In this document: positions 1 through 64,000 of the stretch, in pieces | How positions within the stretch are numbered: the first letter of the stretch is position 1 | Layout: each line of letters begins with the position of its first letter | Assembly: GCF_016865485.1 (NCBI RefSeq) | Contig: NZ_AP024452.1 | Location: 1,448,501-1,512,500, forward strand | Length of the DNA stretch: 64,000 nt | Direction: 5' to 3' | DNA from: Luteitalea sp. TBR-22 | GTDB lineage: Bacteria; Acidobacteriota; Vicinamibacteria; Vicinamibacterales; Vicinamibacteraceae | Notes under the pieces: generated by a model | Told to the model about the DNA's origin: nothing | What the model saw: only the letters and a program-made list of their open reading frames with translations | Database searches by the model: none | Program-made: the position numbers and the translations under genes

Positions 1-128
1 CGCACGCGGATGGTGAGCAACTCGACTTCGGCGAGCGAGATCTTGACGTCGCCGCCGACGAAGAGGCCCTTGTCCAGCACCCGGTCGAGCACCTCGACCA
101 GGCCCGTGCTCCGGGGCGTCAGGTCCAT
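1..128 (-). CDS. Gas-vesicle structural protein, GvpA/GvpJ/GvpM family (3' end cut by window)
   Basis: ATG at 128 on the minus strand opens a frame that runs off the window after 42 codons. The visible residues hold the family core: an amphipathic helix (LVEVLDRVLDKGL), then a beta strand (VKISLAEVELLTIRVR). This is the helix-strand pattern of GvpA, which builds the gas-vesicle shell, and of the minor proteins GvpJ and GvpM. The initial MDLTPRS and the 'GGD' turn look more like the J/M branch than GvpA proper, but 42 residues cannot settle it. The start lies 4 bp behind the stop of the response regulator at 133, so the two are almost surely co-transcribed. The rest of a gvp cluster should lie beyond the left edge. 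Confidence 0.8.
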   Translation of the reverse strand, partial: MDLTPRSTGLVEVLDRVLDKGLFVGGDVKISLAEVELLTIRV

Positions 129-132
129 GGCG

Positions 133-552
133 TCAGGCCCCGCCCGGGATGGCGCCGCTGGCGGCGCGGAGGATGCGCGCGATCTCGGCCTCGAGCGCAT
201 GGGGCAGGCACGGCTTGGTGACGAAGGCGTCGCAGCCCGCGCCACGGGCCCGTTGTTCTTCGCCGTTGAGGGCGTGGGCCGTGAGCGCGATGATCGGGAT
301 GTCGAGCGTGCGCGGGTCTCGCTTGAGCATGCGCGCGAGTTCCCAGCCGTCGATGCCTGGCAGCGACAAGTCCATGAGGATCACCTGGGGTCGCAGCGCG
401 AGCGCCTTGTCGAGCGCCTCGTGTCCGTCGGCGGCCTCCTCGACGCGGTAGCCGCGCCGGGCGAGGAAGAAGCCGTACATCTCGCGAGCGTCTGGATAGT
501 CGTCCACGAGCAGCACGAGCGGCGCTACTTGGACGGACGGAAGGTCGGCCAT
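133..552 (-). CDS. Single-domain response regulator (CheY-like receiver)
   Basis: A 139-residue protein consisting only of a receiver domain. It shows the acidic pair (LLVDDYPDA, D17/D18), the phosphorylated Asp in VILMDLSLPG (D61), the conserved Thr in IIALTAHAL and Lys in FVTKP. No output domain follows, so it probably acts by protein contact rather than DNA binding. ATG at 552 starts just before the domain; an in-frame ATG at 588 would add 12 residues. It is the leading gene before the GvpA/J/M-type gene (4-bp gap), which suggests that phosphorylation is linked to gas-vesicle formation. No partner histidine kinase is visible. Confidence 0.88.
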   Translation of the reverse strand: MADLPSVQVAPLVLLVDDYPDAREMYGFFLARRGYRVEEAADGHEALDKALALRPQVILMDLSLPGIDGWELARMLKRDPRTLDIPIIALTAHALNGEEQRARGAGCDAFVTKPCLPHALEAEIARILRAASGAIPGGA

Positions 553-850
553 GGAATGCACGGGAACGCGCGACAGAGGTCGCAGCATAGTGCAGGGTCA
601 GAGGCGCTGGCAATGCTGTAGCGGAAGAATACTCGTCCGTAGAGTCTTACGGATGAGCCAACGCGGACGCCGGCCGCCCGAACGAGCAACGACGAACGCG
701 AGAGACGGAACGTCTGGGGAGGAGGGCCCAGAGATGCGTGCCCGTACGCTTACCTCATGAGTCGTCAGTCGAGGCGAGTGCAAAGCACGACGCCCCCGGC
801 GCCTCGAGGGCACCGGGGGCGTCGTGGGTGGAGCGTGCGGGCCGCGCGGG
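553..850. other. Intergenic region upstream of the regulator/gvp genes
   Basis: 298 bp between the stop of the oxidoreductase at 851 and the regulator start at 552. It holds the strong hairpin at 787-825, and the rest should carry the promoter of the regulator/gvp unit. No convincing -35/-10 pair was found. Short open frames here have no recognisable content. Confidence 0.5.
787..825 (-). terminator. Rho-independent terminator-like hairpin after the Gfo/Idh/MocA gene
   Basis: Two 17-nt arms (787-803 and 809-825) pair with a single G.T-type mismatch around a 5-nt loop, and the stem is almost all G-C. It lies 25 bp past the stop at 851 in the sense of the minus-strand gene and is followed on that strand by GCTTTGC, a weak T run. 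It would insulate the gas-vesicle unit from the upstream oxidoreductase. Confidence 0.7.
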
Positions 851-2314
851 CTACTCGGTGCGGGCGATCGGCTTGATCTCCCAGCCCTTGCGGTACTCGC
901 GGGTGAGGAGCTTGTCGGCGTCCTTGTCGTTGACGAACGTCTCGGTCTTGCCGTCGAACTGCAACTGGCGACCGACGCGATACGAGATGTTGGCCAGGTG
1001 CGGCAGCGCGGAGGAGAGGTGGCCCTCCATGATGTCGCAGGTCAGCTTCTTCGGGTCGTTGGCGCGGATGGCGTCGACGAAGTTCTGGTAGTGCGGTGTC
1101 TCGATGCTGAAGAGCACGAGCGGGTCGCTGCCGCTGTTGGGCGGCGGCGCGTCCGAACCGGGGCCCTTCTCGTCCTTGCTGCGGCCCTTGTACGACTGCC
1201 ACTTGCGGCCGTCGCCATCGACCCACAGCCAGCCTTCGCTGCCGTAGAACAGGTTGCCGATCTTGACGCTGCCTTCCTCGTTGGTGGCCTCGCCGCGGGT
1301 CGCGAACTCGAGGATGGTGCCGTCGGCGTACTCGAACAGCGAGGTCTGCACGTTGGGCGTCTGCTGGGCCGACTCGGGCCCGAAGTAGCCGCCATACGAG
1401 CTCACCTTGACCGGGTGTTCCTGCTTGCCGAGGCCCCAGCGCGCGATGTCGAACTGGTGCGGGCCCTGGTTGCCGGTGTCGCCGTTGCCGTACGACCAGT
1501 TCCAGTGCCAGTTGTAGTGGAAGCGGTTGACGTTGAACGGGGTCTTGGCGGCCGGGCCGAGCCACAGGTCGTAGTCGACCTTGGAGAGGTACGCGGCGTC
1601 CCAGGCCGGTTCGGGACGGGCCTCGGAGTTGAGCCTGAAGGTCTGCCCGGCGGCGAGCGGGCCGTCGGGGTACTTGCCGATGGGGGGACGCGGCTTGAAG
1701 CACAGGCCGCGGGCCATGTAGACCTTGCCGATGCCGCCGTCCTTGATGAACTGCATCGCCTGGCGGACGGCCGGGCGGCTGCGGTTCATCGTGCCGACCT
1801 GCACGATCTTGCCGTACTTCTTCTGCGCCTCGACTTCCTGGCGGCCTTCCCAGATCGTGTAGTTGGAGGGCTTCTCCACGTACACGTGCTTGCCGGCCTG
1901 CAGCGCCATGATCGTCATCAGCGCGTGCCAGTGGTTCGGCGTCGCGATGATCACGCCGTCGACGTCCTTGTCGTCGAGCACGCGGCGGAAGTCCTGCACG
2001 AAGGCGGGCTTGAAGGTCGGCACGTCGGCGAGTGCCTTGTCGTTGACGCGCTCGGCCTCGAGGTTGAGGTCGACGTCGGCCAGCGTCTTGATCTCGACGT
2101 TCTTCAGCTTGGCGAAGCCGCGCTTGAGTGCGTTGCCCTGGCCGCGCACGCCGATGCTGGCCAGCACCAGCTTGTCGTTGGCGCCCTGGATGCGCGTGGC
2201 GCCGAGCGCCGTCGACGGAAGGAAGTGGCCGCCGGCGGCCACCACCGCAGCGGTCACGCCGAGTCGGGACGCGAACTCGCGCCGCGACATGCCATTGCCC
2301 TGTTGATCTGCCAC
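851..2314 (-). CDS. Gfo/Idh/MocA family oxidoreductase, Tat-exported
   Basis: A predicted NAD(P)-dependent sugar or polyol oxidoreductase of 487 residues. A twin-arginine signal (MSRREFASRLG, then a hydrophobic Ala/Val stretch) sends the folded, cofactor-loaded enzyme across the membrane. The Rossmann half includes VIIATPNHWHA and the family's EKP motif (VYVEKPSNYT), in which Lys is catalytic. The C-terminal half is the usual alpha/beta substrate domain. GTG at 2314 is preferred because GGAGG sits 5 nt upstream of it; ATG codons at 2326 and 2335 are alternatives. Exported members are abundant in Acidobacteria and Planctomycetes and are thought to act on glycans, but the substrate cannot be read here. 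A strong hairpin terminator follows. Confidence 0.9.
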   Translation of the reverse strand: MADQQGNGMSRREFASRLGVTAAVVAAGGHFLPSTALGATRIQGANDKLVLASIGVRGQGNALKRGFAKLKNVEIKTLADVDLNLEAERVNDKALADVPTFKPAFVQDFRRVLDDKDVDGVIIATPNHWHALMTIMALQAGKHVYVEKPSNYTIWEGRQEVEAQKKYGKIVQVGTMNRSRPAVRQAMQFIKDGGIGKVYMARGLCFKPRPPIGKYPDGPLAAGQTFRLNSEARPEPAWDAAYLSKVDYDLWLGPAAKTPFNVNRFHYNWHWNWSYGNGDTGNQGPHQFDIARWGLGKQEHPVKVSSYGGYFGPESAQQTPNVQTSLFEYADGTILEFATRGEATNEEGSVKIGNLFYGSEGWLWVDGDGRKWQSYKGRSKDEKGPGSDAPPPNSGSDPLVLFSIETPHYQNFVDAIRANDPKKLTCDIMEGHLSSALPHLANISYRVGRQLQFDGKTETFVNDKDADKLLTREYRKGWEIKPIARTE

Positions 2315-2470
2315 TGTGGCCTCCATACGGGGCACGTCTCGACCGACGGCGCCCGAGAGTCTCTGGTCTGAACCCCGGAGTCTACCACTGGTCGGACCAC
2401 CACGGGGCAGCGGTGGCTGGCCACCCGGACGGCCTTCGTCATCCGGCCGTCGGCCTTCGTGGCGTCAGGC

Positions 2471-2498
2471 GGCGGTCGGCAGTTGGCAGTCGGCAGTC
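2471..2498. repeat. Heptad array (GGCAGTC-type, 4 units)
   Basis: Four consecutive 7-bp units read GGCGGTC, GGCAGTT, GGCAGTC, GGCAGTC. They rotate to GTCGGCA, one base from the GTCGGGA heptads at 39451 and 60784, and are the reverse complement of the GACTGCC array at 54639. Confidence 0.8.
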
Positions 2499-2532
2499 AA
2501 CAGCAGGGGCCGGGCCGGCCGCCCTGTCCTGT

Positions 2533-2617
2533 GAATGCCGCGATGCAGGGAATGCCGACAATGTCGGCGTGGGTCGGGGCTTCCGACATTCGCAGCATTC
2601 GCGGCATCGCGGCATTC
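2533..2617. repeat. Long imperfect palindrome containing GAATGCC motifs
   Basis: Two arms of about 36 nt (2533-2568 and 2581-2617) are reverse complements with roughly six mismatches; both outer ends are GAATGCCGCGATGC. An 18-nt piece of the left arm (GCGATGC-A-GGGAATGCCG) recurs with one change near 10671-10688, so it belongs to a dispersed element rather than being a simple terminator. It has a MITE/REP-like shape; origin unknown. Confidence 0.65.
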
Positions 2618-2630
2618 CGGTCGAGGCGTC

Positions 2631-2673
2631 GCGGCAATGGCAGGCGGGCTAGCCGCCCGCCTGCCATTGCCGC
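2631..2673. repeat. Perfect 18-bp inverted repeat spanning a stop codon
   Basis: Arms 2631-2648 and 2656-2673 are perfect reverse complements, separated by 7 nt that contain the TAG stop of the DUF2585 gene. The right arm encodes its last residues (RQWQAGG). The RNA would fold into a very stable hairpin around the stop codon. It may act as a terminator, although no T run follows, or be an inverted duplication of the gene end. Confidence 0.75.
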
Positions 2674-3251
2674 ACGGCCTCGATCGGGTAGAGCAGCATC
2701 AGGATGTTCAGCGTCAGGTTGTCGCGAATCAGGTAGCCGACGACCAGTTCCATGGTCACGGCCGCGACCACGACCAGCCACACCGGCAGCCGCGCCGCCA
2801 GCACGAAGCCCAGGATCATCGCGGTCACGTCGCTCAGCGAGTTGAGGACGCTGTCGCCGTAGTAGTCGAGCGCGATCGTCGCTTCGCGGTACCGGTTGAT
2901 CACCATGTCGGTGTTCTCGAGCAGCTCCCACCCGCCCTCGAGCAGCACCGCCAGGACGAGCCGCAGACCGACCGGCACGCGCCGCGCCACCAGCCAGAGC
3001 AGCCCGTAGAAGAGGAAGCCATGGATGACGTGCGAGAACGTGTACCAGTCGGAGAGGTGCTGCGAGTTGTCGGAACTGTTCACCGCGGCGACCCACAGCA
3101 GGACGTGGCCGCACCGACAGATGGGCACGCGCCCCATCAGCAGGAGCAGCAGGCCGGTCGCGGTCATCAGGGCCCCGACCGCGGCGATGGTCCGCGTGCT
3201 CGCCAGCGTGTCGAAGGACCGCGCCCATGTCGGTGGGGCAGGAGACGGCAT
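2649..3251 (-). CDS. DUF2585 (UPF0314) family membrane protein
   Basis: 200 residues with four or five hydrophobic segments. It carries the family's conserved blocks: [65 protein letters not shown] and [17 protein letters not shown]. No biochemical function is established for the family; the many polar residues conserved in membrane segments suggest a catalytic or transport role. ATG at 3251 starts directly before the first hydrophobic stretch; the open frame continues upstream through heptad repeats, but that extension is not plausible protein. It is divergent from the helicase at 3459 across a repeat-filled gap. Confidence 0.88.
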
Positions 3252-3319
3252 GCGCCGAGTGTAGGGGAAAGCCGGGCAACGCCGAACTCGCCGCGCGCCG
3301 GAGGCGCACATCGGCGAGT

Positions 3320-3444
3320 CGCCGAACGCCGAACGAAGAACGCCGAAGGACGGGGCCGTTCGGTCTCCCCAGCCCGGCGGCCGGTGCCCGCCGGCCGGTG
3401 CCCGGAGTCCGCAGCCCGGCGCCCGGAGCCCGGTGCCCGTGGTC
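3320..3444. repeat. Two heptad arrays (CGCCGAA-type, then CGGNGCC-type)
   Basis: Four units at 3320-3347 (CGCCGAA twice, CGAAGAA, CGCCGAA) match the array at 58713-58761. About ten units at 3375-3444 (CGGTGCC, CGGAGTC, CGGCGCC, CGGAGCC and similar) match the array at 12611-12652. Together they fill most of the divergent promoter region between DUF2585 and the helicase and reach to 15 bp before the helicase start. Confidence 0.85.
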
Positions 3445-3458
3445 CGGTACACTGATGC

Positions 3459-4979
3459 GTGCCGTTCTCACACCTCGGGCTGCATCCCAGCCTCACGCGC
3501 GCCCTCAAGGAACTCGGATTCACCCGGCCCACGCCCATCCAGTCGGATGCGATCCCGCCGGCGCTCGCCGGGCGCGACGTCCTGGCCTGCGCGGCCACCG
3601 GCAGTGGCAAGACGGCGGCGTTCCTCCTGCCGATCCTGCAGAAGCTGCTCGCGCTGCCGCGGGGGACCACCCGGGCGCTGGTGCTGACGCCGACCCGTGA
3701 GTTGGCGGCGCAGATCCTCGAGGATCTCAACACCTTCGCCGTGCACACGCCGATCAGCGCCGCCGCCGTCTTCGGTGGCGTCGGCATGGGCCCGCAGGAG
3801 CAGGCGTTCAGGCGCGGCGTCGACGTCATCATCGCCACGCCCGGCCGCCTCCTCGATCACTTCCGGATGCCGTACGCGAAGCTGGCCGGTCTCGAGTTCC
3901 TCGTGCTCGACGAGGCCGATCGGATGCTCGACATGGGCTTCCTGCCCGACATCAAGCGGGTGCTCAAGCACATCCCGCATGCGCGCCAGACCCTGTTCTT
4001 CAGCGCGACGATGCCGGCGCCGATCGTCGCGCTGACGCGCGAGCTGCTGCGCGATCCCGCGACGATCAACCTGGCGCGCCAGGCCGCCCCGGCCACCGGG
4101 ATCACCCAGGCCGTGTACCCCGTCTCGCAGGACCTCAAGGGCGCGCTGCTGACGGCGCTGTTGCAGCGCGGAGTGATGACGCAGGCGCTGGTCTTCACTC
4201 GCACCAAGCACCGGGCCGATCGCCTGACCGCCTACCTGGAGAAGCAGGGCGTCAAGGCGGCGCGCATCCACGGCAACCGATCGCAGGCGCAGCGCACCCT
4301 GGCGCTGGCCGGCTTCAAGAGCGGCGAGTTCCCCGTGCTGGTCGCCACCGACATCGCCGCCCGTGGCATCGACGTCACCGAACTCGGGCACGTGGTGAAC
4401 TTCGACGTGCCGGTGGCGGCCGAGGACTACATCCATCGCGTCGGCCGCACCGGTCGCGCGGAGGCCACCGGCGAGGCCTTCACCTTCGTGTCCAAGGAGG
4501 AGGAAGGCGAGTGGGCGGCCATCGAGAAGGTGGTGGGCAAGCGGCTGCCCCGCGTGCAACTGCCGGACTTCGACTACAGCGCCAGGCCCGAGGTGCGACT
4601 CGAGATCCCGCTGGCCGAGCGCATCGCGGCCATCCGCAAGCGCAAGGCGGAGGAACGGGCGCGAGCCCAGGCCAAGGCCGCGGCCCGCGCCGCGCGCCTG
4701 CCCGGCAGCGTGCGGGGCAGCAGCACCGGCCCGATCTCGCGCCCGGGCGGCGGCCGAGGCGGCCAGGCGCCACGCGGTGACGGCGCCGGCCAGGGGCACG
4801 CACAAGGCGGCGATGCGACGCGCGGGCAGGGCCAGCCGGGCTCGACGCGTCCGGCGCCGGCGATCCACGCCCGGCCACATGGCGGTGGGCGGCCGGGCGG
4901 GCCCTCGCGACCGGCGGGCGGCGGGCGTCCCGGCGGTCCCCGCCGTGGCCCTGGCGGCGGTCCCCGACGCGGCCGCTGA
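3459..4979 (+). CDS. rhlE: DEAD-box ATP-dependent RNA helicase, RhlE type
   Basis: A 506-residue helicase that unwinds short RNA duplexes, typically in ribosome assembly and RNA decay. Motifs in order: Q motif (FTRPTPIQ), motif I (AATGSGKT), Ia (PTRELAAQ), II (DEAD in [14 protein letters not shown]), III (FSATM), V ([10 protein letters not shown]) and VI (HRVGRTGR). The short N-terminus and MLDMGF context fit RhlE. From about residue 400 the protein becomes a low-complexity tail rich in Gly, Arg and Pro (GGRPGG-type), a common RNA-binding extension. The start is GTG at 3459 ([12 protein letters not shown]), the usual position for this family. Transcribed alone. Confidence 0.95.
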
Positions 4980-5030
4980 TCACCCGCGCCCGATGCGCGC
5001 GCGGGCCGGTGCCGATCGCGACGGGTGATC
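4978..5030 (+). terminator. Inverted repeat at the end of the helicase gene
   Basis: A perfect 9-bp inverted repeat (GATCACCCG at 4978-4986, CGGGTGATC at 5022-5030) overlaps the TGA stop and encloses a GC-rich inner stem. There is no T run after it, so it is either a Rho-dependent or 3'-stabilising structure rather than a classical intrinsic terminator. Confidence 0.5.
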
Positions 5031-5537
5031 CGCGTCGGCGTCGCGGACCCGCGCGCTCGCCGCACCGGGACGACCAACGCCTCTCATGCCGGACGATCGC
5101 GTGTCGGCGTCGCGGCACTGCCGGATACGCGGCGGGATGATTCTCGCGTAGGTCTCCTCCTACACCGCTGGCGCGTTCCCGCCAGCGGCCGCCGCACGTC
5201 GACGACGCCGCTGCGCACCCACGCACGGAATCCCTCGAAATCAGGCGCGTTTTCGAACGGTCGTGCGGCGCGGCCCGGCTGCGGCATGCCGTGATTCCGT
5301 CAGGGGTATCGCGCTGGCGTCGCAAAGCCGCGATGGCGACTCCGAAAGTCGCCATTTTCGCGCGCACTTACCGCTTGGATGGCCTCCGCTGCTGCGCTAT
5401 TCTCCGCCTGCATCGTCCGCGGTTGCCGACTTTCCGGCAGCGCGTCCGGTGTGTCGCACTCGCGAGCGGAGGACGCCGGCATGTCGACGTGCCTGCCTCC
5501 ACTTCACGCGCCGCTCGCTGCGAGAAGGAGACGTGAG
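5031..5537. other. Leader region of the cytochrome operon
   Basis: About 500 bp without a supported gene. Besides the hairpin at 5333-5358 it contains a less GC-rich stretch around 5390-5450, where the promoter of the cytochrome operon would be expected; no consensus boxes are convincing. A strong Shine-Dalgarno sequence (GAGAAGGAG, 5522-5530) lies just before the first cytochrome. Confidence 0.45.
5333..5358 (+). terminator. Hairpin with T run ahead of the cytochrome operon
   Basis: ATGGCGACT (5333-5341) and AGTCGCCAT (5347-5355) form a perfect 9-bp stem with a 5-nt loop, followed by TTT on the plus strand. It lies 354 bp past the helicase stop and 180 bp before the first cytochrome, so it could end helicase read-through or act as an attenuator in the cytochrome leader. 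Confidence 0.5.
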
Positions 5538-5864
5538 ATGAAGCGTATTGCCACGGGTGCCGTCCTTGCCGCCATCGTCGCCCTCCCGTCCGTGCTGAGC
5601 GCACAGGACATCGAGAAGGGCAAGGCCGTGTACGCGGCCAACAAGTGCCAGACCTGCCATGCCATCGAGGGCAAGGGCAACAAGAAGTTCCCCCTCGACG
5701 GGGTGGGCGGCAAGCTGTCGACCGCCGACATCACCAAGTGGATCACGGCGCCCGCCGAGATGGAAGCCAAGCTGGCCGAGAAGCCCAAGATTCACATGAA
5801 GGCCTACAAGCTGGCTGACGAGGACCTGAAGGCCCTCGTGGGCTACATGGCGAGCCTGAAGTAG
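5538..5864 (+). CDS. Periplasmic monohaem cytochrome c
   Basis: A 108-residue class I-type cytochrome c. A cleavable signal peptide (MKRIATGAVLAAIVALPSVLSAQ) precedes one haem-binding CQTCH, and a Met in the IHMKAYKL segment is a candidate axial ligand. It should shuttle electrons in the periplasm between the inner-membrane quinol dehydrogenase and the decahaem conduit encoded next. ATG at 5538 is chosen because GAGAAGGAG lies 7 nt upstream and the signal peptide starts there. It is the first gene of a four-gene unit that continues 9 bp later with the NapC/NirT-type gene. Confidence 0.92.
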   Translation: MKRIATGAVLAAIVALPSVLSAQDIEKGKAVYAANKCQTCHAIEGKGNKKFPLDGVGGKLSTADITKWITAPAEMEAKLAEKPKIHMKAYKLADEDLKALVGYMASLK

Positions 5865-5873
5865 GGGTGTGCT

Positions 5874-7271
5874 GTGACTGACGGCCGGCCCATCCTTCCG
5901 CGCGCGTTCACCGCGCACCCGCTGGCCGCCCTGGGGGCCGCGCTCACGACGTTGAGCGCGGTGCTCTTCCTGCTCTTCTGGATCATCGAGAGCGCGGGTT
6001 GGCTGGAGAATCCGTACCTCGGGCTCCTGACCTTCGTCCTGCTCCCGGCCCTGTTCGTGTTCGGGCTGGTGCTGATCCCTGCGGGCCTCTGGCTCGCCCG
6101 TCGCCGTGAGCGCGCCGGCAAGGGACCATTCCGCTGGCCCTCGCTCGATCTCACCGACGCGCGCGTCCGCGGCTGGGTCTTCCTCATCGGCATCGCCACC
6201 ATCCTCAACACCCTGCTGGTGACGATGGCGGCCACCGAGGCCGTGCACTACATGGATTCGCCGGCGTTCTGCGGGCAGGTCTGCCACACGCAGATGAATC
6301 CGCACTACGTGCAGTGGCAGCGCGGGCCGGCCCACACCAAGGTGGCGTGCGCGAGCTGTCACATCGGCACCGGGGCGAAGGGCTTCGTGATGGCCAAGAC
6401 CCGTGGCACGGCGCAGCTGCTGCACGTGATCACGGGCAAGTACCCGACGCCGGTCCCGACGCCGCTCGAGTACCGTCCGCCGGCCGAGCAGACCTGCGGC
6501 AAGTGCCACGAGGCGACCCGCTGGATCGGCGAGCGTCGTCGCCTGTTCACCGACATCGGCGAGGACCAGGCCAATACCCCGACGCAGACGCTGCTGACGC
6601 TGCTGGTCGGCGGCACCAGGCCGGATGGATCGGCCACCGGCTTCCACTGGCACGCCAACCCGGGCAACGAGATCGAGTACATCGCGACCGACGAGCACCG
6701 CGGAAAAATTCCCTGGGTCCGCGTGAAAAACGCGAAGGGCGAGGTCAAGGAGTTCGTCGTCGAGGGGTTCGATCCGGCCAAGGGCGGTGAGCGCCGCCGG
6801 ATGGACTGCATCGACTGCCACAACAAGGTGGCGCACCCGTTTGCGGCCAGTGCCGAGCGCGCGGTCGATCGCGCGATCGTCGATGGCCGTCTCGACGCCC
6901 GCCTGCCGTTCCTGCGACGCGAGGCGGTGAAGCTGCTGAAGGCCGAGTACGCCACGCACGAGCAGGCGCGCACGGCAATTGCATCAGCGCTCGAGAAGTT
7001 CTACGCCGGGGGCGAGGGCGCCGCCGCCGGCCCCGTGGACCGTGGTGCAGTCACGGCCGCGTCCCGCGTGCTCGCGGAGTTGCACGGCGCCTACGTCTTC
7101 CCGGCCATGAAGGTCACGTTCGGCACCTACATCAGCAACGGTGGGCACACCGACGCCGACGGCTGCTTCCGGTGCCACGACGACGAGCACAAGGCCAAGG
7201 ACGGCTCGGTCATCAAGCAGGACTGCGAGACGTGTCACCGGGAAGAGGAGATCGCCCCCGCGACGGAGTGA
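5874..7271 (+). CDS. NapC/NirT-type multihaem quinol dehydrogenase
   Basis: 465 residues. Two or three hydrophobic segments (about 15-40, 45-70 and 105-125) anchor a periplasmic multihaem domain. Haem motifs are CGQVCH (a CX3CH variant with Met three residues on, as in NapC/NrfH-type first haems), CASCH, CGKCH, CIDCH, CFRCH and CETCH. The role is to take electrons from (or give them to) the quinone pool, like CymA or ImcH. The start is GTG at 5874, 9 bp after the first cytochrome, with AGGGG upstream. Its place before an MtrA/MtrB-type pair makes it the inner-membrane entry point of the conduit. The direction of electron flow cannot be read from sequence. Confidence 0.9.
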   Translation: MTDGRPILPRAFTAHPLAALGAALTTLSAVLFLLFWIIESAGWLENPYLGLLTFVLLPALFVFGLVLIPAGLWLARRRERAGKGPFRWPSLDLTDARVRGWVFLIGIATILNTLLVTMAATEAVHYMDSPAFCGQVCHTQMNPHYVQWQRGPAHTKVACASCHIGTGAKGFVMAKTRGTAQLLHVITGKYPTPVPTPLEYRPPAEQTCGKCHEATRWIGERRRLFTDIGEDQANTPTQTLLTLLVGGTRPDGSATGFHWHANPGNEIEYIATDEHRGKIPWVRVKNAKGEVKEFVVEGFDPAKGGERRRMDCIDCHNKVAHPFAASAERAVDRAIVDGRLDARLPFLRREAVKLLKAEYATHEQARTAIASALEKFYAGGEGAAAGPVDRGAVTAASRVLAELHGAYVFPAMKVTFGTYISNGGHTDADGCFRCHDDEHKAKDGSVIKQDCETCHREEEIAPATE

Positions 7272-7333
7272 GCGCGGCGAGGGCGGAAGCACGACGACGC
7301 ACCTGATCGCGCCCAGGTGCTGGAGAGGATGAA

Positions 7334-8386
7334 ATGAGGCGAGCAGCGAAGGCGTGGACCGGCATCATCGCCGTGTTCACGGTATGGGTGGCCGTCACCG
7401 TCACGTCGATTGGCGTGAAGGCGACCGCCGACCAGGAAGGCGTCGTGCGGCCGCAGCCGCGCGCCGCCGCGACCCCGGTGGCCCCACTGCCGCCGGCCAC
7501 CCCGCCGCACGCGGCGCTGGCGACCGGCACCGGCAAGTTCAAGGCCACCCTGGCCAACGGCCAGCCGGCGCCCGGCTACACGGGCGATGACGTCTGCCTG
7601 CAGTGCCACGAGGCGCAGGGCAGCATCAACAAGACCCCGCACGGCCGTGCCAAGAACCCGCGCACCCCGATGGCCAACAACGGCTGCGAGAGCTGCCACG
7701 GCCCGGGCCAGGCGCACGTCGACGACGACGACAAGGGCAAGATCCTCAAGTTCGGCGACACCAAGGTCGACGCCCGCACCGGCAACGAGACCTGCCTGTC
7801 CTGCCACACCAAGGGGCCGCATGCCCTGTGGGACGGCAGCGCGCACGACGCGCGCAACCTCGCGTGCGCCTCGTGCCACAGCGTCCACTCGCCCAAGTCG
7901 GCCGAGAACCAGCTGAAGGCCGAGGATCAGGGCACGCTGTGCGCCACCTGCCATCGCCAGCAGTCGGCCAAGATGCGCCGCGCCTCGCACATGCCGGTGA
8001 CCGAGGGCAAGATGGAGTGCTCCTCGTGCCACAACCCGCACGGGGCGACCAACGTCAAGCTGCTCAAGGTCGGCAACTGGATCAACGAGTCGTGCGTGAG
8101 CTGCCACGCCGAGAAGCGCGGCCCGTTCCTGTACGAGCACGCGGGCGGTCGCGAGAACTGTGTGAGCTGCCACGATCCGCACGGGTCGCCGCACGAGCGC
8201 ATGCTCGTGGCGAAGGTGCCGATGCTCTGCCAGCGGTGCCACAACCACTCGCGGCATCCCCCCACCATCTACGACCAGGCGCAGTTGAACAACAAGAGCA
8301 ACCGCATGCTGTCGCGCGGCTGCGTCAACTGCCACTCGAACGTCCACGGGTCGAACCACCCCGCGGGCAAGACCTTCCTGCGCTAG
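7334..8386 (+). CDS. Decahaem cytochrome c, DmsE/MtrA family
   Basis: 350 residues with an N-terminal signal segment, a Pro/Ala-rich linker (about 40-70) and exactly ten CXXCH motifs: CLQCH, CESCH, CLSCH, CASCH, CATCH, CSSCH, CVSCH, CVSCH, CQRCH and CVNCH. Ten haems in about 280 residues, with SCHGPG and SCHNPHG spacing, is the hallmark of MtrA/DmsE/PioA, the haem wire that fills an outer-membrane barrel. GGAGAGG just before the ATG is a strong ribosome-binding site. The matching barrel starts 13 bp after its stop. No DmsAB-type reductase or MtrC/OmcA-type surface cytochrome lies in the window. Confidence 0.95.
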   Translation: MRRAAKAWTGIIAVFTVWVAVTVTSIGVKATADQEGVVRPQPRAAATPVAPLPPATPPHAALATGTGKFKATLANGQPAPGYTGDDVCLQCHEAQGSINKTPHGRAKNPRTPMANNGCESCHGPGQAHVDDDDKGKILKFGDTKVDARTGNETCLSCHTKGPHALWDGSAHDARNLACASCHSVHSPKSAENQLKAEDQGTLCATCHRQQSAKMRRASHMPVTEGKMECSSCHNPHGATNVKLLKVGNWINESCVSCHAEKRGPFLYEHAGGRENCVSCHDPHGSPHERMLVAKVPMLCQRCHNHSRHPPTIYDQAQLNNKSNRMLSRGCVNCHSNVHGSNHPAGKTFLR

Positions 8387-8399
8387 AGAGGAGACGATC

Positions 8400-10559
8400 A
8401 TGACGACACGCATGCTTGCCGTCGGCCTGTTCGGCGCCCTCCTGTGCGCCACGCCGACATCGGCCCAGACCCCGTTCGGGCAGCCGCCAGCCGACGACGC
8501 ACAGGCGGGGCCGGTGCTCGACCCGAACTTCCGCTCGATCGACTTCGGCGTCCGCTTCACCGACGTCGACGGCGACGAGGCGCGCCTGCAGCGGTACCGC
8601 GACCTGCGCACCGGCCCGGTGGTGCAGGGCTTCCGCTGGACCAGCGAGAACCAGGACCGCCTGTGGCGGCTCGAGGCCGACAACGTCGGCTACCGCGACC
8701 AGCGCTATTCGGGTGAGTTCGAGCAGTTCGGTCGCTTCAAGGGCTGGTTCCAGTACAACCAGATCCCGTACTTCCAGTCGAACGTGACGCGCACGCCCTA
8801 CACCGTGGAGAGCTCCACGGTGGTGACCGTGCCCGACTCGATGCAGACCGCGATCGGTACCGGCGTGGCGACCCTGCCCGGCATCGTCGACCAGTTCGCC
8901 AACCCGTTCGAGCTGCGCGTCAAGCGCGACATCACCAGCCTCGGCGGGCAGTATCAGCTGAACCGTGCGACCGACATCAACTTCTCGTTGATCTCGACCG
9001 GCCGCAGCGGCAACCAGCCGTGGGGCGCGAGCTTCGGCATGGCGTCGACGCAGGAGATCCCGGCGCCGATCGAGCAGCGCGACACCCAGATCGCGGCCAA
9101 CCTGGAGTGGGCCAACAAGACGGCGATGTTCCGCGCCGGCTACGACGGCTCGCTGTTCAACACCAGCACCGACACGCTGACCTTCGACAACCCGCTGCGC
9201 ATCACCAACACGAGCACCGCGACCTCGATCGGCCGCCTCTCGCGCTGGGCAGGCAGCTCGATGCACACCCTCTCGGCCACGGGCTCGATCGCCCTCCCGG
9301 CCCGGAGCCGCGTCATCGCCTACGTGGGGCAGTCGACGATGACCAGCGACGCCAACATCCTGCCGTGGACCATCAACCCGGCGATCACGCCGCCCCCGCA
9401 GGAGCGCACCGCGCTCGAGGGCGAGGTCGACGTGACGTCGCTGATGCTGCGGTTCAACTCGCGCCCGACGCGCTGGATGTGGCTCAACGCCAACTACCGC
9501 AGCTACGACCTGAACAACAAGACGCCGGTGTTCGAGTACACGCAGCGCGTCGCGTACGACACGACGCTCGGTGCGTCGGTCGGCGAGAGCGAGCCCGTCT
9601 CGATGGACCGTGACCTGCTCGAGCTCGACGCGTCGCTGACGCCCTTCCGCAACGGCGCTTTCCGCGTCGGCTTCGTCCGGGAAGACGTCCAGCGGACGTT
9701 CCGCATCTTCGACACGACCGTCGAGGACACGTTCCGGGTCGGCTACGACTGGACCTCCAACAAGTGGTTCACGGTCCGTGCCGACTGGTCGACGGCCGAG
9801 CGCCGCGGCGAGGGCTTCAATCCGGAGATCCTCGAAGAGGTGGGCGAGCAGCCCGGCATGCGTCACCCCGACGTCGCCAACCGCGACAGGGACCAGGGCC
9901 GCGTGATCCTGACGGCCATGCCGACCGATTCGCTGTCGCTCAACTTCACGGCCTCGGCCGGCACCAACGACTACGTCGACACGTCGTACGGCCTCAGGGC
10001 GAACGACTTCTCCTCGTGGGGCTTCGGCTTCGACTTCGCCCCCAGCGACGCGTTCAACCTCGGCGCCAACTACGTGAGCGAGGACATGACCTCGCTGACG
10101 ACCAGCCGCACCGCCAACCCGGCGCCAGACCCGGGCTTCTTCGACCCGCGGCGCGACTGGAACGACGACATCGAGGAGAACGTCGAGACCGTGAGCGCGT
10201 ACCTCGAGGTGCCGAAGATGTTCAGCAAGCTCGACTTCGCCGCCAACTACGACTACACGAAGGCCGACACGTCGTGGAACTACACGCTCGTGCCGAACAC
10301 GGTCCTGCCCACGCCGATCCAGCTCAACCCGGTGAGCAACGCCTGGACGCAGCTGCGCCTCGACACCAAGTACTGGCTGCGCCGCAACCTCGCGCTCGGC
10401 GTGACCTACATGTTCGACAAGTTCGACGTGTCGGACTGGGCCCTGAGCCCGACGACGCTCGACCGCCTGGCGTACTCGAACACCTTCATGCTGATGAACT
10501 ACACCTGGGAGAACTACACGGCCCACACGGTGTGGCTCAAGGCGACGTACCTCTGGTAG
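8400..10559 (+). CDS. MtrB/PioB family outer-membrane beta-barrel (decahaem-associated)
   Basis: 719 residues: signal peptide (to about ATPTSA, residue 22), then a long run of alternating hydrophobic and polar strands rich in Tyr, Trp and Asn, ending in an aromatic residue (ATYLW), as outer-membrane barrels do. Family features include GFRWTSENQDRLWRLEADN near the start and GYRDQRY. It sheathes the decahaem cytochrome and carries electrons across the outer membrane. No CXXC is seen near the N-terminus, unlike Shewanella MtrB. The ribosome-binding site GAGAGGAG lies upstream. The last base of the stop codon is the first base of a heptad array, and a terminator hairpin follows at 10611. Confidence 0.9.
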   Translation: MTTRMLAVGLFGALLCATPTSAQTPFGQPPADDAQAGPVLDPNFRSIDFGVRFTDVDGDEARLQRYRDLRTGPVVQGFRWTSENQDRLWRLEADNVGYRDQRYSGEFEQFGRFKGWFQYNQIPYFQSNVTRTPYTVESSTVVTVPDSMQTAIGTGVATLPGIVDQFANPFELRVKRDITSLGGQYQLNRATDINFSLISTGRSGNQPWGASFGMASTQEIPAPIEQRDTQIAANLEWANKTAMFRAGYDGSLFNTSTDTLTFDNPLRITNTSTATSIGRLSRWAGSSMHTLSATGSIALPARSRVIAYVGQSTMTSDANILPWTINPAITPPPQERTALEGEVDVTSLMLRFNSRPTRWMWLNANYRSYDLNNKTPVFEYTQRVAYDTTLGASVGESEPVSMDRDLLELDASLTPFRNGAFRVGFVREDVQRTFRIFDTTVEDTFRVGYDWTSNKWFTVRADWSTAERRGEGFNPEILEEVGEQPGMRHPDVANRDRDQGRVILTAMPTDSLSLNFTASAGTNDYVDTSYGLRANDFSSWGFGFDFAPSDAFNLGANYVSEDMTSLTTSRTANPAPDPGFFDPRRDWNDDIEENVETVSAYLEVPKMFSKLDFAANYDYTKADTSWNYTLVPNTVLPTPIQLNPVSNAWTQLRLDTKYWLRRNLALGVTYMFDKFDVSDWALSPTTLDRLAYSNTFMLMNYTWENYTAHTVWLKATYLW

Positions 10560-10597
10560 GGAACCGGGCACCGGGATCCGGGTTCCGGGCTCCGGGG
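10559..10597. repeat. Heptad array (GGGNNCC) starting inside the mtrB stop codon
   Basis: GGG recurs exactly every 7 bp at 10559, 10566, 10573, 10580, 10587 and 10594, giving GGGAACC, GGGCACC, GGGATCC, GGGTTCC and GGGCTCC. The first G is the last base of the TAG stop. The G runs with 4-nt loops also satisfy the pattern of a three-tetrad G-quadruplex. Confidence 0.9.
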
Positions 10598-10610
10598 CTC
10601 GGATGACATG

Positions 10611-10640
10611 CGAAGGGCGCCTCCAACGAGGCGCCTTTCG
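10611..10640 (+). terminator. Terminator hairpin of the cytochrome conduit operon
   Basis: A 13-bp stem with one G.T pair (CGAAGGGCGCCTC / GAGGCGCCTTTCG) and a CAAC loop is followed by TGTCT. It sits 52 bp after the barrel gene and is the natural end of the four-gene operon. Confidence 0.7.
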
Positions 10641-10700
10641 TGTCTCTGGGACAATGCCGCGTAAATGGCGCGATGCCGGGAATGCCGTTGGCCACGAAGG

Positions 10701-10724
10701 TAGGGCGGGGTGTCCCACCCCGCC
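10701..10724. repeat. REP-like palindrome with GTAG head
   Basis: GTAG followed by a palindrome with 9-bp arms (10704-10712 and 10716-10724, GGCGGGGTG / CACCCCGCC). It has the same layout as the GTAG palindromes near 39557, 51682, 51751 and 58776 but a different core. The one-mismatch copy of the 2533 element lies directly upstream, near 10671-10688. Confidence 0.6.
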
Positions 10725-10772
10725 GTTGGTCATCGACCCGGTGCCCGGTCACCTGTGGGATGCTCTTCGCGC

Positions 10773-11693
10773 ATGACGCTCCCTCGCCGCGCCCTCTTCC
10801 TTGCCAGCCTCCTCGCCGGTCCCGGACTCGTCGCCATGCTGGCCCAGGGTACGCCGCCACCACGACCGTGGGTCGTCGCCCATCGCGGGGCCTCGGCCTA
10901 CGCGCCCGAGAACACCGTTCCCGCGTTCTCCGTCGCCATCGAGCAGGGCGCGACGTTCGTCGAGTTCGACATCCAGCGCACCAAGGACGGCGCGCTCGTG
11001 CTCCTGCACGACACGACGCTGGAGCGCACGACCGACGTCGAGCAGGTGTTCCCTGATCGGGGACGGCGCGTGCAGGTGAAGGGAGAGTGGCGCACGCAGT
11101 GGCCGCTCGCCGACTTCACGCTGGCCGAGGTGCGGAGGCTCGACGCCGGCACCTGGTTCGGCCCGCACTTCGCGGGCACGCGCGTCCCCACGTTCGCCGA
11201 GACGGTCGCCGCCGTGAAGGGACGCACGGGGCTGTTCATCGAGCTCAAGTCACCCGAGCGCTACCCGGGCATCGAAGCCGAGGTGCTGTCCGCGCTCCGG
11301 GCCGCCGGACTGGACCAGCCCTGGGCCAATCCGAAGACGCCGGTGGTCCTGCAGTCGTTCACGGTCGGGAGTCTGCGGATCCTGGCGGCGCTGAAGACGC
11401 CGCTGCCCATCCACCTGTTGTTCGGTCCCGCGGATGCGGCCACGTGGACGACGGGGGCCGGGCTCGCGGACGCACGCACGTTCGTGACCGGCCTCAGCCC
11501 CGACAAGCAGGTCGTCGCGGCCGATCCCGGCCTGGTGGCCAGGGCCCACGCCCACGGCATGCCCGTGACGCCCTACACCTTCCGCGCCTCGTCGGCGCCC
11601 GGCGCGCCGGACGTCCGCGACGAGATGCGCGCGGCGATCGACCGAGGCATCGACGGCGTGATCACCGACAACCCCGACCGCGTGCCGCGCTGA
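10773..11693 (+). CDS. Glycerophosphodiester phosphodiesterase, exported
   Basis: A 306-residue GDPD/PLC-type TIM barrel that splits glycerophosphodiesters into glycerol-3-phosphate and an alcohol. Signs are WVVAHRGASAYAPENT (catalytic His-Arg and Glu-Asn), VEFDIQRTKDGALVLLHDTTLERTT (metal-binding acids and second catalytic His), LFIELKSP, and GIDGVITDNPDRV at the end. A hydrophobic N-terminus (LFLASLLAGPGLVAML) indicates export. ATG at 10773 is chosen because the signal peptide starts there; the longer open frame upstream runs through repeat DNA. It is a single-gene unit, convergent with the GNAT gene. Confidence 0.92.
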   Translation: MTLPRRALFLASLLAGPGLVAMLAQGTPPPRPWVVAHRGASAYAPENTVPAFSVAIEQGATFVEFDIQRTKDGALVLLHDTTLERTTDVEQVFPDRGRRVQVKGEWRTQWPLADFTLAEVRRLDAGTWFGPHFAGTRVPTFAETVAAVKGRTGLFIELKSPERYPGIEAEVLSALRAAGLDQPWANPKTPVVLQSFTVGSLRILAALKTPLPIHLLFGPADAATWTTGAGLADARTFVTGLSPDKQVVAADPGLVARAHAHGMPVTPYTFRASSAPGAPDVRDEMRAAIDRGIDGVITDNPDRVPR

Positions 11694-11712
11694 CGCGCCG
11701 AACCCCCGCCTG

Positions 11713-12561
11713 TCAGCCCCTGGCGAGCAGGTAGTCTCCCCGGTCGCCCTGTCGTTCGAAGGCCACCGCCTCGTATCCGGACGCGAAGAGCGCATGGAAC
11801 TGGGCGCGTGTCTGCAGGCGCCACGCGGTGGCCAGGTCGGGGGCATCCTGGAGCATCGCCGAGAAGCGCGCCGGGACGGGCACGCGCACGACGTCGGCAT
11901 CGGGCAGCGTGGGCGCGGGGTGGTAGACGTCCCAGCCCGCCTCGGTCGACACACGGCCGGCAGGCGCGCCGGCACCCGGCACGATGCCGCCCAGCCGCGG
12001 CGATCGGATCGGCGTGCCGTCGGCTGACAGGTGCCACGTGGCGATGAACCGATCGGTGGGCGCGCCTCGGTGCAGATCGCTGCTGGAGTCGCCGTAGACG
12101 TGTTCGGCGTACTCGTCGGCGACGGCGCCGAGCTTGACGAGGTTCAGGTGAGCGTTCAGGCTCTGCAGCGGGTCGTACGTCCACTGGATCCGCGTGTAGC
12201 CGCGCGCCGCGACCCGTCGCGCCTGCTCGAGCTTGAGCTGCGTGCCCAGTCCCGAACTCCTCAGGTCATCGTCGATGCCCGTCATGTGCGACCAGTGCAG
12301 GCGATGCCCGTGGCGGTCGCCCGGCACCGAGAAGGCAAAGCCGCGCATCCGGCCGTCGATGAACGCCCCCAGCATTAGGGCGCCCGACTTGACCAGGGCC
12401 ACCAGCAAGAGGACGGGGCTGACGTCGATGTCCTCGCAGGCCCAGATGCGGCGCTCCATCTCCTGCGCCAGGCGGAGGTCGTCGACCCGGGTCAGTTCGC
12501 GAAACTCCACGTCCCCGGGAAGCAACCGTGTCGGGCCGTCCACACGCGCCAGATCGATCAT
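11713..12561 (-). CDS. GNAT acyltransferase, COG3375 type (putative amino-acid N-succinyltransferase)
   Basis: 282 residues. The acetyl-CoA-binding core of the GNAT fold is visible (GALMLGAFIDGRMRGFAFSVPG, then SSGLGTQLKLEQARRVAARGYTRIQWTYDPLQSLNAHLNLVKLG). This LGT..K..QR.....G...I.WTYDPL.S.NA..N pattern is typical of COG3375 proteins, which are recurrently found beside OSBS/NSAR-type enolase enzymes. It is divergent from such an enzyme here (12676), with an M20 hydrolase beyond. In Geobacillus the equivalent trio succinylates D-amino acids, racemises them and removes the succinyl group. The substrate is inferred from context. ATG at 12561 starts on MIDLARVDG; the much longer open frame upstream is antisense to the racemase. 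Confidence 0.82.
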   Translation of the reverse strand: MIDLARVDGPTRLLPGDVEFRELTRVDDLRLAQEMERRIWACEDIDVSPVLLLVALVKSGALMLGAFIDGRMRGFAFSVPGDRHGHRLHWSHMTGIDDDLRSSGLGTQLKLEQARRVAARGYTRIQWTYDPLQSLNAHLNLVKLGAVADEYAEHVYGDSSSDLHRGAPTDRFIATWHLSADGTPIRSPRLGGIVPGAGAPAGRVSTEAGWDVYHPAPTLPDADVVRVPVPARFSAMLQDAPDLATAWRLQTRAQFHALFASGYEAVAFERQGDRGDYLLARG

Positions 12562-12576
12562 CGCAGGCAGGATAAC

Positions 12577-12652
12577 GCCTGACGCCTGACGCCTGGCGGC
12601 AGCCCGCGCCCGGTGCGCGGTCCCCGGTGCGCGGTCCCCGGTGCCCGGTGCC
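12577..12652. repeat. Two heptad arrays in the GNAT/racemase divergent promoter
   Basis: GCCTGAC twice and GCCTGGC at 12577-12597, then six units at 12611-12652 (CGGTGCG, CGGTCCC, CGGTGCG, CGGTCCC, CGGTGCC, CGGTGCC). The second array matches that at 3375-3444. Together they occupy most of the 114 bp between the two divergent starts, so they lie inside or next to the promoters. Confidence 0.85.
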
Positions 12653-12675
12653 CGACCGTTGTGTACGATCCCCCG

Positions 12676-13830
12676 ATGTCCACCGACGCCTCCGTCCCCG
12701 TTCGCGCGCTCGCCGCCGCGGCCCCCGTGCGCCTCGAGTCCGTCGAGGTGCGCTACATCGCGCTCACGCTCGTGCGCCCCTTCGAGACCAGCTTCGGGCG
12801 CATGGATGCGCGCGTGATCCCGCTGGTGCGGATGGTGGCCGACGGTGTCGAGGGCTGGGGCGAGATCGTGGCCGACGACCTGCCGTTGTTCAGCGCCGAC
12901 ACCATCGCGGGCGCGCAGCACGTGCTCGCCGAGGCCTTCATCCCGGCGCTGCTCGGCCGACCGCTCTCGTCGGTGCAGGACGTGGCGGCGGCGCTGCGGC
13001 GGTTCAAGGGACATGCGATGGCCAAGGCCGGGCTCGAACTCGCCTTCATGGACCTCGCGGCGCGGACCCGCGGCGTGTCGATCAGCGAGGCGATCGGCGG
13101 CACCCGGGCCCGCGTGCCCGTCGGCGTGAGCCTCGGCATCGAGAAGGACGTGCCGACGCTGGTCGAGCAGGTGCTGCGGCACGTGGCGCAGGGCTACCAG
13201 CGCATCAAGCTGAAGATCAAGCCGGGCTGGGACGTCGACGTGGTACGCACCGTGCGCGAGGCCTATCCGACCGGACTGCTGTCGGTGGACGCCAACACCG
13301 CGTACACGCTGGCCGACGCCGATCACCTGCGCGCGCTCGACGCCTTCGACCTGTTGATGATCGAGCAGCCGCTGCAGCACGACGACCTGGTGGATCACGC
13401 CGCGCTGCAGAAGCTGCTGCGCACCGACATCTGCCTCGACGAGTCGATCGTCCATGCGCGCGCCGCCGCGCACGCGTTGGCGCTCGGCAGCTGTCGCCTC
13501 GTCAACATCAAGATCGGCCGGGTCGGCGGCTACACCGAGGCGCTGGGCATCCACGACACCTGCCAGGCGCACGGCGCCCCGGTCTGGTGCGGAGGGATGC
13601 TCGAATGCGGCATCGGGCGCGCCCACAACCTCGCGCTCGCCAGCCTGCCGAACTTCAGCCTGCCGGGCGACATCTCTGCGAGCAAGCGCTACTGGACGCG
13701 CGATGTGACGACGCCCTTCGAGGTCGCCGCCGATGGCACCGTCGGCGTGCCCACCGGACCCGGCATCGGCGTCGCCATCGACATGGACTTCATCGACGAC
13801 ATCACGACGGCGCGGCACGAGTACAGATGA
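12676..13830 (+). CDS. Enolase-superfamily N-acylamino-acid racemase / o-succinylbenzoate synthase-like
   Basis: 384 residues with the muconate-lactonising-enzyme subgroup layout: a capping domain (about 15-140) and a TIM barrel. Catalytic residues are all present: KxK in RIKLKIKPGWD, metal ligands in LSVDANTAY (D), MIEQPL (E) and CLDESI (D), and the opposite Lys in LVNIKIGRVGGY. These are the residues of OSBS and of N-succinylamino-acid racemase (NSAR). With a COG3375 GNAT on one side and an M20 hydrolase on the other and no other men gene, NSAR is the better guess than a menaquinone enzyme. ATG at 12676 begins MSTDASVPV; upstream sequence is heptad repeat. Confidence 0.88.
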   Translation: MSTDASVPVRALAAAAPVRLESVEVRYIALTLVRPFETSFGRMDARVIPLVRMVADGVEGWGEIVADDLPLFSADTIAGAQHVLAEAFIPALLGRPLSSVQDVAAALRRFKGHAMAKAGLELAFMDLAARTRGVSISEAIGGTRARVPVGVSLGIEKDVPTLVEQVLRHVAQGYQRIKLKIKPGWDVDVVRTVREAYPTGLLSVDANTAYTLADADHLRALDAFDLLMIEQPLQHDDLVDHAALQKLLRTDICLDESIVHARAAAHALALGSCRLVNIKIGRVGGYTEALGIHDTCQAHGAPVWCGGMLECGIGRAHNLALASLPNFSLPGDISASKRYWTRDVTTPFEVAADGTVGVPTGPGIGVAIDMDFIDDITTARHEYR

Positions 13831-13847
13831 AGAGAAGGAAGAAGAGT

Positions 13848-14017
13848 AGAAGGGAAGAAGGGTAGAAGGCAGGGCGGGAAGGGCGAAGGCGGGAAGGGCG
13901 AAAGGGGGAAGGGCGAAGGCGGAAGGGCGGAGGCGGAAGGGCGGAGGCGGAGGAGCGAAGGCGGAAGGACGAAGGCGGAAGGGCGGAGGCGGAGGAGCGA
14001 AGGCGGAAGGACGAAGG
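13848..14017. repeat. Purine-rich heptad tract with a perfect 42-bp tandem duplication
   Basis: About 170 bp made almost only of G, A and scattered C on the plus strand, built from 7-bp units such as GAAGGCG, GGAAGGG and CGGAGGC. The segment 13933-13974 is repeated exactly at 13975-14016 (42 bp, six heptads), which suggests recent expansion by slippage. It fills the gap between the convergent racemase and M20 genes. Confidence 0.9.
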
Positions 14018-14025
14018 CCCAGCGC

Positions 14026-15183
14026 CTAATCTGCGGCGACCGCCGTCTCGTCGAGCCTGAGGATGATCGCGGCGGCCAGCGCCGCGCGATCGGCGAGGCT
14101 GGCGATCTCGACGTGCTCGTGGCGGGCGTGGGCGCCGTCGCCGATCGCGCCGAGGCCGTCGAGGGTGGGCACCCCGAGGGCCGCCGTGAAGTTGCCGTCG
14201 GAGGCCCCGCCGGTCGCGCCTTCGCCGACCTCGAGGCCGAGCGCGGCACCCGCCTCGCGCGCCACGGCGAACAGCCGCTGCACGTGCGGGCCCCGCTCCA
14301 TCGGCGGGCGATCGAAGCCGCCGCGCCAGGCGAGGCGGACGCGCGGGTCTGCCGCGTCGAGCGCCGCGAAGGCGCGCTCGATCCGCGCCTGCTCGGCGGC
14401 GGCGCTCACGCGCACGTCGATTTCGGCATGCGCGTGCTCGGCGACGACGTTCGAGCGCGACCCGCCCGCGACCACGCCGGCGTTGATGGTGGTGCCCAGC
14501 GCGGGCGCCTGCAGTTCGTGCATGGCGAGGATCTGCCGCGCCAGTTCGGTGATGGCCGAGGCGCCGGCCTCGGGCGAGATGCCGGCATGCGCCGACACGC
14601 CATGGACGTCGAGGCGCCACGTGCCCACGCCCTTGCGCGCCGTCTTGAGCACGCCGCCCGGCAGCGCCGGCTCGAACACGAGCACCGCGTCGCTCGACCG
14701 CGCCTCGGCCTCGATGAGGCCGCGCGACGTCTCGCTGCCGACTTCCTCGTCGACGGTGAAGAGGCATCGCAGCCGCAGGCGCCGGAGCGCGGGGGCGACC
14801 ACCCGGGCGGCGCAGATCGCCAGCACGAGGCCTGCCTTCATGTCGAAGGTGCCCGGGCCGTACAGCCGCCCGTCGCGGACCTCGACGGGCATCTGTTCGA
14901 TCGTGCCGATGGGCCACACCGTGTCGAAGTGCCCGAGCAGCAGCACCTGGCGCTCGCCCGTCCCGAACGTGGCGCGCAGGTGCGCGCCCGCGGTGCCACC
15001 GTCGAGGGCCTCGACGAGCGCGCCGGCGTCCTCGAGCAGGGTCGTGATGGCGACACCGCATCGGTGCAGGGCGTCGGCGTCGCCGCTCGGCGACTCGAGT
15101 CGCGCGAGGGCGGCGATGGTCTCCACGAGCCACGCCGCGCGTGCGTGGCACGCATCCCGTATGTCAGTAGGTGAAATGGACAT
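14026..15183 (-). CDS. M20 family metallopeptidase (putative N-acylamino-acid deacylase)
   Basis: A 385-residue two-zinc hydrolase of the ArgE/DapE/CPG2 family. Metal and catalytic motifs are LLLGHFDTVWP (His plus catalytic Asp), GPGTFDMKAG (bridging Asp), TVDEEVGS (catalytic Glu pair), and a His near the C-terminus in HARHEHVEI. The dimerisation domain sits at about 180-300 (GVSAHAGISPEAGASAI). Members remove acyl or amino-acid groups from N-blocked substrates. Near the GNAT and NSAR-like genes it would be the step that frees the L-amino acid. ATG at 15183 gives MSISPTDIRD. The gene is convergent with the racemase across the purine-rich repeat. Confidence 0.9.
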   Translation of the reverse strand: MSISPTDIRDACHARAAWLVETIAALARLESPSGDADALHRCGVAITTLLEDAGALVEALDGGTAGAHLRATFGTGERQVLLLGHFDTVWPIGTIEQMPVEVRDGRLYGPGTFDMKAGLVLAICAARVVAPALRRLRLRCLFTVDEEVGSETSRGLIEAEARSSDAVLVFEPALPGGVLKTARKGVGTWRLDVHGVSAHAGISPEAGASAITELARQILAMHELQAPALGTTINAGVVAGGSRSNVVAEHAHAEIDVRVSAAAEQARIERAFAALDAADPRVRLAWRGGFDRPPMERGPHVQRLFAVAREAGAALGLEVGEGATGGASDGNFTAALGVPTLDGLGAIGDGAHARHEHVEIASLADRAALAAAIILRLDETAVAAD

Positions 15184-15262
15184 GGCGGACGCGTCCGGCT
15201 CTCTCCGTGTTCACAAGGATGAGCCGCAGACGTTATTGTCACCCGAGGAGAAACCTGACCAC

Positions 15263-15538
15263 ATGCCCATGTACATGATCGAACGGGACGTTCCCGGCGC
15301 CCATACATTGACCGCAGAGCAGCAGGCCGGCATCTCGGGGGCGTCCTGCGCCGTCCTCGACGGCATGGGGCCACAGATCAAGTGGCTCCAGAGCTACGCC
15401 ACCGAGAACAAGATCACCTGCATCTACGAGGCGGCCAGCGAGGACCTGATTCGCGAGCACGGCGCCAAGGGCGGCTTCCCCGTCACGCGCATCAGCGAGA
15501 TCGCCAGCGTGCTCAGTCCGGCCCTCGCCGGCAAGTAG
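15263..15538 (+). CDS. Small DUF4242 domain protein
   Basis: 91 residues matching the DUF4242 pattern: MPMYMIERDVPGAH at the start, a middle strand KITCIYEAASEDLIREHGAKGGFP and ISEIASVLSP at the end, a ferredoxin-like alpha/beta fold. Some relatives have been described as metal-binding, but function is not settled. ATG at 15263 is chosen because the fold starts here; GAGGAG at 15245-15250 is 12 nt upstream, slightly far. A longer open frame runs upstream but is antisense to the M20 gene. Divergent from the M20 gene. Confidence 0.8.
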   Translation: MPMYMIERDVPGAHTLTAEQQAGISGASCAVLDGMGPQIKWLQSYATENKITCIYEAASEDLIREHGAKGGFPVTRISEIASVLSPALAGK

Positions 15539-15544
15539 CCGCCA

Positions 15545-16903
15545 TCACCGCGTGCGGAGCCGGCCCAGGTCGACGGGCCGGCCCGCAGCCACCACGGTGT
15601 GAACCCGGCGGATGGCTGCGATCTCGCGCGTCGGATCGCCCTCCACCACCACGACGTCGGCAGCCGCGCCCGGCCGGATCGCGCCCAGGTCGGCGGCTCC
15701 GCGTCCGAGGAACGCGGCGCCCTCGCGCGTCGCGGCGCGGAGGGCCTGCGCGGGCGTCAGGCCCGAGTCCACGAGCAGTTCCAGTTCACGCCACGGCGCC
15801 TCGCCTCGTCCGGCGTGCGGCACCTCCGTGTGCCCGCCCATCACCAGGCGCGCCCCGTGCATGTGCAGCCGCCGCACCAGCGCCTGCATCTTCGCAAAGC
15901 CCTCGGCGCGCCTGGCCGGCGTGAGCGCGCTGCCGCGTGGTGCGGCGTCGTCGGGCCGTGCCTCGAACACCGCGAGCGTCGCGTCGACGAACGGCCGCGT
16001 GCGCTCGACGACCTCGTACAGGCGCCTGGCCTGCGGCCCATCGAGATCGGCTTCGGCGAACAGGGCGTACCGTCCGTCGCGCCGCGCGTCGTTGTCGGCC
16101 AGCACTGCCTGGCGGTAGCGCTCAGCGGCCATCGGGGCCGCCACGCTCGTGCCGAAGGAGGTCACGTGCTCCACGCCGGTGAGCCCTGCCTCGAGCAGCA
16201 GCCGGGCGTCGAGGATCTCGAGGTGGGCCGTGCTCGGCACCCCGTGCAGCCGACAGGCCTCGATCGCGGCGACTGCCGCGCCCATGGGCAGGCGGAAGTA
16301 GAGCTTGATGGCCGTCGCGCCCTCGCGGACCGCGCGGGCCACCTGCCGCCGCGCTTCCTCGCCGTCGCGCACGACGACCGAATCCTCGGGGTAGGCGGGA
16401 CGCTCGCCGTCGAGGTGCGGGCCGGTGAGGAAGAGACGGGGGCCGGGGAGGCCTTCGGACGCGATGAGGGCGCGCAGCGGCGCGTGCATCTCCATCCACT
16501 CGCCCGGGTCGCGGAAGGCGGTGACGCCGTGTGCCAACTGCCTCAGCGCGAGCGCGGGATCGGACTCGATGTGGTAGTGGCAGTCCACCAGCCCAGGAAG
16601 GATCGTCCCATCGTCGACCCGCGTGACCGCGGCGCCAGCCGGAACGGGCACGCTCGCCGCGGGCCCCGCGGCGACGACCCGCCCGCCGCGCAGCAGGACG
16701 CGGGCGCCGCCGGTGACGGCCAGGCGGGTCCCGTCGAAGAGCCGGGGCGCCTCGAGCACGGTCGTCGTGCCTGACGATGGCTGGGCCTGCGCCACCACGG
16801 TGCGCCACGCGCCTGCGGTGAGCGTGGCCGCGCACCCCACGAGCAGGTGTCGCCGTGACACGCGCAGGGCCCCGGCGGGTTGTGGTCTCGATGATGTCTT
16901 CAT
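15545..16903 (-). CDS. Exported amidohydrolase (imidazolonepropionase-like, COG1228)
   Basis: 452 residues. A twin-arginine-like signal (VSRRHLLVGCAATLTAGA) precedes the metal-dependent hydrolase fold. HxH metal ligands are in GLVDCHYHIESDP, a later metal His in HGVPSTAHLEI, and a further candidate in HMHGARLVMGGHTEVPHAG, with the closing beta-sandwich strand PGAAADVVVVEGDPT. These enzymes hydrolyse cyclic amides or peptide-like bonds; the substrate is unknown. It is transcribed leftward, 59 bp after the MFS stop, so the two may form one unit of transporter plus enzyme. Confidence 0.88.
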   Translation of the reverse strand: MKTSSRPQPAGALRVSRRHLLVGCAATLTAGAWRTVVAQAQPSSGTTTVLEAPRLFDGTRLAVTGGARVLLRGGRVVAAGPAASVPVPAGAAVTRVDDGTILPGLVDCHYHIESDPALALRQLAHGVTAFRDPGEWMEMHAPLRALIASEGLPGPRLFLTGPHLDGERPAYPEDSVVVRDGEEARRQVARAVREGATAIKLYFRLPMGAAVAAIEACRLHGVPSTAHLEILDARLLLEAGLTGVEHVTSFGTSVAAPMAAERYRQAVLADNDARRDGRYALFAEADLDGPQARRLYEVVERTRPFVDATLAVFEARPDDAAPRGSALTPARRAEGFAKMQALVRRLHMHGARLVMGGHTEVPHAGRGEAPWRELELLVDSGLTPAQALRAATREGAAFLGRGAADLGAIRPGAAADVVVVEGDPTREIAAIRRVHTVVAAGRPVDLGRLRTR

Positions 16904-16925
16904 GGCGATGCCGTCACGTGCGATT

Positions 16926-16967
16926 CGTCAAACGTCAAACGTCAAACGTCAAACGTCAAACGTCAGA
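16926..16967. repeat. Heptad array (CGTCAAA, five perfect units) at the MFS stop
   Basis: CGTCAAA repeats five times at 16926-16960 and a sixth, altered unit (CGTCAGA) covers the TGA stop of the MFS gene at 16963-16965. Read on the minus strand, the array is a continuation of the stop codon (TGACGTT). Its reverse complement is one base away from the CGCTTGA units at 58685. Confidence 0.9.
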
Positions 16968-18246
16968 CCTCCCGCACCACGCCGGCGCGGGTCGCCGCCG
17001 TGTTGCGCACCAGCAGCAGCATCGCCGCGACGGCCACCAGCGGCAGGATGCTCGCGCCGACCAGGATCGGCGCGAACGAGTGGCGATCCGACACCCACCC
17101 GGTGATCGCGATCGCGGTGATCGTGCCGAGGCCGGCGCCGGTGCCGCCGAGGCCGCTCACCGAGGCCACCGAGGCGGGCGCGAACAGGTCGGCGGGCAGG
17201 TTCAGGATGACGGTCGAGAACGCCGCATACGCAAAGGTCGACACCGCGAAGCAGGCGATGATCGCCGGCAGCGAGTCGACCCAGATGGTGGGCACCAGGA
17301 GCGTCATGCCGAGGCCGCCGAAGACGCCAATCGCCTTGCGTGCCGCCCCCACCGACCACCCGCGCGCGATCAGCCGGCTCGAGACCCCGCCGCCGAAGAA
17401 GTTGCCCGCGTCGGCCGCCAGGAACGGCACCCAGAAGGCCAGCAGGCCTTCCTCCATGCTGAAGCCCCGGCTCACCAGGTAGATCGCGAACCAGTCGGTG
17501 ATGAAGAACCACACCGGGTCGGTGAAGGTCTTGGAGACGACGTAGCCCCATGTCTGCGGCAGGCGCAGCAGCGTCGCGTAGGGGAGCGCGGCACCAGTGG
17601 CGTGCTCGGCCGCGTCGGTCTCCTGATCCTGTCGCAACATCTCCCGCTCCTCGTCGGTGATGCGTGGATGCTCGGCCGGCGAGCGGTAGACCGTGAGGAA
17701 GATCGCCAGCCAGAGGAAGCCGAGCGCGCCGGTCACCAGGAACGCGGGTCGCCAACTGCCGAAGCTCGCATACAGGCTCAGCACGATGAAGGGGGCGAGC
17801 GCCGCACCGACCGAGGAGCCGCTGTCGAAGAGCGCGACGGCCCAGCCCGATTCGCGCCGCGGGAACCACTCGGACACCGCCTTGGTGGCCCCCGGCCAGT
17901 TGCCCGCCTCGCCGAGGCCCAGGGCGAACCGGGCGGCCATGAACGAGCCCAGGCCCGTGGCCAGCGACGTCGCCATGGCGGCCACCGAGTACCAGGCGAC
18001 GCCCAGGGCCAGGCCGGTGCGCGTGCCCAGTCGGTCGATCACCCGTCCGGCGACCGTCTGGCCGACCGAGTAGGCGACCCGGAAGGCGATGAGGATCCAG
18101 GAGAAGTGCCAGTTGTCCCAGCCGTAGGTCTCCTTCAGCGTCGGGGCGAGCACGCTGAGGGTCTGCCGGTCGATGTAGTTGATGACGGTCGAGAGGAACA
18201 GCAGCCCGCCGATGTACCACCGTAGTCCACGCACGCGACGCGCCAC
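16963..18246 (-). CDS. MFS transporter, anion:cation symporter (ExuT/GarP-like) family
   Basis: 427 residues with twelve predicted membrane segments and a long central loop around residue 190-220. The N-terminal TM1 and loop ([25 protein letters not shown]) and [19 protein letters not shown] (motif A region) match the ACS branch that takes up sugar acids such as hexuronates. GTG at 18246 is preferred because GGAGGAA (18251-18257) is 4-10 nt upstream; the open frame extends to an ATG at 18309, but that part has no ribosome-binding site. It may serve the amidohydrolase that follows. Divergent from the phosphatase, sharing a region of about 60 bp. Confidence 0.9.
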
Positions 18247-18309
18247 CCGGTTCCTCCGCGAAAGGGTCTCCGTCAGGGAAAGCGCGTGAAGCTTACCGCA
18301 CGCGGGCAT

Positions 18310-20010
18310 ATGCTTGGAGGGATGTCCGCCCGGGTGCCCTCCCTGCTGTCACGCGCCGCAGCCGCGGCGCTCGTCCTCCTGTCGGTCGCTGCGCCCCGCG
18401 CGCAGGCGCCCACCGCCCCGCAGGCGCGTCGCCAGGACGGTCCCCCGGTCCGGCTGGTGCTGCTCATCGCCGTCGACCAGTTCCGGCCCGACTACCTGAC
18501 GCGGTTCGGGCCGCCGTCGGCCGGCTTCCGCACCCTGATGACCCGCGGGGCCGTCTTCACCGCCGCCTACCTCGAGCACGGCATCACGGTGACGGCCGTC
18601 GGGCACTCGACGATGCTGACCGGCGCCACGCCGTCGGTGAGCGGCATCATCGAGAACGCCTGGTACGAGCGCTCGACCAAAACGACGGTCGAGAGCATCA
18701 CCGACCGGAACGCGCCCATCGTCGGCGGGGACGCGGCGGCCGGCGTCGGGGCGTCACCACGGCGCCTGCTCGTGCCGACGCTCGGCGACCAGATGAAGAT
18801 GGCCTCCGATCAGCCGGTCGGCGCGCCCGGCGCGCCGCGCGTCATCGGCGTCTCGCTGAAGGACCGCAGCGCGATCCTGACCGCCGGACACGCCGCCGAT
18901 GCGGCGTACTTCTTCCGCGGCGGGCGGTTCGTCACCAGTGCCTACTACCGCGCCGACCTGCCGGCCTGGGTTCAGGCCGTCAATGCCAGGCGCATCCAGG
19001 ACAGCTACGCCCGCAAGGTCTGGACCTTCGAGGGCGGGGCGCGTAACTACCCGACCGAGCCTGGGCCGAGGCTCGACGCCGCCGTGGCCGCCAGCCCGGC
19101 GGGCAACGAACTCGTGCTGGCGATGGCCACCGCCGCGCTCGAGCACGAGCAACTCGGCCAGCGCGGGGTTACCGACGTGCTGACGGTCAGTTTCTCGTCC
19201 AACGACTCGGTGGGCCACACCTACGGTCCTGAGTCGCCGGAGGTCCGCGACATCACGCGGCAGACCGACAAGCAGGTCCAGCGCCTGCTCGACGAGGTCG
19301 AGCGCCGGGTCGGCCTCTCGCGCACCCTCGTGGCCTTCACGGCCGACCACGGTGTCGCCCCCTTGCCCGAGGCGCTCGCCGCCCGGCGCATCCCGGGCGG
19401 CCGTTTTCCCGTTGCGACAGTCACCGAGGCCATCGAGGCGGCCCTCGACGGCAAGTACGGCGCCGCGCAGTGGATCGAGAAGGCCTCCCTGCCCAACGTG
19501 TACCTCGATGCCGCGGTGATCGCGCAGCGCGGGGCCGACGCCACCGAGGTGCGGCGGGTGGCGGCGGACGCGGCCTCTGCCGTCCCGCACGTCGCCCGCG
19601 TCTACACGCGTGACGCGATCCTGACCGGCGCCGTTCCGAGGGATCTGGCGTCTGAACGCATCACCCGTGGCTACCACCGGGATCGCTCCGGCGACCTCCA
19701 TGTGCTGCTCGAACCCCACTGGATCACCGCCGCGGCAGGCACGACGCACGGCACGCCCTACGGCTACGACGCGCACATCCCGCTGATCCTCATGGGGCCG
19801 GGCGTGCAGGCAGGGACGTACCGCGACCACGCCACCCTCCTCGACCTGGCGCCCACCCTCGCCGCCCTCGTCGACGTCGAGCCACCGGCCGCCTCGGTGG
19901 GCCGGGTCCTGACCGAGGCGCTCGTCAGGCCGGTCCCCGGACGAGGCTCCCAGGTGCACACCACCAGCGGGCGACCCTCGCCCGCTGCAGCGACGGCAGG
20001 CGAGCCGTGA
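18310..20010 (+). CDS. PafA-like alkaline phosphatase / phosphodiesterase, exported
   Basis: 566 residues, alkaline-phosphatase superfamily. The signal peptide runs through [12 protein letters not shown]. Zinc-site and catalytic pieces are [17 protein letters not shown] (first metal Asp), [15 protein letters not shown] (nucleophile region), [16 protein letters not shown] (Asp and His ligands), [13 protein letters not shown] (Asp-His pair) and [19 protein letters not shown] near the end. This set fits PafA, which releases phosphate from monoesters in the periplasm, although nucleotide phosphodiesterase activity is possible. ATG 18310 or 18322 could be the start; GGAGGG at 18316 is too close to the second. 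Its stop overlaps the arfB start by GTGA. Confidence 0.88.
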
Positions 20011-20420
20011 TCGCCGTCGCCGACGGCATCGTCCTCCACGAGGCCGACCTCGAGGAGCGGTTCGTCCGCGCGTCGGGGCCCGGCGGCCAGAACGTCAACA
20101 AGGTCGCGACGGCCGTCCAGCTGCGCGTCGACGTCGGCGCGACGGGGCTGCCGGCTGGCGTGAAGGCGCGGCTGCTCCGACTCGGCGGCAGTCGGGTGAC
20201 CACCGAGGGCGTGCTCGTCATCGAGGCCCGGGAGTACCGCACCCAGGCACAGAACCGTGCGGCGGCGCGGGAGCGCCTCCGCGTGCTGCTCGAGATGGCA
20301 GCCACCCCGCCCCGGCCGCGGACGGCCACCCGGCCGACGCGCGCCTCGAAGCAGCGCCGCCTCGACGCCAAGCAGAAGCGCGGCGAGATCAAGCGGGCGC
20401 GCCGCGACGTCGACGACTGA
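20007..20420 (+). CDS. arfB: Alternative ribosome-rescue factor ArfB (peptidyl-tRNA hydrolase, YaeJ)
   Basis: 137 residues with the class-I release-factor GGQ motif (RASGPGGQNVNKVATAVQLR), which hydrolyses peptidyl-tRNA on ribosomes stalled without a stop codon. The short GGQ domain lacks a codon-recognition domain and ends in a Lys/Arg-rich tail (KQRRLDAKQKRGEIKRARR), which in ArfB enters the empty mRNA channel. Start GTG at 20007 overlaps the phosphatase stop (GTGA), so translation is coupled. Confidence 0.95.
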   Translation: MIAVADGIVLHEADLEERFVRASGPGGQNVNKVATAVQLRVDVGATGLPAGVKARLLRLGGSRVTTEGVLVIEAREYRTQAQNRAAARERLRVLLEMAATPPRPRTATRPTRASKQRRLDAKQKRGEIKRARRDVDD

Positions 20421-20896
20421 TTCGCTGAAGTTCCCGCTTACGTGTTGACGCCGGAGCGACAGCTCGCGTCACGCCGCCGACGATTTCGTGATCGACGGCG
20501 CGTTGGCGGCCCTCGACGGGCGCCTTCGAGCTGACAGTCTTTGCTCATCAGCTGGGCGCCGCGTCGGGTTGATGGTCGGTACTTCCGTCCGCTGTTGTTT
20601 CACTACGCAACACTCGGTCGCTCCAGAGGCGCCAGGGAACGGTCCTCAGGCACCCGCCACACACGAAATTGCACCGGTCCGTGTGGTCGAGCCGCGTAAT
20701 CCCTCGAGACATGTGTCTTGGCCTGATGCTTGCTAAATCAAGGTGCAGGGTTCGCCTCGTGCTGAACCCTTCCTGAACGGCAAGCTCTCCCATCCCTCCC
20801 CCCGCGACCGCGACTGGCGGCATGTGTGGGGATCTGTGTGACAGGAGGGGCGCCAGCCCGGGGAGGGAGACGCGGCGGACCGGGAGTTCGTGCCTG
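20421..20896. other. Intergenic region before the acyltransferase gene
   Basis: 476 bp with a lower GC content than its surroundings and no supported gene; open frames here lack protein-like features. It contains the dyad at 20529-20553 and an imperfect AGACATGTGTCT palindrome near 20707. The promoter of the acyltransferase-oxidase pair must be here. Confidence 0.45.
20529..20553. promoter_or_regulatory. Dyad symmetry AGCTGA-N13-TCAGCT (possible operator)
   Basis: A perfect 6-bp inverted repeat with a 13-bp spacer in the otherwise empty region upstream of the LuxI/GNAT-like gene. Its size resembles a regulator-binding site, but a match of this length can arise by chance. Confidence 0.25.
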
Positions 20897-21772
20897 ATGC
20901 GGCTGCCTGCCACCGATCCGACCCTCGCCCGCCCCGACACCCTGGTGCTGCTTGCGCCTGCCGCGACGCTGGTGCCCGCTGCCTTCGAGGAGGTCGACGT
21001 CGACGCGGCGCGCCACGCCGCGTTGCTCACCGGCGTCCAGCGCCTGCGGGGGGCCACCTATCTCCGCGACGGCGCCATCAGCGAGCAGCAACTCACAGAC
21101 GGGTGCCACGTCCAGGGTGCCGACGACGCGAGCTGGCACGTGGTGTCGGTGCATGCCGACGGGCGGGTGATGGCATGCGCTCGATTCCGGGTCCATGCCG
21201 CCGACTCCGCGCCGGAGTCCCTCGGCGTCTGGTCGTCGGCCCTGGCGCGCAGCGCGGCGTGGTCGGGCCGCCTGCGCGTCGCCATCGAGAGCGACATGAC
21301 CCTGGCCCGGCTGCGAGGTCTCGTGTACGCCGAGGTCGGGGGATGGGCGGTGGCCGAGGAGTGGCGCTGCAGCACGCAAGCGGCGACCACGGCGCTCTCC
21401 ACGTATGCGCTCGCCGAGGCCCTCGGCGGCTGCATCGGCATCACCACGGCCACCGTGCGACACTGCTCGGCCCGCATCCTGAGGAAGCTCGGCGGGCGTG
21501 CCCTCGAGGCCGATGGCACGTCGCTGCCGTCGTACTTCGACCCGCAGTACGGCTGCGAGATGGAGATCCTGCGTTTCGACTCGCGCACACCGGGTCGCAA
21601 GTACGATCTGCACGTGGCGAGACTGGCGCGGACCCTTCGCACCCTGCCCGTCGTCTGCGCCACGCCGGGCGTCCGTGTGGCCGCGGGGGCGTCGCGCAGG
21701 CTCGAGACCCTTGCGGCCCTCGCCGATGGGCACGTTCCTTGCTTCGTGCAGGGAGGTCTTGCCACCGCCTGA
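20897..21772 (+). CDS. LuxI/GNAT-fold N-acyltransferase-like protein
   Basis: 291 residues. The central part reads like the acyl-homoserine-lactone / N-acyl-amino-acid synthase fold: LRGATYLRDGAI, DDASWHVVSVHADGRVMACARFRVH, then LARLRGLVYAEVGGWAVAEEWR and GGCIGITTATVRHCSARILRKLGGR, where the second half matches the acyl-CoA/ACP-binding strand-helix of GNATs. I do not recognise a named family. It could make an N-acyl amino acid or a related signal or lipid. ATG at 20897 is the first start close to the fold; the open frame also has an ATG at 20822. The VAO-type oxidase starts 8 bp after its stop, suggesting both act on one product. Confidence 0.6.
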   Translation: MRLPATDPTLARPDTLVLLAPAATLVPAAFEEVDVDAARHAALLTGVQRLRGATYLRDGAISEQQLTDGCHVQGADDASWHVVSVHADGRVMACARFRVHAADSAPESLGVWSSALARSAAWSGRLRVAIESDMTLARLRGLVYAEVGGWAVAEEWRCSTQAATTALSTYALAEALGGCIGITTATVRHCSARILRKLGGRALEADGTSLPSYFDPQYGCEMEILRFDSRTPGRKYDLHVARLARTLRTLPVVCATPGVRVAAGASRRLETLAALADGHVPCFVQGGLATA

Positions 21773-21780
21773 GCCTGTGC

Positions 21781-23397
21781 ATGTCCACGCCCTCTGCCGA
21801 CGTCTCTGACGTCGTCTGCGACGACTTCCGCGCCATCGTCGGCCCGGACAACGTTGTCGCCGAGGGAGACGAGACACGGGCCGCCTCGACCGCCACCTTC
21901 GCGACGACGGCGCGCGTGCCGCTCATCGTGCGTCCCGGGTCGCGTGACGAGGTCCAGGCGTGTGTGCGCGCGGCCATGGCCCACGGCCTCGCCCTGTACC
22001 CCATCAGCAGCGGCCTCAACTGGGGGTATGGGTCCCGCGTGCCGGCCTCCGACGGCAACGTGCTGTTGGACCTGCGGCGCATGCAGCGCATCGTCGACTT
22101 CAGTGAGACGCTCGGATACGTGACGCTCGAGCCGGGGGTCACGCAGCAGCAGCTCTTCCGGTTCCTGCAGGACAGCGGGTCGCGACTCTGGATGGACGCG
22201 ACGGGCACCAGTCCTTCGGCCAGCCTCATCGGCAACGTCATGGAGCGGGGGTTCGGCCACACCCCGTACGGTGATCACTTCGCGCACGTCTGCGCGATCG
22301 AGGCGGTGCTCGGGGACGGGTCGGTGGTCGACACGGGATTCGCTCGTTTCGGAGCCACGCCGAACGCGCCCATCTATCGCTGGGGACAGGGGCCGGTCCT
22401 CGACGGGCTGTTCACGCAGTCCAACCTCGGCATCGTGACGCGCATGACCATCTGGCTGATGCCAGCGCCCGAATGCTTCGAGGCGTATTTCTTCCGGCTG
22501 CCCAGGCCGGGTGACCTCGGCCGCGCGATCGATGCGCTCCGGCCGCTGAAGCTCTCGGGCACGCTGCGCAGTGCCGTGCACATCGGCAACGACTACAAGG
22601 TGCTGAACGGGCTTGGCCAGTATCCGTGGTCCGAGATGCAGGGACGCACCCCGATCATGCCGCGCGACATGGAGGCATTCCGCCAGCGCCTGCGCATCGG
22701 GCTGTGGAATGGCTCCGGAGGCCTCTACGGCACGCGTGCCCAGGTGCGCGAGGCCCGCCGCCTGGTGCGCAGGCACCTGTCGGGCATCGCCGATCGCCTC
22801 GAGTTCCTCGACGATCGGCGGCTCGCCCTCGCGCGGCGCTTCGCCGGCCTCTGGGGCCGCGTGACGGGCTGGGATCTGTCGGCGACCCTCACGATGCTCG
22901 GCCCGGTGTATGGGCTGATGCGCGGCGTCCCGACCGACCACCCGCTGGCGAGTGCCTACTGGCGCAAGCGCACGCCGCCGCCGGCGCAGATGGACCCTGA
23001 TCGCGACCGGTGCGGCCTGCTGTGGTGCGCACCCGTCGCCCCCATGGAAGGCGGGCACGCCGAGCGACTCGTGGCGATCGCCTCGGACGTGCTCCTGTCC
23101 TACGGCTTCGAGCCGTTGATTTCCATCACCCTGGTCACCGAGCGGGCGATCACGTGCGTGGTGTCGATCAGCTTCGACCGCGACGTGCCCGGCGAGGACG
23201 CGCGTGCGCTCTCCTGCTACCACGCGCTCTTCGACGCGTTGCACGACGCCGGCTATCACGCGTACCGACTCGGGCTCCCGGCGATGCCACGCGAGGCGGC
23301 GCACGACAGCGCCCGCCACCTGCTCGACACGCTCAAGCGCGCCTGCGATCCGCACGACGTGATTGCGCCTGGTCGATACGGGCTGGGACGCCGCTGA
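21781..23397 (+). CDS. FAD-binding oxidase, vanillyl-alcohol-oxidase / p-cresol-hydroxylase type
   Basis: 538 residues. The N-terminal PCMH-type FAD domain (about 40-230) shows VPLIVRPGSRDEVQACVRAA, ISSGLNWGYGSRVP, YVTLEPGVTQQQLFRFL and LIGNVMERGFGHTPYGDHF; the TPYGDHF block is typical of VAO and 4-cresol dehydrogenase. The C-terminal substrate domain (CISFDRDVPGEDARA region) closes the active site. Such enzymes oxidise para-substituted phenols or related carbons. There is no signal peptide, so it acts in the cytoplasm. It directly follows the acyltransferase-like gene, which suggests that it modifies an acylated aromatic compound, for example an N-acyl-tyrosine. That substrate is a guess. 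Confidence 0.82.
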   Translation: MSTPSADVSDVVCDDFRAIVGPDNVVAEGDETRAASTATFATTARVPLIVRPGSRDEVQACVRAAMAHGLALYPISSGLNWGYGSRVPASDGNVLLDLRRMQRIVDFSETLGYVTLEPGVTQQQLFRFLQDSGSRLWMDATGTSPSASLIGNVMERGFGHTPYGDHFAHVCAIEAVLGDGSVVDTGFARFGATPNAPIYRWGQGPVLDGLFTQSNLGIVTRMTIWLMPAPECFEAYFFRLPRPGDLGRAIDALRPLKLSGTLRSAVHIGNDYKVLNGLGQYPWSEMQGRTPIMPRDMEAFRQRLRIGLWNGSGGLYGTRAQVREARRLVRRHLSGIADRLEFLDDRRLALARRFAGLWGRVTGWDLSATLTMLGPVYGLMRGVPTDHPLASAYWRKRTPPPAQMDPDRDRCGLLWCAPVAPMEGGHAERLVAIASDVLLSYGFEPLISITLVTERAITCVVSISFDRDVPGEDARALSCYHALFDALHDAGYHAYRLGLPAMPREAAHDSARHLLDTLKRACDPHDVIAPGRYGLGRR

Positions 23398-23637
23398 TCG
23401 AGGCCGGCCGTGTCGTGCCCGCAGTGAGCATTGTCGGACATGGCGTAGCGAGCTTGTACACGGGAGCTGCCGTGCTTTCCGACTCGAGCGTGGATGCGAC
23501 GAGCGAGATTGCTCCGGAAGTGCTGCGGGTGTGGTGACGCTCGAAGGAGCGATGTGGTCGGCCCGCAACGTGCAAAAGGTCAGGCCGGTTCTGGCCCCTC
23601 CGCATGAGGCTGATGAGGGGCACTGAAAGGGATCGAC

Positions 23638-24348
23638 ATGAAACACGTGTTGGCAGCAGCAGTGCTCGGCGCACTGATCAGCAGTGGCGTGGCCCAGGCG
23701 GCGCCGTTGCAGGGGCAGTTCCGGATTGACGGCAGTGACTACGACGTCAGGGTGGGACTCGACTACATCGACTTCGGGCCGTTCCTGCCGATCACCACGG
23801 GGCGCTTCGAGGTGACCACGGCGACGCTCGACTTCGCTGGCCTCGACGAGGGGACGATCAAGGACCTGATCGCGCTCGGCGTCGGGTCGGTGATGCTGGA
23901 CGACTTCGTGGAGTTCGACGGCAAGGAAGCCTGGAACTTCACGTTGACCGACATCTACCCGGGTGTGGGCACGCCGGCCGGCTGCAACAACACGCCTGGC
24001 TCGCTGTGCACGCCGCTCCTGCCGCCCACCTTCGAGCCCTCACCGTTCACGCTGCTGAACCTCAACCCGAACGGGTCGTCCGTGTCGCTGTCGGTCGGCG
24101 GGTACGTGACCAACGAGCTGGGTGAAGTCAGCCTCTGGAGCGGCAAGTTCACGTCGCAGCTCGACCAGCTCTCGTCCGGACAGGCCCTCGGCCGCATCCT
24201 CGACGACGAGTTCGGCTACGTGCAGTCGTCGTGGTCGGCCGAGTTCACGGTCACCCCTGATGACACGCCGGTGCCCGAGCCGGCCAGCATGATCCTCACG
24301 GGCCTCGCGATGTCGGCGATGGCCGTGGTCCTGCGGCGCCGCCGCTAG
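23638..24348 (+). CDS. PEP-CTERM sorting-domain surface protein
   Basis: 236 residues: signal peptide (MKHVLAAAVLGALISSGVAQA), a beta-rich acidic middle, and a complete PEP-CTERM tail: VPEPAS, a hydrophobic helix (MILTGLAMSAMAVVL) and RRRR. This tail is recognised by an exosortase (EpsH/XrtA type), which cuts and transfers the protein to the surface or matrix. No exosortase is in the window. AAAGGGA precedes the ATG. A 240-bp gap from the oxidase suggests its own promoter. Confidence 0.9.
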   Translation: MKHVLAAAVLGALISSGVAQAAPLQGQFRIDGSDYDVRVGLDYIDFGPFLPITTGRFEVTTATLDFAGLDEGTIKDLIALGVGSVMLDDFVEFDGKEAWNFTLTDIYPGVGTPAGCNNTPGSLCTPLLPPTFEPSPFTLLNLNPNGSSVSLSVGGYVTNELGEVSLWSGKFTSQLDQLSSGQALGRILDDEFGYVQSSWSAEFTVTPDDTPVPEPASMILTGLAMSAMAVVLRRRR

Positions 24349-24481
24349 CCCCTCGCGCGTCGATCGCCGTGTCGATCGACGGCGACACCGTCAACGGCCG
24401 CGGCTGGGCCGGTCCGCATGTGACCGGTCGAGCGGCGGCCGTTCGGCGTTTCCGCCGAGGCGTCGAGTGTCCGGGCCCCGG

Positions 24482-25690
24482 CTACTTCGGCCAGCCCGAC
24501 TGCGGCAGGCCGGGGGCCACCTTCAGGGCATTGGCGTAGTAGATCTTCCGCAGCACCGGGTCGGGCAGCTGCATGCCGTACAGCTTCCAGAAGGCGTGAT
24601 ACCCGCGGTAGTAGTCGAAGTACTCGTCGCCGGTCTCGAAGACGCGCCAGTAGTACGGGTACTCGCTGGTCTCGTACGCGTCCTTGCCGAAGAGGATGCG
24701 GTCCTGGTACTTCACGAAGAACTCGCGCGCCGCGCGAGGCGCCCGCCCGAACTCGTACAGCACCGCCGACACCTCGGGGTACACGTTGGGCATCCTGTCC
24801 AGCGCGGCAGCCGCGCGCTCGAGGTCGTGACCCCAGTAGCCGAAATGCGCCGCGATGTAGCGGGTCTTCGGATTGGCCGCGAACATCCGGTCGCGCTCGG
24901 CGAGCAGTTCCTCGAAGGTGGGCTGGCCGGGGGCGTTGTTGCGGCGGCTCGGGAAGAGCGCCAGCTCGAGCCAGCGCTCGTTCTTGTAATCCATCGGCGA
25001 GAAGAACTCCATCGGCTCGGCCGTATGGATGATCACCGGGATGTTCAGCCGCGCACAGGCCTGCCAGACGGGGTTCAACGCCGGGTCGTCGATCTTCAGA
25101 CGGCTGCCGTCGGCGGCCTTGGCCGTGAGCCCGAGGTTCTTGAAGATCTTCAGTCCGATCGCGCCCGCCTTCACTGACGCCTCGAGGTCGGCGACGGCCT
25201 TGTCGGCCCAGCCTGGCGCACCGGCGCCATCCCAGGCGACGTTGGCGAACACGCGGAAGCGATCGGCGTGCGGCGTGCCGCGGTAGACGGCCACCTTCTG
25301 CGCGATCGCGTCGGGGCTGGTGCCCCCGCTCAGGTTGACGAGCACGCGGATGTTCAGCGCATCGAGTTCGCCCACCAGCCGCGCCATCGTCTCCGGTGTG
25401 GGGCCGGTGTGCGAGTGGATGTCCACGACCGGGAACTTCGCCTTCGGGACCTGATGCTGCCTGGTCACCAGCGTCGACCGCGGGCGGTAGTCGAGGATGC
25501 TCGGGGGCGGGAACTCCGGCTTCTGGCACCGGCCGGGCCGGACCTCGGTGGTGCCTGGCGGGCACTCGCCGTTGGCATCGGGCGGCACCGACGGCGGCCC
25601 GCCGCCGCGTGGCTGCGCCACGACGCCGAGGGTCACGGCAACCAGGGTGAGGGCGATGAAGCCGACGAGGGGAGGACGGGCCTTGGGCAT
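24482..25690 (-). CDS. Exported amidohydrolase-2 family metal hydrolase (COG2159)
   Basis: 402 residues. A hydrophobic signal segment (VGFIALTLVAVTLGVVA) is followed by a Pro/Gly linker and the TIM-barrel amidohydrolase. Metal ligands are VVDIHSHTGP (HxH), VIIHTAEP (His), YIAAHFGYWG (His) and LFGKDAYE (Asp). This set belongs to the 2-amino-3-carboxymuconate-semialdehyde decarboxylase / gamma-resorcylate decarboxylase group, whose members decarboxylate or hydrolyse aromatic acids. The substrate is unknown. ATG at 25690 gives MPKARPPLVG directly before the signal segment; the longer frame upstream is antisense to the kinase. Divergent from the kinase gene. Confidence 0.85.
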   Translation of the reverse strand: MPKARPPLVGFIALTLVAVTLGVVAQPRGGGPPSVPPDANGECPPGTTEVRPGRCQKPEFPPPSILDYRPRSTLVTRQHQVPKAKFPVVDIHSHTGPTPETMARLVGELDALNIRVLVNLSGGTSPDAIAQKVAVYRGTPHADRFRVFANVAWDGAGAPGWADKAVADLEASVKAGAIGLKIFKNLGLTAKAADGSRLKIDDPALNPVWQACARLNIPVIIHTAEPMEFFSPMDYKNERWLELALFPSRRNNAPGQPTFEELLAERDRMFAANPKTRYIAAHFGYWGHDLERAAAALDRMPNVYPEVSAVLYEFGRAPRAAREFFVKYQDRILFGKDAYETSEYPYYWRVFETGDEYFDYYRGYHAFWKLYGMQLPDPVLRKIYYANALKVAPGLPQSGWPK

Positions 25691-25798
25691 GGGCTGCAAC
25701 TGTACTCCTCGCTCCCCTAGAACGACGAGCAGGTCCGTCCCGTTGACCGCCGTGATGGCGCCCGTCCCGCATCTGTGCGTATCCTTGGCTGCCGCGAC

Positions 25799-28354
25799 AT
25801 GGGCATGGACGACAGGTGGCCTGAGGTCCGTCGCCTCTTCCAGGAGGCATCCGAACGCGAAGGCGCGCAACGGGACGCGTTCCTGTCGACTGTCCCCGAC
25901 GGGCCGGTCCTGCACGAGGTCAGGTCGTTGCTCGCTTGGCACGCGCCCGACACCGGTTTCCTCGAAACGCCCGCCATCACCTCGTGGCCATCGGCGCAGG
26001 CCCCCGCGCCGGAGTCGCTGGTCGGCAGCGCCATCGGCCCCTGGCGCATCGTCGGCCAGATTGGCGCCGGCGGCATGGGCGTGGTCTATCGCGCCGTGCG
26101 CGCCGACGCCGCATTCGAGCGGGAGGTCGCGCTCAAGGTCGTCGGGGCGCTGGGCCACTCGCCGGCCGGGATCGAGCGGTTCCTCCTGGAGCGCGAGACC
26201 CTGGCCCGCCTGGACCATCCGGCGATTGCGCGGCTACTCGATGGCGGCACCACGCCTGGCGGCTCGCCGTACTTCGTGATGGAACTGGTCGACGGCGTGC
26301 CCGTCGACCGCTACTGCGACGAGCAGCGGCAGACGATCGAGCAACGGCTCGACGTCTTCCTCCGGATCTGTCGCGGCGTGCAGTACGCGCACCGGAACCT
26401 CGTGGTCCATCGCGACCTCAAGCCGGACAACATCCTGGTGCTCGCCGACGGTTCGCCGAAGCTGCTCGATTTCGGCGTCGCCAAGCTGCTCGCCGGTGCG
26501 CGGCCGCTCACCGGCGACGACGCGGTGGCAGCGTCGACCTGGGCGCTGACTCCCGACTTCGCGAGTCCGGAGCAGGTCAATGGCGGCCTGGTCACGACCG
26601 CGTCCGATGTCTACGCGCTCGGCGTGATCCTGCACCTGCTGCTCACGGGTCTGCCGCCGTATCGCCTTGGCACCGACACGCGGCCGGCGCTGGCGGCCAC
26701 CCTCGCGGGCATCCGCCTCGCGGTGCCGAGCAGCCGCACGGGTGATGGCGACGCGGACGCCCGCGCCGCGCGTCGTCAGCTGAGGCCACGGGCCCTCGCG
26801 CGGCGACTGGCGGGTGACCTCGACGCGATCACGTTGCGCGCGCTGGCCGCCGATCCGGTCCAGCGCTACCAGACGGTCGACCAGCTGATAGACGACCTGC
26901 AGCGTCACTGTCAGAAGCGGCCCGTCCACGCGCGTCCGCGGACGCCGATCTACGTCGCGCGCCGCTTTGTCCGGCGCCACCGTGCCGGCGTGGCCGCGAG
27001 TGTCGCGGCGCTCGTGCTCGGTGCGGTCGGAGTCGGCGCGATCGTCCGGCAGTCGGCGATTGCACGCGAGGCGCAGGCGAGGGCCGAGGCCCGTTTCAGC
27101 GACCTGCGGGCCATGACTCGGGTGTTCATGTTCGACGTGCACGACGCGATCCTCACGGTCCCCGGGACGACCGAGGCACGCGCACTGATGGTTCGGACGG
27201 CCATGCAGTACCTCGAGCGGCTGGCGGCCGAGGCTGCCCCCGATCCGTCGTTGCGCAGGGAGTTGGCGGCCGGGTTCGTGAAGGTCGGCGACGCGCAGGG
27301 GAATCCATCGGGGCCCAACCTCGGTGATTCCGCGGGAGCTCGTGTCAGTTATGCGCGGGCCATCGACATCGCGGGCGCGCTGGTCGAGGCCGATGGCCAC
27401 GATCTCGACGCGGCGCGCACCCTGGCGTTGGCTCATCGCCGATTGGCCGACGTGCTGGCGTGGATGGGCGACAAGGGCGCCGCGCTCACCCATGCCGAGG
27501 CGTCGGCGGCGCGGTTCACGCGCATCGCCGCCCTGCCCGGCGTGACGGCCGAGGATCGCCTGCAGGCCGTGATCGGGCAGATCAAGATGGGCGACCTGCT
27601 CGGCAACCCGAACCTGCCCAACCTCGGGCGTCCGGATGCAGCCATGGCGCAGTACGACAGGTCCCTGGTCGCCCTGCGCGCGCTCCTTGCCGCGACCCCG
27701 GCGGACCCTCGTGTGCGGCGCTACGTCGGGCTGACGTACGAACGGATTGGCTCGATCCACCAACTGGCGTCGCGTTGGCCCGACGCGGCCGTCGCCTACC
27801 GGGAGTCGTTCGCGATCCGGGAGTCGCTGGCCACGGCTGCTCCGGTGCATGTGGAGATCCAGCGCGACCTCGCGATCGCCTACGAGAAGCTCGCCAACGT
27901 CGAGCAGCGCATGGGGCATCCCGAGGCGGCGGTGACCTACGCACGGGGCGCGCTCGGGCGCTTCCAGCGGTTGGCGACGCTCGATGCCGCAAATGCCAAC
28001 GCGGCGCGCAGCGTGGCAATCAGCCACGAGCACCTCGCCGACTTCCTGCTGGACCTCGGCCGGCCGCAGGACGCAGCGGTCGAACTCCGGGCGGCGCTCT
28101 CCACGCACCGGCAGCTGGCCGCGAGCGATGCAGCCAACGCCCAGGCGCCGTGCGACGCGGCACGCGTGGGTGATCGGGTCGGTGACCTTCTCGGCAACGG
28201 CCTGCCGACGCCTGGCGCGTGCGCCGCGTGGCGTGACGCCGAGCGGTTGCGTCGCAGCCCCGCCGCCGGCGGGTGCGGTGCCTCCGGGGATGCCGCCACA
28301 TCCATCGCCGGACGTCTGGCCAGGTGCGGCGGGGCGGCCGGCGGGGCGCGCTGA
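25799..28354 (+). CDS. Membrane Ser/Thr protein kinase with C-terminal TPR-like region
   Basis: 851 residues. A short N-terminal helix region (about 1-75) precedes a Hanks-type kinase: P-loop IGAGGMGVVYRA, VALKVV, catalytic VVHRDLKPDNIL, LLDFGVAK (DFG), FASPEQ. One membrane segment (AGVAASVAALVLGAVGVGAIV, about 400-420) is followed by a long helical region with TPR-like repeats (LAHRRLADVLAWMGDKGAALTHAEA and similar), outside the cytoplasm if topology is standard. This layout is a hallmark of Acidobacteria. The last 60 residues are compositionally biased and unlike TPR. ATG at 25799 or 25805 fits. A sigma factor starts 1 bp after its stop, so kinase signalling and the sigma factor are probably linked. 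Confidence 0.9.
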   Translation: MGMDDRWPEVRRLFQEASEREGAQRDAFLSTVPDGPVLHEVRSLLAWHAPDTGFLETPAITSWPSAQAPAPESLVGSAIGPWRIVGQIGAGGMGVVYRAVRADAAFEREVALKVVGALGHSPAGIERFLLERETLARLDHPAIARLLDGGTTPGGSPYFVMELVDGVPVDRYCDEQRQTIEQRLDVFLRICRGVQYAHRNLVVHRDLKPDNILVLADGSPKLLDFGVAKLLAGARPLTGDDAVAASTWALTPDFASPEQVNGGLVTTASDVYALGVILHLLLTGLPPYRLGTDTRPALAATLAGIRLAVPSSRTGDGDADARAARRQLRPRALARRLAGDLDAITLRALAADPVQRYQTVDQLIDDLQRHCQKRPVHARPRTPIYVARRFVRRHRAGVAASVAALVLGAVGVGAIVRQSAIAREAQARAEARFSDLRAMTRVFMFDVHDAILTVPGTTEARALMVRTAMQYLERLAAEAAPDPSLRRELAAGFVKVGDAQGNPSGPNLGDSAGARVSYARAIDIAGALVEADGHDLDAARTLALAHRRLADVLAWMGDKGAALTHAEASAARFTRIAALPGVTAEDRLQAVIGQIKMGDLLGNPNLPNLGRPDAAMAQYDRSLVALRALLAATPADPRVRRYVGLTYERIGSIHQLASRWPDAAVAYRESFAIRESLATAAPVHVEIQRDLAIAYEKLANVEQRMGHPEAAVTYARGALGRFQRLATLDAANANAARSVAISHEHLADFLLDLGRPQDAAVELRAALSTHRQLAASDAANAQAPCDAARVGDRVGDLLGNGLPTPGACAAWRDAERLRRSPAAGGCGASGDAATSIAGRLARCGGAAGGAR

Positions 28355-28355
28355 C

Positions 28356-28931
28356 GTGACGGATCGTGAGGAGGTGGCGCGCCTGCTCGACGAGAGCGCT
28401 GCGGGTCACGAAGATGCGGCCGCGCGCCTCTTCCCGATCGTGTACGACCAACTGCGCCGCCTCGCCGCTGCGGCGCTGCGTCGCGAGCGCGCCGACCACA
28501 CGCTGCAGCCGACCGCGCTCGTCCACGAGGCCTTCCTGCGGCTCGTCGACATCCCCGAAGCGCGGTGGAGTAACCGGGGCCACTTCGTCGCCATTGCAGC
28601 GCGCGCGATGCGACGGGTACTCGTGGACCACGCGCGCGGCCGCAGCGCGCTCAAGCGCCGCAGCGCCGAGGTCCGCGTGCCCCTCGACGACGTGGACGTG
28701 CCCTCCGGGCCGGCCGGCGACGTCGATCTCGTGGCGCTCGACGAGGCCCTTGCGCGGCTTGCCTCGGTCGATGAGCGCCAGGCCCGCATCGTCGAACTGC
28801 GGTTCTTCGGTGGCCTCACGGTCGAAGAGACTGCCGTCCTCATGGGATCGTCCCCCCGCACCGTGAAGCGTGACTGGCACATGGCTCGTGCCTGGCTGCG
28901 TCGCGAGCTCGCGCGTCTCGAACCCCGCTGA
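28356..28931 (+). CDS. ECF-like RNA polymerase sigma-70 factor, TIGR02999 type
   Basis: 191 residues. Region 2 (LFPIVYDQLRRLAAAALRRERADHTLQPTALVHEAFLRLVD) binds core polymerase and melts the -10; region 4 (DERQARIVELRFFGGLTVEETAVLMGSSPRTVKRDWHMARAWLRREL) is the -35-binding helix-turn-helix. The QPTALVHEAFLRL and RTVKRDWxxARAWL blocks match the TIGR02999 group common in Acidobacteria and Planctomycetes, usually beside Ser/Thr kinases. No anti-sigma gene is present, so the kinase just upstream may control it. GTG start at 28356, 1 bp after the kinase stop. Confidence 0.93.
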   Translation: MTDREEVARLLDESAAGHEDAAARLFPIVYDQLRRLAAAALRRERADHTLQPTALVHEAFLRLVDIPEARWSNRGHFVAIAARAMRRVLVDHARGRSALKRRSAEVRVPLDDVDVPSGPAGDVDLVALDEALARLASVDERQARIVELRFFGGLTVEETAVLMGSSPRTVKRDWHMARAWLRRELARLEPR

Positions 28932-29348
28932 GTGCCCGCGCGCCCAGCGCGCGCCCCCGAGGATTCGCTCTCTCTCGGCCGAACGCGCCGCGCCGCGTCC
29001 CTCGTGCGCGCGCGCCGCCCGGGCACGCGGCCTCCGCGAGACCCTCTCGGCCGCTGGGAGCGTGATTGGCGAGGGAGCCGCCGTGCGCTTCCGCACCGCG
29101 AAGCGCGACTCGCAGGTGACCCGACGCGGCGTGGCCCCACTTTCCACCCGAATCCGCACTAGTCAATTGGACCGATCTGCATGGGCTGGGGTGTGTGCCG
29201 TCGTTTGTCTCTCTGGCGGGCGTCTAAAGGCCTCCTTCCGGCGCGTGAAAGTCGCTCCTGTGGGTTGCTTCCACGCAATGGCTGGAGGGCGGCTGGTGCG
29301 AGCGCCATCGCGCCAGCAGGACTGGTGCGCTATCGAGGGCGGAGTGTG
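28932..29348. other. Intergenic region upstream of the second PEP-CTERM gene
   Basis: 417 bp. The first 110 bp are extremely GC-rich, with short hairpins such as GCGCGC-CCA-GCGCGC just after the sigma-factor stop. The part near 29155-29215 is less GC-rich (TAGTCAATTGGACC) and the likely promoter area. The open frame that runs in phase into the PEP-CTERM gene here has no signal peptide and is not considered coding. Confidence 0.45.
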
Positions 29349-30107
29349 ATGGATCGATTCGGTGTGGTGCGTCGGTGGGTGACGGCCGGGGTCTTGGTCG
29401 GCATGTACGCAGGGCCGTCTGGCGCGTCAGCGTCGATGATCAGCCTTGCCACCGGCCCGGTCACGGGCACGGCCAGCCAGGGGCAGGTCATCGATGTCGT
29501 CGTGGGATTGGACCCCAACGGCACGTCTGCCGCCAACCTCGTGAGCCACTTCGTGTCGCTGGGTTACACCGGCCTGACGCGCGCCGGCGCTGCGGTGAAC
29601 GGGTCGATCTACGACGGCTTGACGGTCTTCGATGGCACGACCGGTGACCTGATCGACTCGAGCGGCGACCATGCCTGCGCCACGCCAGGCACCTGCTCAG
29701 CCGACATCGAGGCGCGGGGGTATGCGCGCGAGTGGCAGTCGGCCCTTGCCCTGTTGCCCCCCGGCATCACCCACGGGCCCGGCTCGCTGTTCTCGCTGCG
29801 CCTGCGTCCGAGCGGCACCACCGCCTGGTCGTTCGACGTCTTCGGCGACCCCGGCGCGGCCCTCTTCTGGGAGCCGCCGTTCACATGCGACCCCGCCGAC
29901 CTTGACTGCGGTCCGCAGCCGGCGGCCGTGCCTTTCCTGATCGTCCGCGACACCGACCCGCCGCCGCCATCCGGGACTGCGCGGGTCACCGTCGCTGTGC
30001 GCGTGACCACGCCCCCGCCGCCGCCCGTGCCCGAACCCTCTCTCGTCTGGCTGACCGTCATCGCGCTGGCCGGGTGGGCGGCCCACCGCCATGCCCGTGT
30101 TCGCTGA
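29349..30107 (+). CDS. PEP-CTERM protein with cohesin-like N-terminal half
   Basis: 252 residues. Signal segment (VTAGVLVGMYAGPSGASA), then a beta-sandwich-like body (GQVIDVVVGLDPNGTSAANLVSHFVSLGYT, a pattern seen in cohesin-like or PEP-CTERM-associated domains), a Pro-rich stretch, and the C-terminal VPEPS, hydrophobic helix (LVWLTVIALAGWAA) and basic end (HRHARVR). Sorted by an exosortase. ATG at 29349 is chosen because GGAG lies 5 nt upstream and the signal segment begins there. The next gene starts 10 bp after its stop and has a dockerin-like repeat, an intriguing match for a cohesin-like partner. Confidence 0.85.
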   Translation: MDRFGVVRRWVTAGVLVGMYAGPSGASASMISLATGPVTGTASQGQVIDVVVGLDPNGTSAANLVSHFVSLGYTGLTRAGAAVNGSIYDGLTVFDGTTGDLIDSSGDHACATPGTCSADIEARGYAREWQSALALLPPGITHGPGSLFSLRLRPSGTTAWSFDVFGDPGAALFWEPPFTCDPADLDCGPQPAAVPFLIVRDTDPPPPSGTARVTVAVRVTTPPPPPVPEPSLVWLTVIALAGWAAHRHARVR

Positions 30108-30117
30108 GGCAGCTGCC

Positions 30118-33084
30118 ATGTTCACGTCGACGCGACATCTCGCGCCAACGCTGGCGCTGCTCGCACTCGCGAGCGCACCGGCCGTCGCCCAGATTCCCGC
30201 ATCCCGGGCTGACGTGAACCGCGATTGCGCGGTCACGATGGCCGACGCCGCGCTGGTACAGGCCGCGCTCGGGCGCAGCTGCGGCCAGACCGGCTTCAAC
30301 CCGAGCGCCGACATCACGCTGGACTGCCGCATCGACAACGCGGATCTCACGTTCGTGGTGCGCACCGTGGGTCGCCAGGTCTGCTCGCCGACCGAGCCGC
30401 AGCCGACGATCACGGCGTCGGTCGCGCCGACGCCGAACGCTGCCGGCTGGCACCGCGACCCGGTGGTGGTCAGCTTCGTCTGCACCAACGCCACGACGTG
30501 CCCTGCCTCGGTCACGGTGACGACCGAAGGCGCAAACCAGGTGATCGAGCGCACCGCCATCGGCCCGGGCGGGTCGGCCAGCACCAGCGTCACGCTGAAC
30601 ATCGACCGGACGCCCCCGCGCCTCGCGGCGAGTTGGCCCGCCTCGGTGCTACCCGGCCAGTCGTTCGAGGTACCCGTGGAGGCCACCGATGCCAACGGGG
30701 TGATGCGCACGAGTCTGTACCAGGGCGTCACGCGCATCGACGAGTCCACCACTCGGCCCTATTCGCTGACACGCGTCGTCCCGCAGAACGCCCAGGTCGG
30801 GACGCCCGACGTGCTCGACGTGTACGTCGAGGACATCGCCGGCAACGCGGCAGCGGTGCGGCGCGTCGTGCCGATCCAGGCTCCGGATGCGGTCTCACCC
30901 GACGTGCGTCTCACGGTGCCCCCCACCGCGCCGCCCGGCGCGTCGGTGCCGCTCGGCGTGTCGGCCTCGGACGACCGCGGGGTGGCCCGCGTCCTGCTCA
31001 CGCGGACGGACGGGGCCAACGGCACGCCGCTCCTGGAGCGCACCAGCGGGCCGTTCGAGTTCCAGCACGTGGCGGAGGTGCCCGCCGACGCCACCGATGG
31101 CACGGTGATCACGTTCTCGGCGCTTGCCTCCGACGCCTCGGGGAACACGTCCACAGCGGCCGCCACCGTGACGGTCGTGACGTCGGTGCAGACGCAGGCG
31201 CTCCGTATCAGCGTGAACCCGCCGGTGTCGCCGACGTTTCAAGGCACGGCCATCGTCAGCGGCACCATCGGCCGTGCGGCCGGACAGGCCCCTCCCGCTG
31301 CGCCGCCGATCATCGCCGGCCTCACGCCGGCGATGGGCCGGCAGGGGCAGACGGTCGACGTCACCATCACCGGTATCAACACGGCGTTCTCACCGGCAAG
31401 CCTGGTGACCATCGGGCCGGGCGTGATCGTGCAGTCGGTCACACCCGTGAGCGGCACGCGCCTCGTGGTGCGGCTGGCGATCGCCCCGGACGCCGGCCTC
31501 GGGCCCAGGCTGGTCGCCGTGCAATCGGGACAGCAGGAGGCCCTGCTCGGCGCCGCCTTCTCGGTGTTGCCAGGGCTCGGCACGATCACCGGTCGCCTCC
31601 TTGGCACCAACGGGCAGCCGCTGGCAGGGGCTCGTGTGTGCCTGCCGGGTGGAACCGCATGCGTGGTGGCCGATGCGCAGGGGCGGTTCACGATCGCCGA
31701 CGCGCCCAGCGACATCACCTCCGTGGTCGCGTCAGCGGAAGGCTACGAATCATCGACGCTGCGCCTGCGGCTCGCGACGGGCGACACGTCGCGCCTCGGC
31801 GAGGTGGCGATGGCGGTCTCGAACCTGCCGCCGCCACCGCCCATCCCGGACGCGCCGCCGGTATCGCCGCAACTGGCCGTCGCGCTCGGCCGCGGCGCGG
31901 CCGAGGTGAGCACCGGCGGCTCGCCGGCCGCGCTCGAGAAACTGGTGCGGGACACGATCATCGCGGTCGGCGGGAGCGAGATCGGCGTCCTCGACGCTGA
32001 GGGGCGTCAACTGAACCCGCGCATGGTGGGAGCCGGGCTCATGAGCTTCACCCCGGAGGCCGTCGCGAGCGTCGCCGAGGACCTGATCGGGGGCGACACG
32101 ATCGGGCTCGCGGAGTTCCTGAAGATCACGATGGGCAGCCTCACCTTCCCGCAGGGCGTGGCCAAGCCCACCTTGTTGCAGTTGATCAAGGCGCTGCAGC
32201 AGGTGGTGGACGAAGCGTGGGCCAACCCCGGGCGAGCGGAGTCGGCGCTGGTGATGGTGCTGTTCAACCAGGGGCGCGTCGCCTCGGTGGCTCCGCCTCG
32301 GGTCAGTTTCGACACGCGCTTCAACGCGCTGCAGCGTGATCTGCTCGTGTCCAGCTTCTTCGCGTTCATGGCGACGACGCTGCCGGGCACGCAGCCCGTG
32401 GCCCTGAATGACGGCGCGATCGTGCCGTGGCCAGCCGGCCGCCCGACGCTGGCCTACCGGCCACCGCCCGTTCCCGAGCTCGACCTGCCGTCCACTGCGT
32501 GGCGCCCGTCGGCGCTGCGCCGCGGACTCGGCCCGGCGTTCGAGCGCCAGCTGTTGCTGCCTGGGGAACAACCCGCCAAGGACAAGCTGGATTCCTCGGC
32601 CACGATCATGTGGTCGACCTTGATGGAGAAGAGCCTCCCGCAGACCGGGTGGGCGGCGGCCCAGAAAGGGGCCGGCCTGTGCGACAATGCAGGTCCTGCG
32701 CGACGGCGCCGAGGCCCTCGACTACCTGCACAGGCGAGGGCCATTTGCCGATCGGCCCCACGGGGAACCCTGCGTGATCCTGCTCGACCTGAAGATGCCG
32801 AAGGTCGACGGCTTCGAGGTGCTGCGCGAGGTGCGCAGCGTCGATCGGCTGCGGCACATCCCGATCGTCGTCACGACGTCGTCGCGGGAGCCGGGCGACG
32901 TCTCGCGCTGTCACCAGCTCGGCGCGAATGCCTACGTGGTCAAGCCCCTGGCATACTACCAGTTCATCCGGACGTTCCGCACCACGGTCGCCTTCTGGAC
33001 CGAGTGCAACCTGTCGTGGCTCGAAGGCGCGCCGTGACCAGGCCCGGCTCGCGCCTCAGTCCCGCCATCCCTGCAGGATCTTGA
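30118..33084 (+). CDS. Secreted dockerin/Ig/IPT-domain protein with chimeric 3' end
   Basis: Signal peptide (LALLALASAPAVAQ), two dockerin-type calcium-loop repeats (DVNRDCAVTMADAALVQAALG; ADITLDCRIDNADLTFVVRTVG), Ig-like beta domains (about 100-370), an IPT/TIG domain (PIIAGLTPAMGRQGQTVDVTI, about 390-490) and a carboxypeptidase-regulatory domain (GTITGRLLGTNGQPLAGARVCLPGG, about 495-560), then a helical region. From roughly residue 855 (nucleotide 32680) the frame becomes Arg-rich nonsense, because it reads through a response-regulator segment in the wrong phase and then across the convergent DHOD-like stop. The authentic C-terminus therefore seems lost. Start ATG 30118, 10 bp after the PEP-CTERM gene, so they are co-transcribed. 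Confidence 0.75.
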   Translation: MFTSTRHLAPTLALLALASAPAVAQIPASRADVNRDCAVTMADAALVQAALGRSCGQTGFNPSADITLDCRIDNADLTFVVRTVGRQVCSPTEPQPTITASVAPTPNAAGWHRDPVVVSFVCTNATTCPASVTVTTEGANQVIERTAIGPGGSASTSVTLNIDRTPPRLAASWPASVLPGQSFEVPVEATDANGVMRTSLYQGVTRIDESTTRPYSLTRVVPQNAQVGTPDVLDVYVEDIAGNAAAVRRVVPIQAPDAVSPDVRLTVPPTAPPGASVPLGVSASDDRGVARVLLTRTDGANGTPLLERTSGPFEFQHVAEVPADATDGTVITFSALASDASGNTSTAAATVTVVTSVQTQALRISVNPPVSPTFQGTAIVSGTIGRAAGQAPPAAPPIIAGLTPAMGRQGQTVDVTITGINTAFSPASLVTIGPGVIVQSVTPVSGTRLVVRLAIAPDAGLGPRLVAVQSGQQEALLGAAFSVLPGLGTITGRLLGTNGQPLAGARVCLPGGTACVVADAQGRFTIADAPSDITSVVASAEGYESSTLRLRLATGDTSRLGEVAMAVSNLPPPPPIPDAPPVSPQLAVALGRGAAEVSTGGSPAALEKLVRDTIIAVGGSEIGVLDAEGRQLNPRMVGAGLMSFTPEAVASVAEDLIGGDTIGLAEFLKITMGSLTFPQGVAKPTLLQLIKALQQVVDEAWANPGRAESALVMVLFNQGRVASVAPPRVSFDTRFNALQRDLLVSSFFAFMATTLPGTQPVALNDGAIVPWPAGRPTLAYRPPPVPELDLPSTAWRPSALRRGLGPAFERQLLLPGEQPAKDKLDSSATIMWSTLMEKSLPQTGWAAAQKGAGLCDNAGPARRRRGPRLPAQARAICRSAPRGTLRDPARPEDAEGRRLRGAARGAQRRSAAAHPDRRHDVVAGAGRRLALSPARRECLRGQAPGILPVHPDVPHHGRLLDRVQPVVARRRAVTRPGSRLSPAIPAGS
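32687..33037 (+). pseudogene. 5'-truncated response regulator (Rcp1-type receiver)
   Basis: In a different frame from the surface protein, 116 residues match the last two thirds of a receiver domain: QVLRDGAEALDYL, phospho-Asp in VILLDLKMPKVDG, switch Thr in IPIVVTTS, Lys in YVVKPL and a C-terminal helix (FIRTFRTTVAFWTECNLSWL). About 35 N-terminal residues, including beta-1 and the acidic metal pair, are absent. Upstream in this frame there is only Arg/Gly-rich translation back to a TGA at 32621. The ATG at 32687 is thus probably internal to a former gene. A deletion joining two genes, or a misassembly, would explain it. Confidence 0.75.
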
Positions 33085-34051
33085 TGTAGTTCGCGCGCTC
33101 GAAGGCCGAGGGCGATGCGACGCGCTCCTGGCTCATGGAACCACGGATCTGCGCCAGCGAGTCGAAGCCCTTGCGGTCCATCCAGCGCGCCAGGTCGTCG
33201 CGGATGATGCCGAGCGCCGACGGGCCGTGCTTGAGCACCGCCGAGGTCGACATCGCCACGTCGGCGCCGGCCAGGATGTACTTGGCCGCCTCGACGTGCG
33301 AGTGCACGCCCGTGGTGGCGGCCAGCGAGGCCCGGATGCGGCCACGCAGCACCGCAATCCACAGCAAGGGCAGTCGGATCTCGCTTGGCGAACTCAGCTC
33401 CAGGGTCGGCGCGACGTCCATGCGATCGATGTCGAAGTCGGGCTGGTAGAAGCGATTGAAGAGGACCAGGCCCTTCGCGCCGGCCTCGACCAGGCGCCTG
33501 GCCATCTCGCCCATCGCGCTGAAGTACGGCGACAGCTTGACGGCGACCGGGATCGGCACCGCCGCGCACACGCGACGCACCACGTCCTCGTACTGCTGCT
33601 CGACGGCCCGGCCGCTGGCCGTCGTGTCGGCCGGGATGTGGAACAGGTTCAGCTCGATGGCGTGCGCGCCCGCTTCGTGCAACTGCCGCGCGTAGTCCAC
33701 CCAGCCGTCCGGCGTCGAGCCGTTCAGGCTGGCGATGATCGGCACCTTCACGGCCTCGCGCGCCTGCCGCACGAGCGCCAGGTAGGCGTCGGGGCCGGCG
33801 ACGAAATCCTCCATCGTCGGAAAGTAGCTGCTCGCCTCGCCCGACAGGTCCGACCCCGCGGCGAGGAGCCGGCCGAGCGCGTCGTTCTCGCGCCGGATCT
33901 GCTCCTCGAAGAGCGAGTACATGACGATGGCGGCGGCGCCGCCGTCCTCGAGGCGCCTGATGCCGTCGAGCGACTGGGAGATCGGGCCTGCCGACGCGAC
34001 GATCGGGTGCTGCAGCGGGAGGCCGAGGTACGTGGTGGACAGATCCGGCAT
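33056..34051 (-). CDS. Dihydroorotate-dehydrogenase-like FMN protein
   Basis: A 331-residue TIM barrel of the PyrD superfamily: TYLGLPLQHPIVASAGP at the start, VPIIASLNGSTPDGWVDYAR, AIELNLFHIP (the LN.S/CP-type region), VAVKLSPYFSAMGEMARRL (FMN phosphate/lysine site), GLVLFNRFYQPDFDID and GVHSHVEAAKYILAGADVAMSTSAVLKHG. Genes of this 'dihydroorotate dehydrogenase-like' type occur beside pyruvate:ferredoxin oxidoreductase in many bacteria; the true substrate is not known, and pyrimidine synthesis is unlikely from the context. Its start lies 2 bp after the nifJ stop, so it is the third gene of that operon. It converges with the regulator remnant. Confidence 0.87.
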   Translation of the reverse strand: MPDLSTTYLGLPLQHPIVASAGPISQSLDGIRRLEDGGAAAIVMYSLFEEQIRRENDALGRLLAAGSDLSGEASSYFPTMEDFVAGPDAYLALVRQAREAVKVPIIASLNGSTPDGWVDYARQLHEAGAHAIELNLFHIPADTTASGRAVEQQYEDVVRRVCAAVPIPVAVKLSPYFSAMGEMARRLVEAGAKGLVLFNRFYQPDFDIDRMDVAPTLELSSPSEIRLPLLWIAVLRGRIRASLAATTGVHSHVEAAKYILAGADVAMSTSAVLKHGPSALGIIRDDLARWMDRKGFDSLAQIRGSMSQERVASPSAFERANYIKILQGWRD

Positions 34052-34053
34052 GG

Positions 34054-37000
34054 CTACCTCAACTCCGCGAGGTCTTCGTACTGCTTCCACTTCCTGGTCA
34101 CCGCCTCCTGCGCCGACTTCAGCAGGGCCTCGCCGCGCGCCGGATCGCTGAGGAGCAGCATGCGGTAGCGCAGCTCCTGCTCGGCGTACGAACGGAAGGA
34201 CACGGTCGGCCGCACCGAGTCGAGCGTGAACGGCTTCTCGCCGGCCGCCCGCAGCTCGGGGTTGTACCGGACCAGCGGCCAGTAGCCCGAGTGCACGGCC
34301 CGGTCCTGCTGGTGGAGCCCCTGCGTCATGTCGATGCCGTGCGCGATGCAGTGCGAGTAGGCGAGCACCAGCGACGGCCCCTCGTACGCCTCGGCCTCGC
34401 GCAGCGCGTCGAGCGTCTGCTGCGGGTTGGCGCCCATCGCGATGCGCGCCACGTACACGTTGCCGTACGAGATCGCCTGCAGCGCGATGTCCTTCTTCTC
34501 GGTCTGCTTGCCGGCGCTGGCGAACTTGGCCGCCGCGCCGAGCGGCGTCGACTTGGACGCCTGGCCGCCCGTGTTGGAGTAGACCTCGGTGTCGAGCACG
34601 AGCACGTTGACGTCGCGGCCGCTGGCCAGCACGTGATCGAGACCGCCAGAGCCGATGTCGTAGGCCCAGCCGTCGCCGCCGATGATCCACACGCTGCGCC
34701 GCACCAGCTGCCCGGCCACCGCCGACAGCAGCGGTACGAGCGGGTGCGACAGGGTCGACAGCCTCTCGAGCAGCTGCGCGACGCGCTGGCGCTGCTGGCG
34801 GATGTCGTACTCGGTGCGCTGAGGGGCGTGGACGATGTCGTCCACCAGCTCGTCGCCGACCTGCGGGCGCAACTGGTCGAGCAGCTTGCGGGCGGCGGCC
34901 AGCTGGTGATCGGCCGCCAGGCGCATCCCGAGGCCGAACTCCGCGTTGTCCTCGAACAGCGAGTTGGCCCACGCGGGCCCCCGGCCCTCGTGGTTGACCG
35001 ACCACGGCGTGGTCGGCAGGTTGCCGCCGTAGATCGACGAGCACCCGGTGGCGTTGGCCACGACCATGCGGTCGCCGAACAGCTGCGACACCAGCTTCAG
35101 GTACGGCGTCTCGCCGCAGCCGGCGCACGCGCCCGAGAACTCGAACAGCGGCTCGAGCAGCTGCGTGCCGCGCACCGTGGAGAAGTCCACGTGACCGCGC
35201 TCGGTCACCGGCAGGGTCTCGAAGAAGGCCGCGTGCTCGCGTGCCGCCGCCGTGTCGAGATCGCGCGGCGCCATGTTGATGGCGCGGCGCCCGCTCGTCG
35301 ACGGGTCCTTCACCGGGCACACGTCGACGCACAGCGAGCAGCCGGTGCAGTCCTCCTCGTGGATCTGCAGGGTGTAGCGGCTGTCGGGGAAGCCACGGGC
35401 CTCGATCGGCGCCGCCTTGAAGTGCGCCGGCGCGCCAGCCAGCCGGTCGGCCGTGTAGACGCGCGTGCGGATCACCGCGTGCGGGCACACGAACGAGCAG
35501 TTGCCGCACTGGATGCACAGCGACGGCTCCCACACCGGCGCCGTGTCGGAGATGCCGCGCTTCTCCCAGCGCGAGGTCGCGCTCGGGAACGTGCCGTCGA
35601 TCGGGAACGCGCTCACCGGCAGCCGGTCGCCACGACCGGCGAGCATCTCGGCCACCACGTCGCGCACGAACGCCGGCGCGCCGGCGGCGACGATGGGCAG
35701 CATCTTCCGGGATCCGGTCGCCTGCGTCGGCACATCGACGCGGGCCAGCGCCTCGATGGTGCGGTCGACGGCCTCGAAGTTCTTGCGCACCACCTCCGGG
35801 CCCTTGGCGCGGTAGGTCTTCTCGATCGCCTTCTTGATCTTCTCGATGGCCTTGTCGCGCGGCAGCACGCCGGAGACGGCGAAGAAGCACGTCTGCAGCA
35901 CGCTGTTGGTGTGCGAGCCCAGCCCGACGGCGCGCGCCACCTTGTTGGCGTCGATCACCCACACGGCCATGCCACGCTCGACGATGCGCTCCTGCACGTT
36001 GCGGGGGAGGTAGTCCCACACGGCTGAGGCGTCGTGCGGGCTGTTGAGCAGGAGCGTCGCGCCCTTCGCGGCGAGCGACAGCACGTCCACCTTCTCGATG
36101 AAGCCCCACTGGTGGCAGCCGATGAACTGCGCCTCGCGCACCAGGTATGTCGATCGGATCGGCTGCGGCCCGAAGCGCAGGTGCGACACCGTCTGCGAGC
36201 CCGACTTCTTCGAGTCGTAGACGAAGTACGCCTGCACGTGGACGTCGGGATCCTCGCCGATGATCTTGATCGTGTTCTTGTTGGCGCCCACCGTGCCGTC
36301 GGCGCCGAGTCCGTAGAACACCGCCCGGAACACGTCGTCGTGCTCGGTGGTGAACGTGTCGTCGACCGCGAGGCTGGTGTGGTTGACGTCGTCGGTGATG
36401 CCCACCGTGAAGCCGGAACGCGGCTTCGGTCGGGCGATCTCGTCGAAGACCGCCTTGACCATCGCCGGCGTGAACTCCTTGGACGACAGCCCGTAGCGAC
36501 CGCCGACGACGCGCGGCATGCGATCGCGGGTGCCGGCGGCCGTCGCCTCGGCCAGCACCGTCACGACGTCCTGGTAGAGCGGCTCGCCGTTGGCGCCCGG
36601 CTCCTTCGTGCGGTCGAGCACGGCGATGGCGCGCACCGTGGCCGGCAGCGCCGCGAGGATGGCCTCGGCGGGGAACGGCCGGAACAGGCGGATCTGCAGC
36701 AGGCCCACCTTCTCGCCGGATGCCGTGAGCGCCTCGACGGCCTCGGCGGCGGCCCCGGCGCCCGAGCCCATGAGCACGATCACGCGCTCGGCGTCGGGCG
36801 CGCCGTGGTACTGCACCAGGCCATAGTGCCGGCCCGTGCGGGCGGCGAAGCGGGCCATGGCCGCCTCGACCACCGACGGCACCCGCCAGTGCATGGCATT
36901 GGCCGCCTCGCGCATCTGGAAGTACGCGTCGGGGTTCTGGGCCGTGCCGCGGATGAACGGGCGGTCGGGGCTCAGCGCGCGCGATCGGTGGGCCACGACG

Positions 37001-37617
37001 AGCGACGGGTCGATGAGGGCCCGCAGGTCGTCGTCGGAGAGCATCGTGATGCGGGCGATCTCGTGCGACGTCCGGAAGCCGTCGAAGAAGTGCACGAAGG
37101 GAATGCGCGACTCGAGCGTCGCCATCTGCGCGATGGCCGCCATGTCGTGCGCCTCCTGCACGGAGGCCGAGGCGAGTTGCGCGAAGCCGGTGGCGCGCAC
37201 CGCCATCACGTCCTGGTGGTCGCCGAAGATGGAGAGGGCGTGCGAGGCCAGGGCGCGGGCCGCGACATGGAAGACCGCCGGCGTGAGCTCGCCGGCGATC
37301 TTGTACATGTTGGGGATCATCAGCAGCAGGCCCTGCGACGCGGTGAACGTCGTGGTGAGCGCGCCGCCCTGCAGCGAGCCGTGCACGGCGCCCGCGGCGC
37401 CGCCCTCGCTCTGCATCTCGATGACGGTGGGGACGTCGCCCCAGATGTTCGGCTTGCGCTCACCCGACCACTGATCGGCCAGCTCCGCCATCGTGGACGA
37501 GGGCGTGATCGGGTAGATGGCGCAGACTTCGTTGAGTCGGTAGGCGACGCTCGCGGCGGCTTCGTTGCCGTCGACGGTGGCCAGGACGGGGCGGTCGGAG
37601 GACGAGGGCGTGGACAT
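34054..37617 (-). CDS. nifJ: Pyruvate:ferredoxin (flavodoxin) oxidoreductase, single-chain
   Basis: 1187 residues, the usual length of one-chain PFOR. It converts pyruvate and CoA to acetyl-CoA, CO2 and reduced ferredoxin, or fixes CO2 in reverse. Domains in order: pyrimidine-binding TPP domain (AYRLNEVCAIYPITPSSTMAE), transketolase-C-like domain, gamma domain (about 420-600), the EKR linker, two [4Fe-4S] sites (CIQCGNCSFVCPHAV; CTGCSLCVDVCPVKDP), and the second TPP domain with CAGCGETPYLKL, NATGCSSIYGG and GGDGWAYDIGSGGLDHVLAS. ATG at 37617. The gene sits between a GltD-like electron carrier (8-bp gap) and the DHOD-like gene (2-bp gap). PFOR is oxygen-sensitive, implying low-oxygen metabolism or protection. 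Confidence 0.97.
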   Translation of the reverse strand: MSTPSSSDRPVLATVDGNEAAASVAYRLNEVCAIYPITPSSTMAELADQWSGERKPNIWGDVPTVIEMQSEGGAAGAVHGSLQGGALTTTFTASQGLLLMIPNMYKIAGELTPAVFHVAARALASHALSIFGDHQDVMAVRATGFAQLASASVQEAHDMAAIAQMATLESRIPFVHFFDGFRTSHEIARITMLSDDDLRALIDPSLVVAHRSRALSPDRPFIRGTAQNPDAYFQMREAANAMHWRVPSVVEAAMARFAARTGRHYGLVQYHGAPDAERVIVLMGSGAGAAAEAVEALTASGEKVGLLQIRLFRPFPAEAILAALPATVRAIAVLDRTKEPGANGEPLYQDVVTVLAEATAAGTRDRMPRVVGGRYGLSSKEFTPAMVKAVFDEIARPKPRSGFTVGITDDVNHTSLAVDDTFTTEHDDVFRAVFYGLGADGTVGANKNTIKIIGEDPDVHVQAYFVYDSKKSGSQTVSHLRFGPQPIRSTYLVREAQFIGCHQWGFIEKVDVLSLAAKGATLLLNSPHDASAVWDYLPRNVQERIVERGMAVWVIDANKVARAVGLGSHTNSVLQTCFFAVSGVLPRDKAIEKIKKAIEKTYRAKGPEVVRKNFEAVDRTIEALARVDVPTQATGSRKMLPIVAAGAPAFVRDVVAEMLAGRGDRLPVSAFPIDGTFPSATSRWEKRGISDTAPVWEPSLCIQCGNCSFVCPHAVIRTRVYTADRLAGAPAHFKAAPIEARGFPDSRYTLQIHEEDCTGCSLCVDVCPVKDPSTSGRRAINMAPRDLDTAAAREHAAFFETLPVTERGHVDFSTVRGTQLLEPLFEFSGACAGCGETPYLKLVSQLFGDRMVVANATGCSSIYGGNLPTTPWSVNHEGRGPAWANSLFEDNAEFGLGMRLAADHQLAAARKLLDQLRPQVGDELVDDIVHAPQRTEYDIRQQRQRVAQLLERLSTLSHPLVPLLSAVAGQLVRRSVWIIGGDGWAYDIGSGGLDHVLASGRDVNVLVLDTEVYSNTGGQASKSTPLGAAAKFASAGKQTEKKDIALQAISYGNVYVARIAMGANPQQTLDALREAEAYEGPSLVLAYSHCIAHGIDMTQGLHQQDRAVHSGYWPLVRYNPELRAAGEKPFTLDSVRPTVSFRSYAEQELRYRMLLLSDPARGEALLKSAQEAVTRKWKQYEDLAELR

Positions 37618-37625
37618 GGATGGCC

Positions 37626-39266
37626 TCAGTGCGCCTCGGGCTCGGGCACCATCGAGATGGCGTGGCAGGGACATTGCTCGAAGCACACCGCGCAGCCCGT
37701 GCACTTGCCGTAGTCGTATTCGTAGCGGTTGCCCTTGCCGAGCTTGATGACGGCGTCTTCCGGGCAGGCCGCGTAGCAGCCGTCGCACTCGAAGCAGGTG
37801 CCGCACGACAGGCACCGTTTGGCCTCGTGCTGCGCTTCGGTCTCGGTGAGTCCGGCGACGACCTCGCCGAAGCCGGCGCGTCGCTCCTCGATCGCCAGCC
37901 GGCCCTGCGGGCGGTGCGCCACGTCGGTGTAGAACCAGAGGTGCAGCTTCTCGTAAGTGGCGATCTCGAGCGGCGCGGCCGCCTCGACGGCCTGCTGGCG
38001 CAGGTACGCGTCGATGTGCGTCGCGGCGCGGCGGCCGTGGCCCACCGCGTAGGTGACGGTGCGCTCGGCCGGCACCATGTCGCCACCGGCGAACAGGCCG
38101 GCGCGGCCGGTCATCATCGCGGCGTCGACGACGACGCTGCCGTCGTCGGTCATCACGACGCCCGCGACGCCCTTGAGGAAGCCGGTGTCGACGTCCTGGC
38201 CCAGCGCGAGGATCAGCGCGTCGGCCTCGATGGTCTCGAAGACGCCGGTGCCCTTCGGCCGTCCCTTGTCGTCGAGCGCCATCACCTCGACCTTCAGCTC
38301 GCCCGCTTCCATTCCGGCAATCGAGCGCAGCCAGTGGATCTTCACGCCCTCTTCCAGGGCATCGTCGGCTTCCGACGGGTGCGCCGGCATGTGGTCGCGA
38401 TCGCGGCGGTAGATGATCAGCGGTTCGTGACCGAGGCGCGCGGCGGTGCGCGCCGCGTCCATCGCGGTGTTGCCGCCGCCGTACACCGCGACGCGCCGAC
38501 CGAGCCTCGGCGGCGTGCCGGCTTCGACGTCCTTCAGGAAGGCCAGCGCGTCGAGCATGCGGCCGGCGTCGCGTGCCGGGATGCCGGCGCGCTTGCCGAT
38601 GTGGGCGCCGACGGCGAGGAACACCGCGGCGAAGCCACCGGCGGTCCACTCGGCTTCGAGGTCGGAGACCTTGTGGGCGAACTCGAAGACGACGCCCATG
38701 TCGGCCAGGCGCGCGACCTCCGCGTCCAGCACGGCGCGCGGCAGGCGATAGGCCGGGATGCCGAAGTGCATCATGCCGCCGGCCACCGGGCCGGCGTCGC
38801 GCACCAGCACGTCGTGACCGAGGCGCTTCAGGTGATAGGCCGCCGACAGACCGCTCGGACCGGCGCCGACGACGAGCACGCGCTTGCCGGAGGCAGGCGC
38901 GCCAGCCGGCAGCGTCCAGCCCTGCTCGAGCGCGAGGTCACCGAGGAAGCGCTCGACCGAGTGGATGCTGACCGTGCCATCGAGCTTGCCGCGATTGCAC
39001 GCCGACTCGCACGGGTGGTAGCACACGCGCCCGTGGATGGCCGGGAACGGATTGGCGGTGACCAGCAGCGACCAGGCCTCGTGGTAGCGACCGGCCTGCG
39101 CATGATCGAGCCACCCCTGGATCGGCTCGCCGGCGGGGCAGGCATGGTTGCACGGCGGCATCAGGTCCTTGTAGATCGGTCGCCTGCTGCGGACGGGGCC
39201 ATGTTGCGGCTTGTGTCGGAGATCCGGAAGGTGGGTCAGATCGTGATCGCGATCGCCAGCAGCCAT
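37626..39266 (-). CDS. GltD/NfnB-like FAD-NAD(P) oxidoreductase with iron-sulfur clusters
   Basis: 546 residues. The N-terminal iron-sulfur domain (CNHACPAGEP and CYHPCESACNRG, residues about 35-90) is as in the glutamate synthase small subunit. FAD site VVGAGPSGLSAAYHLKRLG; NAD(P) site VAVYGGGNTAMDAARTA; the GltD ending ALGQDVDTGFL then GLFAGGDMVPAERTVTYAVGHG. The C-terminal extension carries ferredoxin clusters (CLSCGTCFECDGCYAACPEDAVIKLG; CTGCAVCFEQCPCHAIS). It most likely passes electrons between NAD(P)H and ferredoxin for the oxidoreductase encoded 8 bp downstream. ATG at 39266 is preferred (MAAGDRDHDL); ATG at 39302 would add 12 residues. TATAGT lies 7 nt before ATG, consistent with a leaderless mRNA. 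Confidence 0.88.
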   Translation of the reverse strand: MAAGDRDHDLTHLPDLRHKPQHGPVRSRRPIYKDLMPPCNHACPAGEPIQGWLDHAQAGRYHEAWSLLVTANPFPAIHGRVCYHPCESACNRGKLDGTVSIHSVERFLGDLALEQGWTLPAGAPASGKRVLVVGAGPSGLSAAYHLKRLGHDVLVRDAGPVAGGMMHFGIPAYRLPRAVLDAEVARLADMGVVFEFAHKVSDLEAEWTAGGFAAVFLAVGAHIGKRAGIPARDAGRMLDALAFLKDVEAGTPPRLGRRVAVYGGGNTAMDAARTAARLGHEPLIIYRRDRDHMPAHPSEADDALEEGVKIHWLRSIAGMEAGELKVEVMALDDKGRPKGTGVFETIEADALILALGQDVDTGFLKGVAGVVMTDDGSVVVDAAMMTGRAGLFAGGDMVPAERTVTYAVGHGRRAATHIDAYLRQQAVEAAAPLEIATYEKLHLWFYTDVAHRPQGRLAIEERRAGFGEVVAGLTETEAQHEAKRCLSCGTCFECDGCYAACPEDAVIKLGKGNRYEYDYGKCTGCAVCFEQCPCHAISMVPEPEAH

Positions 39267-39450
39267 GGGCGCACTATAGACCCGCTGGCCTCGCGTTTCC
39301 ATGCCTTCAACACACTAGATGATGGAGACCGGTAAGGTCGCAGTTCCCGACATGTCGTCAGCGCCGACATTCCGTCAGGGCAACGGACATGCGGCGGACG
39401 CGTACGTCAGAATCCACTGACGCACTGAAGGGAAGTCGTCTCACAGGAGC

Positions 39451-39534
39451 GGGCACCGGGCATCGGGAGTCGGGAGTCGGGAATAGGGAAACGGGAGTCG
39501 GGAGTCGGGAGTCGGGAGTCGGGAATCGGGAGTC
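39451..39534. repeat. Heptad array (GGGAGTC-type, 12 units)
   Basis: Twelve consecutive 7-bp units: GGGCACC, GGGCATC, GGGAGTC twice, GGGAATA, GGGAAAC, GGGAGTC four times, GGGAATC, GGGAGTC. The phase never slips. Every unit starts with GGG, so any four form a G3-N4 quadruplex pattern on the plus strand. Confidence 0.95.
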
Positions 39535-39556
39535 GGCGAGCGCACACAACGAGGGG

Positions 39557-39616
39557 TGTAGACGTCGGCCTTGGCCGACGGTCGTCTCCGGTGTAGGCGT
39601 CGGCCCCGGCCGACGC
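39557..39616. repeat. Pair of REP-like palindromes with GTAG heads
   Basis: Two copies in the same orientation: GTAGA then CGTCGGCC-TT-GGCCGACG (arms 39563-39570 and 39573-39580), and GTAG then GCGTCGGCC-CC-GGCCGACGC (arms 39597-39605 and 39608-39616). A conserved GTAG at the foot of a GC-rich hairpin is the signature of REP elements handled by TnpA-REP (RAYT) enzymes. Confidence 0.8.
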
Positions 39617-39665
39617 TCGAGGCCGATGTACGGAAGCGGCCGCACGAACGTTCATCGCTGGAGGC

Positions 39666-42041
39666 ATGGCAGCACACCCGGAGTCTCCCTTCACGCCGCG
39701 CAACCTGGTCGCGTTGTCGGACGGCACCGGCAACAGCGCCGCCAAGCTGCAGAAGACCAACGTGTGGCGTCTCTACGAGGCCCTCGATTTGTCCACCGGT
39801 GATCAGGTGGCGCTGTACGACGATGGCGTGGGGACGGCGTCGTTCAAGCCGCTGGCCATCCTTGGCGGTGCGTTCGGGTACGGCCTCAAGCGCAACGTGC
39901 TCGATCTGTACATGTTCCTGTGTCGCGCCTACCGGTGCGACCCGGCCGATCCCTGGAGCGGCGACCGCATCTACGCGTTGGGCTTCAGCCGCGGCGCCTA
40001 CACGGCGCGCGTCCTTGCGGCGCTGGTGGCCAACGTCGGCCTCGTGCAGGCCGACAGCGAGGCCGAACTGCGGCGGCTGTCGCTGTGGGCGTATCGCACC
40101 TACCGCGCCGACCGCTTCCCGCACTCCTGGCCGGTGCGCCTCGGCCGTCGCGTCCGCGACGTCGTCCTGAAGGCCTGGGACGGACTGCGCGGCAAGCCGG
40201 CCTTCGATCCCGCACGCACCCTGAAGCCCGACATCGAGTTCCTGGGGGTGTGGGACACGGTAGCGGCCTACGGACTGCCGGTCGACGAGCTGACACGTGG
40301 CTGGGAACGCTGGATCTGGCCGATGCTCCCGAAGGACCGCCGCGCGTCGCGGCGCATCCGGCGCGCCTGCCACGCCCTGGCGCTCGACGACGAGCGGCAG
40401 ACGTTCTTCCCGCTGCTGTGGACCGAGCACGAGGAGGCGCAGAACGCGTCGTCGACCCACGTGGACGAGGAGCGCGTCACGCAGGTGTGGTTCGCGGGCA
40501 TGCACTCCAACGTCGGTGGCGGCTACCCGGACGACAGTCTCTCGATGACCCCGCTGGCGTGGATGGCGGGCGAAGCCTGCAAGCGCGGCCTGCGCTTCAG
40601 GCCGGCGCTGTGCACCCGCGACGGGCGCCTGCCCGACGAGTGGAGCGACCGGGCGGTGGTCACCGCGCCGATGCACGACTCGCGGCGCGGCCTCGGCGTC
40701 TACTATCGCTACCATCCCCGCCCGCTCGAGCGCCTCTGTCACGACGACCACGTGGACGTCCGCGTGTCGCGGCCGAAGATCCACGAGAGCGTGCTCGAGC
40801 GGATCCGCCAGGACGTCGACGGCTACGCGCCGGCGACCCTGCCCGAGCACTACGCCGTCGTGACCCGCGACGGCCGTATCCTCGCCGACGAGGCGACGGC
40901 GCCCAACCCGTACGAGCACCCGACCCAGCGCCACGCGCGACGGCTGCGGCAGGAGTCGGCGCTCAACGCCGTGTGGTGGCGGCGCGTGTCCTACTTCCTC
41001 ACGGTCGCCGCGACGCTGCTGCTGGTGCTGATCCCGCTGTGTCCTGCCCGTGAGCACCTGACCTGGCTCGGCGCCCCGCAGGCGACGTTGGCCTCTCTCG
41101 TGGGCCTGCTCGACTCGGTGTTGCCGGCGATGCTGGCGCCATGGCTGCAGTACTACCAGCAGCGGCCGTTCCAGTTGCTCGCGGGCGCGATCGTCGTGTT
41201 CGGGCTGATCGCCTGGAGTCAGCGACTGAAGCTCGCCATCACCGACCGGATGCGGCGGGTGTGGCGCGAGCACGAGGTGCGGGCCCAGCCGGTGCCGGCC
41301 GTGAGCTCACCCGACGACTGGGTCTACCGCCTGCGCACGAGTCACTGGTACAGGCAGGGCTTCCACCTGCTGTCGTACCACCTGTTGCCCAACGTGTTCG
41401 GCATCGCGATGCTGATCGCGCTTGCCGGCCTGTTGCCACTCCGGGGACTGTTCGAGGTGCGCAGCCGCGCCGGGTTGCTGCCCGCCTCGACGTGCGGACG
41501 GCCGGTGCCGCCGCTGCCGGGTGAACCGGCGGGCACGTTCCTGCTCTCTCCGCGCCTGCTCTGCAATGCCACCGGCGTGATGGCGGAGAAGGGACGGGCC
41601 TACCGCGTCGAGATGGCGTTGCCGGCCGAGTGCGAGGTGGCGGGCGACGGAGACCCTGGCCGCGCCGGCGCGTGGCGCGATCGCGACATCCCGGTGACGA
41701 CCACCGAGGGCTTCTCGTCGCTGCACGCGCCGGGCGCCTCGGTGATCGAGAAGGCGCTGCTGACGCTCGCCGTGCCGTTGCGTCGCGAGATCACCGCCAA
41801 CTGGTTCGTGCCGGTCGTCGAGATCGGCACCACCAATCCGTCGCGCATCGCGGTGCCCGACGGCACCTTCGTTGCGCCGCAGGACGGGCCGGTGTCGATG
41901 TACGTCAACGACGCGGTGCTGCCGTGCCCGCGGTGGGATTGCCTGTACCGGAACAACAGCGGTGCGAGCGCCGTGGCCCGCATCCGCCGGGCTGATGCGC
42001 CGCCCCTGCCGCCGCTACGTGCGCGACAGCCCTGCGGGTAG
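39666..42041 (+). CDS. DUF2235 alpha/beta-hydrolase with membrane-spanning C-terminal half
   Basis: 791 residues. The N-terminal DUF2235 domain (about 12-330) starts with LVALSDGTGNSAAKLQKTNVWRL and has the nucleophile elbow IYALGFSRGAYTAR (GxSxG-like), LGVWDTVAAYG and VWFAGMHSNVGGGYPDDSLS (catalytic Asp and His region). Tle1-type phospholipase effectors of type VI secretion share this domain. Here four hydrophobic segments follow (about 440-460, 465-490, 500-520 and 580-600) and then a soluble beta-rich end, so it is probably membrane-bound, not secreted by type VI. No vgrG or immunity gene is adjacent. GGAGG is next to the ATG. The substrate is probably a lipid but unproven. Confidence 0.82.
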   Translation: MAAHPESPFTPRNLVALSDGTGNSAAKLQKTNVWRLYEALDLSTGDQVALYDDGVGTASFKPLAILGGAFGYGLKRNVLDLYMFLCRAYRCDPADPWSGDRIYALGFSRGAYTARVLAALVANVGLVQADSEAELRRLSLWAYRTYRADRFPHSWPVRLGRRVRDVVLKAWDGLRGKPAFDPARTLKPDIEFLGVWDTVAAYGLPVDELTRGWERWIWPMLPKDRRASRRIRRACHALALDDERQTFFPLLWTEHEEAQNASSTHVDEERVTQVWFAGMHSNVGGGYPDDSLSMTPLAWMAGEACKRGLRFRPALCTRDGRLPDEWSDRAVVTAPMHDSRRGLGVYYRYHPRPLERLCHDDHVDVRVSRPKIHESVLERIRQDVDGYAPATLPEHYAVVTRDGRILADEATAPNPYEHPTQRHARRLRQESALNAVWWRRVSYFLTVAATLLLVLIPLCPAREHLTWLGAPQATLASLVGLLDSVLPAMLAPWLQYYQQRPFQLLAGAIVVFGLIAWSQRLKLAITDRMRRVWREHEVRAQPVPAVSSPDDWVYRLRTSHWYRQGFHLLSYHLLPNVFGIAMLIALAGLLPLRGLFEVRSRAGLLPASTCGRPVPPLPGEPAGTFLLSPRLLCNATGVMAEKGRAYRVEMALPAECEVAGDGDPGRAGAWRDRDIPVTTTEGFSSLHAPGASVIEKALLTLAVPLRREITANWFVPVVEIGTTNPSRIAVPDGTFVAPQDGPVSMYVNDAVLPCPRWDCLYRNNSGASAVARIRRADAPPLPPLRARQPCG

Positions 42042-42077
42042 GATCGTCGCCGTGGCTCCTGGCCCTGCCCACGTGCC

Positions 42078-45000
42078 TCAGGCGTGGCGCATCGGCGGGG
42101 CGTCGCGGACCACTTCGTCGGCGACGCTGTGCCCGCGCCGCCGGTTGACCCGCAGGCGGATGTTCTCCAGGTAGAGATACACGACGGGCGTCGTGTAGAG
42201 CGTGAGCACCTGGCTCACGACCAGGCCGCCGACGATGGCGATGCCGAGCGGCTGGCGCATCTCGGCGCCTTCTCCGGTGCCCAGCATCAGCGGCAGCGCG
42301 CCCAGCAGGGCCGACATCGTCGTCATCAGGATCGGCCGCAGCCGCAGCATGCAGGCCTCGCGGATGGCCTCTTCCGGCGTGACGCCGTGCTCGCGTTCCC
42401 GCTGCAGGGCGACGTCGATCATCAGGATGGCGTTCTTCATCACCACGCCGATGAGCAGGAACAGCCCCAGCAGGGCGACGAGGCTGAACTCCGTCTTCAG
42501 CAGCAGCAGCGCCAGCAGCGCGCCGGCACCGGCCGAGGGGATCGTCGAGAGGATCGTCAGCGGGTGCAGGTAGCTCTCGTACAGCACGCCGAGCACGATG
42601 TACACGATGAGCAGCGTGCCGAGGATGGCGATCGGCTGGTTGCCCTGCAGACGGTTGAACAGGCTGGCGTTGCCCTGCAGACGGCCCTGGATGTTGGTCG
42701 GCAGGGTGAGCAGCGACACGGCGCGGTTGATCGCCGTCTCGGCCTGGCTCAGGCTGACGCCTGGCGCGAGCTCGAACGACACGTTGGCCGACGCGAACTG
42801 GTCGTTGCGGCTGATGCGGTCGTCGGCCGACGTGCGGGTGTAGTGGCTGAAGGCCGACAGCGGCACGCGGTTGCCGGTCGCCGTCACGACGTACACCTGG
42901 TCGAGCGACTCGGGCCCCTGCGCGAACTGCGGCGCGACCTCCATCACCACCCGGTACTGGTTCATGGCGTTGTAGATGGTGGACACCTGTCGCTGCCCGA
43001 ACGCGTTGTTGAGCGCCTGGGTCACGGTCGCCATCTCGATCCCGAGCTGACGCGCCGCCTCGCGATCGACCTCCAGCGTGATCTGCTGGCTCGACACGAG
43101 CTCGTCCTCGATGCCCGTGAGTTCGGGCAGCGGCTTGAGGGCGTCGCGCACCCGCTGGGCCCAGAGCCGCAGCTCCGCGAGGTTGTCGGAACGCAACGTG
43201 TACTGGTACGACCCGCCGCCGAAGCCGCCACCGAAACGGATGTCCTGGTCGACGTTGAGCCACAGGCGCGCGCCCGGCACCTTCGGGAGCGTGCGGCGGA
43301 TCCGTTCGGCCACGACCTGCCCCGAGACCTTGCGCTGCTCGAGCGGCTTGAGCCGCACGAAGATCTGGGCGTTGTTGATGCCGCGGCCCCCGCCGATGAA
43401 GCCGGCGACGCTCTCGACGGCCGGATCGCGCAGCACGGCCTTGCGGAACGCCTCGATCTTGGGCTGCATGATCTGGAACGACATCCCGTCGTCGCCCCGG
43501 ATGAAGCCGCCGAGCTGCCCGGTGTCCTGTTGCGGCAGGAAGCTCTTGGGGGCGCTCGTGTAGAGGTGAACGGTGAAGGCCGCGACACCGATGAAGATCA
43601 TCAGCACGATCGGCGAGTGGTCCAGGGCCCACCCGAGCGATCGGCCGTAGCCACGCCGCAGCCGCGCGAACGCCCCGTCGCTGATCGCCTGCAGGCGGCC
43701 GGGCCGCGCCGCCGACCGCGCCACCAGCCAGCGGGCGCACAGCATCGGCGTCAGCGTCAGCGACACCATCAGCGAGATCAGGATCGCGGTCACCAGCGTG
43801 ATCGAGAACTCGCGGAACAGGCGCTCGACGATGCCGCCCATGAAGAGGATCGAGACGAACACCGCCACGATCGACAGGTTCATGGAGAGCAGCGTGAAGC
43901 CGACCTCCCTGGCGCCCGTGTAGGCGGCCTGCAGTGGCGTCATGCCCTCCTCGACGTGCCGCGAGATGTTCTCCAGCACGACGATCGCGTCGTCGACGAC
44001 CAGCCCGGTGGCGACGATGAGCGCCATCAGCGACAGGTTGTTGAGCGAGAAGCCCCACAGGTACATCACCGCGCAGCTGCCGATGAGGGCGACCGGGACG
44101 GCGGTGACCGGGATCATCGCCGCCCGGACGTTGGCCAGGAACAGCAGCACCACGAGGATCACGAGCCCGACGGCCATGAGCAGCGTCTTGCGGGCCTCGT
44201 GCAAGGTCGCCCGGATGGTCGGCGACCGATCGCTGGCCACGTCGAGCGTGACGCCGGCCGGCAGGAAGGCGCGCAGCGCCGGCAACTGCGCCGTCACGCC
44301 GTCGACGGTCGCGATGATGTTGGCCTGCGCCTGGCGGCTGACCACGAGGAGCACGGCCTGCTTGTCGTTGAAGAAGCCGGCGTTGTAGCGGTCCTCGATG
44401 CCATCGGAGACCGTCGCGACGTCGGCGAGACGCACCGGCGCGTTGTTGCGGTAGGTGATGATCAGCGGCCGGTAGTCGGCCGCCGTCGACAGCTGGTCGC
44501 TGGCCTGGATCTGCCAGTGGCGGTCGCGGTCCTCGACCATCCCCTTGGGACGCAGCAGGTTGGCGCTGGCGATGGCCTGCCGGACCTGGTCGAGCGAGAT
44601 GCCGTACTGCGTGAGCGCTTGCGGCTGCAACTCGACGCGGACCGCCGGCAGCGAGCCGCCCCCCACCGTCACGTCGCCGACGCCGGTCACCTGCGCCACC
44701 TTCTGCGCCAGCACCGTCGAGGCCAGGTCGTACAACTGGCTCGTGCTGGCCGTGTCCGAGGTCAGCGCCAGGAGCATGATCGGCGCCTGCGACGGGTTGA
44801 TCTTCCGGTACGACGGCATGCCCGGCAGGGCGCTGGGCAGCAGCGACCGCGAGGCGTTGATGGCGGCCTGCACCTCGCGCGCCGCCGTGTCGATGTTCTT
44901 GCCCAGGTCGAACTGGATGTTGATGCGCGTCGAGCCCTGCGAGCTCTGCGAACTGAGCTCGTTGACGCCGGCGATCGTCCCGAGCGCCCGCTCGAGCGGC

Positions 45001-45194
45001 GTCGCCACCGTGGAGGCCATCGTCTCCGGACTGGCGCCGGGCAGCGACGCGCCGACCGAGATGGCCGGGAAGTCGACCTGCGGCAGCGGGGAGACGGGCA
45101 GCAGCATGTAGCCGAGCACCCCGACGAGCACGACCGAGATGCTCAGCAGCGTGGTGGCGACCGGACGGCTGATGAAGGGGGAGGAGAGGCTCAT
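42078..45194 (-). CDS. mdtC: RND efflux pump inner-membrane subunit, MdtC-like
   Basis: 1038 residues with the twelve-segment RND architecture: TM1 ([23 protein letters not shown]), large periplasmic loop, TM2-6 with the proton-relay Asp pair in [17 protein letters not shown], second loop, TM8-12 ([38 protein letters not shown]). It exports hydrophobic drugs or bile-salt-like compounds by proton antiport. [27 protein letters not shown] fits the MdtC/HAE1 group. Its ATG overlaps the stop of the MdtB-like gene (ATGA), so the two are translationally coupled and likely form a heterotrimer as MdtBC does. Confidence 0.93.
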
Positions 45195-48100
45195 GCCGGC
45201 ACGTCCTCCGCCACCCGGGGCGTCGGCTGCGGGCGCCAGGCGTGTCCGAGGCGATCGAAGAACAGGTAGATCGCCGGCGTGGTGAACAGGGTGAGCACCT
45301 GGCTCACGAGCAGCCCGCCGACCATCACGAGGCCGAGCGGCTGGCGCATCTCGGCCCCGGACCCCGACGACAGCATCAGCGGCAGCGCGCCGAACAGCGC
45401 GGCGAGCGTCGTCATGAGGATCGGCCGGAAGCGGAGCAGCGCCGCCTTGTGGATGGCGTCGCGCGGGCTCAGGCCCTCGGTGCGCTCGGCGTCGAGGGCG
45501 AAGTCGATCATCATGATCGCGTTCTTCTTCACGATGCCGATCAGCAGGATGATGCCGATGACGGCAATCAGGCTCAGGTCCGTGCCGGTGAGCAGCAGCG
45601 CGAGCAGCGCACCGACGCCGGCCGACGGCAGCGTCGAGAGAATCGTGATCGGGTGGATGTAGCTCTCGTAGAGCACGCCGAGCACGAGGTACATCGTGAC
45701 GATGGCAGCCAGGACGAGCAGCAGCGTGCTGTCGAGCGAGGACCGGAAGGCCGCCGCCGCGCCCTGGAACGTCGTCTGGATGCTGGCCGGCATGCCCAGC
45801 TCACGCTGCGCCTGCTCGATGGCCTCGACGGCGCGGCCGAGCGAGGCGCCCCTGGCCAGGTTGAACGACATCGTGACGGCGGGAAACTGGCCCGCGTGGT
45901 TGATCACCAGCGACGTGTTGCGGTCCTCGATGGTCGCGATGTTGGACAGGGGGATCTGCCGGCCGTCGGCCGTCGACACGAAGACCTGGCCGAGGGCCTC
46001 CGGGCCGACCTGGAAGCGGGGCGCGACCTCGAGGACCACCCGGTACTGGTTGGCCTGCGTGTAGATCGTCGAGATCAGCCGCTGCCCGAACGCGTCGTAG
46101 AGCGCGTCGTCGATGGCCGAGACGCGGATGCCGAGACGGCTGGCGGCATCGCGGTCGATGTCGAGGAAGGCCTGGAGCCCGCGGTCCTGCAAGTCGCTGG
46201 CGACGTCGGCCAGGTATGGCGACTGCTGGAGGCGCGCCACCAGCCTGGGCACCCACAGGGCCAGACGGTCCGCGTCGGGATCCTCGAGCGTGAACTGGAA
46301 CTGCGTGCGGCTGACGCGATCCTCGATGGTCAGGTCCTGCACCGGCTGCATGTACAGCGTGATGCCCGGCACCCGCGCGACGCGCTCGCGCAGGGCCGCG
46401 ATGATCTCGGTGGCCGACCGCTGTCGCTCGACGCGGGGCGTGAGCGTGACGAGCATGCGGCCGCTGTTCAGCGTCGCATTGCCCCCGTCCACGCCGATGA
46501 ACGACGACAGGCCCTTCACGTCCGGCTCCTCGAGGATGGCGCGTGCCGCGGCCCGCTGGCGCTCGGCCATCGCCGCGAACGACACCGACTGGGGCGCCTC
46601 GCTGATCACCTGGATCGCGCCCGTGTCCTGCACCGGGAAGAAGCCCTTGGGCACGACGACGTACAGCCAGGCCGTCAGCGCCAGGGTCGCCACCGCCACG
46701 AACAGCGTCAGCGTCTGGTAGCGCAGCGCCGTGGTGAGCAGGCGATCGTAGAGCGCGATCATGCCGTCGAAGACCTTGCCGGTCGCCGTGAAAAGCCGCC
46801 CGTGGTGCTCGGACGCCTCGGCCTTCAGCAGCCGCGCGCACATCATCGGCGTCAGCGTCAGCGACACGACGAGCGAGATCATGATCGACACCGCCAGCGT
46901 GATCGCGAACTCGCGGAACAACCGGCCGACGACGTCGGCCATGAACAGCAGCGGGATGAGCACCGCGATGAGCGACACCGTGAGCGAGATCAGCGTGAAC
47001 CCGATCTGGCGGGCGCCCTCGAGCGCCGCCTCCATCGGCGTGGCGCCCTCCTCGAGGTAGCGCGCGATGTTCTCCACCATCACGATGGCGTCGTCGACGA
47101 CGAAGCCGGTCGCGATGGTCAGCGCCATGAGGGTCAGGTTGTTGATCGAGAAGCCGGCCAGGTACATGACGCCGAAGGTGCCGATGAGCGAGAGCGGCAC
47201 CACGACGCTCGGGATGATCGTCGCCGGGATGTTGCGCAGGAAGACGAAGGTGACCAGCACGACCAGGCCGACGGCGAACATCAGCTCGTGCTGCACGTCG
47301 CTCACCGAAGCGCGGATGGTGTCGGTGCGGTCGCTCAGGACGGCGACCGTGAGCGTCGACGGCAGGCTCGCCGTGAGCTGCGGCATCAGCGCCGTGATGC
47401 GATCGACGACGTCGATGACGTTGGCGCCGGGCTGCCGCTGGACGTTGACCAGCACGGCCGGCAGGTCGTTGGCCCAGGCGCCGAGGCGCACGTTCTCCGC
47501 GCCGTCCACAACCTCGGCCACGTCGCGCAGTCGCAGCGGTGCGCCGCCTTCGTAGGCGACGATGAGGTCGCGATAGGCGTCGGCCGAGCGGAGCTGGTCG
47601 TTGGCGTCGAGCATGAACGAGCGCTCGGGACCGTCGAAGTTGCCCTTGGGCTGGTTGACGTTGGCGGCCGCGATCACCGCGCGCAGGCTCTGGAGGTTCA
47701 GGTTGTGCGCGGCCAACGCCTGCGGATTGGCCTGGATGCGCACCGCAGGTCGCTGGCCGCCGGCCAGGCTCACCAGTCCCACGCCCGGCAACTGCGACAG
47801 CTTCTGCGCGACGCGCGTGTCGACCAGGTCGTACACGTCGGGCAGCGGCATCGTCGGCGACGTGATCGCCAGCGTCAGCACCGGCGTGTCGGCCGGGTTC
47901 ACCTTGTTGTAGACCGGGGGCTGCGGCAGGTCGTTGGGCAGCAGGTTGCTCGCCGCGTTGATCGCCGCCTGCACTTCCTGCTCGGCCACCTCGATGGCCT
48001 TGTCGAGCGAGAACCGCAGCGTGATGACCGAGGCGCCGCCGGAACTCGTCGACGACATCTGGTCGAGGCCGGGCATCTGGCCGAACTGGCGCTCGAGCGG

Positions 48101-48295
48101 CGCGGTGACCGCGCTGGTCATCACGTCGGGGCTCGCGCCCGGGTAGAAAGTGAGGATTCGGATTGTGGGGTAGTCCACCTGCGGCAGGGCCGACACCGGC
48201 AGCAGGCGGTAGGCAAGCGCGCCCGACAACAGCAACGCCGCCATCAGGAGCGCGGTGGCGACGGGCCGCAGGATGAACGGGCGCGAGATGTTCAT
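45191..48295 (-). CDS. mdtB: RND efflux pump inner-membrane subunit, MdtB-like
   Basis: 1034 residues, clearly paralogous to the next gene: [41 protein letters not shown] at the start, [31 protein letters not shown] (proton-relay Asp), two periplasmic porter loops, and [61 protein letters not shown] is MdtB-like. It overlaps the mdtA stop by 4 bp (ATGA) and the MdtC start by 4 bp, giving the order mdtA-mdtB-mdtC on the minus strand. There is no TolC-type outer-membrane gene in the operon, so one must be supplied from elsewhere. Confidence 0.93.
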
Positions 48296-49572
48296 GGCCG
48301 GGCCGCCTTGGGCTGCGGTGCGGTGGTGCCGGGCGCCTGTGGTGTTCCCGCCGCCGGCTGACGCGCCGCCGGCGAGTCCCCGGCCGCGGGCCGGCCACTT
48401 CCGGTGCCGACGATCTCGACGGTCGTCCCCTCCTGCAGGGCATCCACGCCCTCGAGCACCACGCGTTCCCCGGGCTGGAGCCCCTCGGTGACGGCGATCC
48501 GCTCGCCCTCGGCCGCGCCGAGCACCACCTTGCGAATCGTCGCCTTGCCATCGGGCTTGATCACGTAGACGAACGTCCCGAACGAGGCGCGCTGGATCGT
48601 CGCCGACGGCACGACGGTGGCCGCCCGCAACGTCGACAGGTTCAGGTTGACGTTCACGAACTGGTTCGGGAAAAGGGTGTCGTCCTCGTTCTGGAACACC
48701 GCGCGCAGCCGGATCGTGCCCGTCGTCGTGTCGATCTGGTTGTCGACGGTGCGCAGAGTGCCGGTGGCCAGGCGGGTGGTTTCGGCGCGATCCCAGGCCT
48801 CGACGGCCGGTGTGCCGCCGCGGCGCATCGCCTCGAGCACGGCCGGCAGGTCGGTCTCCGGCACGGTGAACAGGACCGAGATCGGCTGCATCTGCGTGAT
48901 GACGACGATGCCGTTGGCATCGCCGCTGCGCACCAGGTTGCCGACGTCCACCTGCCGCAGTCCCAGCTTGCCGGCGATGGGCGCCACCACCTTGGTGAAC
49001 GAGAGCTGCAACCGGGCGTTGCTGACCTGGGCGTCGTTGGACTGCACGGTGCCCTCGACCTGCTTGACCAGCGACTCCTGCGCCGTGAGCTGCTGTCTCG
49101 GAATGAGCTCGCGCTCGAAGAGCGACTTGAAACTCGCCAGGTCCGCACGCGCGTTGTTCAGCCGCGCCTCGTTCTCGGCGCGCTGGCCCAGCACCTGCGC
49201 CAGAGCGACCTCGTAGGGACGCGAGTCGATCTCGGCCAGCAGCTGCCCGGCCGTGACCCGCTGGCCTTCGGTGAAGTGCACCCGGACCAGCTCCCCGTCG
49301 AGCCGGCTACGGACGACGACGGTGTTGAGGGGCGTCACCGTGCCCAGCGCCTTCAGCGCGACGGCGATGTTGCGTCGTTCGGCCTCTACAACACGCACTG
49401 GCGGCTTCTCGCCGCGGCCCGCGCCGAAGCGTCCGCCCCCCTGCGGCATCGGCGCCGGCTGGCCGATGCCGTAGTACCAGACCAGGCCGCCGCCACCCAG
49501 CAACAGCACCAGACCGATGACCCACTGGCCCAGGCGCGATCGCCTGGACGGTGCTTCGACCGACGTGTTCAT
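48292..49572 (-). CDS. mdtA: RND periplasmic adaptor (membrane-fusion protein), MdtA-like
   Basis: 426 residues: N-terminal membrane anchor ([21 protein letters not shown]), split lipoyl domain ([28 protein letters not shown] ... [20 protein letters not shown]) around a helical hairpin ([35 protein letters not shown]), beta-barrel domain and membrane-proximal domain ([17 protein letters not shown]). It couples the RND pump to an outer-membrane channel. The last 45 residues are a Pro/Ala-rich tail. ATG at 49572 begins [11 protein letters not shown] directly before the anchor; an upstream extension in the open frame has no coding character. First gene of the operon. Confidence 0.93.
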
Positions 49573-49714
49573 GATGGCAGTGTGCTCGCTTCCCGGACCC
49601 TGAGTCGAATACGACGGCGCGCCGCGACACGTGTCGGTCCCAAAGATGATGAGACGCCGCCGGGCCCATCCACGTGCCCCGTGCGACGGCAGGTGGGCCA
49701 CGGGCCCACGGTCC

Positions 49715-50839
49715 CTACGGCCGGCCCAGCACCGCGTACCCCTGCTGGCGCATCGCGTCGGGGAAGTCGTGGTCGCTGTCGGGGTGCTCGACGCGCAAGG
49801 CGTCGCGGGCGCCGAGCAGCGCGTACACGGGCCGCGCGGCAGCGACGATGCGGTCGACGCTCTGCCAGCGGAAGTTCGCGTCGCGGAGCGGCGCGCTGAT
49901 GAAGCAGGGCCGCGGAGCGAGCGCGCCGATCATCTCCGCGAAGTCGAACGGGATGTCCTGCAGCCGCCCCGCGTAGTCGAGCAGGCGCGGCATGTAGCGC
50001 AACTGGCACCACCCCTTCTCTGGCTGCCACACCTTCGGGTCGCCGCCGTAGTAGTCGACGTACAGGTCGAGGCCGCAGCTCGAGACGACCGCATCGACGC
50101 GCGTATCGAACACCGCCGTGTAGACCGCGTTGTGGCCACCCAGCGAGTGCCCGATCGCGCCGACACCGCCCGGCGCCACGAAAGGCAGCGACTCCAGCAC
50201 GTCGATAGCCCGCACGTTGTCCCAGATGGCCTTCATCGTCCCGCTCTGGTAGCCGAGGCCACGCACGTCCGGCTGGTAGCGCGCGAGCAGGGGATACGAG
50301 GGCGCGATGGTCACGACGCCGCGCTCGGCCAGCTCCGCGGCATAGGCGCGGTTGGGCCGGCCACCGAGGCCGACCACGACGTCGTGGCCGATGGCGGCGT
50401 CGGTGGGGTGCAGGCAGAGCACGGCACGCGCGGTGGCGCCCGCGCGCAGCGCTGCCTTGGGCACGAGCAACCAGGCCGGGGTGCGTGAGCCAGGCTCGGA
50501 CTGGTAGGTGATGGCCCGACGCACGTACGTGCCGGCATCGGCTTCGTCGAGCACCTGCATCTCGACCGGGACCCGCTTCTCGGGTCCGGGGAGCGGCCCC
50601 ATCACCTCCTGCATCGCGCGCACGATCTCCGCACGCCGACGGGCCCAGTGCGCCGGCGTGGTCACCGGCCGGACCGCGTCTGCGTCGTCCCGGTACTGCA
50701 GGAGGTCGAGGCGATCGAGACGCCGGGGCGAGGACGCGGGCGCCTGCCGCGCGGCCTTGCCGATCGTCCGGCCCGAGACCCTGGCGGCGAGACCTGTGGC
50801 GAGAAGTGTGGCAAGGAGTGCGCGTCGCGAGCCGGGCAT
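49715..50839 (-). CDS. Exported alpha/beta hydrolase (acetyl-esterase / DLH-like)
   Basis: 374 residues. A Tat- or Sec-type N-terminus (GSRRALLATLLATGLAARVSG) is followed by an alpha/beta hydrolase with strand LLVPKAALRAGATARAVLCLHPTD, nucleophile GAIGHSLGGHNA, acid around FISAPLRDANFRW and His in the HPDSDHDFPDA segment. It resembles the acetyl-xylan-esterase / dienelactone-hydrolase-like group that removes ester groups from carbohydrates. Transcribed leftward toward mdtA but with 142 bp between them. Divergent from the DDAH gene 58 bp away. Confidence 0.85.
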   Translation of the reverse strand: MPGSRRALLATLLATGLAARVSGRTIGKAARQAPASSPRRLDRLDLLQYRDDADAVRPVTTPAHWARRRAEIVRAMQEVMGPLPGPEKRVPVEMQVLDEADAGTYVRRAITYQSEPGSRTPAWLLVPKAALRAGATARAVLCLHPTDAAIGHDVVVGLGGRPNRAYAAELAERGVVTIAPSYPLLARYQPDVRGLGYQSGTMKAIWDNVRAIDVLESLPFVAPGGVGAIGHSLGGHNAVYTAVFDTRVDAVVSSCGLDLYVDYYGGDPKVWQPEKGWCQLRYMPRLLDYAGRLQDIPFDFAEMIGALAPRPCFISAPLRDANFRWQSVDRIVAAARPVYALLGARDALRVEHPDSDHDFPDAMRQQGYAVLGRP

Positions 50840-50897
50840 GCCGCGCAGCGTTCCCCGAGCCGGGGGGCGGCGTCAAGCGCGTGGTACCGTGCCCCGG

Positions 50898-51677
50898 ATG
50901 CCTGCCTCGGCCACCCGCTTCACCCACGCCATCGTCCGTCGGCCTGCGGCTTCTGCGATTCACAACCTGCGCTCCGTGGATCGCGGGGCGCCAGACATCG
51001 ACGGCCTTTGTCGCGAGCACGCTGCCTACGTCGACATGCTGACGCGACTCGGGCTCACGGTCGACGTGTTGCCGCCGCTCGACGCGTTCCCCGACAGCCT
51101 GTTCGTGGAGGATCCGGCGCTCGTGTTCCCCGAGGGGGCGATCGTGTTGCGTCCGGGTGCCGCGTCGCGCCTCGGCGAAGCGGAGCACCTGCGGCCGGCA
51201 CTGGCGTCGCGCTTCGACCGCATCCTGGAGTTGACCGACGGCTTTGCCGACGGGGGCGACGTGTTGCGCACGCCCGACGTGGTCCACGTCGGCCTCTCGG
51301 CGCGCACCGACGAGACCGGCGCGACCGCGCTCGCCGGCCTGCTCGCGGCACTGGGGTACCGCGCCTCGATCGTGCGTCCGCCTGCGGGCGTGCTGCACCT
51401 CAAGACGGCCTGCTCGCTGGTCGACGACGGGACCCTGCTCGCGACGCGGGCCATGGCCGACGCGCACCTGTTCCCAGGCCTCGACGTCATCGTGATCCCC
51501 GACGGCGAGGAACCCGCCGCCAACCTGCTGCGCGTCAACGACGTCGTCATGGTGGCCGCCGGCTTCCCGCGGACCGCCGAGATGCTGGCCCGCCGCGGCC
51601 ACGACGTCCGCGCGCTCGCCCTCGACGAGGTGATGAAGCTCGACGCCGGCTTGTCGTGCATGTCGCTGCGCTGGTAG
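50898..51677 (+). CDS. Dimethylarginine dimethylaminohydrolase (DDAH)
   Basis: 259 residues of the guanidino-modifying (pentein) fold. It hydrolyses N-methylated arginine to citrulline and methylamines. Signs are FTHAIVRRPAASA, LFVEDPALVFPEGAIVLRPGA (substrate Asp/Glu), the catalytic His in LHLKTACSLVDDG, and the catalytic Cys in LDAGLSCMSLRW at the very end. Arginine deiminase is excluded by the short length. ATG at 50898 starts MPASATRFTHA; the longer open frame upstream is antisense to the hydrolase. Two REP-like palindromes follow its stop. Confidence 0.92.
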   Translation: MPASATRFTHAIVRRPAASAIHNLRSVDRGAPDIDGLCREHAAYVDMLTRLGLTVDVLPPLDAFPDSLFVEDPALVFPEGAIVLRPGAASRLGEAEHLRPALASRFDRILELTDGFADGGDVLRTPDVVHVGLSARTDETGATALAGLLAALGYRASIVRPPAGVLHLKTACSLVDDGTLLATRAMADAHLFPGLDVIVIPDGEEPAANLLRVNDVVMVAAGFPRTAEMLARRGHDVRALALDEVMKLDAGLSCMSLRW

Positions 51678-51678
51678 G

Positions 51679-51775
51679 GGTGCGTCGGCCAAGGCCGACG
51701 CCTACGTCCGACCATGTCGCCATTCAGGGGGAGGGGGCCGCTTCCCGGGCGTAGCCGTCGCCCTCGGGCGACGGT
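51679..51775. repeat. Two REP-like palindromes in opposite orientation
   Basis: First: GCGTCGGCC-AA-GGCCGACGC (51682-51701) followed by CTAC, i.e. GTAG on the minus strand. Second: GTAG at 51751 then CCGTCGCCC-TC-GGGCGACGG (51755-51774). The second is identical over 25 bp to the copy at 58776-58800. Heads face away from each other, as in a REP pair (BIME-like). Confidence 0.8.
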
Positions 51776-51823
51776 CCGCGATGCCTTGTGGTACGGTGCC
51801 GCTATCTCATCACTGGAGTCCGC

Positions 51824-52330
51824 ATGGTCCTCACCAAAGCCGAACTGATTGCCTCGTTGCAGCACGAAGTCCGCATCCTCCTCCACCTGGCCGGCAAGGT
51901 CGACGAGCGCTCGCTCGAGTACCGCCCGACGCCCAAGCAACGAAGCACCATCGAGTTGCTGCGCTACCTGAGCGTGATGGGGCCCGGGCTCGTGCAGGCG
52001 GCCCTCACGGGCACCTTCGATCGCGAGAAGTGGGGAGCGGAGGCGGCGGCTGCCGCGACGCGCGATCTCGCGCAGACCAGCGCGGTGATCGCCACGCAGG
52101 CCGACCAGTTCCAGGCGTTGCTGGGCGACCTGCCCGACGAGGCGTTCCGCAAGGAACTGGACATGTTCGGGCGCAAGACGACCGTCGGGTCGTTTCTGGT
52201 CAACTCGGTGTTGAGCGGCTATGCGGCGTATCGCACGCAGCTGTTCTGCTACCTCAAGGCCTGCGGCCGCGAGGAGCTGAACACGATGAACCTGTGGGCC
52301 GGGATCGACCCGCCGCCCGCGCAGGGCTGA
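51824..52330 (+). CDS. DinB-like four-helix protein
   Basis: 168 residues, all-helical, of the DinB/DUF1993-like type: MVLTKAELIASLQHEVRILLHLAGKVDERSLEYRPTPKQRSTIELLRYLSVMGP at the start, and a later helix VNSVLSGYAAYRTQLFCYLKACGREELNT. The classical three-His metal site of DinB hydrolases is not fully evident: one His lies in helix 1 and another before LAGK. ATG at 51824 is chosen over the 12-residue longer start because TGGAG lies just upstream. Function unknown. Convergent with the aminotransferase gene. Confidence 0.75.
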   Translation: MVLTKAELIASLQHEVRILLHLAGKVDERSLEYRPTPKQRSTIELLRYLSVMGPGLVQAALTGTFDREKWGAEAAAAATRDLAQTSAVIATQADQFQALLGDLPDEAFRKELDMFGRKTTVGSFLVNSVLSGYAAYRTQLFCYLKACGREELNTMNLWAGIDPPPAQG

Positions 52331-52354
52331 CGCTCGGGAACCCGAGGCTCCCGC

Positions 52355-53656
52355 CTAGGCCCCGACCTTCTCGCCGCGCTGCGCGAGCAGCGCGCGGGAG
52401 GTGACCAGCAGCACGCTGAGCGCCACGCCCTCGGCGGCCACCTTCACCGTCGCGAGGTCGGGGAAGGAGGGTGCGATGCGCACGGTGCGGTCGTCGGGAT
52501 CCTGGCCGAGCGGGTGCGTCGCGCCGGCGGGCGTCAGCTCGACGCCTGCCGCCTTGGCGGCCTGCACCAGTGCCTTCGCGCAGCCGTCCATCACGTCGAG
52601 CGAGATGAAGTAGCCGCCCTTGGGCACCAGCCACGAGGCGACGCCGGTACCAGCGAGGTGCTCGGCGAACGTCGCCGACACCGCCTCGAACTTCGGCGCC
52701 ATGATCGCGCGATGGCGGTCCATCAGCGCCAGCAGGCCGTCGGCGTCCTTCAGGAACCGGACGTGGCGCAACTGGTTCACCTTGTCGCTGCCGATCGTGC
52801 GCTTGCCCATGCGCCCGAGGAACCACTTGACGTTGTCGGGCGACCCGGCGAAGAGCGACACGCCGGCGCCGGCCAGCGTGATCTTCGACGTCGAGCCGAA
52901 CACGAACGCGCGGTCGGCGTTGCCGTGCGCCGCGCACCGCTCGATGAGGCTGGGGATCTCGACGCGCTCCTCGGTCAGGTGGTGCACCGCGTAGGCGTTG
53001 TCCCAGAAGAGGCGGAAGTCCGGCGCCGCGGTCTTCATCGATGCGAGGCGCTCGACCACCGCGCCCGCATACACCGCGCCCGAGGGGTTGGCGTACTTGG
53101 GCACGCACCACATGCCCTTGATCGACGCGTCGGCCAGCACCAACTTCTCGACCACGTCCATGTCGGGGCCGTCGGCCAGCAGCGGCACCGGGATCATCCG
53201 GATGCCGAAGTCCTGGCAGATCGCGAAGTGCCGGTCGTAGCCGGGCACCGGGCACAGGAACGTCACGCGCTCCTCCTGCACCCACGGGCGCGGGCTGCCC
53301 ACCGTCCCCTTGAGCAGGCTGTAGGCCACCGCGTCGTGCATCAGCGCGAGGCTCGAGTTGTCGCCGATGACGATCTGCGAGGCCGGCGCGCCGAACAGCG
53401 GCGCGAAGATCGCCCGGAGTTCGGGCAGGCCCTGCAGCAGGCCGTAATTGCGCGTGTCGGTCCGGTCCGCGGCGAGGTAGTCGCCCTCGCCGGGCAGGCC
53501 GAGCAGGCCGTTGGAGAGATCGAGCTGCTCGCTCGACGGCTTCCCGCGCGTGAGGTCGAGCGCGAGGCCGCGTTGCGTGAACGCGTCGTAGCGACGGGTG
53601 ACGTCGGCGTGGAAGGCAGCGAGGTCGGCGGTCGGGAGCGAGGTCAGCGGGGGCAC
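52355..53656 (-). CDS. PLP-dependent aminotransferase, type Ic (PF12897-like, aspartate-type)
   Basis: 433 residues of fold type I. LDLTRGKPSSEQLDLSNGLLGLPG near the start and DTRNYGLLQGLPELRAIFAPLFG are characteristic of the class Ic aspartate aminotransferase family. PLP contacts: GDNSSLALMHDAV, VPKYANPSGAVY, FWDNAYAVHH, and the Schiff-base Lys in FVFGSTSKITLAGAGVSLFAGS. It transfers amino groups between aspartate-like donors and 2-oxo acids. GTG at 53656 (VPPLTSLPTADLAAF) matches the family's usual N-terminus; ATG codons at 53680 and 53689 are in frame but add non-homologous residues. Divergent from the DUF1003 gene. Confidence 0.87.
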   Translation of the reverse strand: MPPLTSLPTADLAAFHADVTRRYDAFTQRGLALDLTRGKPSSEQLDLSNGLLGLPGEGDYLAADRTDTRNYGLLQGLPELRAIFAPLFGAPASQIVIGDNSSLALMHDAVAYSLLKGTVGSPRPWVQEERVTFLCPVPGYDRHFAICQDFGIRMIPVPLLADGPDMDVVEKLVLADASIKGMWCVPKYANPSGAVYAGAVVERLASMKTAAPDFRLFWDNAYAVHHLTEERVEIPSLIERCAAHGNADRAFVFGSTSKITLAGAGVSLFAGSPDNVKWFLGRMGKRTIGSDKVNQLRHVRFLKDADGLLALMDRHRAIMAPKFEAVSATFAEHLAGTGVASWLVPKGGYFISLDVMDGCAKALVQAAKAAGVELTPAGATHPLGQDPDDRTVRIAPSFPDLATVKVAAEGVALSVLLVTSRALLAQRGEKVGA

Positions 53657-53823
53657 GGCCAACCACCATACCGCAGCCATGCGCGGCATGCGTGTTGTGG
53701 TGGAGGTGCATTACCAAGGCGCATGCGTGCGCGTGCCCCGTCAACCGCAGAGCCGGCAGGACAGGCGCGCGCGCCACGACGTACGCTGGGGCGCGGGCCA
53801 TCGAGGCCGCAGGCGGAGGACAC

Positions 53824-54633
53824 ATGACGCACGTGTGGATGTGGGTGGCGGCGGGCGTGGTGGGCGGCCTGCTGGGGCGGGCGTGGCGCGGCCGTGGCGA
53901 GGCGACGACCGCCAGCGACGTGGTGGGCGGCCTGCTCGGGGCCTTTGCCTGTGGCTGGGCGGCGCACCGCGCCGGCCTGCTGGGGCCGTCAGCGCTGGCC
54001 GGCCACCTGGGGCTCGGACTGGCGGGCGCGCTGCTGGTCCTGGCAGTGCTGCGTGCCGCCGAGCGCGCCTCGGTCGATGCCCGGGGATCGGGCGCGGCTG
54101 GGCCGCATCTCCGTGACCTCGAGGATGGCCTGCGACGGCTCGGCGATCTCGAGCGCCGCCTGTGGCAGGGCGTCCTGGCGCGCACGCCGTCCGCTCGCGA
54201 TCCGAATGCCGCCTTCGACGCCCAGTCCACGCTGGGCGAGCGGGTCGCCGATCGCGTGGCGCGCTTCGGCGGCAGCTGGACGTTCATCGGCCTGTTCGCC
54301 GTGATCATCCTCGGCTGGATGGCGGTCAACGAGGAGCAGGCCAGGCCCTTCGATCCCTACCCGTTCATCCTCCTGAACCTGGTGCTGTCCTGCCTGGCGG
54401 CGCTGCAGGCGCCGGTCATCATGATGAGCCAGAACCGGCAGGGGGCGAAGGACCGCCTGGACGCGCGCGCCGACTACGAAGTGAACGTGCGGGCCGAGCT
54501 CGAAGTGATGGCCTTGCACGCCAAGGTCGACCAGTTGCGCGAGCGCGACTGGTCGCGCGTGATCGACATCCTCGAGCGGCAGGCCCGCGTCATCGAGGCG
54601 CTCGAGCGGCGCCTGGGCGAGGCAGCAGAGTGA
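53824..54633 (+). CDS. DUF1003 membrane protein with GlsB/YeaQ-like N-terminal domain
   Basis: 269 residues. The first 80 form a small membrane domain like GlsB/YeaQ/YmgE (VGGLLGRAWRGRGEATTASDVVGGLLGAFACGWAA, then LGLGLAGALLVLAVLRA). A linker leads to DUF1003 (about 130-250): LGERVADRVARFGGSWTFIGLFAVIILGWMAVNEEQARPFDPYPFILLNLVLSCLAALQAPVIMMSQNRQGAKDRLDARADYEVN, with two membrane segments and the invariant QNRQ..KDR..A. The end is a coiled coil. ATG at 53824 has GGAGGA 4 nt upstream. The function of DUF1003 is not established; the fusion is unusual. Confidence 0.85.
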   Translation: MTHVWMWVAAGVVGGLLGRAWRGRGEATTASDVVGGLLGAFACGWAAHRAGLLGPSALAGHLGLGLAGALLVLAVLRAAERASVDARGSGAAGPHLRDLEDGLRRLGDLERRLWQGVLARTPSARDPNAAFDAQSTLGERVADRVARFGGSWTFIGLFAVIILGWMAVNEEQARPFDPYPFILLNLVLSCLAALQAPVIMMSQNRQGAKDRLDARADYEVNVRAELEVMALHAKVDQLRERDWSRVIDILERQARVIEALERRLGEAAE

Positions 54634-54638
54634 CCGCG

Positions 54639-54666
54639 GACTGCCGACTGCCGACTGCCGACTGCC
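54639..54666. repeat. Heptad array (GACTGCC, four perfect units)
   Basis: Four exact GACTGCC units fill the gap between the convergent DUF1003 and DUF1501 genes, starting 6 bp after the DUF1003 stop and ending 5 bp before the DUF1501 stop. Confidence 0.92.
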
Positions 54667-54670
54667 GTTC

Positions 54671-56176
54671 CTACGCGAACAGGTCGGTGATCGGCTTGCC
54701 GAGGCCGTCGCGCGTGACGTACACCGGCCGTTTCTCCACGGTGTAGGCCGTGTCGGCCGGGATGCCGAGCGCGTGGAAGATCGTCGCGTGCAGGTGCTCG
54801 ACGGGCACCGGGTGCTCGAGCGTGGTGCAGGGCCGCTCGTCGGCCGTCTTCCCGTACACGAACCCCTTCTTGATGCCGCCGCCGAACATGAGGATCGAGC
54901 CCGCCGCCGTGAAGTGACGGTGCATCCCGTAATGGCGGATGTCGGACATCACGTTGGGGATGTTGATGGCCTGGTCCTTCACTTCCTTGCCGACCTTGCC
55001 CTCGGTGACGGCGTCGCGCCCGAACTCGCTGGCCAGGACCACCAACGTGCGGTCGAGCAGGCCGCGCGCCTCGAGATCGCGGATCAACTGCGCGACCGGC
55101 GCGTCGATCAGCTTCTTCATGGCGTCGGCGCGCTCGTGCCCGTGCTCGTGGCTGTCCCAGTTCAGGAACGGGATGTACTCGGAGGTGACCTCGACGTAGC
55201 GTGCGCCGGCCTCGACCAGGCGACGGGCGAGCAGGCAGCCCTGCCCGAAGCGGCCGGTGTCGTAGGCGTCGTACGAGGCCCGAGGCTCGAGGGCCAGGTC
55301 GAAGGCCTTCGCCGACGAGGACCGCAGCAGCCGATCGGCGCCGTCGAGCGCCCGCACCAGCGACTCGCGCTGGAAGTCGCTGCCGTAGCGACCCACCGGT
55401 TCCTGCGCCAGCAACTGCTCGAACAGCTGCCGCCGACTCTGGAAGCGCGTCGCGCCGAGTTCCTTCGGTGGACGCACGGCCGAGGCCGCGTCCTGCGGAT
55501 CCACGATCAGGAACGGCCCGTGCTCGGTGCCGAGGAAGCCGGCGGTGTGGAACGCCTTCAGCGTGCCGATCTCGCCCGCGCCCTCGACGGTCTGGCCCAC
55601 CGCGATGAACGCCGGCATGTCGGGCTCGCGCGGTCCCAGCGTGCGCGAGATGATCGACCCGATGTGCGGCATCGCCATCGGCTGCGGCGGCACGTAACCG
55701 GTGTGCCAGTGGTACTGGTGCCGCGAGTGCAGGATGAAGCCGAGGTCGGCGGCCTGGAAGGTGCGGATGACCGTGCCCCGATCCATGACGCTGCCGATGC
55801 GCTCGAGGCCCCTGGTGAACTTGATGTGATCGACGGCGGTGTCGATCGTCGGGAACGTGCTCAGCACGTCGCTGATCGGCACGCCGGGGGCGTAGGGCGT
55901 GTACCGCTTCGGGTCGAAGGTCTCGGTCTGCGCCATGCCGCCAGCCATCCACAGCACGATCACGGCGTCGGCGGTGGCCTTCGGCGCGGACGTCGTCGAG
56001 GCCTGCAGGCGCGGCGCGCCGCCGGCCAGCGCGGCCAGCGTGCCTGCGGCCGTGGCGCCGAGGAACTGCCGCCGGCTCACCTCGGCGTACACGCGGCGCT
56101 CCTCGCGCGAGAGCGACGACAGCGTCGGATCCTCGTCGTGCGGGGCAGCGGGGCGGGGGTGGAACTCGCGAGCCAT
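54671..56176 (-). CDS. DUF1501 family exported protein (sulfatase-like fold)
   Basis: 501 residues. A twin-arginine signal (VSRRQFLGATAAGTLAALAGG, residues about 34-55) sits behind a 33-residue leader with an acidic stretch. The DUF1501 body has VIVLWMAGGMAQTETFDPKR, HQYHWHTGYVPPQPMAMPHIGSIIS, YVEVTSEYIPFLNWDSHEHG and LVVLASEFGRD, the alkaline-phosphatase/sulfatase-like metal positions, though no enzyme activity is established. These proteins nearly always pair with DUF1553/DUF1549 proteins in Planctomycetes and Acidobacteria, as here: it starts 8 bp after the stop of that gene and shares its operon. Confidence 0.92.
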   Translation of the reverse strand: MAREFHPRPAAPHDEDPTLSSLSREERRVYAEVSRRQFLGATAAGTLAALAGGAPRLQASTTSAPKATADAVIVLWMAGGMAQTETFDPKRYTPYAPGVPISDVLSTFPTIDTAVDHIKFTRGLERIGSVMDRGTVIRTFQAADLGFILHSRHQYHWHTGYVPPQPMAMPHIGSIISRTLGPREPDMPAFIAVGQTVEGAGEIGTLKAFHTAGFLGTEHGPFLIVDPQDAASAVRPPKELGATRFQSRRQLFEQLLAQEPVGRYGSDFQRESLVRALDGADRLLRSSSAKAFDLALEPRASYDAYDTGRFGQGCLLARRLVEAGARYVEVTSEYIPFLNWDSHEHGHERADAMKKLIDAPVAQLIRDLEARGLLDRTLVVLASEFGRDAVTEGKVGKEVKDQAINIPNVMSDIRHYGMHRHFTAAGSILMFGGGIKKGFVYGKTADERPCTTLEHPVPVEHLHATIFHALGIPADTAYTVEKRPVYVTRDGLGKPITDLFA

Positions 56177-56184
56177 CTCGTGCC

Positions 56185-58668
56185 TCAGAACAGCAACTGG
56201 AACTCGGGCTTCATCAGCACGGCCCAGAGGAAGTCGGCCACGCCGGTCGGCGACAGGCGTCCCGGGCGTGCGGGGTCGGCGACGGCCTGCTCGGCAAGGG
56301 CGCGCTCGCGATCGGAGGGCGCCCGGCCCAGCGCCTGCCAGAAGACCCGGTCCACCAGATCGCGCGCCGAGGTCGGCGGCGCGGGCGGCGGGATCGGCGC
56401 CGTGCCGCTCGGCGGCAGCAGGTCACCGAGCTCGGGCTCGCTGTCGAAGATGAAGAACCGCACCGACGGGTTCAGCGTCGATCCGACCTCGCTGCGGGCG
56501 TTGGCGATGTCCACAAGGCCCCGCATCCGCACGAAGCCGCGTCCGGTCAGGTCGAGCCGCACGACCGACGGCGCCCGCACGCCGAGCAGGGCGTCGCCGC
56601 GGTGCTGCACCCGGGTGCCGTCGGCGGTCACCAGTTCGGTGAGCCGCGTCGAGGCGCCGCTGGCCTGCTCCAGGAACACCTCGCGCCAGACGGGCGCGAC
56701 CAGTTCCGGCTCGTTCGACCCCGTGTCCTGTACCACCAGCCACACGGCGCTCAGGCCCGTGACGTCGAGATCGAAGCCACGTGGCTTAGGCGCCCGTCCG
56801 GCGATGGTGGCGTTGTAGCGGCTGTAGAGCGGTCGGTCGAGAGCCCCGGTGAGTCGCCGCGCACCACGTGACAGCCACGCGGTGAGCCGCTCGCCGTTGA
56901 CCAGTTCCAGCGCCTGCGGCGTCGTCGCGTCGTCGGGGCGTGTGGAGATCACCTGGTCGCGAATCGGGCGGCCGAGTGCCCGGGTGAGCGTGTTCGACGC
57001 CGCCCGCCACTCGCGGCCGAACACGCCCGACGAGGGCGAGTCGGAGTCGAGCCGCAGCGCGACACTGGCGGGCCCGGGACGACCCGGCGCGGGCGGCCCC
57101 GGCCAGGTGTTCCACTCACCGGTCAGCGTGCCGATCGCGTCGGCGAACTGCTCGGCGGTCAGGCGTCGCACCTCCGGTCCCTCGAACACGTAGCCCTTGG
57201 CCACGGGCTCGGCGGCGCGCGGCACGGCGGGCAACTGGTAGGCGCGCGACGTCATGATCGTCGCAATCAGGTGCCGCAGGTCGTGGCCGTGCGCGACGAA
57301 ATCGCTGGCGAGCCAGTCGAGCAGCTCCGGGCTCCACGGCCTGGTGTCCATCTCGTCGGAACTGGCGACGATGCCGTGGCCGAGGAGGCGTTCCCACAGG
57401 CGGTTGACGACGGTGCGCGGCAGCCGGCCGTTGCGCGGGTCGGTGAAGATGCGTGCCGCGGCCTCGCGTCGATCCTCGAGGCTGTCGCTGCGTGGGGCGC
57501 GCTGCAGGCCGGGGAACAGGAACTGCGGTCCGGTGTACTCGTCGCGCGCCACGTCGCAGCGGTACAGGCGCAGCTTCGGCTCGGGAGAGAAGAAGGCGGC
57601 CAGCCCGTAGGCGTCCTTCAGCTTCCACTTGTTCACGAAGCTGTCGTGGCACGCGTTGCACTTCATGTTCACGCCGAGGAACACCTGGGCGGTGTTCTGC
57701 GAGGCCTGCATCCAGGGCGTCACCGCCGCACTCGTCTCGCCGCGCCAGTTCACGCCGATGAGGAAGCCGCGCGGGTCCTCGTCGCCGGTCGGGGCGAGCA
57801 GCGCCGAGACGAACCGGTCGTACGGCATGTTGCGGCGCAGGGCGTCGAAGAGCCATGGCGTGATGGAGCGCCGGCCGTTCTGCTCGGAGAAGTAGGTGAC
57901 GCCGTCCTCGTTGCGGAGGAGGTCGTTCCAGAAGGTCATCCAGTGCTCGGCGTACCGCTCGTCGTCGGCCAGCAGTCGCGCCACGAGGCGATCGCGCTTG
58001 TCCGGGCGGCGATCGGCGACGAAGGCGTGCAGTTCCGCCTGGTCCGGCAGCAGGCCCCACGCGTCGAGGAAGGCGCGCCGCGCGAACACGGCATCGGACA
58101 CCACCTCGGGCGGCGTCGTGCGGTGGGCGACCCGGGCGAGGTAATCGGCGACCAACCTGTCCACCGGGCGCGCCCACGCTGGCCACGGGCTCGCCGGCAC
58201 GGACGGCGCTACCAGCGTGATCGGCAGTTCCCAGGGCTGCGGCGCGGGCGGCGAGGTCGGGGTCTGCCGGGCGCCCTCGTCGATCCAGGCGCGCAGGAGC
58301 GCTTGCCGATCCGGCGTGAGCGGATCCTCGTCCTTGGGCATCACCGGATCGGTGCTGCCGTCGATGCGCGCGATGAGCAGGCTCGTGCTGCTCGATCCAG
58401 GACGGACGATCGCGCCGCTGCGGCCGCCTTCGAGGACGTCGGCATAGGTGGCCAGCGAGAGCCCACCCTTGCGCGTGTTGCCGTCGTGGCAGTCCGAGCA
58501 GAACTCGTCGAGGATGGGCTGGATCTGCGTGGCGTAGTCGATGCGGCCGACGGACTGAGCCGTGCCGAGCGGCGCGCTGGGCGCGGCGGCCGGCGCGGGC
58601 GCTTGCGCGCGAATCACGGTCGTCGCGAGCCATGCCAGGCTCACGCCGACGAGGCACACCCGGGTCAT
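56185..58668 (-). CDS. DUF1549/DUF1553 protein with planctomycete-type cytochrome c domain
   Basis: 827 residues. Signal peptide (VSLAWLATTVIRAQA); a haem-type PSCyt1 domain with CSDCH (about 55-125, IDYATQIQPILDEFCSDCH; GSTDPVMPKDEDPLTPDRQALLRAWIDEGA); DUF1549 (about 165-370) holding a second motif CNACHD in FLGVNMKCNACHDSFVNKWKLKDAYGLAAFF; and DUF1553 (NGRLPRTVVNRLWERLLGHGIV; LIATIMTSRAYQL). A LPDQAELHAF segment and C-terminal FLWAVLMKPEFQLLF are typical. Thought to act in the periplasm on complex glycans, by association only. ATG at 58668; the open frame extends far upstream through repeats and antisense DNA. First gene of a pair with DUF1501. Confidence 0.92.
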   Translation of the reverse strand: MTRVCLVGVSLAWLATTVIRAQAPAPAAAPSAPLGTAQSVGRIDYATQIQPILDEFCSDCHDGNTRKGGLSLATYADVLEGGRSGAIVRPGSSSTSLLIARIDGSTDPVMPKDEDPLTPDRQALLRAWIDEGARQTPTSPPAPQPWELPITLVAPSVPASPWPAWARPVDRLVADYLARVAHRTTPPEVVSDAVFARRAFLDAWGLLPDQAELHAFVADRRPDKRDRLVARLLADDERYAEHWMTFWNDLLRNEDGVTYFSEQNGRRSITPWLFDALRRNMPYDRFVSALLAPTGDEDPRGFLIGVNWRGETSAAVTPWMQASQNTAQVFLGVNMKCNACHDSFVNKWKLKDAYGLAAFFSPEPKLRLYRCDVARDEYTGPQFLFPGLQRAPRSDSLEDRREAAARIFTDPRNGRLPRTVVNRLWERLLGHGIVASSDEMDTRPWSPELLDWLASDFVAHGHDLRHLIATIMTSRAYQLPAVPRAAEPVAKGYVFEGPEVRRLTAEQFADAIGTLTGEWNTWPGPPAPGRPGPASVALRLDSDSPSSGVFGREWRAASNTLTRALGRPIRDQVISTRPDDATTPQALELVNGERLTAWLSRGARRLTGALDRPLYSRYNATIAGRAPKPRGFDLDVTGLSAVWLVVQDTGSNEPELVAPVWREVFLEQASGASTRLTELVTADGTRVQHRGDALLGVRAPSVVRLDLTGRGFVRMRGLVDIANARSEVGSTLNPSVRFFIFDSEPELGDLLPPSGTAPIPPPAPPTSARDLVDRVFWQALGRAPSDRERALAEQAVADPARPGRLSPTGVADFLWAVLMKPEFQLLF

Positions 58669-58684
58669 GGGGGAGAGCTTATAA

Positions 58685-58761
58685 CGCTTGACGCTTGACG
58701 CTTGACGCTTAACGCCGAACGCCGAACGCCGAACGCCGAACGCCGAACGCCGAACGCCGAA
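58685..58761. repeat. Mixed heptad array (CGCTTGA to CGCCGAA, 11 units)
   Basis: Three CGCTTGA units, one CGCTTAA, then seven CGCCGAA units, all in one unbroken 7-bp phase. The switch of unit sequence within a phase shows that period, not sequence, is conserved. It begins 16 bp upstream of the DUF1553 start, inside its expected promoter. Confidence 0.95.
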
Positions 58762-58775
58762 GCGCCGACATGTGT

Positions 58776-58930
58776 GTAGCCGTCGCCCTCGGGCGACGGT
58801 CGCAAGGCTCGCCGGGATCACTGACCGTCGGCCAAGGCCGACGGCTACACCCAGGAGCCAAGGCCGACGGCTACACCCCAGGAGCCAAGGCCGACGGCTA
58901 CACCTCGACGGGCCAGGGCCGACGGCTACA
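58776..58930. repeat. REP-like palindromes followed by a tandem array of half-elements
   Basis: GTAG plus CCGTCGCCC-TC-GGGCGACGG at 58776-58799 (same as 51751). Then CCGTCGGCC-AA-GGCCGACGG (58825-58844) followed by CTAC, and three further right halves (CAAGGCCGACGGCTAC or CAGGGCCGACGGCTAC) spaced 26-28 bp, the last reaching the stop of the Ycf48-like gene at 58926-58928. On the minus strand each half starts with GTAG. Confidence 0.88.
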
Positions 58931-59966
58931 TTCCGGGGGCCGTCACGCGCGCGATGCGGCCGGCTGCGCCGGTGGCGAAGCCGACCGAGCCGTCTGGCGC
59001 CAGGCTGAAGGCGTCGTAGCCGTCTCCACCGGCCGGCGCCCACGTGGCGCCGTCGTCGAGCGACACGTCGGCGCCCGAGGGGCCGATCGCCAGCCACGCC
59101 CGCGGGCCGAGGCGGGACCACGGCGCGACGACGGACCGGTAGCCCGAGAGGCCCGGAGCGAGGCGCCACGAGGCGCCGCCGTCGGTGGTCACCGCCGCGT
59201 TGTCCACGGCCTCGCGCTCCCTGGTGTACACGCCGCCCACGACGAGGCCATGGCGATCGTCGCGCATCGCGATCGAGAAGATGCCGGCCGCCTGCCCGGT
59301 GGGGACGGGCGTCGGGGCGACCGCCCACGTGCGCCCGCCGTCTGCCGAGCGCAGCACGCGCGACGCGTTTGTGGCGATCCACACGCGACGACCGCGCACG
59401 ACGACGTTGGTGCCGCTGGCGGCGAAGGCCCCCTCGCCGTCGACCGCCGGTGGCAGTCGGTCGGCCGGGACACGCGTCCACGTGCGGCCGCCGTCGGCCG
59501 TGGTGAGGACGACGAGGCGACCGGCGACGGCATCGCTCACGGCGACGCCGCGCGCCTGGTCGGCGAAGGCCAGCGCGTCGAGGAACATGCCGGCGTCGGT
59601 GGCCGTGTAACGCAGCGACCACGTCGTCCCGCCATCCTCGGTGCGGTAGATGCGCGACGCCTCGCCCGGCCCTGCGCTCATGGCCACGGCGGTCGTGTCG
59701 CTCCAGGCATGGATGTCGCGCAGATCGAGGGCCTCGGCCCCGGCCACCTGACGTGCGTGCCACGACTGCCCGCCGTCGGTGGTGCGGAGCACCGTGCCGC
59801 GCTCGCCGCTCGCCCACGCCACGCGCGACGACACCGCGTGTATCCCGCGGAGCCGCACGGACACGCCGGACGCGAGTGGTTCCCAGCGGACCGTGGGCGA
59901 CTGGGCCGCCATCAGGCTGCCGATGGCCACGAGGATCAGGGAGCGGAGCAGGGCACGCACGGGCAC
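58926..59966 (-). CDS. Ycf48/BNR-repeat beta-propeller protein, exported
   Basis: 346 residues. Signal peptide (ALLRSLILVAIGSLMAAQS) and a seven-bladed propeller with repeated blade signatures: GERGTVLRTTDGGQSWH, SRIYRTEDGGTTWSLRY, LVVLTTADGGRTWTRV, SRVLRSADGGRTWAVAP, NAAVTTDGGASWRLAP and ADVSLDDGATWAPAG. This Asp-box pattern (S/T-x-D-G-G-x-T/S-W) is shared by Ycf48 assembly factors and sialidase-like proteins; the catalytic Arg triad of sialidases is not apparent. Likely a binding or scaffold protein. Its stop lies within the last half-REP. Confidence 0.85.
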   Translation of the reverse strand: MPVRALLRSLILVAIGSLMAAQSPTVRWEPLASGVSVRLRGIHAVSSRVAWASGERGTVLRTTDGGQSWHARQVAGAEALDLRDIHAWSDTTAVAMSAGPGEASRIYRTEDGGTTWSLRYTATDAGMFLDALAFADQARGVAVSDAVAGRLVVLTTADGGRTWTRVPADRLPPAVDGEGAFAASGTNVVVRGRRVWIATNASRVLRSADGGRTWAVAPTPVPTGQAAGIFSIAMRDDRHGLVVGGVYTREREAVDNAAVTTDGGASWRLAPGLSGYRSVVAPWSRLGPRAWLAIGPSGADVSLDDGATWAPAGGDGYDAFSLAPDGSVGFATGAAGRIARVTAPGM

Positions 59967-60031
59967 GATGGTGCCACGGCCGCGGGATAATGGCGGCCGC
60001 GCCCCCGAAGCGGGCGTACGGGAGAGCCATC

Positions 60032-60778
60032 GTGTCCGGACGACTTGCAGGGAAGCGGGCGCTGATCACCGCAGCAGCCCAGGGAATCGGCCGCGCCAGC
60101 GCCGAGGCATTCATCAGGGAAGGCGCGCAGGTCGTCGCCACCGACGTCAACGCGGCAGGACTGGCCACGCTCGCCGGGTGCGTGACCCGTGTGCTCGACG
60201 TCACCGACGGCGCGCAGATCGACGCGCTGGCCGCCGACCTCGGGACCATCGACGTGCTGTTCAACTGCGCCGGCATCGTCCACGCCGGGTCCATCCTCGA
60301 GTGCACCGATGCCGACTGGGACCTGGCGTTCGCGCTGAACGCGAAGGCGCAGTTCCGCCTGGTACGCGCCTTCCTGCCCGGCATGGTGGCGCAGGGGCGC
60401 GGGTCCATCATCAACATGTCGTCGGTGGCCTCGAGCGTGACGGGCGTGCCCAACCGCTTCGCCTACGGCGCGAGCAAGGCGGCGGTGGTCGGGCTCACCA
60501 AGTCGGTGGCGGCCGACTTCGTGGCCAAAGGCGTGCGATGCAACGCGATCTGCCCGGGCACGGTGGAGTCGCCGTCGTTGCGCGATCGCATCCGGGCGCA
60601 GGCCGCGGCCAACGGACAGGACGAGGCGGAGGTGCTGGCCGCCTTCGAGAAGCGACAGCCGATGGGCCGGCTCGGCAAGCCGGAGGAGATCGCTCAGCTC
60701 GCCGTGTACCTGGCCTCTGACGAATCGGCCTTCACCACCGGCGCGATTCACGTGATCGACGGCGGCTGGACGACGTAG
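60032..60778 (+). CDS. SDR-family dehydrogenase, BDH2/DHRS6-like
   Basis: A 248-residue classical short-chain dehydrogenase. Cofactor motif AAAQGIGRAS, Asp after beta-2 (VVATDVN), which favours NAD, NNAG-type NCAGIVH, catalytic Ser in INMSSVASS, Tyr-x3-Lys in YGASKAAVV, and ending VIDGGW. The whole pattern (LFNCAGIVHAGSILECTDADWD; CPGTVESPSL; ESAFTTGAIHVIDGGW) is strikingly like vertebrate BDH2 (DHRS6) and the bacterial 2-keto-3-deoxy-fuconate dehydrogenases of sugar degradation. GTG at 60032 is supported by GGGAGAG upstream. Divergent from the propeller gene. A heptad array starts 5 bp after its stop. Confidence 0.9.
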   Translation: MSGRLAGKRALITAAAQGIGRASAEAFIREGAQVVATDVNAAGLATLAGCVTRVLDVTDGAQIDALAADLGTIDVLFNCAGIVHAGSILECTDADWDLAFALNAKAQFRLVRAFLPGMVAQGRGSIINMSSVASSVTGVPNRFAYGASKAAVVGLTKSVAADFVAKGVRCNAICPGTVESPSLRDRIRAQAAANGQDEAEVLAAFEKRQPMGRLGKPEEIAQLAVYLASDESAFTTGAIHVIDGGWTT

Positions 60779-60783
60779 GCGTC

Positions 60784-60820
60784 GGGAGTCGGGAGTCGGG
60801 AGTCGGGGGAGTCGGGAGTT
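60784..60820. repeat. Heptad array (GGGAGTC-type, 5 units with one slip)
   Basis: GGGAGTC three times (60784-60804), then a 9-bp unit with two extra G (GGGGGAGTC) and GGGAGTT, ending at 60820. It uses the same unit as the array at 39451 and starts 5 bp after the SDR stop. Confidence 0.9.
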
Positions 60821-60918
60821 CGCGGTCGGCAACTCGACCGTGTGCGTCGGTGGTCCGCCTCGCGTTTGTAGGGATGCCACCCTCGAATCATCCCGGGGGC
60901 ACTCGCGAGGAGGACATC

Positions 60919-62460
60919 ATGGGCGCGATTGGTCTCGACTCGCTGCTGTGCTGCGCGGGCCTGCTCGCCCTGCTGCCGGCAACCGGCCTCGCGCAGGTCC
61001 AGCCTGCGCACGCGCATGCGGCGAGCCCATCGCGGCTCGGCACGGTGCACATGGCGACGTCGTGTGCCACCAGCACCAGCGCGACGTTCGACCGCGGCCT
61101 CGCGCTGCTGCACTCCTTCTGGTTCTCGGAGGCCATCAAGTCGTTCGACGCGGTGTTGGCCGCCGATCCCGACTGTGCGATGGCGCACTGGGGCATCGCG
61201 ATGAGCTGGTGGGGCAATCCCTTCGCGGGATCGCGCGCCCCGGCCGCGGTGGCGTCCGGGAGAGCCGCGGTCGAGGCTGGCCGCCGCTCACGCACGGCCA
61301 CGCCGCGCGAGCGGGCGTACGTCGAGGCGGCCGGGCAGTTGTTCCGCGAGGACCCGGCGCTGACGCCGCACGCGCGTCTCGAGGGCTATGCGCGCGCGAT
61401 GGGCGAGGTGGCGGCCCGGAACCCGGATGACGTCGAGGCGCGGATCTTCCACGCGCTGGCGCTCACGCAGAGCGCGCTGCCCACCGACAAGACCTACGCG
61501 GTCCAGTTGCAGGCGGCCGCCATCCTCGAGGCCGAGTACGCGCGGCAGCCGGATCATCCCGGGCTCGCGCACTACATCATCCACACGTACGACGTGCCGG
61601 CGCTCGCCCCGAAGGCCCTCGGGGCGGCCAGGCGCTACGCGGCGATCGCGCCCGACGCCGCGCATGCCCTGCACATGCCGTCGCACACGTTCACGCGCGT
61701 CGGCGCCTGGCAGGACTCCATCGACACCAACCTGGCGTCGGCCGAGGCGGCGCGCAAGGACGGGGCCGTCGCCGAGCAACTCCACGCGCTCGACTACCAG
61801 GCGTATGCGTACCTGCAGATGGGCAACGACGCCGCGGCCCGTCGCACCGTCGAGGCGCTGCCGGATCTCGCACCGCGCATGAGCACGGTGGGCGCCGGCA
61901 ACGCCGCGCCGCCGATGGCGGGCTACTACGCGCTGGCGGCGATCCCCGCGCGCTTCGCCCTCGAGCGCGAGGCCTGGGCCGAGGCCGCGGCCCTCGCGCC
62001 GACCTCGTCGCCGTTCGCCTGGGCCGATGCCGTCACCCGGTTCGCCCGGGCGATTGGCGCGGCCCGCAGCGGCGCCCTGGCGCAGGCGCGCGACGACACC
62101 GCCGCGCTCGGGGCGATCGCGCAGCGCCTCGCGGCGGCGGGCGAGGCGTACTGGGCCGGGCAGGTGGACATCCAGCGGCGCGCGGCGCAGGCGTGGGTGT
62201 TGTTGGGGGAGGGACGGCGGGTCGAGGCGCGCGCCTTGATGCAGGATGCTGCCGATCGCGAGGACGCGACGGAGAAGGCGGCCGTCACGCCCGGGCCGAT
62301 CGCGCCGGCGCGCGAGCTCCTGGGCGACATGCTGATGGCACTGGACCGGCCGGCGGAGGCCCTGGCCGCGTACGAGGCGACGTTGAGGCAGGAGCCGGGG
62401 CGACGGCGGGCGACGCGGGGCGCGGCGGAGGCGGCGCGAGCGGCCGGGTCGAAACGGTAG
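60919..62460 (+). CDS. Exported TPR-repeat protein
   Basis: 513 residues: a signal-like N-terminus (LLCCAGLLALLPATGLAQ; the Cys pair is not in a clear lipobox) and helical repeats. TFDRGLALLHSFWFSEAIKSFDAVLAADPDCAMAHWGIAMSWWGNPF is a TPR pair with a conserved HWGIAMS, and the end has a clear TPR (LLGDMLMALDRPAEALAAYEATLRQEPGRR). The GLAHYIIHTYDVPALAPKALGAARRYAAIAPDAAHALHMPSHTFTRVG segment recurs in many uncharacterised acidobacterial proteins and contains several His that could bind metal. GAGGAGGA 5 nt before the ATG at 60919 decides the start. Function unknown. Confidence 0.82.
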   Translation: MGAIGLDSLLCCAGLLALLPATGLAQVQPAHAHAASPSRLGTVHMATSCATSTSATFDRGLALLHSFWFSEAIKSFDAVLAADPDCAMAHWGIAMSWWGNPFAGSRAPAAVASGRAAVEAGRRSRTATPRERAYVEAAGQLFREDPALTPHARLEGYARAMGEVAARNPDDVEARIFHALALTQSALPTDKTYAVQLQAAAILEAEYARQPDHPGLAHYIIHTYDVPALAPKALGAARRYAAIAPDAAHALHMPSHTFTRVGAWQDSIDTNLASAEAARKDGAVAEQLHALDYQAYAYLQMGNDAAARRTVEALPDLAPRMSTVGAGNAAPPMAGYYALAAIPARFALEREAWAEAAALAPTSSPFAWADAVTRFARAIGAARSGALAQARDDTAALGAIAQRLAAAGEAYWAGQVDIQRRAAQAWVLLGEGRRVEARALMQDAADREDATEKAAVTPGPIAPARELLGDMLMALDRPAEALAAYEATLRQEPGRRRATRGAAEAARAAGSKR

Positions 62461-62487
62461 TTCCAACCCGGCCCGTCGGCGAAACGC

Positions 62488-63993
62488 TTATGCGGCTTCG
62501 GCCTTGCTCTGCTGCTCGATCGGACGCAGTTGGAGGCCCGGCATCGGCGTGCCGGCAAACAGCTTCTGGCAGGGGATGGCCATGAGCCGCGCCCAGCGTA
62601 CCGACCGGCTGACGCGGGCGCTGTCGGTCGCGATGCCGGTGTTGGCGTACATCTGTCGGTAGATCTTCGAGATCAGCAGGAACGCCAGCCGCGACTTCAG
62701 CGACTTGACGACCTGCGCGCGCTTCCAGATGCTCTTGGTCGAGTAGAACCGATCCCACACGCCCTGCGTGCGTTCGCGGATCTCCTGCGCGCTCATCACC
62801 GGGTGCTCGATGTACACCTTGGGACGCACCGCCTGCGGAATCAGCCAGTGGCGCGTCACCGGGATGCCGTTGACCGACTCCGGCTGCTCGCCCTGCGTCT
62901 TCTCCCAGGCCGCGAAGTCCAGCGTGCCCGGGAACGGCGTCAGCATCACGAACTGCGCGAACGTCACGTCGGCACGTTCGGCCACCGAAAGGCACGTGTC
63001 GAACGTCTCCGGCTTGTCGCTCGGCAGGCCGAAGATGAACGACCCGAGCACGTGCACGCCATGCTTCCGGAACTGCTGCAGGCGCGTGACGAGTGCCTCG
63101 CCGGCGACGTTGAAGCCCTTGTAGACGTCCTTGAGGCCCTCGGGCGTCACCGACTCGACACCGACCAGCGCGCCCTTGATGTGGGCGCGCCGCATCGCGT
63201 CGAGGAACTCCGGATCGTCGGCGGCCTCCATCGTGATCTGCGTGAACATCACGGTGTCGTCGGGCAGGCGCGCCAGTTGCTCCATCAGGGCGAAGCGCTC
63301 GGCGCGGATCGCCTTCAGCTCCTCGAGCCGGTCCTTGTTCTCGCGCCGCGCCGCCATGCGCAGGTCCTCGAGCGTCACCGGGTAGAAGTTGTCGTCGGCC
63401 AGCGCGATGAAGCGGAAGCCGCGGCGACGCAGGTCGAGGATCTCGTTGATCACGACCTCGACGTGCCGATGCCGTGGTGCCTGGCCGTCGGTGCGCCACA
63501 CGGAGCAGAACGAGCAGTGCTTCGGGCAGCCGCGCACGGTCTGCACCGACGCCCACATGTACTTGCCCGTCGGCAGCATGTCCCAGCGCCCCGGCTTGAA
63601 CTGCTCGGCGGCGATGCGGCCGCCGTCGTACAGCGGCTTGGGCGCGCCCGACGCGATGTCGGCCAGCACGGCCGGCCAGGCGACCTCGCCGTCACCGGTC
63701 ACCACGGCATGCGCGCCGCCCAGATCGCGGGCTTCATCAGGGAACAACGTCGCGTGGATGCCCCCGTACACGACGGTGGCGCCGGCTTCTCGGGCGGCCT
63801 TGCCGATCTCGTACCCGCGCAGGGCGTTACCGGTATGGATCCCGATCCCCACCGTGTCGCCGCGCTTCAGGATGGTGGGGTCGAGGGGGTCGAGGGTCTC
63901 GTCCACGAGGATGGGCGTGCCATAGGCATCGGGCGTGGCCGAGGCCAGCACGTACATCCATCGCGGCGTGATCACGCCGATGCCGAACGACAC
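62488..63993 (-). CDS. B12-binding-domain radical SAM protein (5' end near window edge)
   Basis: 501 residues visible. The N-terminal half has a cobalamin-binding-like Rossmann fold (TVGIGIHTGNALRGYEIGKAAREAGATVVYGGIHATLFPDEA; VVTGDGEVAWPAVL). The radical SAM core follows, with CPKHCSFCSVWR (CX3CX2C, the [4Fe-4S] site), FIALADDNFY, GALVGVESVTPEGLK and GSFIFGLPSDKPET. B12-dependent members methylate or rearrange unreactive carbons in lipids and natural products; the substrate cannot be inferred. A GTG at 63993 could be the start, but the frame stays open to the window edge, so the true start may lie outside. Convergent with the TPR gene. Confidence 0.9.
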   Translation of the reverse strand: MSFGIGVITPRWMYVLASATPDAYGTPILVDETLDPLDPTILKRGDTVGIGIHTGNALRGYEIGKAAREAGATVVYGGIHATLFPDEARDLGGAHAVVTGDGEVAWPAVLADIASGAPKPLYDGGRIAAEQFKPGRWDMLPTGKYMWASVQTVRGCPKHCSFCSVWRTDGQAPRHRHVEVVINEILDLRRRGFRFIALADDNFYPVTLEDLRMAARRENKDRLEELKAIRAERFALMEQLARLPDDTVMFTQITMEAADDPEFLDAMRRAHIKGALVGVESVTPEGLKDVYKGFNVAGEALVTRLQQFRKHGVHVLGSFIFGLPSDKPETFDTCLSVAERADVTFAQFVMLTPFPGTLDFAAWEKTQGEQPESVNGIPVTRHWLIPQAVRPKVYIEHPVMSAQEIRERTQGVWDRFYSTKSIWKRAQVVKSLKSRLAFLLISKIYRQMYANTGIATDSARVSRSVRWARLMAIPCQKLFAGTPMPGLQLRPIEQQSKAEAA

Positions 63994-64000
63994 GTGGCTG

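Follow-up and report, generated by a model that had tools for sequence, protein, structure and literature searches.

Luteitalea sp. TBR-22 carries a four-gene cytochrome cluster, cytc-imcH-mtrA-mtrB, that very probably connects its respiratory chain with the cell exterior. The evidence supports a conduit of the porin-cytochrome type with a link to a quinone-pool cytochrome, and we consider it likely that electrons run outward through it, from ImcH via MtrA/MtrB to an extracellular acceptor.

Layout and families of the operon

The four genes all lie on the plus strand of TBR-22 at positions 5538-10559 of the window, the whole 64-kb stretch of DNA that was analysed (Table 1), with gaps of 9, 62 and 13 bp. 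Flanking them are genes for a DEAD-box helicase and a glycerophosphodiester phosphodiesterase (GDPD). From the sequence, we infer that they form one operon and are transcribed together. The hairpin 3' of mtrB lacks a long T tract and is absent from the output of a terminator scan; it probably marks the transcript end. The upstream block was kept in two of the three congeneric upstream regions to which it was aligned, and the window has one copy of its inverted repeat against 0.46 expected, making the block a candidate promoter/operator of the operon.

Table 1. Features of the cytc-imcH-mtrA-mtrB operon (positions in the window)
Feature	Position	Strand	Details
Upstream block TGCGCTATTCTCCGCCTGCA ... 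TGCCGACTTTCCGGCA	5390..5439	+	Aligned to upstream regions of three congeners
Monohaem cytochrome c, predicted secreted	5538..5864	+	108 aa, one CXXCH; PF00034 (Cytochrom_C) 45 bits
ImcH-family hexahaem cytochrome, predicted inner membrane	5874..7271	+	GTG start, 465 aa, one CX3CH and five CXXCH
MtrA-type decahaem cytochrome	7334..8386	+	350 aa, ten CXXCH; TIGR03508, 6r2q_A
MtrB/PioB-type barrel, predicted outer membrane	8400..10559	+	719 aa, no haem motif; PF11854, TIGR03509, 6r2q_B
GC-rich hairpin after mtrB, strong	10603..10640	+	RNA fold of 10596-10645, -29.2 kcal/mol

MtrA matched the TIGR03508 model of DmsE-family decahaem cytochromes with 259.6 bits (cut-off 192) and chain 6r2q_A of the Shewanella MtrAB structure with E = 1e-60. 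When aligned with Shewanella MtrA, to which it is 41% identical over the aligned region, the ten haem motifs all coincide, as do ten additional histidines. MtrB scored 317 bits against PF11854 (MtrB_PioB; cut-off 23), 242 bits against TIGR03509 (cut-off 240) and E = 6e-22 against the Shewanella chain 6r2q_B. It has a signal peptide, about 26 predicted strands and a C-terminal Trp, and contains no CXXC. Its AF2 model, built from five sequences and of low confidence (pLDDT 57), likewise has about 26 strands; the best PDB match of this low-confidence model was 6r2q_B (E = 9e-11), with a TM-score of only 0.3. The locus thus pairs an MtrA/DmsE-family decahaem with an adjoining MtrB/PioB-family barrel gene 13 bp away, as MtrAB and PioAB do. 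With Shewanella MtrAB(C) it shares the decahaem, the barrel family and the adjacency of A and B; it differs in that the operon has no MtrC, the barrel has no CXXC and the quinol oxidase is ImcH-type and encoded within the same operon.

The MtrA match is to a model that NCBI names "DmsE family", which would suit a DmsEF-type module feeding an extracellular molybdoenzyme for DMSO, iodate or similar. That model covers MtrA-type decahaems generally, and neither flank of the operon holds a DmsAB molybdoenzyme gene, so we regard such a module as very improbable. The first-pass annotation had described four linked genes in one orientation, 9-62 bp apart, as a conduit tied to a quinone-pool cytochrome, and both points hold in light of the family matches of MtrA and MtrB, their solved relatives and the architecture of the membrane cytochrome.

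An ImcH-type membrane cytochrome

The same annotation had called this membrane cytochrome NapC/NirT-type. A partial match to PF03264 (NapC/NirT; 31.6 bits) speaks for that label, which is nonetheless too loose: judged by its sequence features, the protein has the full ImcH architecture. The defining features of ImcH are an N-terminal domain of three membrane helices, an atypical CX3CH motif and five to nine CX2CH motifs (PMC6295460). In the TBR-22 protein, hydropathy gave three N-terminal segments (residues 15-45, 46-77 and 98-121), and an AF2 model (pLDDT 81) placed helices at 16-40, 47-80 and 96-127. The CX3CH motif (CGQVCH, residues 133-138) comes directly after this membrane domain, and five CX2CH motifs follow at residues 159, 208, 312, 431 and 451. 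Across an alignment of 37 sequences, the cysteines and histidine of CX3CH and all five CX2CH haems were invariant. A Foldseek search of the AF2 model against the PDB gave no significant match to a solved structure. In CymA/NapC tetrahaem quinol dehydrogenases a single N-terminal helix goes with four CX2CH haems; six haem motifs and three predicted helices speak against this identity for the operon's protein.

As far as its description goes, Geobacter ImcH resembles the TBR-22 protein in its three N-terminal helices, CX3CH, several CX2CH motifs and NapC/NirT-like core; the TBR-22 protein has five CX2CH motifs, not six, giving six haems in total. Identity to ImcH-like proteins encoded close to CbcL-like genes in Syntrophus and Desulfuromonadales MAGs was 35-36% over the whole alignment and 37% locally. 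A 2018 survey of 71 ImcH homologues found mtrAB adjoining imcH in none of them (PMC6295460).

The monohaem cytochrome c encoded upstream has its haem motif (CQTCH) at residue 37, after a hydrophobic, signal-like N-terminal stretch, and its gene is co-located with imcH at many loci of the order Vicinamibacterales. It is a candidate periplasmic shuttle from ImcH to MtrA.

Conservation and surface cytochromes

The genes stay linked in close relatives. Their order on one strand is the same in two other Luteitalea genomes (G003 and G037), with 57-84% protein identity, which argues that the arrangement is not due to chance. Loss of the operon in a third congener (G016) was considered and rejected: the contig breaks off inside its cytochrome c gene, whose 61 available residues show 89% identity, so that what follows is probably just unassembled. 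Across Vicinamibacterales, 31 of 60 imcH loci had MtrB within 12 kb, mostly on the same strand and about 1.1-1.7 kb downstream of imcH, with a decahaem mtrA between them, and the MtrB-linked loci cluster in the ImcH phylogeny. In some relatives the same imcH-mtrAB cluster has an inserted split CbcL, a further type of inner-membrane EET quinol oxidase. A permuted version occurs in Acidobacteriaceae, where the barrel is not recognised by the Pfam MtrB model. Tested as an MtrB homologue, this barrel gave no more than a weak profile match of local extent (83%), but it matches the barrel of Blastocatellia loci over its full length.

No surface decahaem of the OmcA/MtrC family is encoded in the operon. 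OmcA/MtrC was found in only three of 149 Vicinamibacterales genomes and MtrB in 68, so MtrAB without MtrC is the norm in the order. The earlier statement that a surface cytochrome is missing thus applies to the operon and to most relatives. It does not extend to the whole TBR-22 genome, where an OmcA/MtrC-family relative, half-length, pentahaem and below the family cut-off, lies 298 kb from the operon. This half-MtrC is unlikely to be a regular cap, since two congeners that carry the operon lack it.

The content of the closed TBR-22 genome was assessed by targeted searches. These found a second mtrAB, few other multihaem cytochromes and no RuBisCO; a search run without a positive control found no split-CbcL 11-haem protein.

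Parts of the conduit were already known. A 2018 study lists mtrA/mtrB for Luteitalea pratensis and other Acidobacteria (PMC5900883), and mtrCAB was reported for Acidobacteriia in 2022 (PMC8805035), so the suggestion that the locus widens where such conduits occur has to be withdrawn. The imcH and mtrAB combination is itself reported in a 2026 metagenome paper, which describes group-2 porin-cytochrome clusters with ImcH/NapC-like proteins in cave MAGs (PMC13264449). These clusters and those of L. pratensis are essentially the same as ours, with a small decahaem, a large porin and often an ImcH-like protein; a conserved unit with a monohaem cytochrome or split CbcL is undescribed in the available text of either paper.

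Direction of electron flow

In the outward conduit that we favour, ImcH in the inner membrane would oxidise (mena)quinol and pass electrons to MtrA, directly or via the co-encoded monohaem cytochrome c. MtrA, seated within the MtrB barrel, would carry them across the outer membrane to a metal oxide, a humic substance or some other oxidant, whether soluble or bound to a surface. The contact point would be the outer haem of MtrA or an unlinked protein, for instance the pentahaem half-MtrC. Functionally, the ImcH family is characterised by a quinol oxidation that high-potential extracellular acceptors require. Outward flow is favoured because ImcH has so far been tied to quinol oxidation alone, RuBisCO is missing from the genome and the operon has no CymA or PioC partner.

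MtrAB modules are electrically reversible, and direction therefore cannot be fixed from sequence. An inward conduit of the kind proposed for PioAB/MtoAB, with MtrAB accepting electrons from Fe(II), a mineral or a partner cell and quinone being reduced by the membrane cytochrome, would draw on this reversibility. It would also fit the absence of MtrC common to TBR-22 and the Pio/Mto systems, a likeness pointed out in the first-pass annotation that stands, and a survey of Fe(II) oxidation that counts PioA/MtoA homologues in Acidobacteriia (PMC10654088). The remaining evidence points the other way. The partner at the inner membrane is ImcH, accompanied by a monohaem cytochrome, with neither CymA nor the PioC HiPIP in the cluster; ImcH homologues have been seen only among Fe(III) reducers and are considered to oxidise quinol (PMC6295460); MtrA lacks the N-terminal extension of about 270 residues seen in PioA; and TBR-22 is a heterotrophic isolate from duckweed, a plant surface (PMC8852301). 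The lack of RuBisCO also counts against inward flow; it leaves room for carbon fixation by another route or for mixotrophic Fe(II) oxidation. On balance, we judge inward flow unlikely.

The isolates TBR-22 and L. pratensis were, according to their descriptions, grown with no special acceptor. Eichorst 2018 classifies L. pratensis as aerobic, with a high-affinity oxidase, and concludes that Shewanella/Geobacter-type Fe(III) reduction is not used by such strains, because their operons lack the remaining mtr/omc genes (PMC5900883). That aerobic lifestyle, the plant-surface origin of TBR-22 and the scarcity of other multihaem cytochromes would suit a redox-balancing outlet that dumps electrons to humics or other oxidants under O2 limitation and does not support growth. 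Its hardware would be identical to that of respiration, sequence cannot separate it from the outward conduit, and the fact that different families have kept the genes suggests a lasting benefit; we give it a slim chance.

The outward conduit may belong to something broader. We put forward, tentatively and as somewhat doubtful, that ImcH with MtrAB is a phylum-wide, co-inherited module of Acidobacteriota, including the split-CbcL and permuted versions, with the Acidobacteriaceae barrel as a family unrecognised as MtrB. The module would work without an MtrC-type surface cytochrome and endow ordinary "aerobic" acidobacteria of soils and plants with an extracellular mode of respiration, one dismissed because the mtr/omc operon seemed incomplete. 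Acidobacteriota rank among the most common bacteria in soil, and a large share of them could respire or dump electrons extracellularly if the operon works as proposed. The ImcH partner would then predict the direction in which the electrons move, a prediction that can be put to a direct test because TBR-22 is in culture and its genome is closed.

ImcH-type cytochrome and MtrAB in the operon

Gaps of 9, 62 and 13 bp separate the four plus-strand ORFs of the operon (table), which is flanked by a DEAD-box helicase upstream and a GDPD enzyme downstream, with a strong hairpin predicted by RNA folding 3' of mtrB. The first-pass annotation had called the membrane cytochrome NapC/NirT-type, and a partial match to that family stands, but the protein is ImcH-type. 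It has three membrane helices (residues 15-45, 46-77 and 98-121 by hydropathy; 16-40, 47-80 and 96-127 in an AF2 model, mean pLDDT 81), a CX3CH at residue 133, followed by five motifs of the CX2CH type. ImcH homologues, with few exceptions, show three N-terminal transmembrane segments, an adjacent atypical CX3CH and five to nine CX2CH; CymA, in contrast to the window protein, is a tetrahaem protein with a single short membrane segment (Zhong and Shi, PMC6295460). In an alignment of 37 sequences, including proteins encoded near CbcL-like genes in Syntrophus and Desulfuromonadales MAGs, the cysteines and histidine of the CX3CH are invariant, as are the five haem motifs that come after it.

MtrA and MtrB matched their chains in the Shewanella MtrAB crystal structure 6r2q (E 1e-60 and 6e-22, respectively). 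All ten CXXCH motifs of MtrA and ten further histidines coincide in the alignment, enough histidines for a fully bis-histidine haem chain to be possible.

Features of the operon, of variant loci and of other haem-protein loci (C1, TBR-22 genome contig in whole-genome coordinates; L-numbers, locus handles)
Feature	Position or loci	Strand	Remark
Monohaem cytochrome c, secreted-type shuttle candidate	5538-5864	+	PF00034
Membrane multihaem cytochrome (ImcH-type)	5874-7271	+	NapC/NirT match, partial
MtrA/DmsE-family decahaem	7334-8386	+	family match
MtrB/PioB barrel	8400-10559	+	family match
Pentahaem half-MtrC, 433 aa	C1:1156046-1157347 (L162)	minus	matches C-terminal half of OmcA/MtrC family
Second mtrAB, 304-aa decahaem and 821-aa barrel	C1:2085922-2089311 (L003 8923-12312), ~2.086 Mb
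NrfH-like tetrahaem and five-CXXCH partner	C1:5536706-5538912 (L166)	minus
Sensor kinase, two CXXCH motifs	C1:220822-224282 (L163)		close to tetrahaem cytochrome
Putative split-CbcL pair	L058, L060, L064, L145, L146, L150-L152, L154, L155, L157, L159		upstream of imcH
Permuted Acidobacteriaceae loci	L063, L079, L082, L103 and about 30 similar

Conservation and variants of the unit

Linkage of the four genes in close relatives, which the first-pass annotation had set as a test, was borne out: gene order is identical in G003 (7,480,314 bp) and G037, the two Luteitalea genomes with full assembly of the region. The encoded proteins are 57-84% identical, and both genomes also keep the helicase upstream. 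A congener that seemed operon-negative, G016, was discounted; its contig stops within the cytochrome c gene. At 5390-5439, a block upstream of the operon holds CTATTCTCCGCCTGC and the inverted repeat TGCCG-N6-CGGCA, whose arms are retained in G003 around a different centre; the block is absent in G037.

Among 149 sampled Vicinamibacterales genomes, 68 have PF11854 barrels, and 31 of the 60 imcH loci scored have MtrB within 12 kb, a lower bound since some unlinked imcH loci lie at contig ends. The barrel mostly lies 1.1-1.7 kb downstream of imcH on the same strand, with a decahaem mtrA between them in the linked loci that were read. None of 71 previously surveyed ImcH homologues had mtrAB adjoining imcH (PMC6295460). 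In an ImcH tree (midpoint-rooted, built by a quick method, with weak support for deep branches), linked loci grouped within the Vicinamibacterales part, with neighbour genes gained or lost. One cytc-imcH-mtrA-mtrB operon inside this group lies on a contig labelled Acidimicrobiia (Actinomycetota; L072), probably from a mislabelled or contaminated MAG.

In several other families two more cytochromes, one with 9-11 haems and one b-type, are encoded between cytochrome c and imcH. The multihaem protein shares 30-34% identity with the N-terminal part of fused 9-haem CbcL-like proteins and the b-type protein 47-48% with their C-terminal part; by sequence the pair corresponds to the two halves of a split CbcL, a further quinol oxidase of extracellular electron transfer (EET; PMC6295460). 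Many such loci unite both EET quinol oxidases and mtrAB in one cluster. The Acidobacteriaceae order is permuted and runs from the decahaem through barrel and monohaem cytochrome to imcH; their putative barrel protein (~780-900 aa) had no Pfam family, a GSU2204-family trace in one of three examined, and only weak, local profile similarity to MtrB.

Surface partner and other haem proteins

The earlier claim that a surface cytochrome is missing is true of the operon, but the single-contig genome (6,468,984 bp) holds an unlinked pentahaem half-MtrC (189.9 bits against a family cut-off of 209.3; PF22113, 103 bits) with no obvious lipobox. Because it was not found in two congeners having the operon, it cannot be a required cap. 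OmcA/MtrC-family proteins occur in 3 of the 149 genomes, TBR-22 included; MtrC-less MtrAB is the rule in the order.

The second mtrAB is preceded by a response regulator and a sensor kinase and lacks imcH. A genome search for spaced double-CXXCH patterns, for which controls gave zero, matched only an ActA-like protein, ImcH, two MtrAs, one 2.834 Mb locus and an NrfH-like protein; the pattern misses wider-spaced proteins such as the tetrahaem at 0.224 Mb. The NrfH-like protein and its partner are probably NrfHA, which suggests nitrite ammonification. The tetrahaem cytochrome at L163 matched no NCBIfam model; redox sensing is possible for the kinase beside it.

Direction of electron flow and novelty

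Although direction cannot be fixed from sequence, outward conduction, from quinol through ImcH to MtrA in MtrB, seems fairly probable. Inward flow draws support from the MtrC-less MtrAB common to Pio and Mto. Outward flow is favoured by ImcH, which is reported from Fe(III) reducers only, implying quinol oxidation (PMC6295460), by the heterotrophic isolate, by the lack of RuBisCO in a search of the TBR-22 genome (control genomes behaved as expected) and by the putative split CbcL of relatives. For such an outward conduit, our guess is that the monohaem cytochrome would act as shuttle, given its co-location and the few other multihaem proteins in the genome.

The host had been taken for a likely soil acidobacterium; the phylum is right, but TBR-22 (class Vicinamibacteria) was isolated from the fronds of rice-paddy duckweed (PMC8852301) and is plant-associated rather than a soil isolate. 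Nor does the operon widen where such conduits occur, as had been proposed: Eichorst and colleagues (2018, PMC5900883) list mtrA/mtrB for Luteitalea pratensis, and Baker and colleagues describe mtrCAB in Acidobacteriia (PMC8805035). Of eight decahaem-porin clusters in a 2026 metagenome paper (PMC13264449), six include proteins resembling ImcH or NapC. The operon thus adds a member to a known type. Against the open-access literature, with earlier notice elsewhere possible, what is new is the ImcH type identified in the operon, the order-wide linkage count, the putative split-CbcL and permuted variants, and MtrAB without MtrC as the rule.
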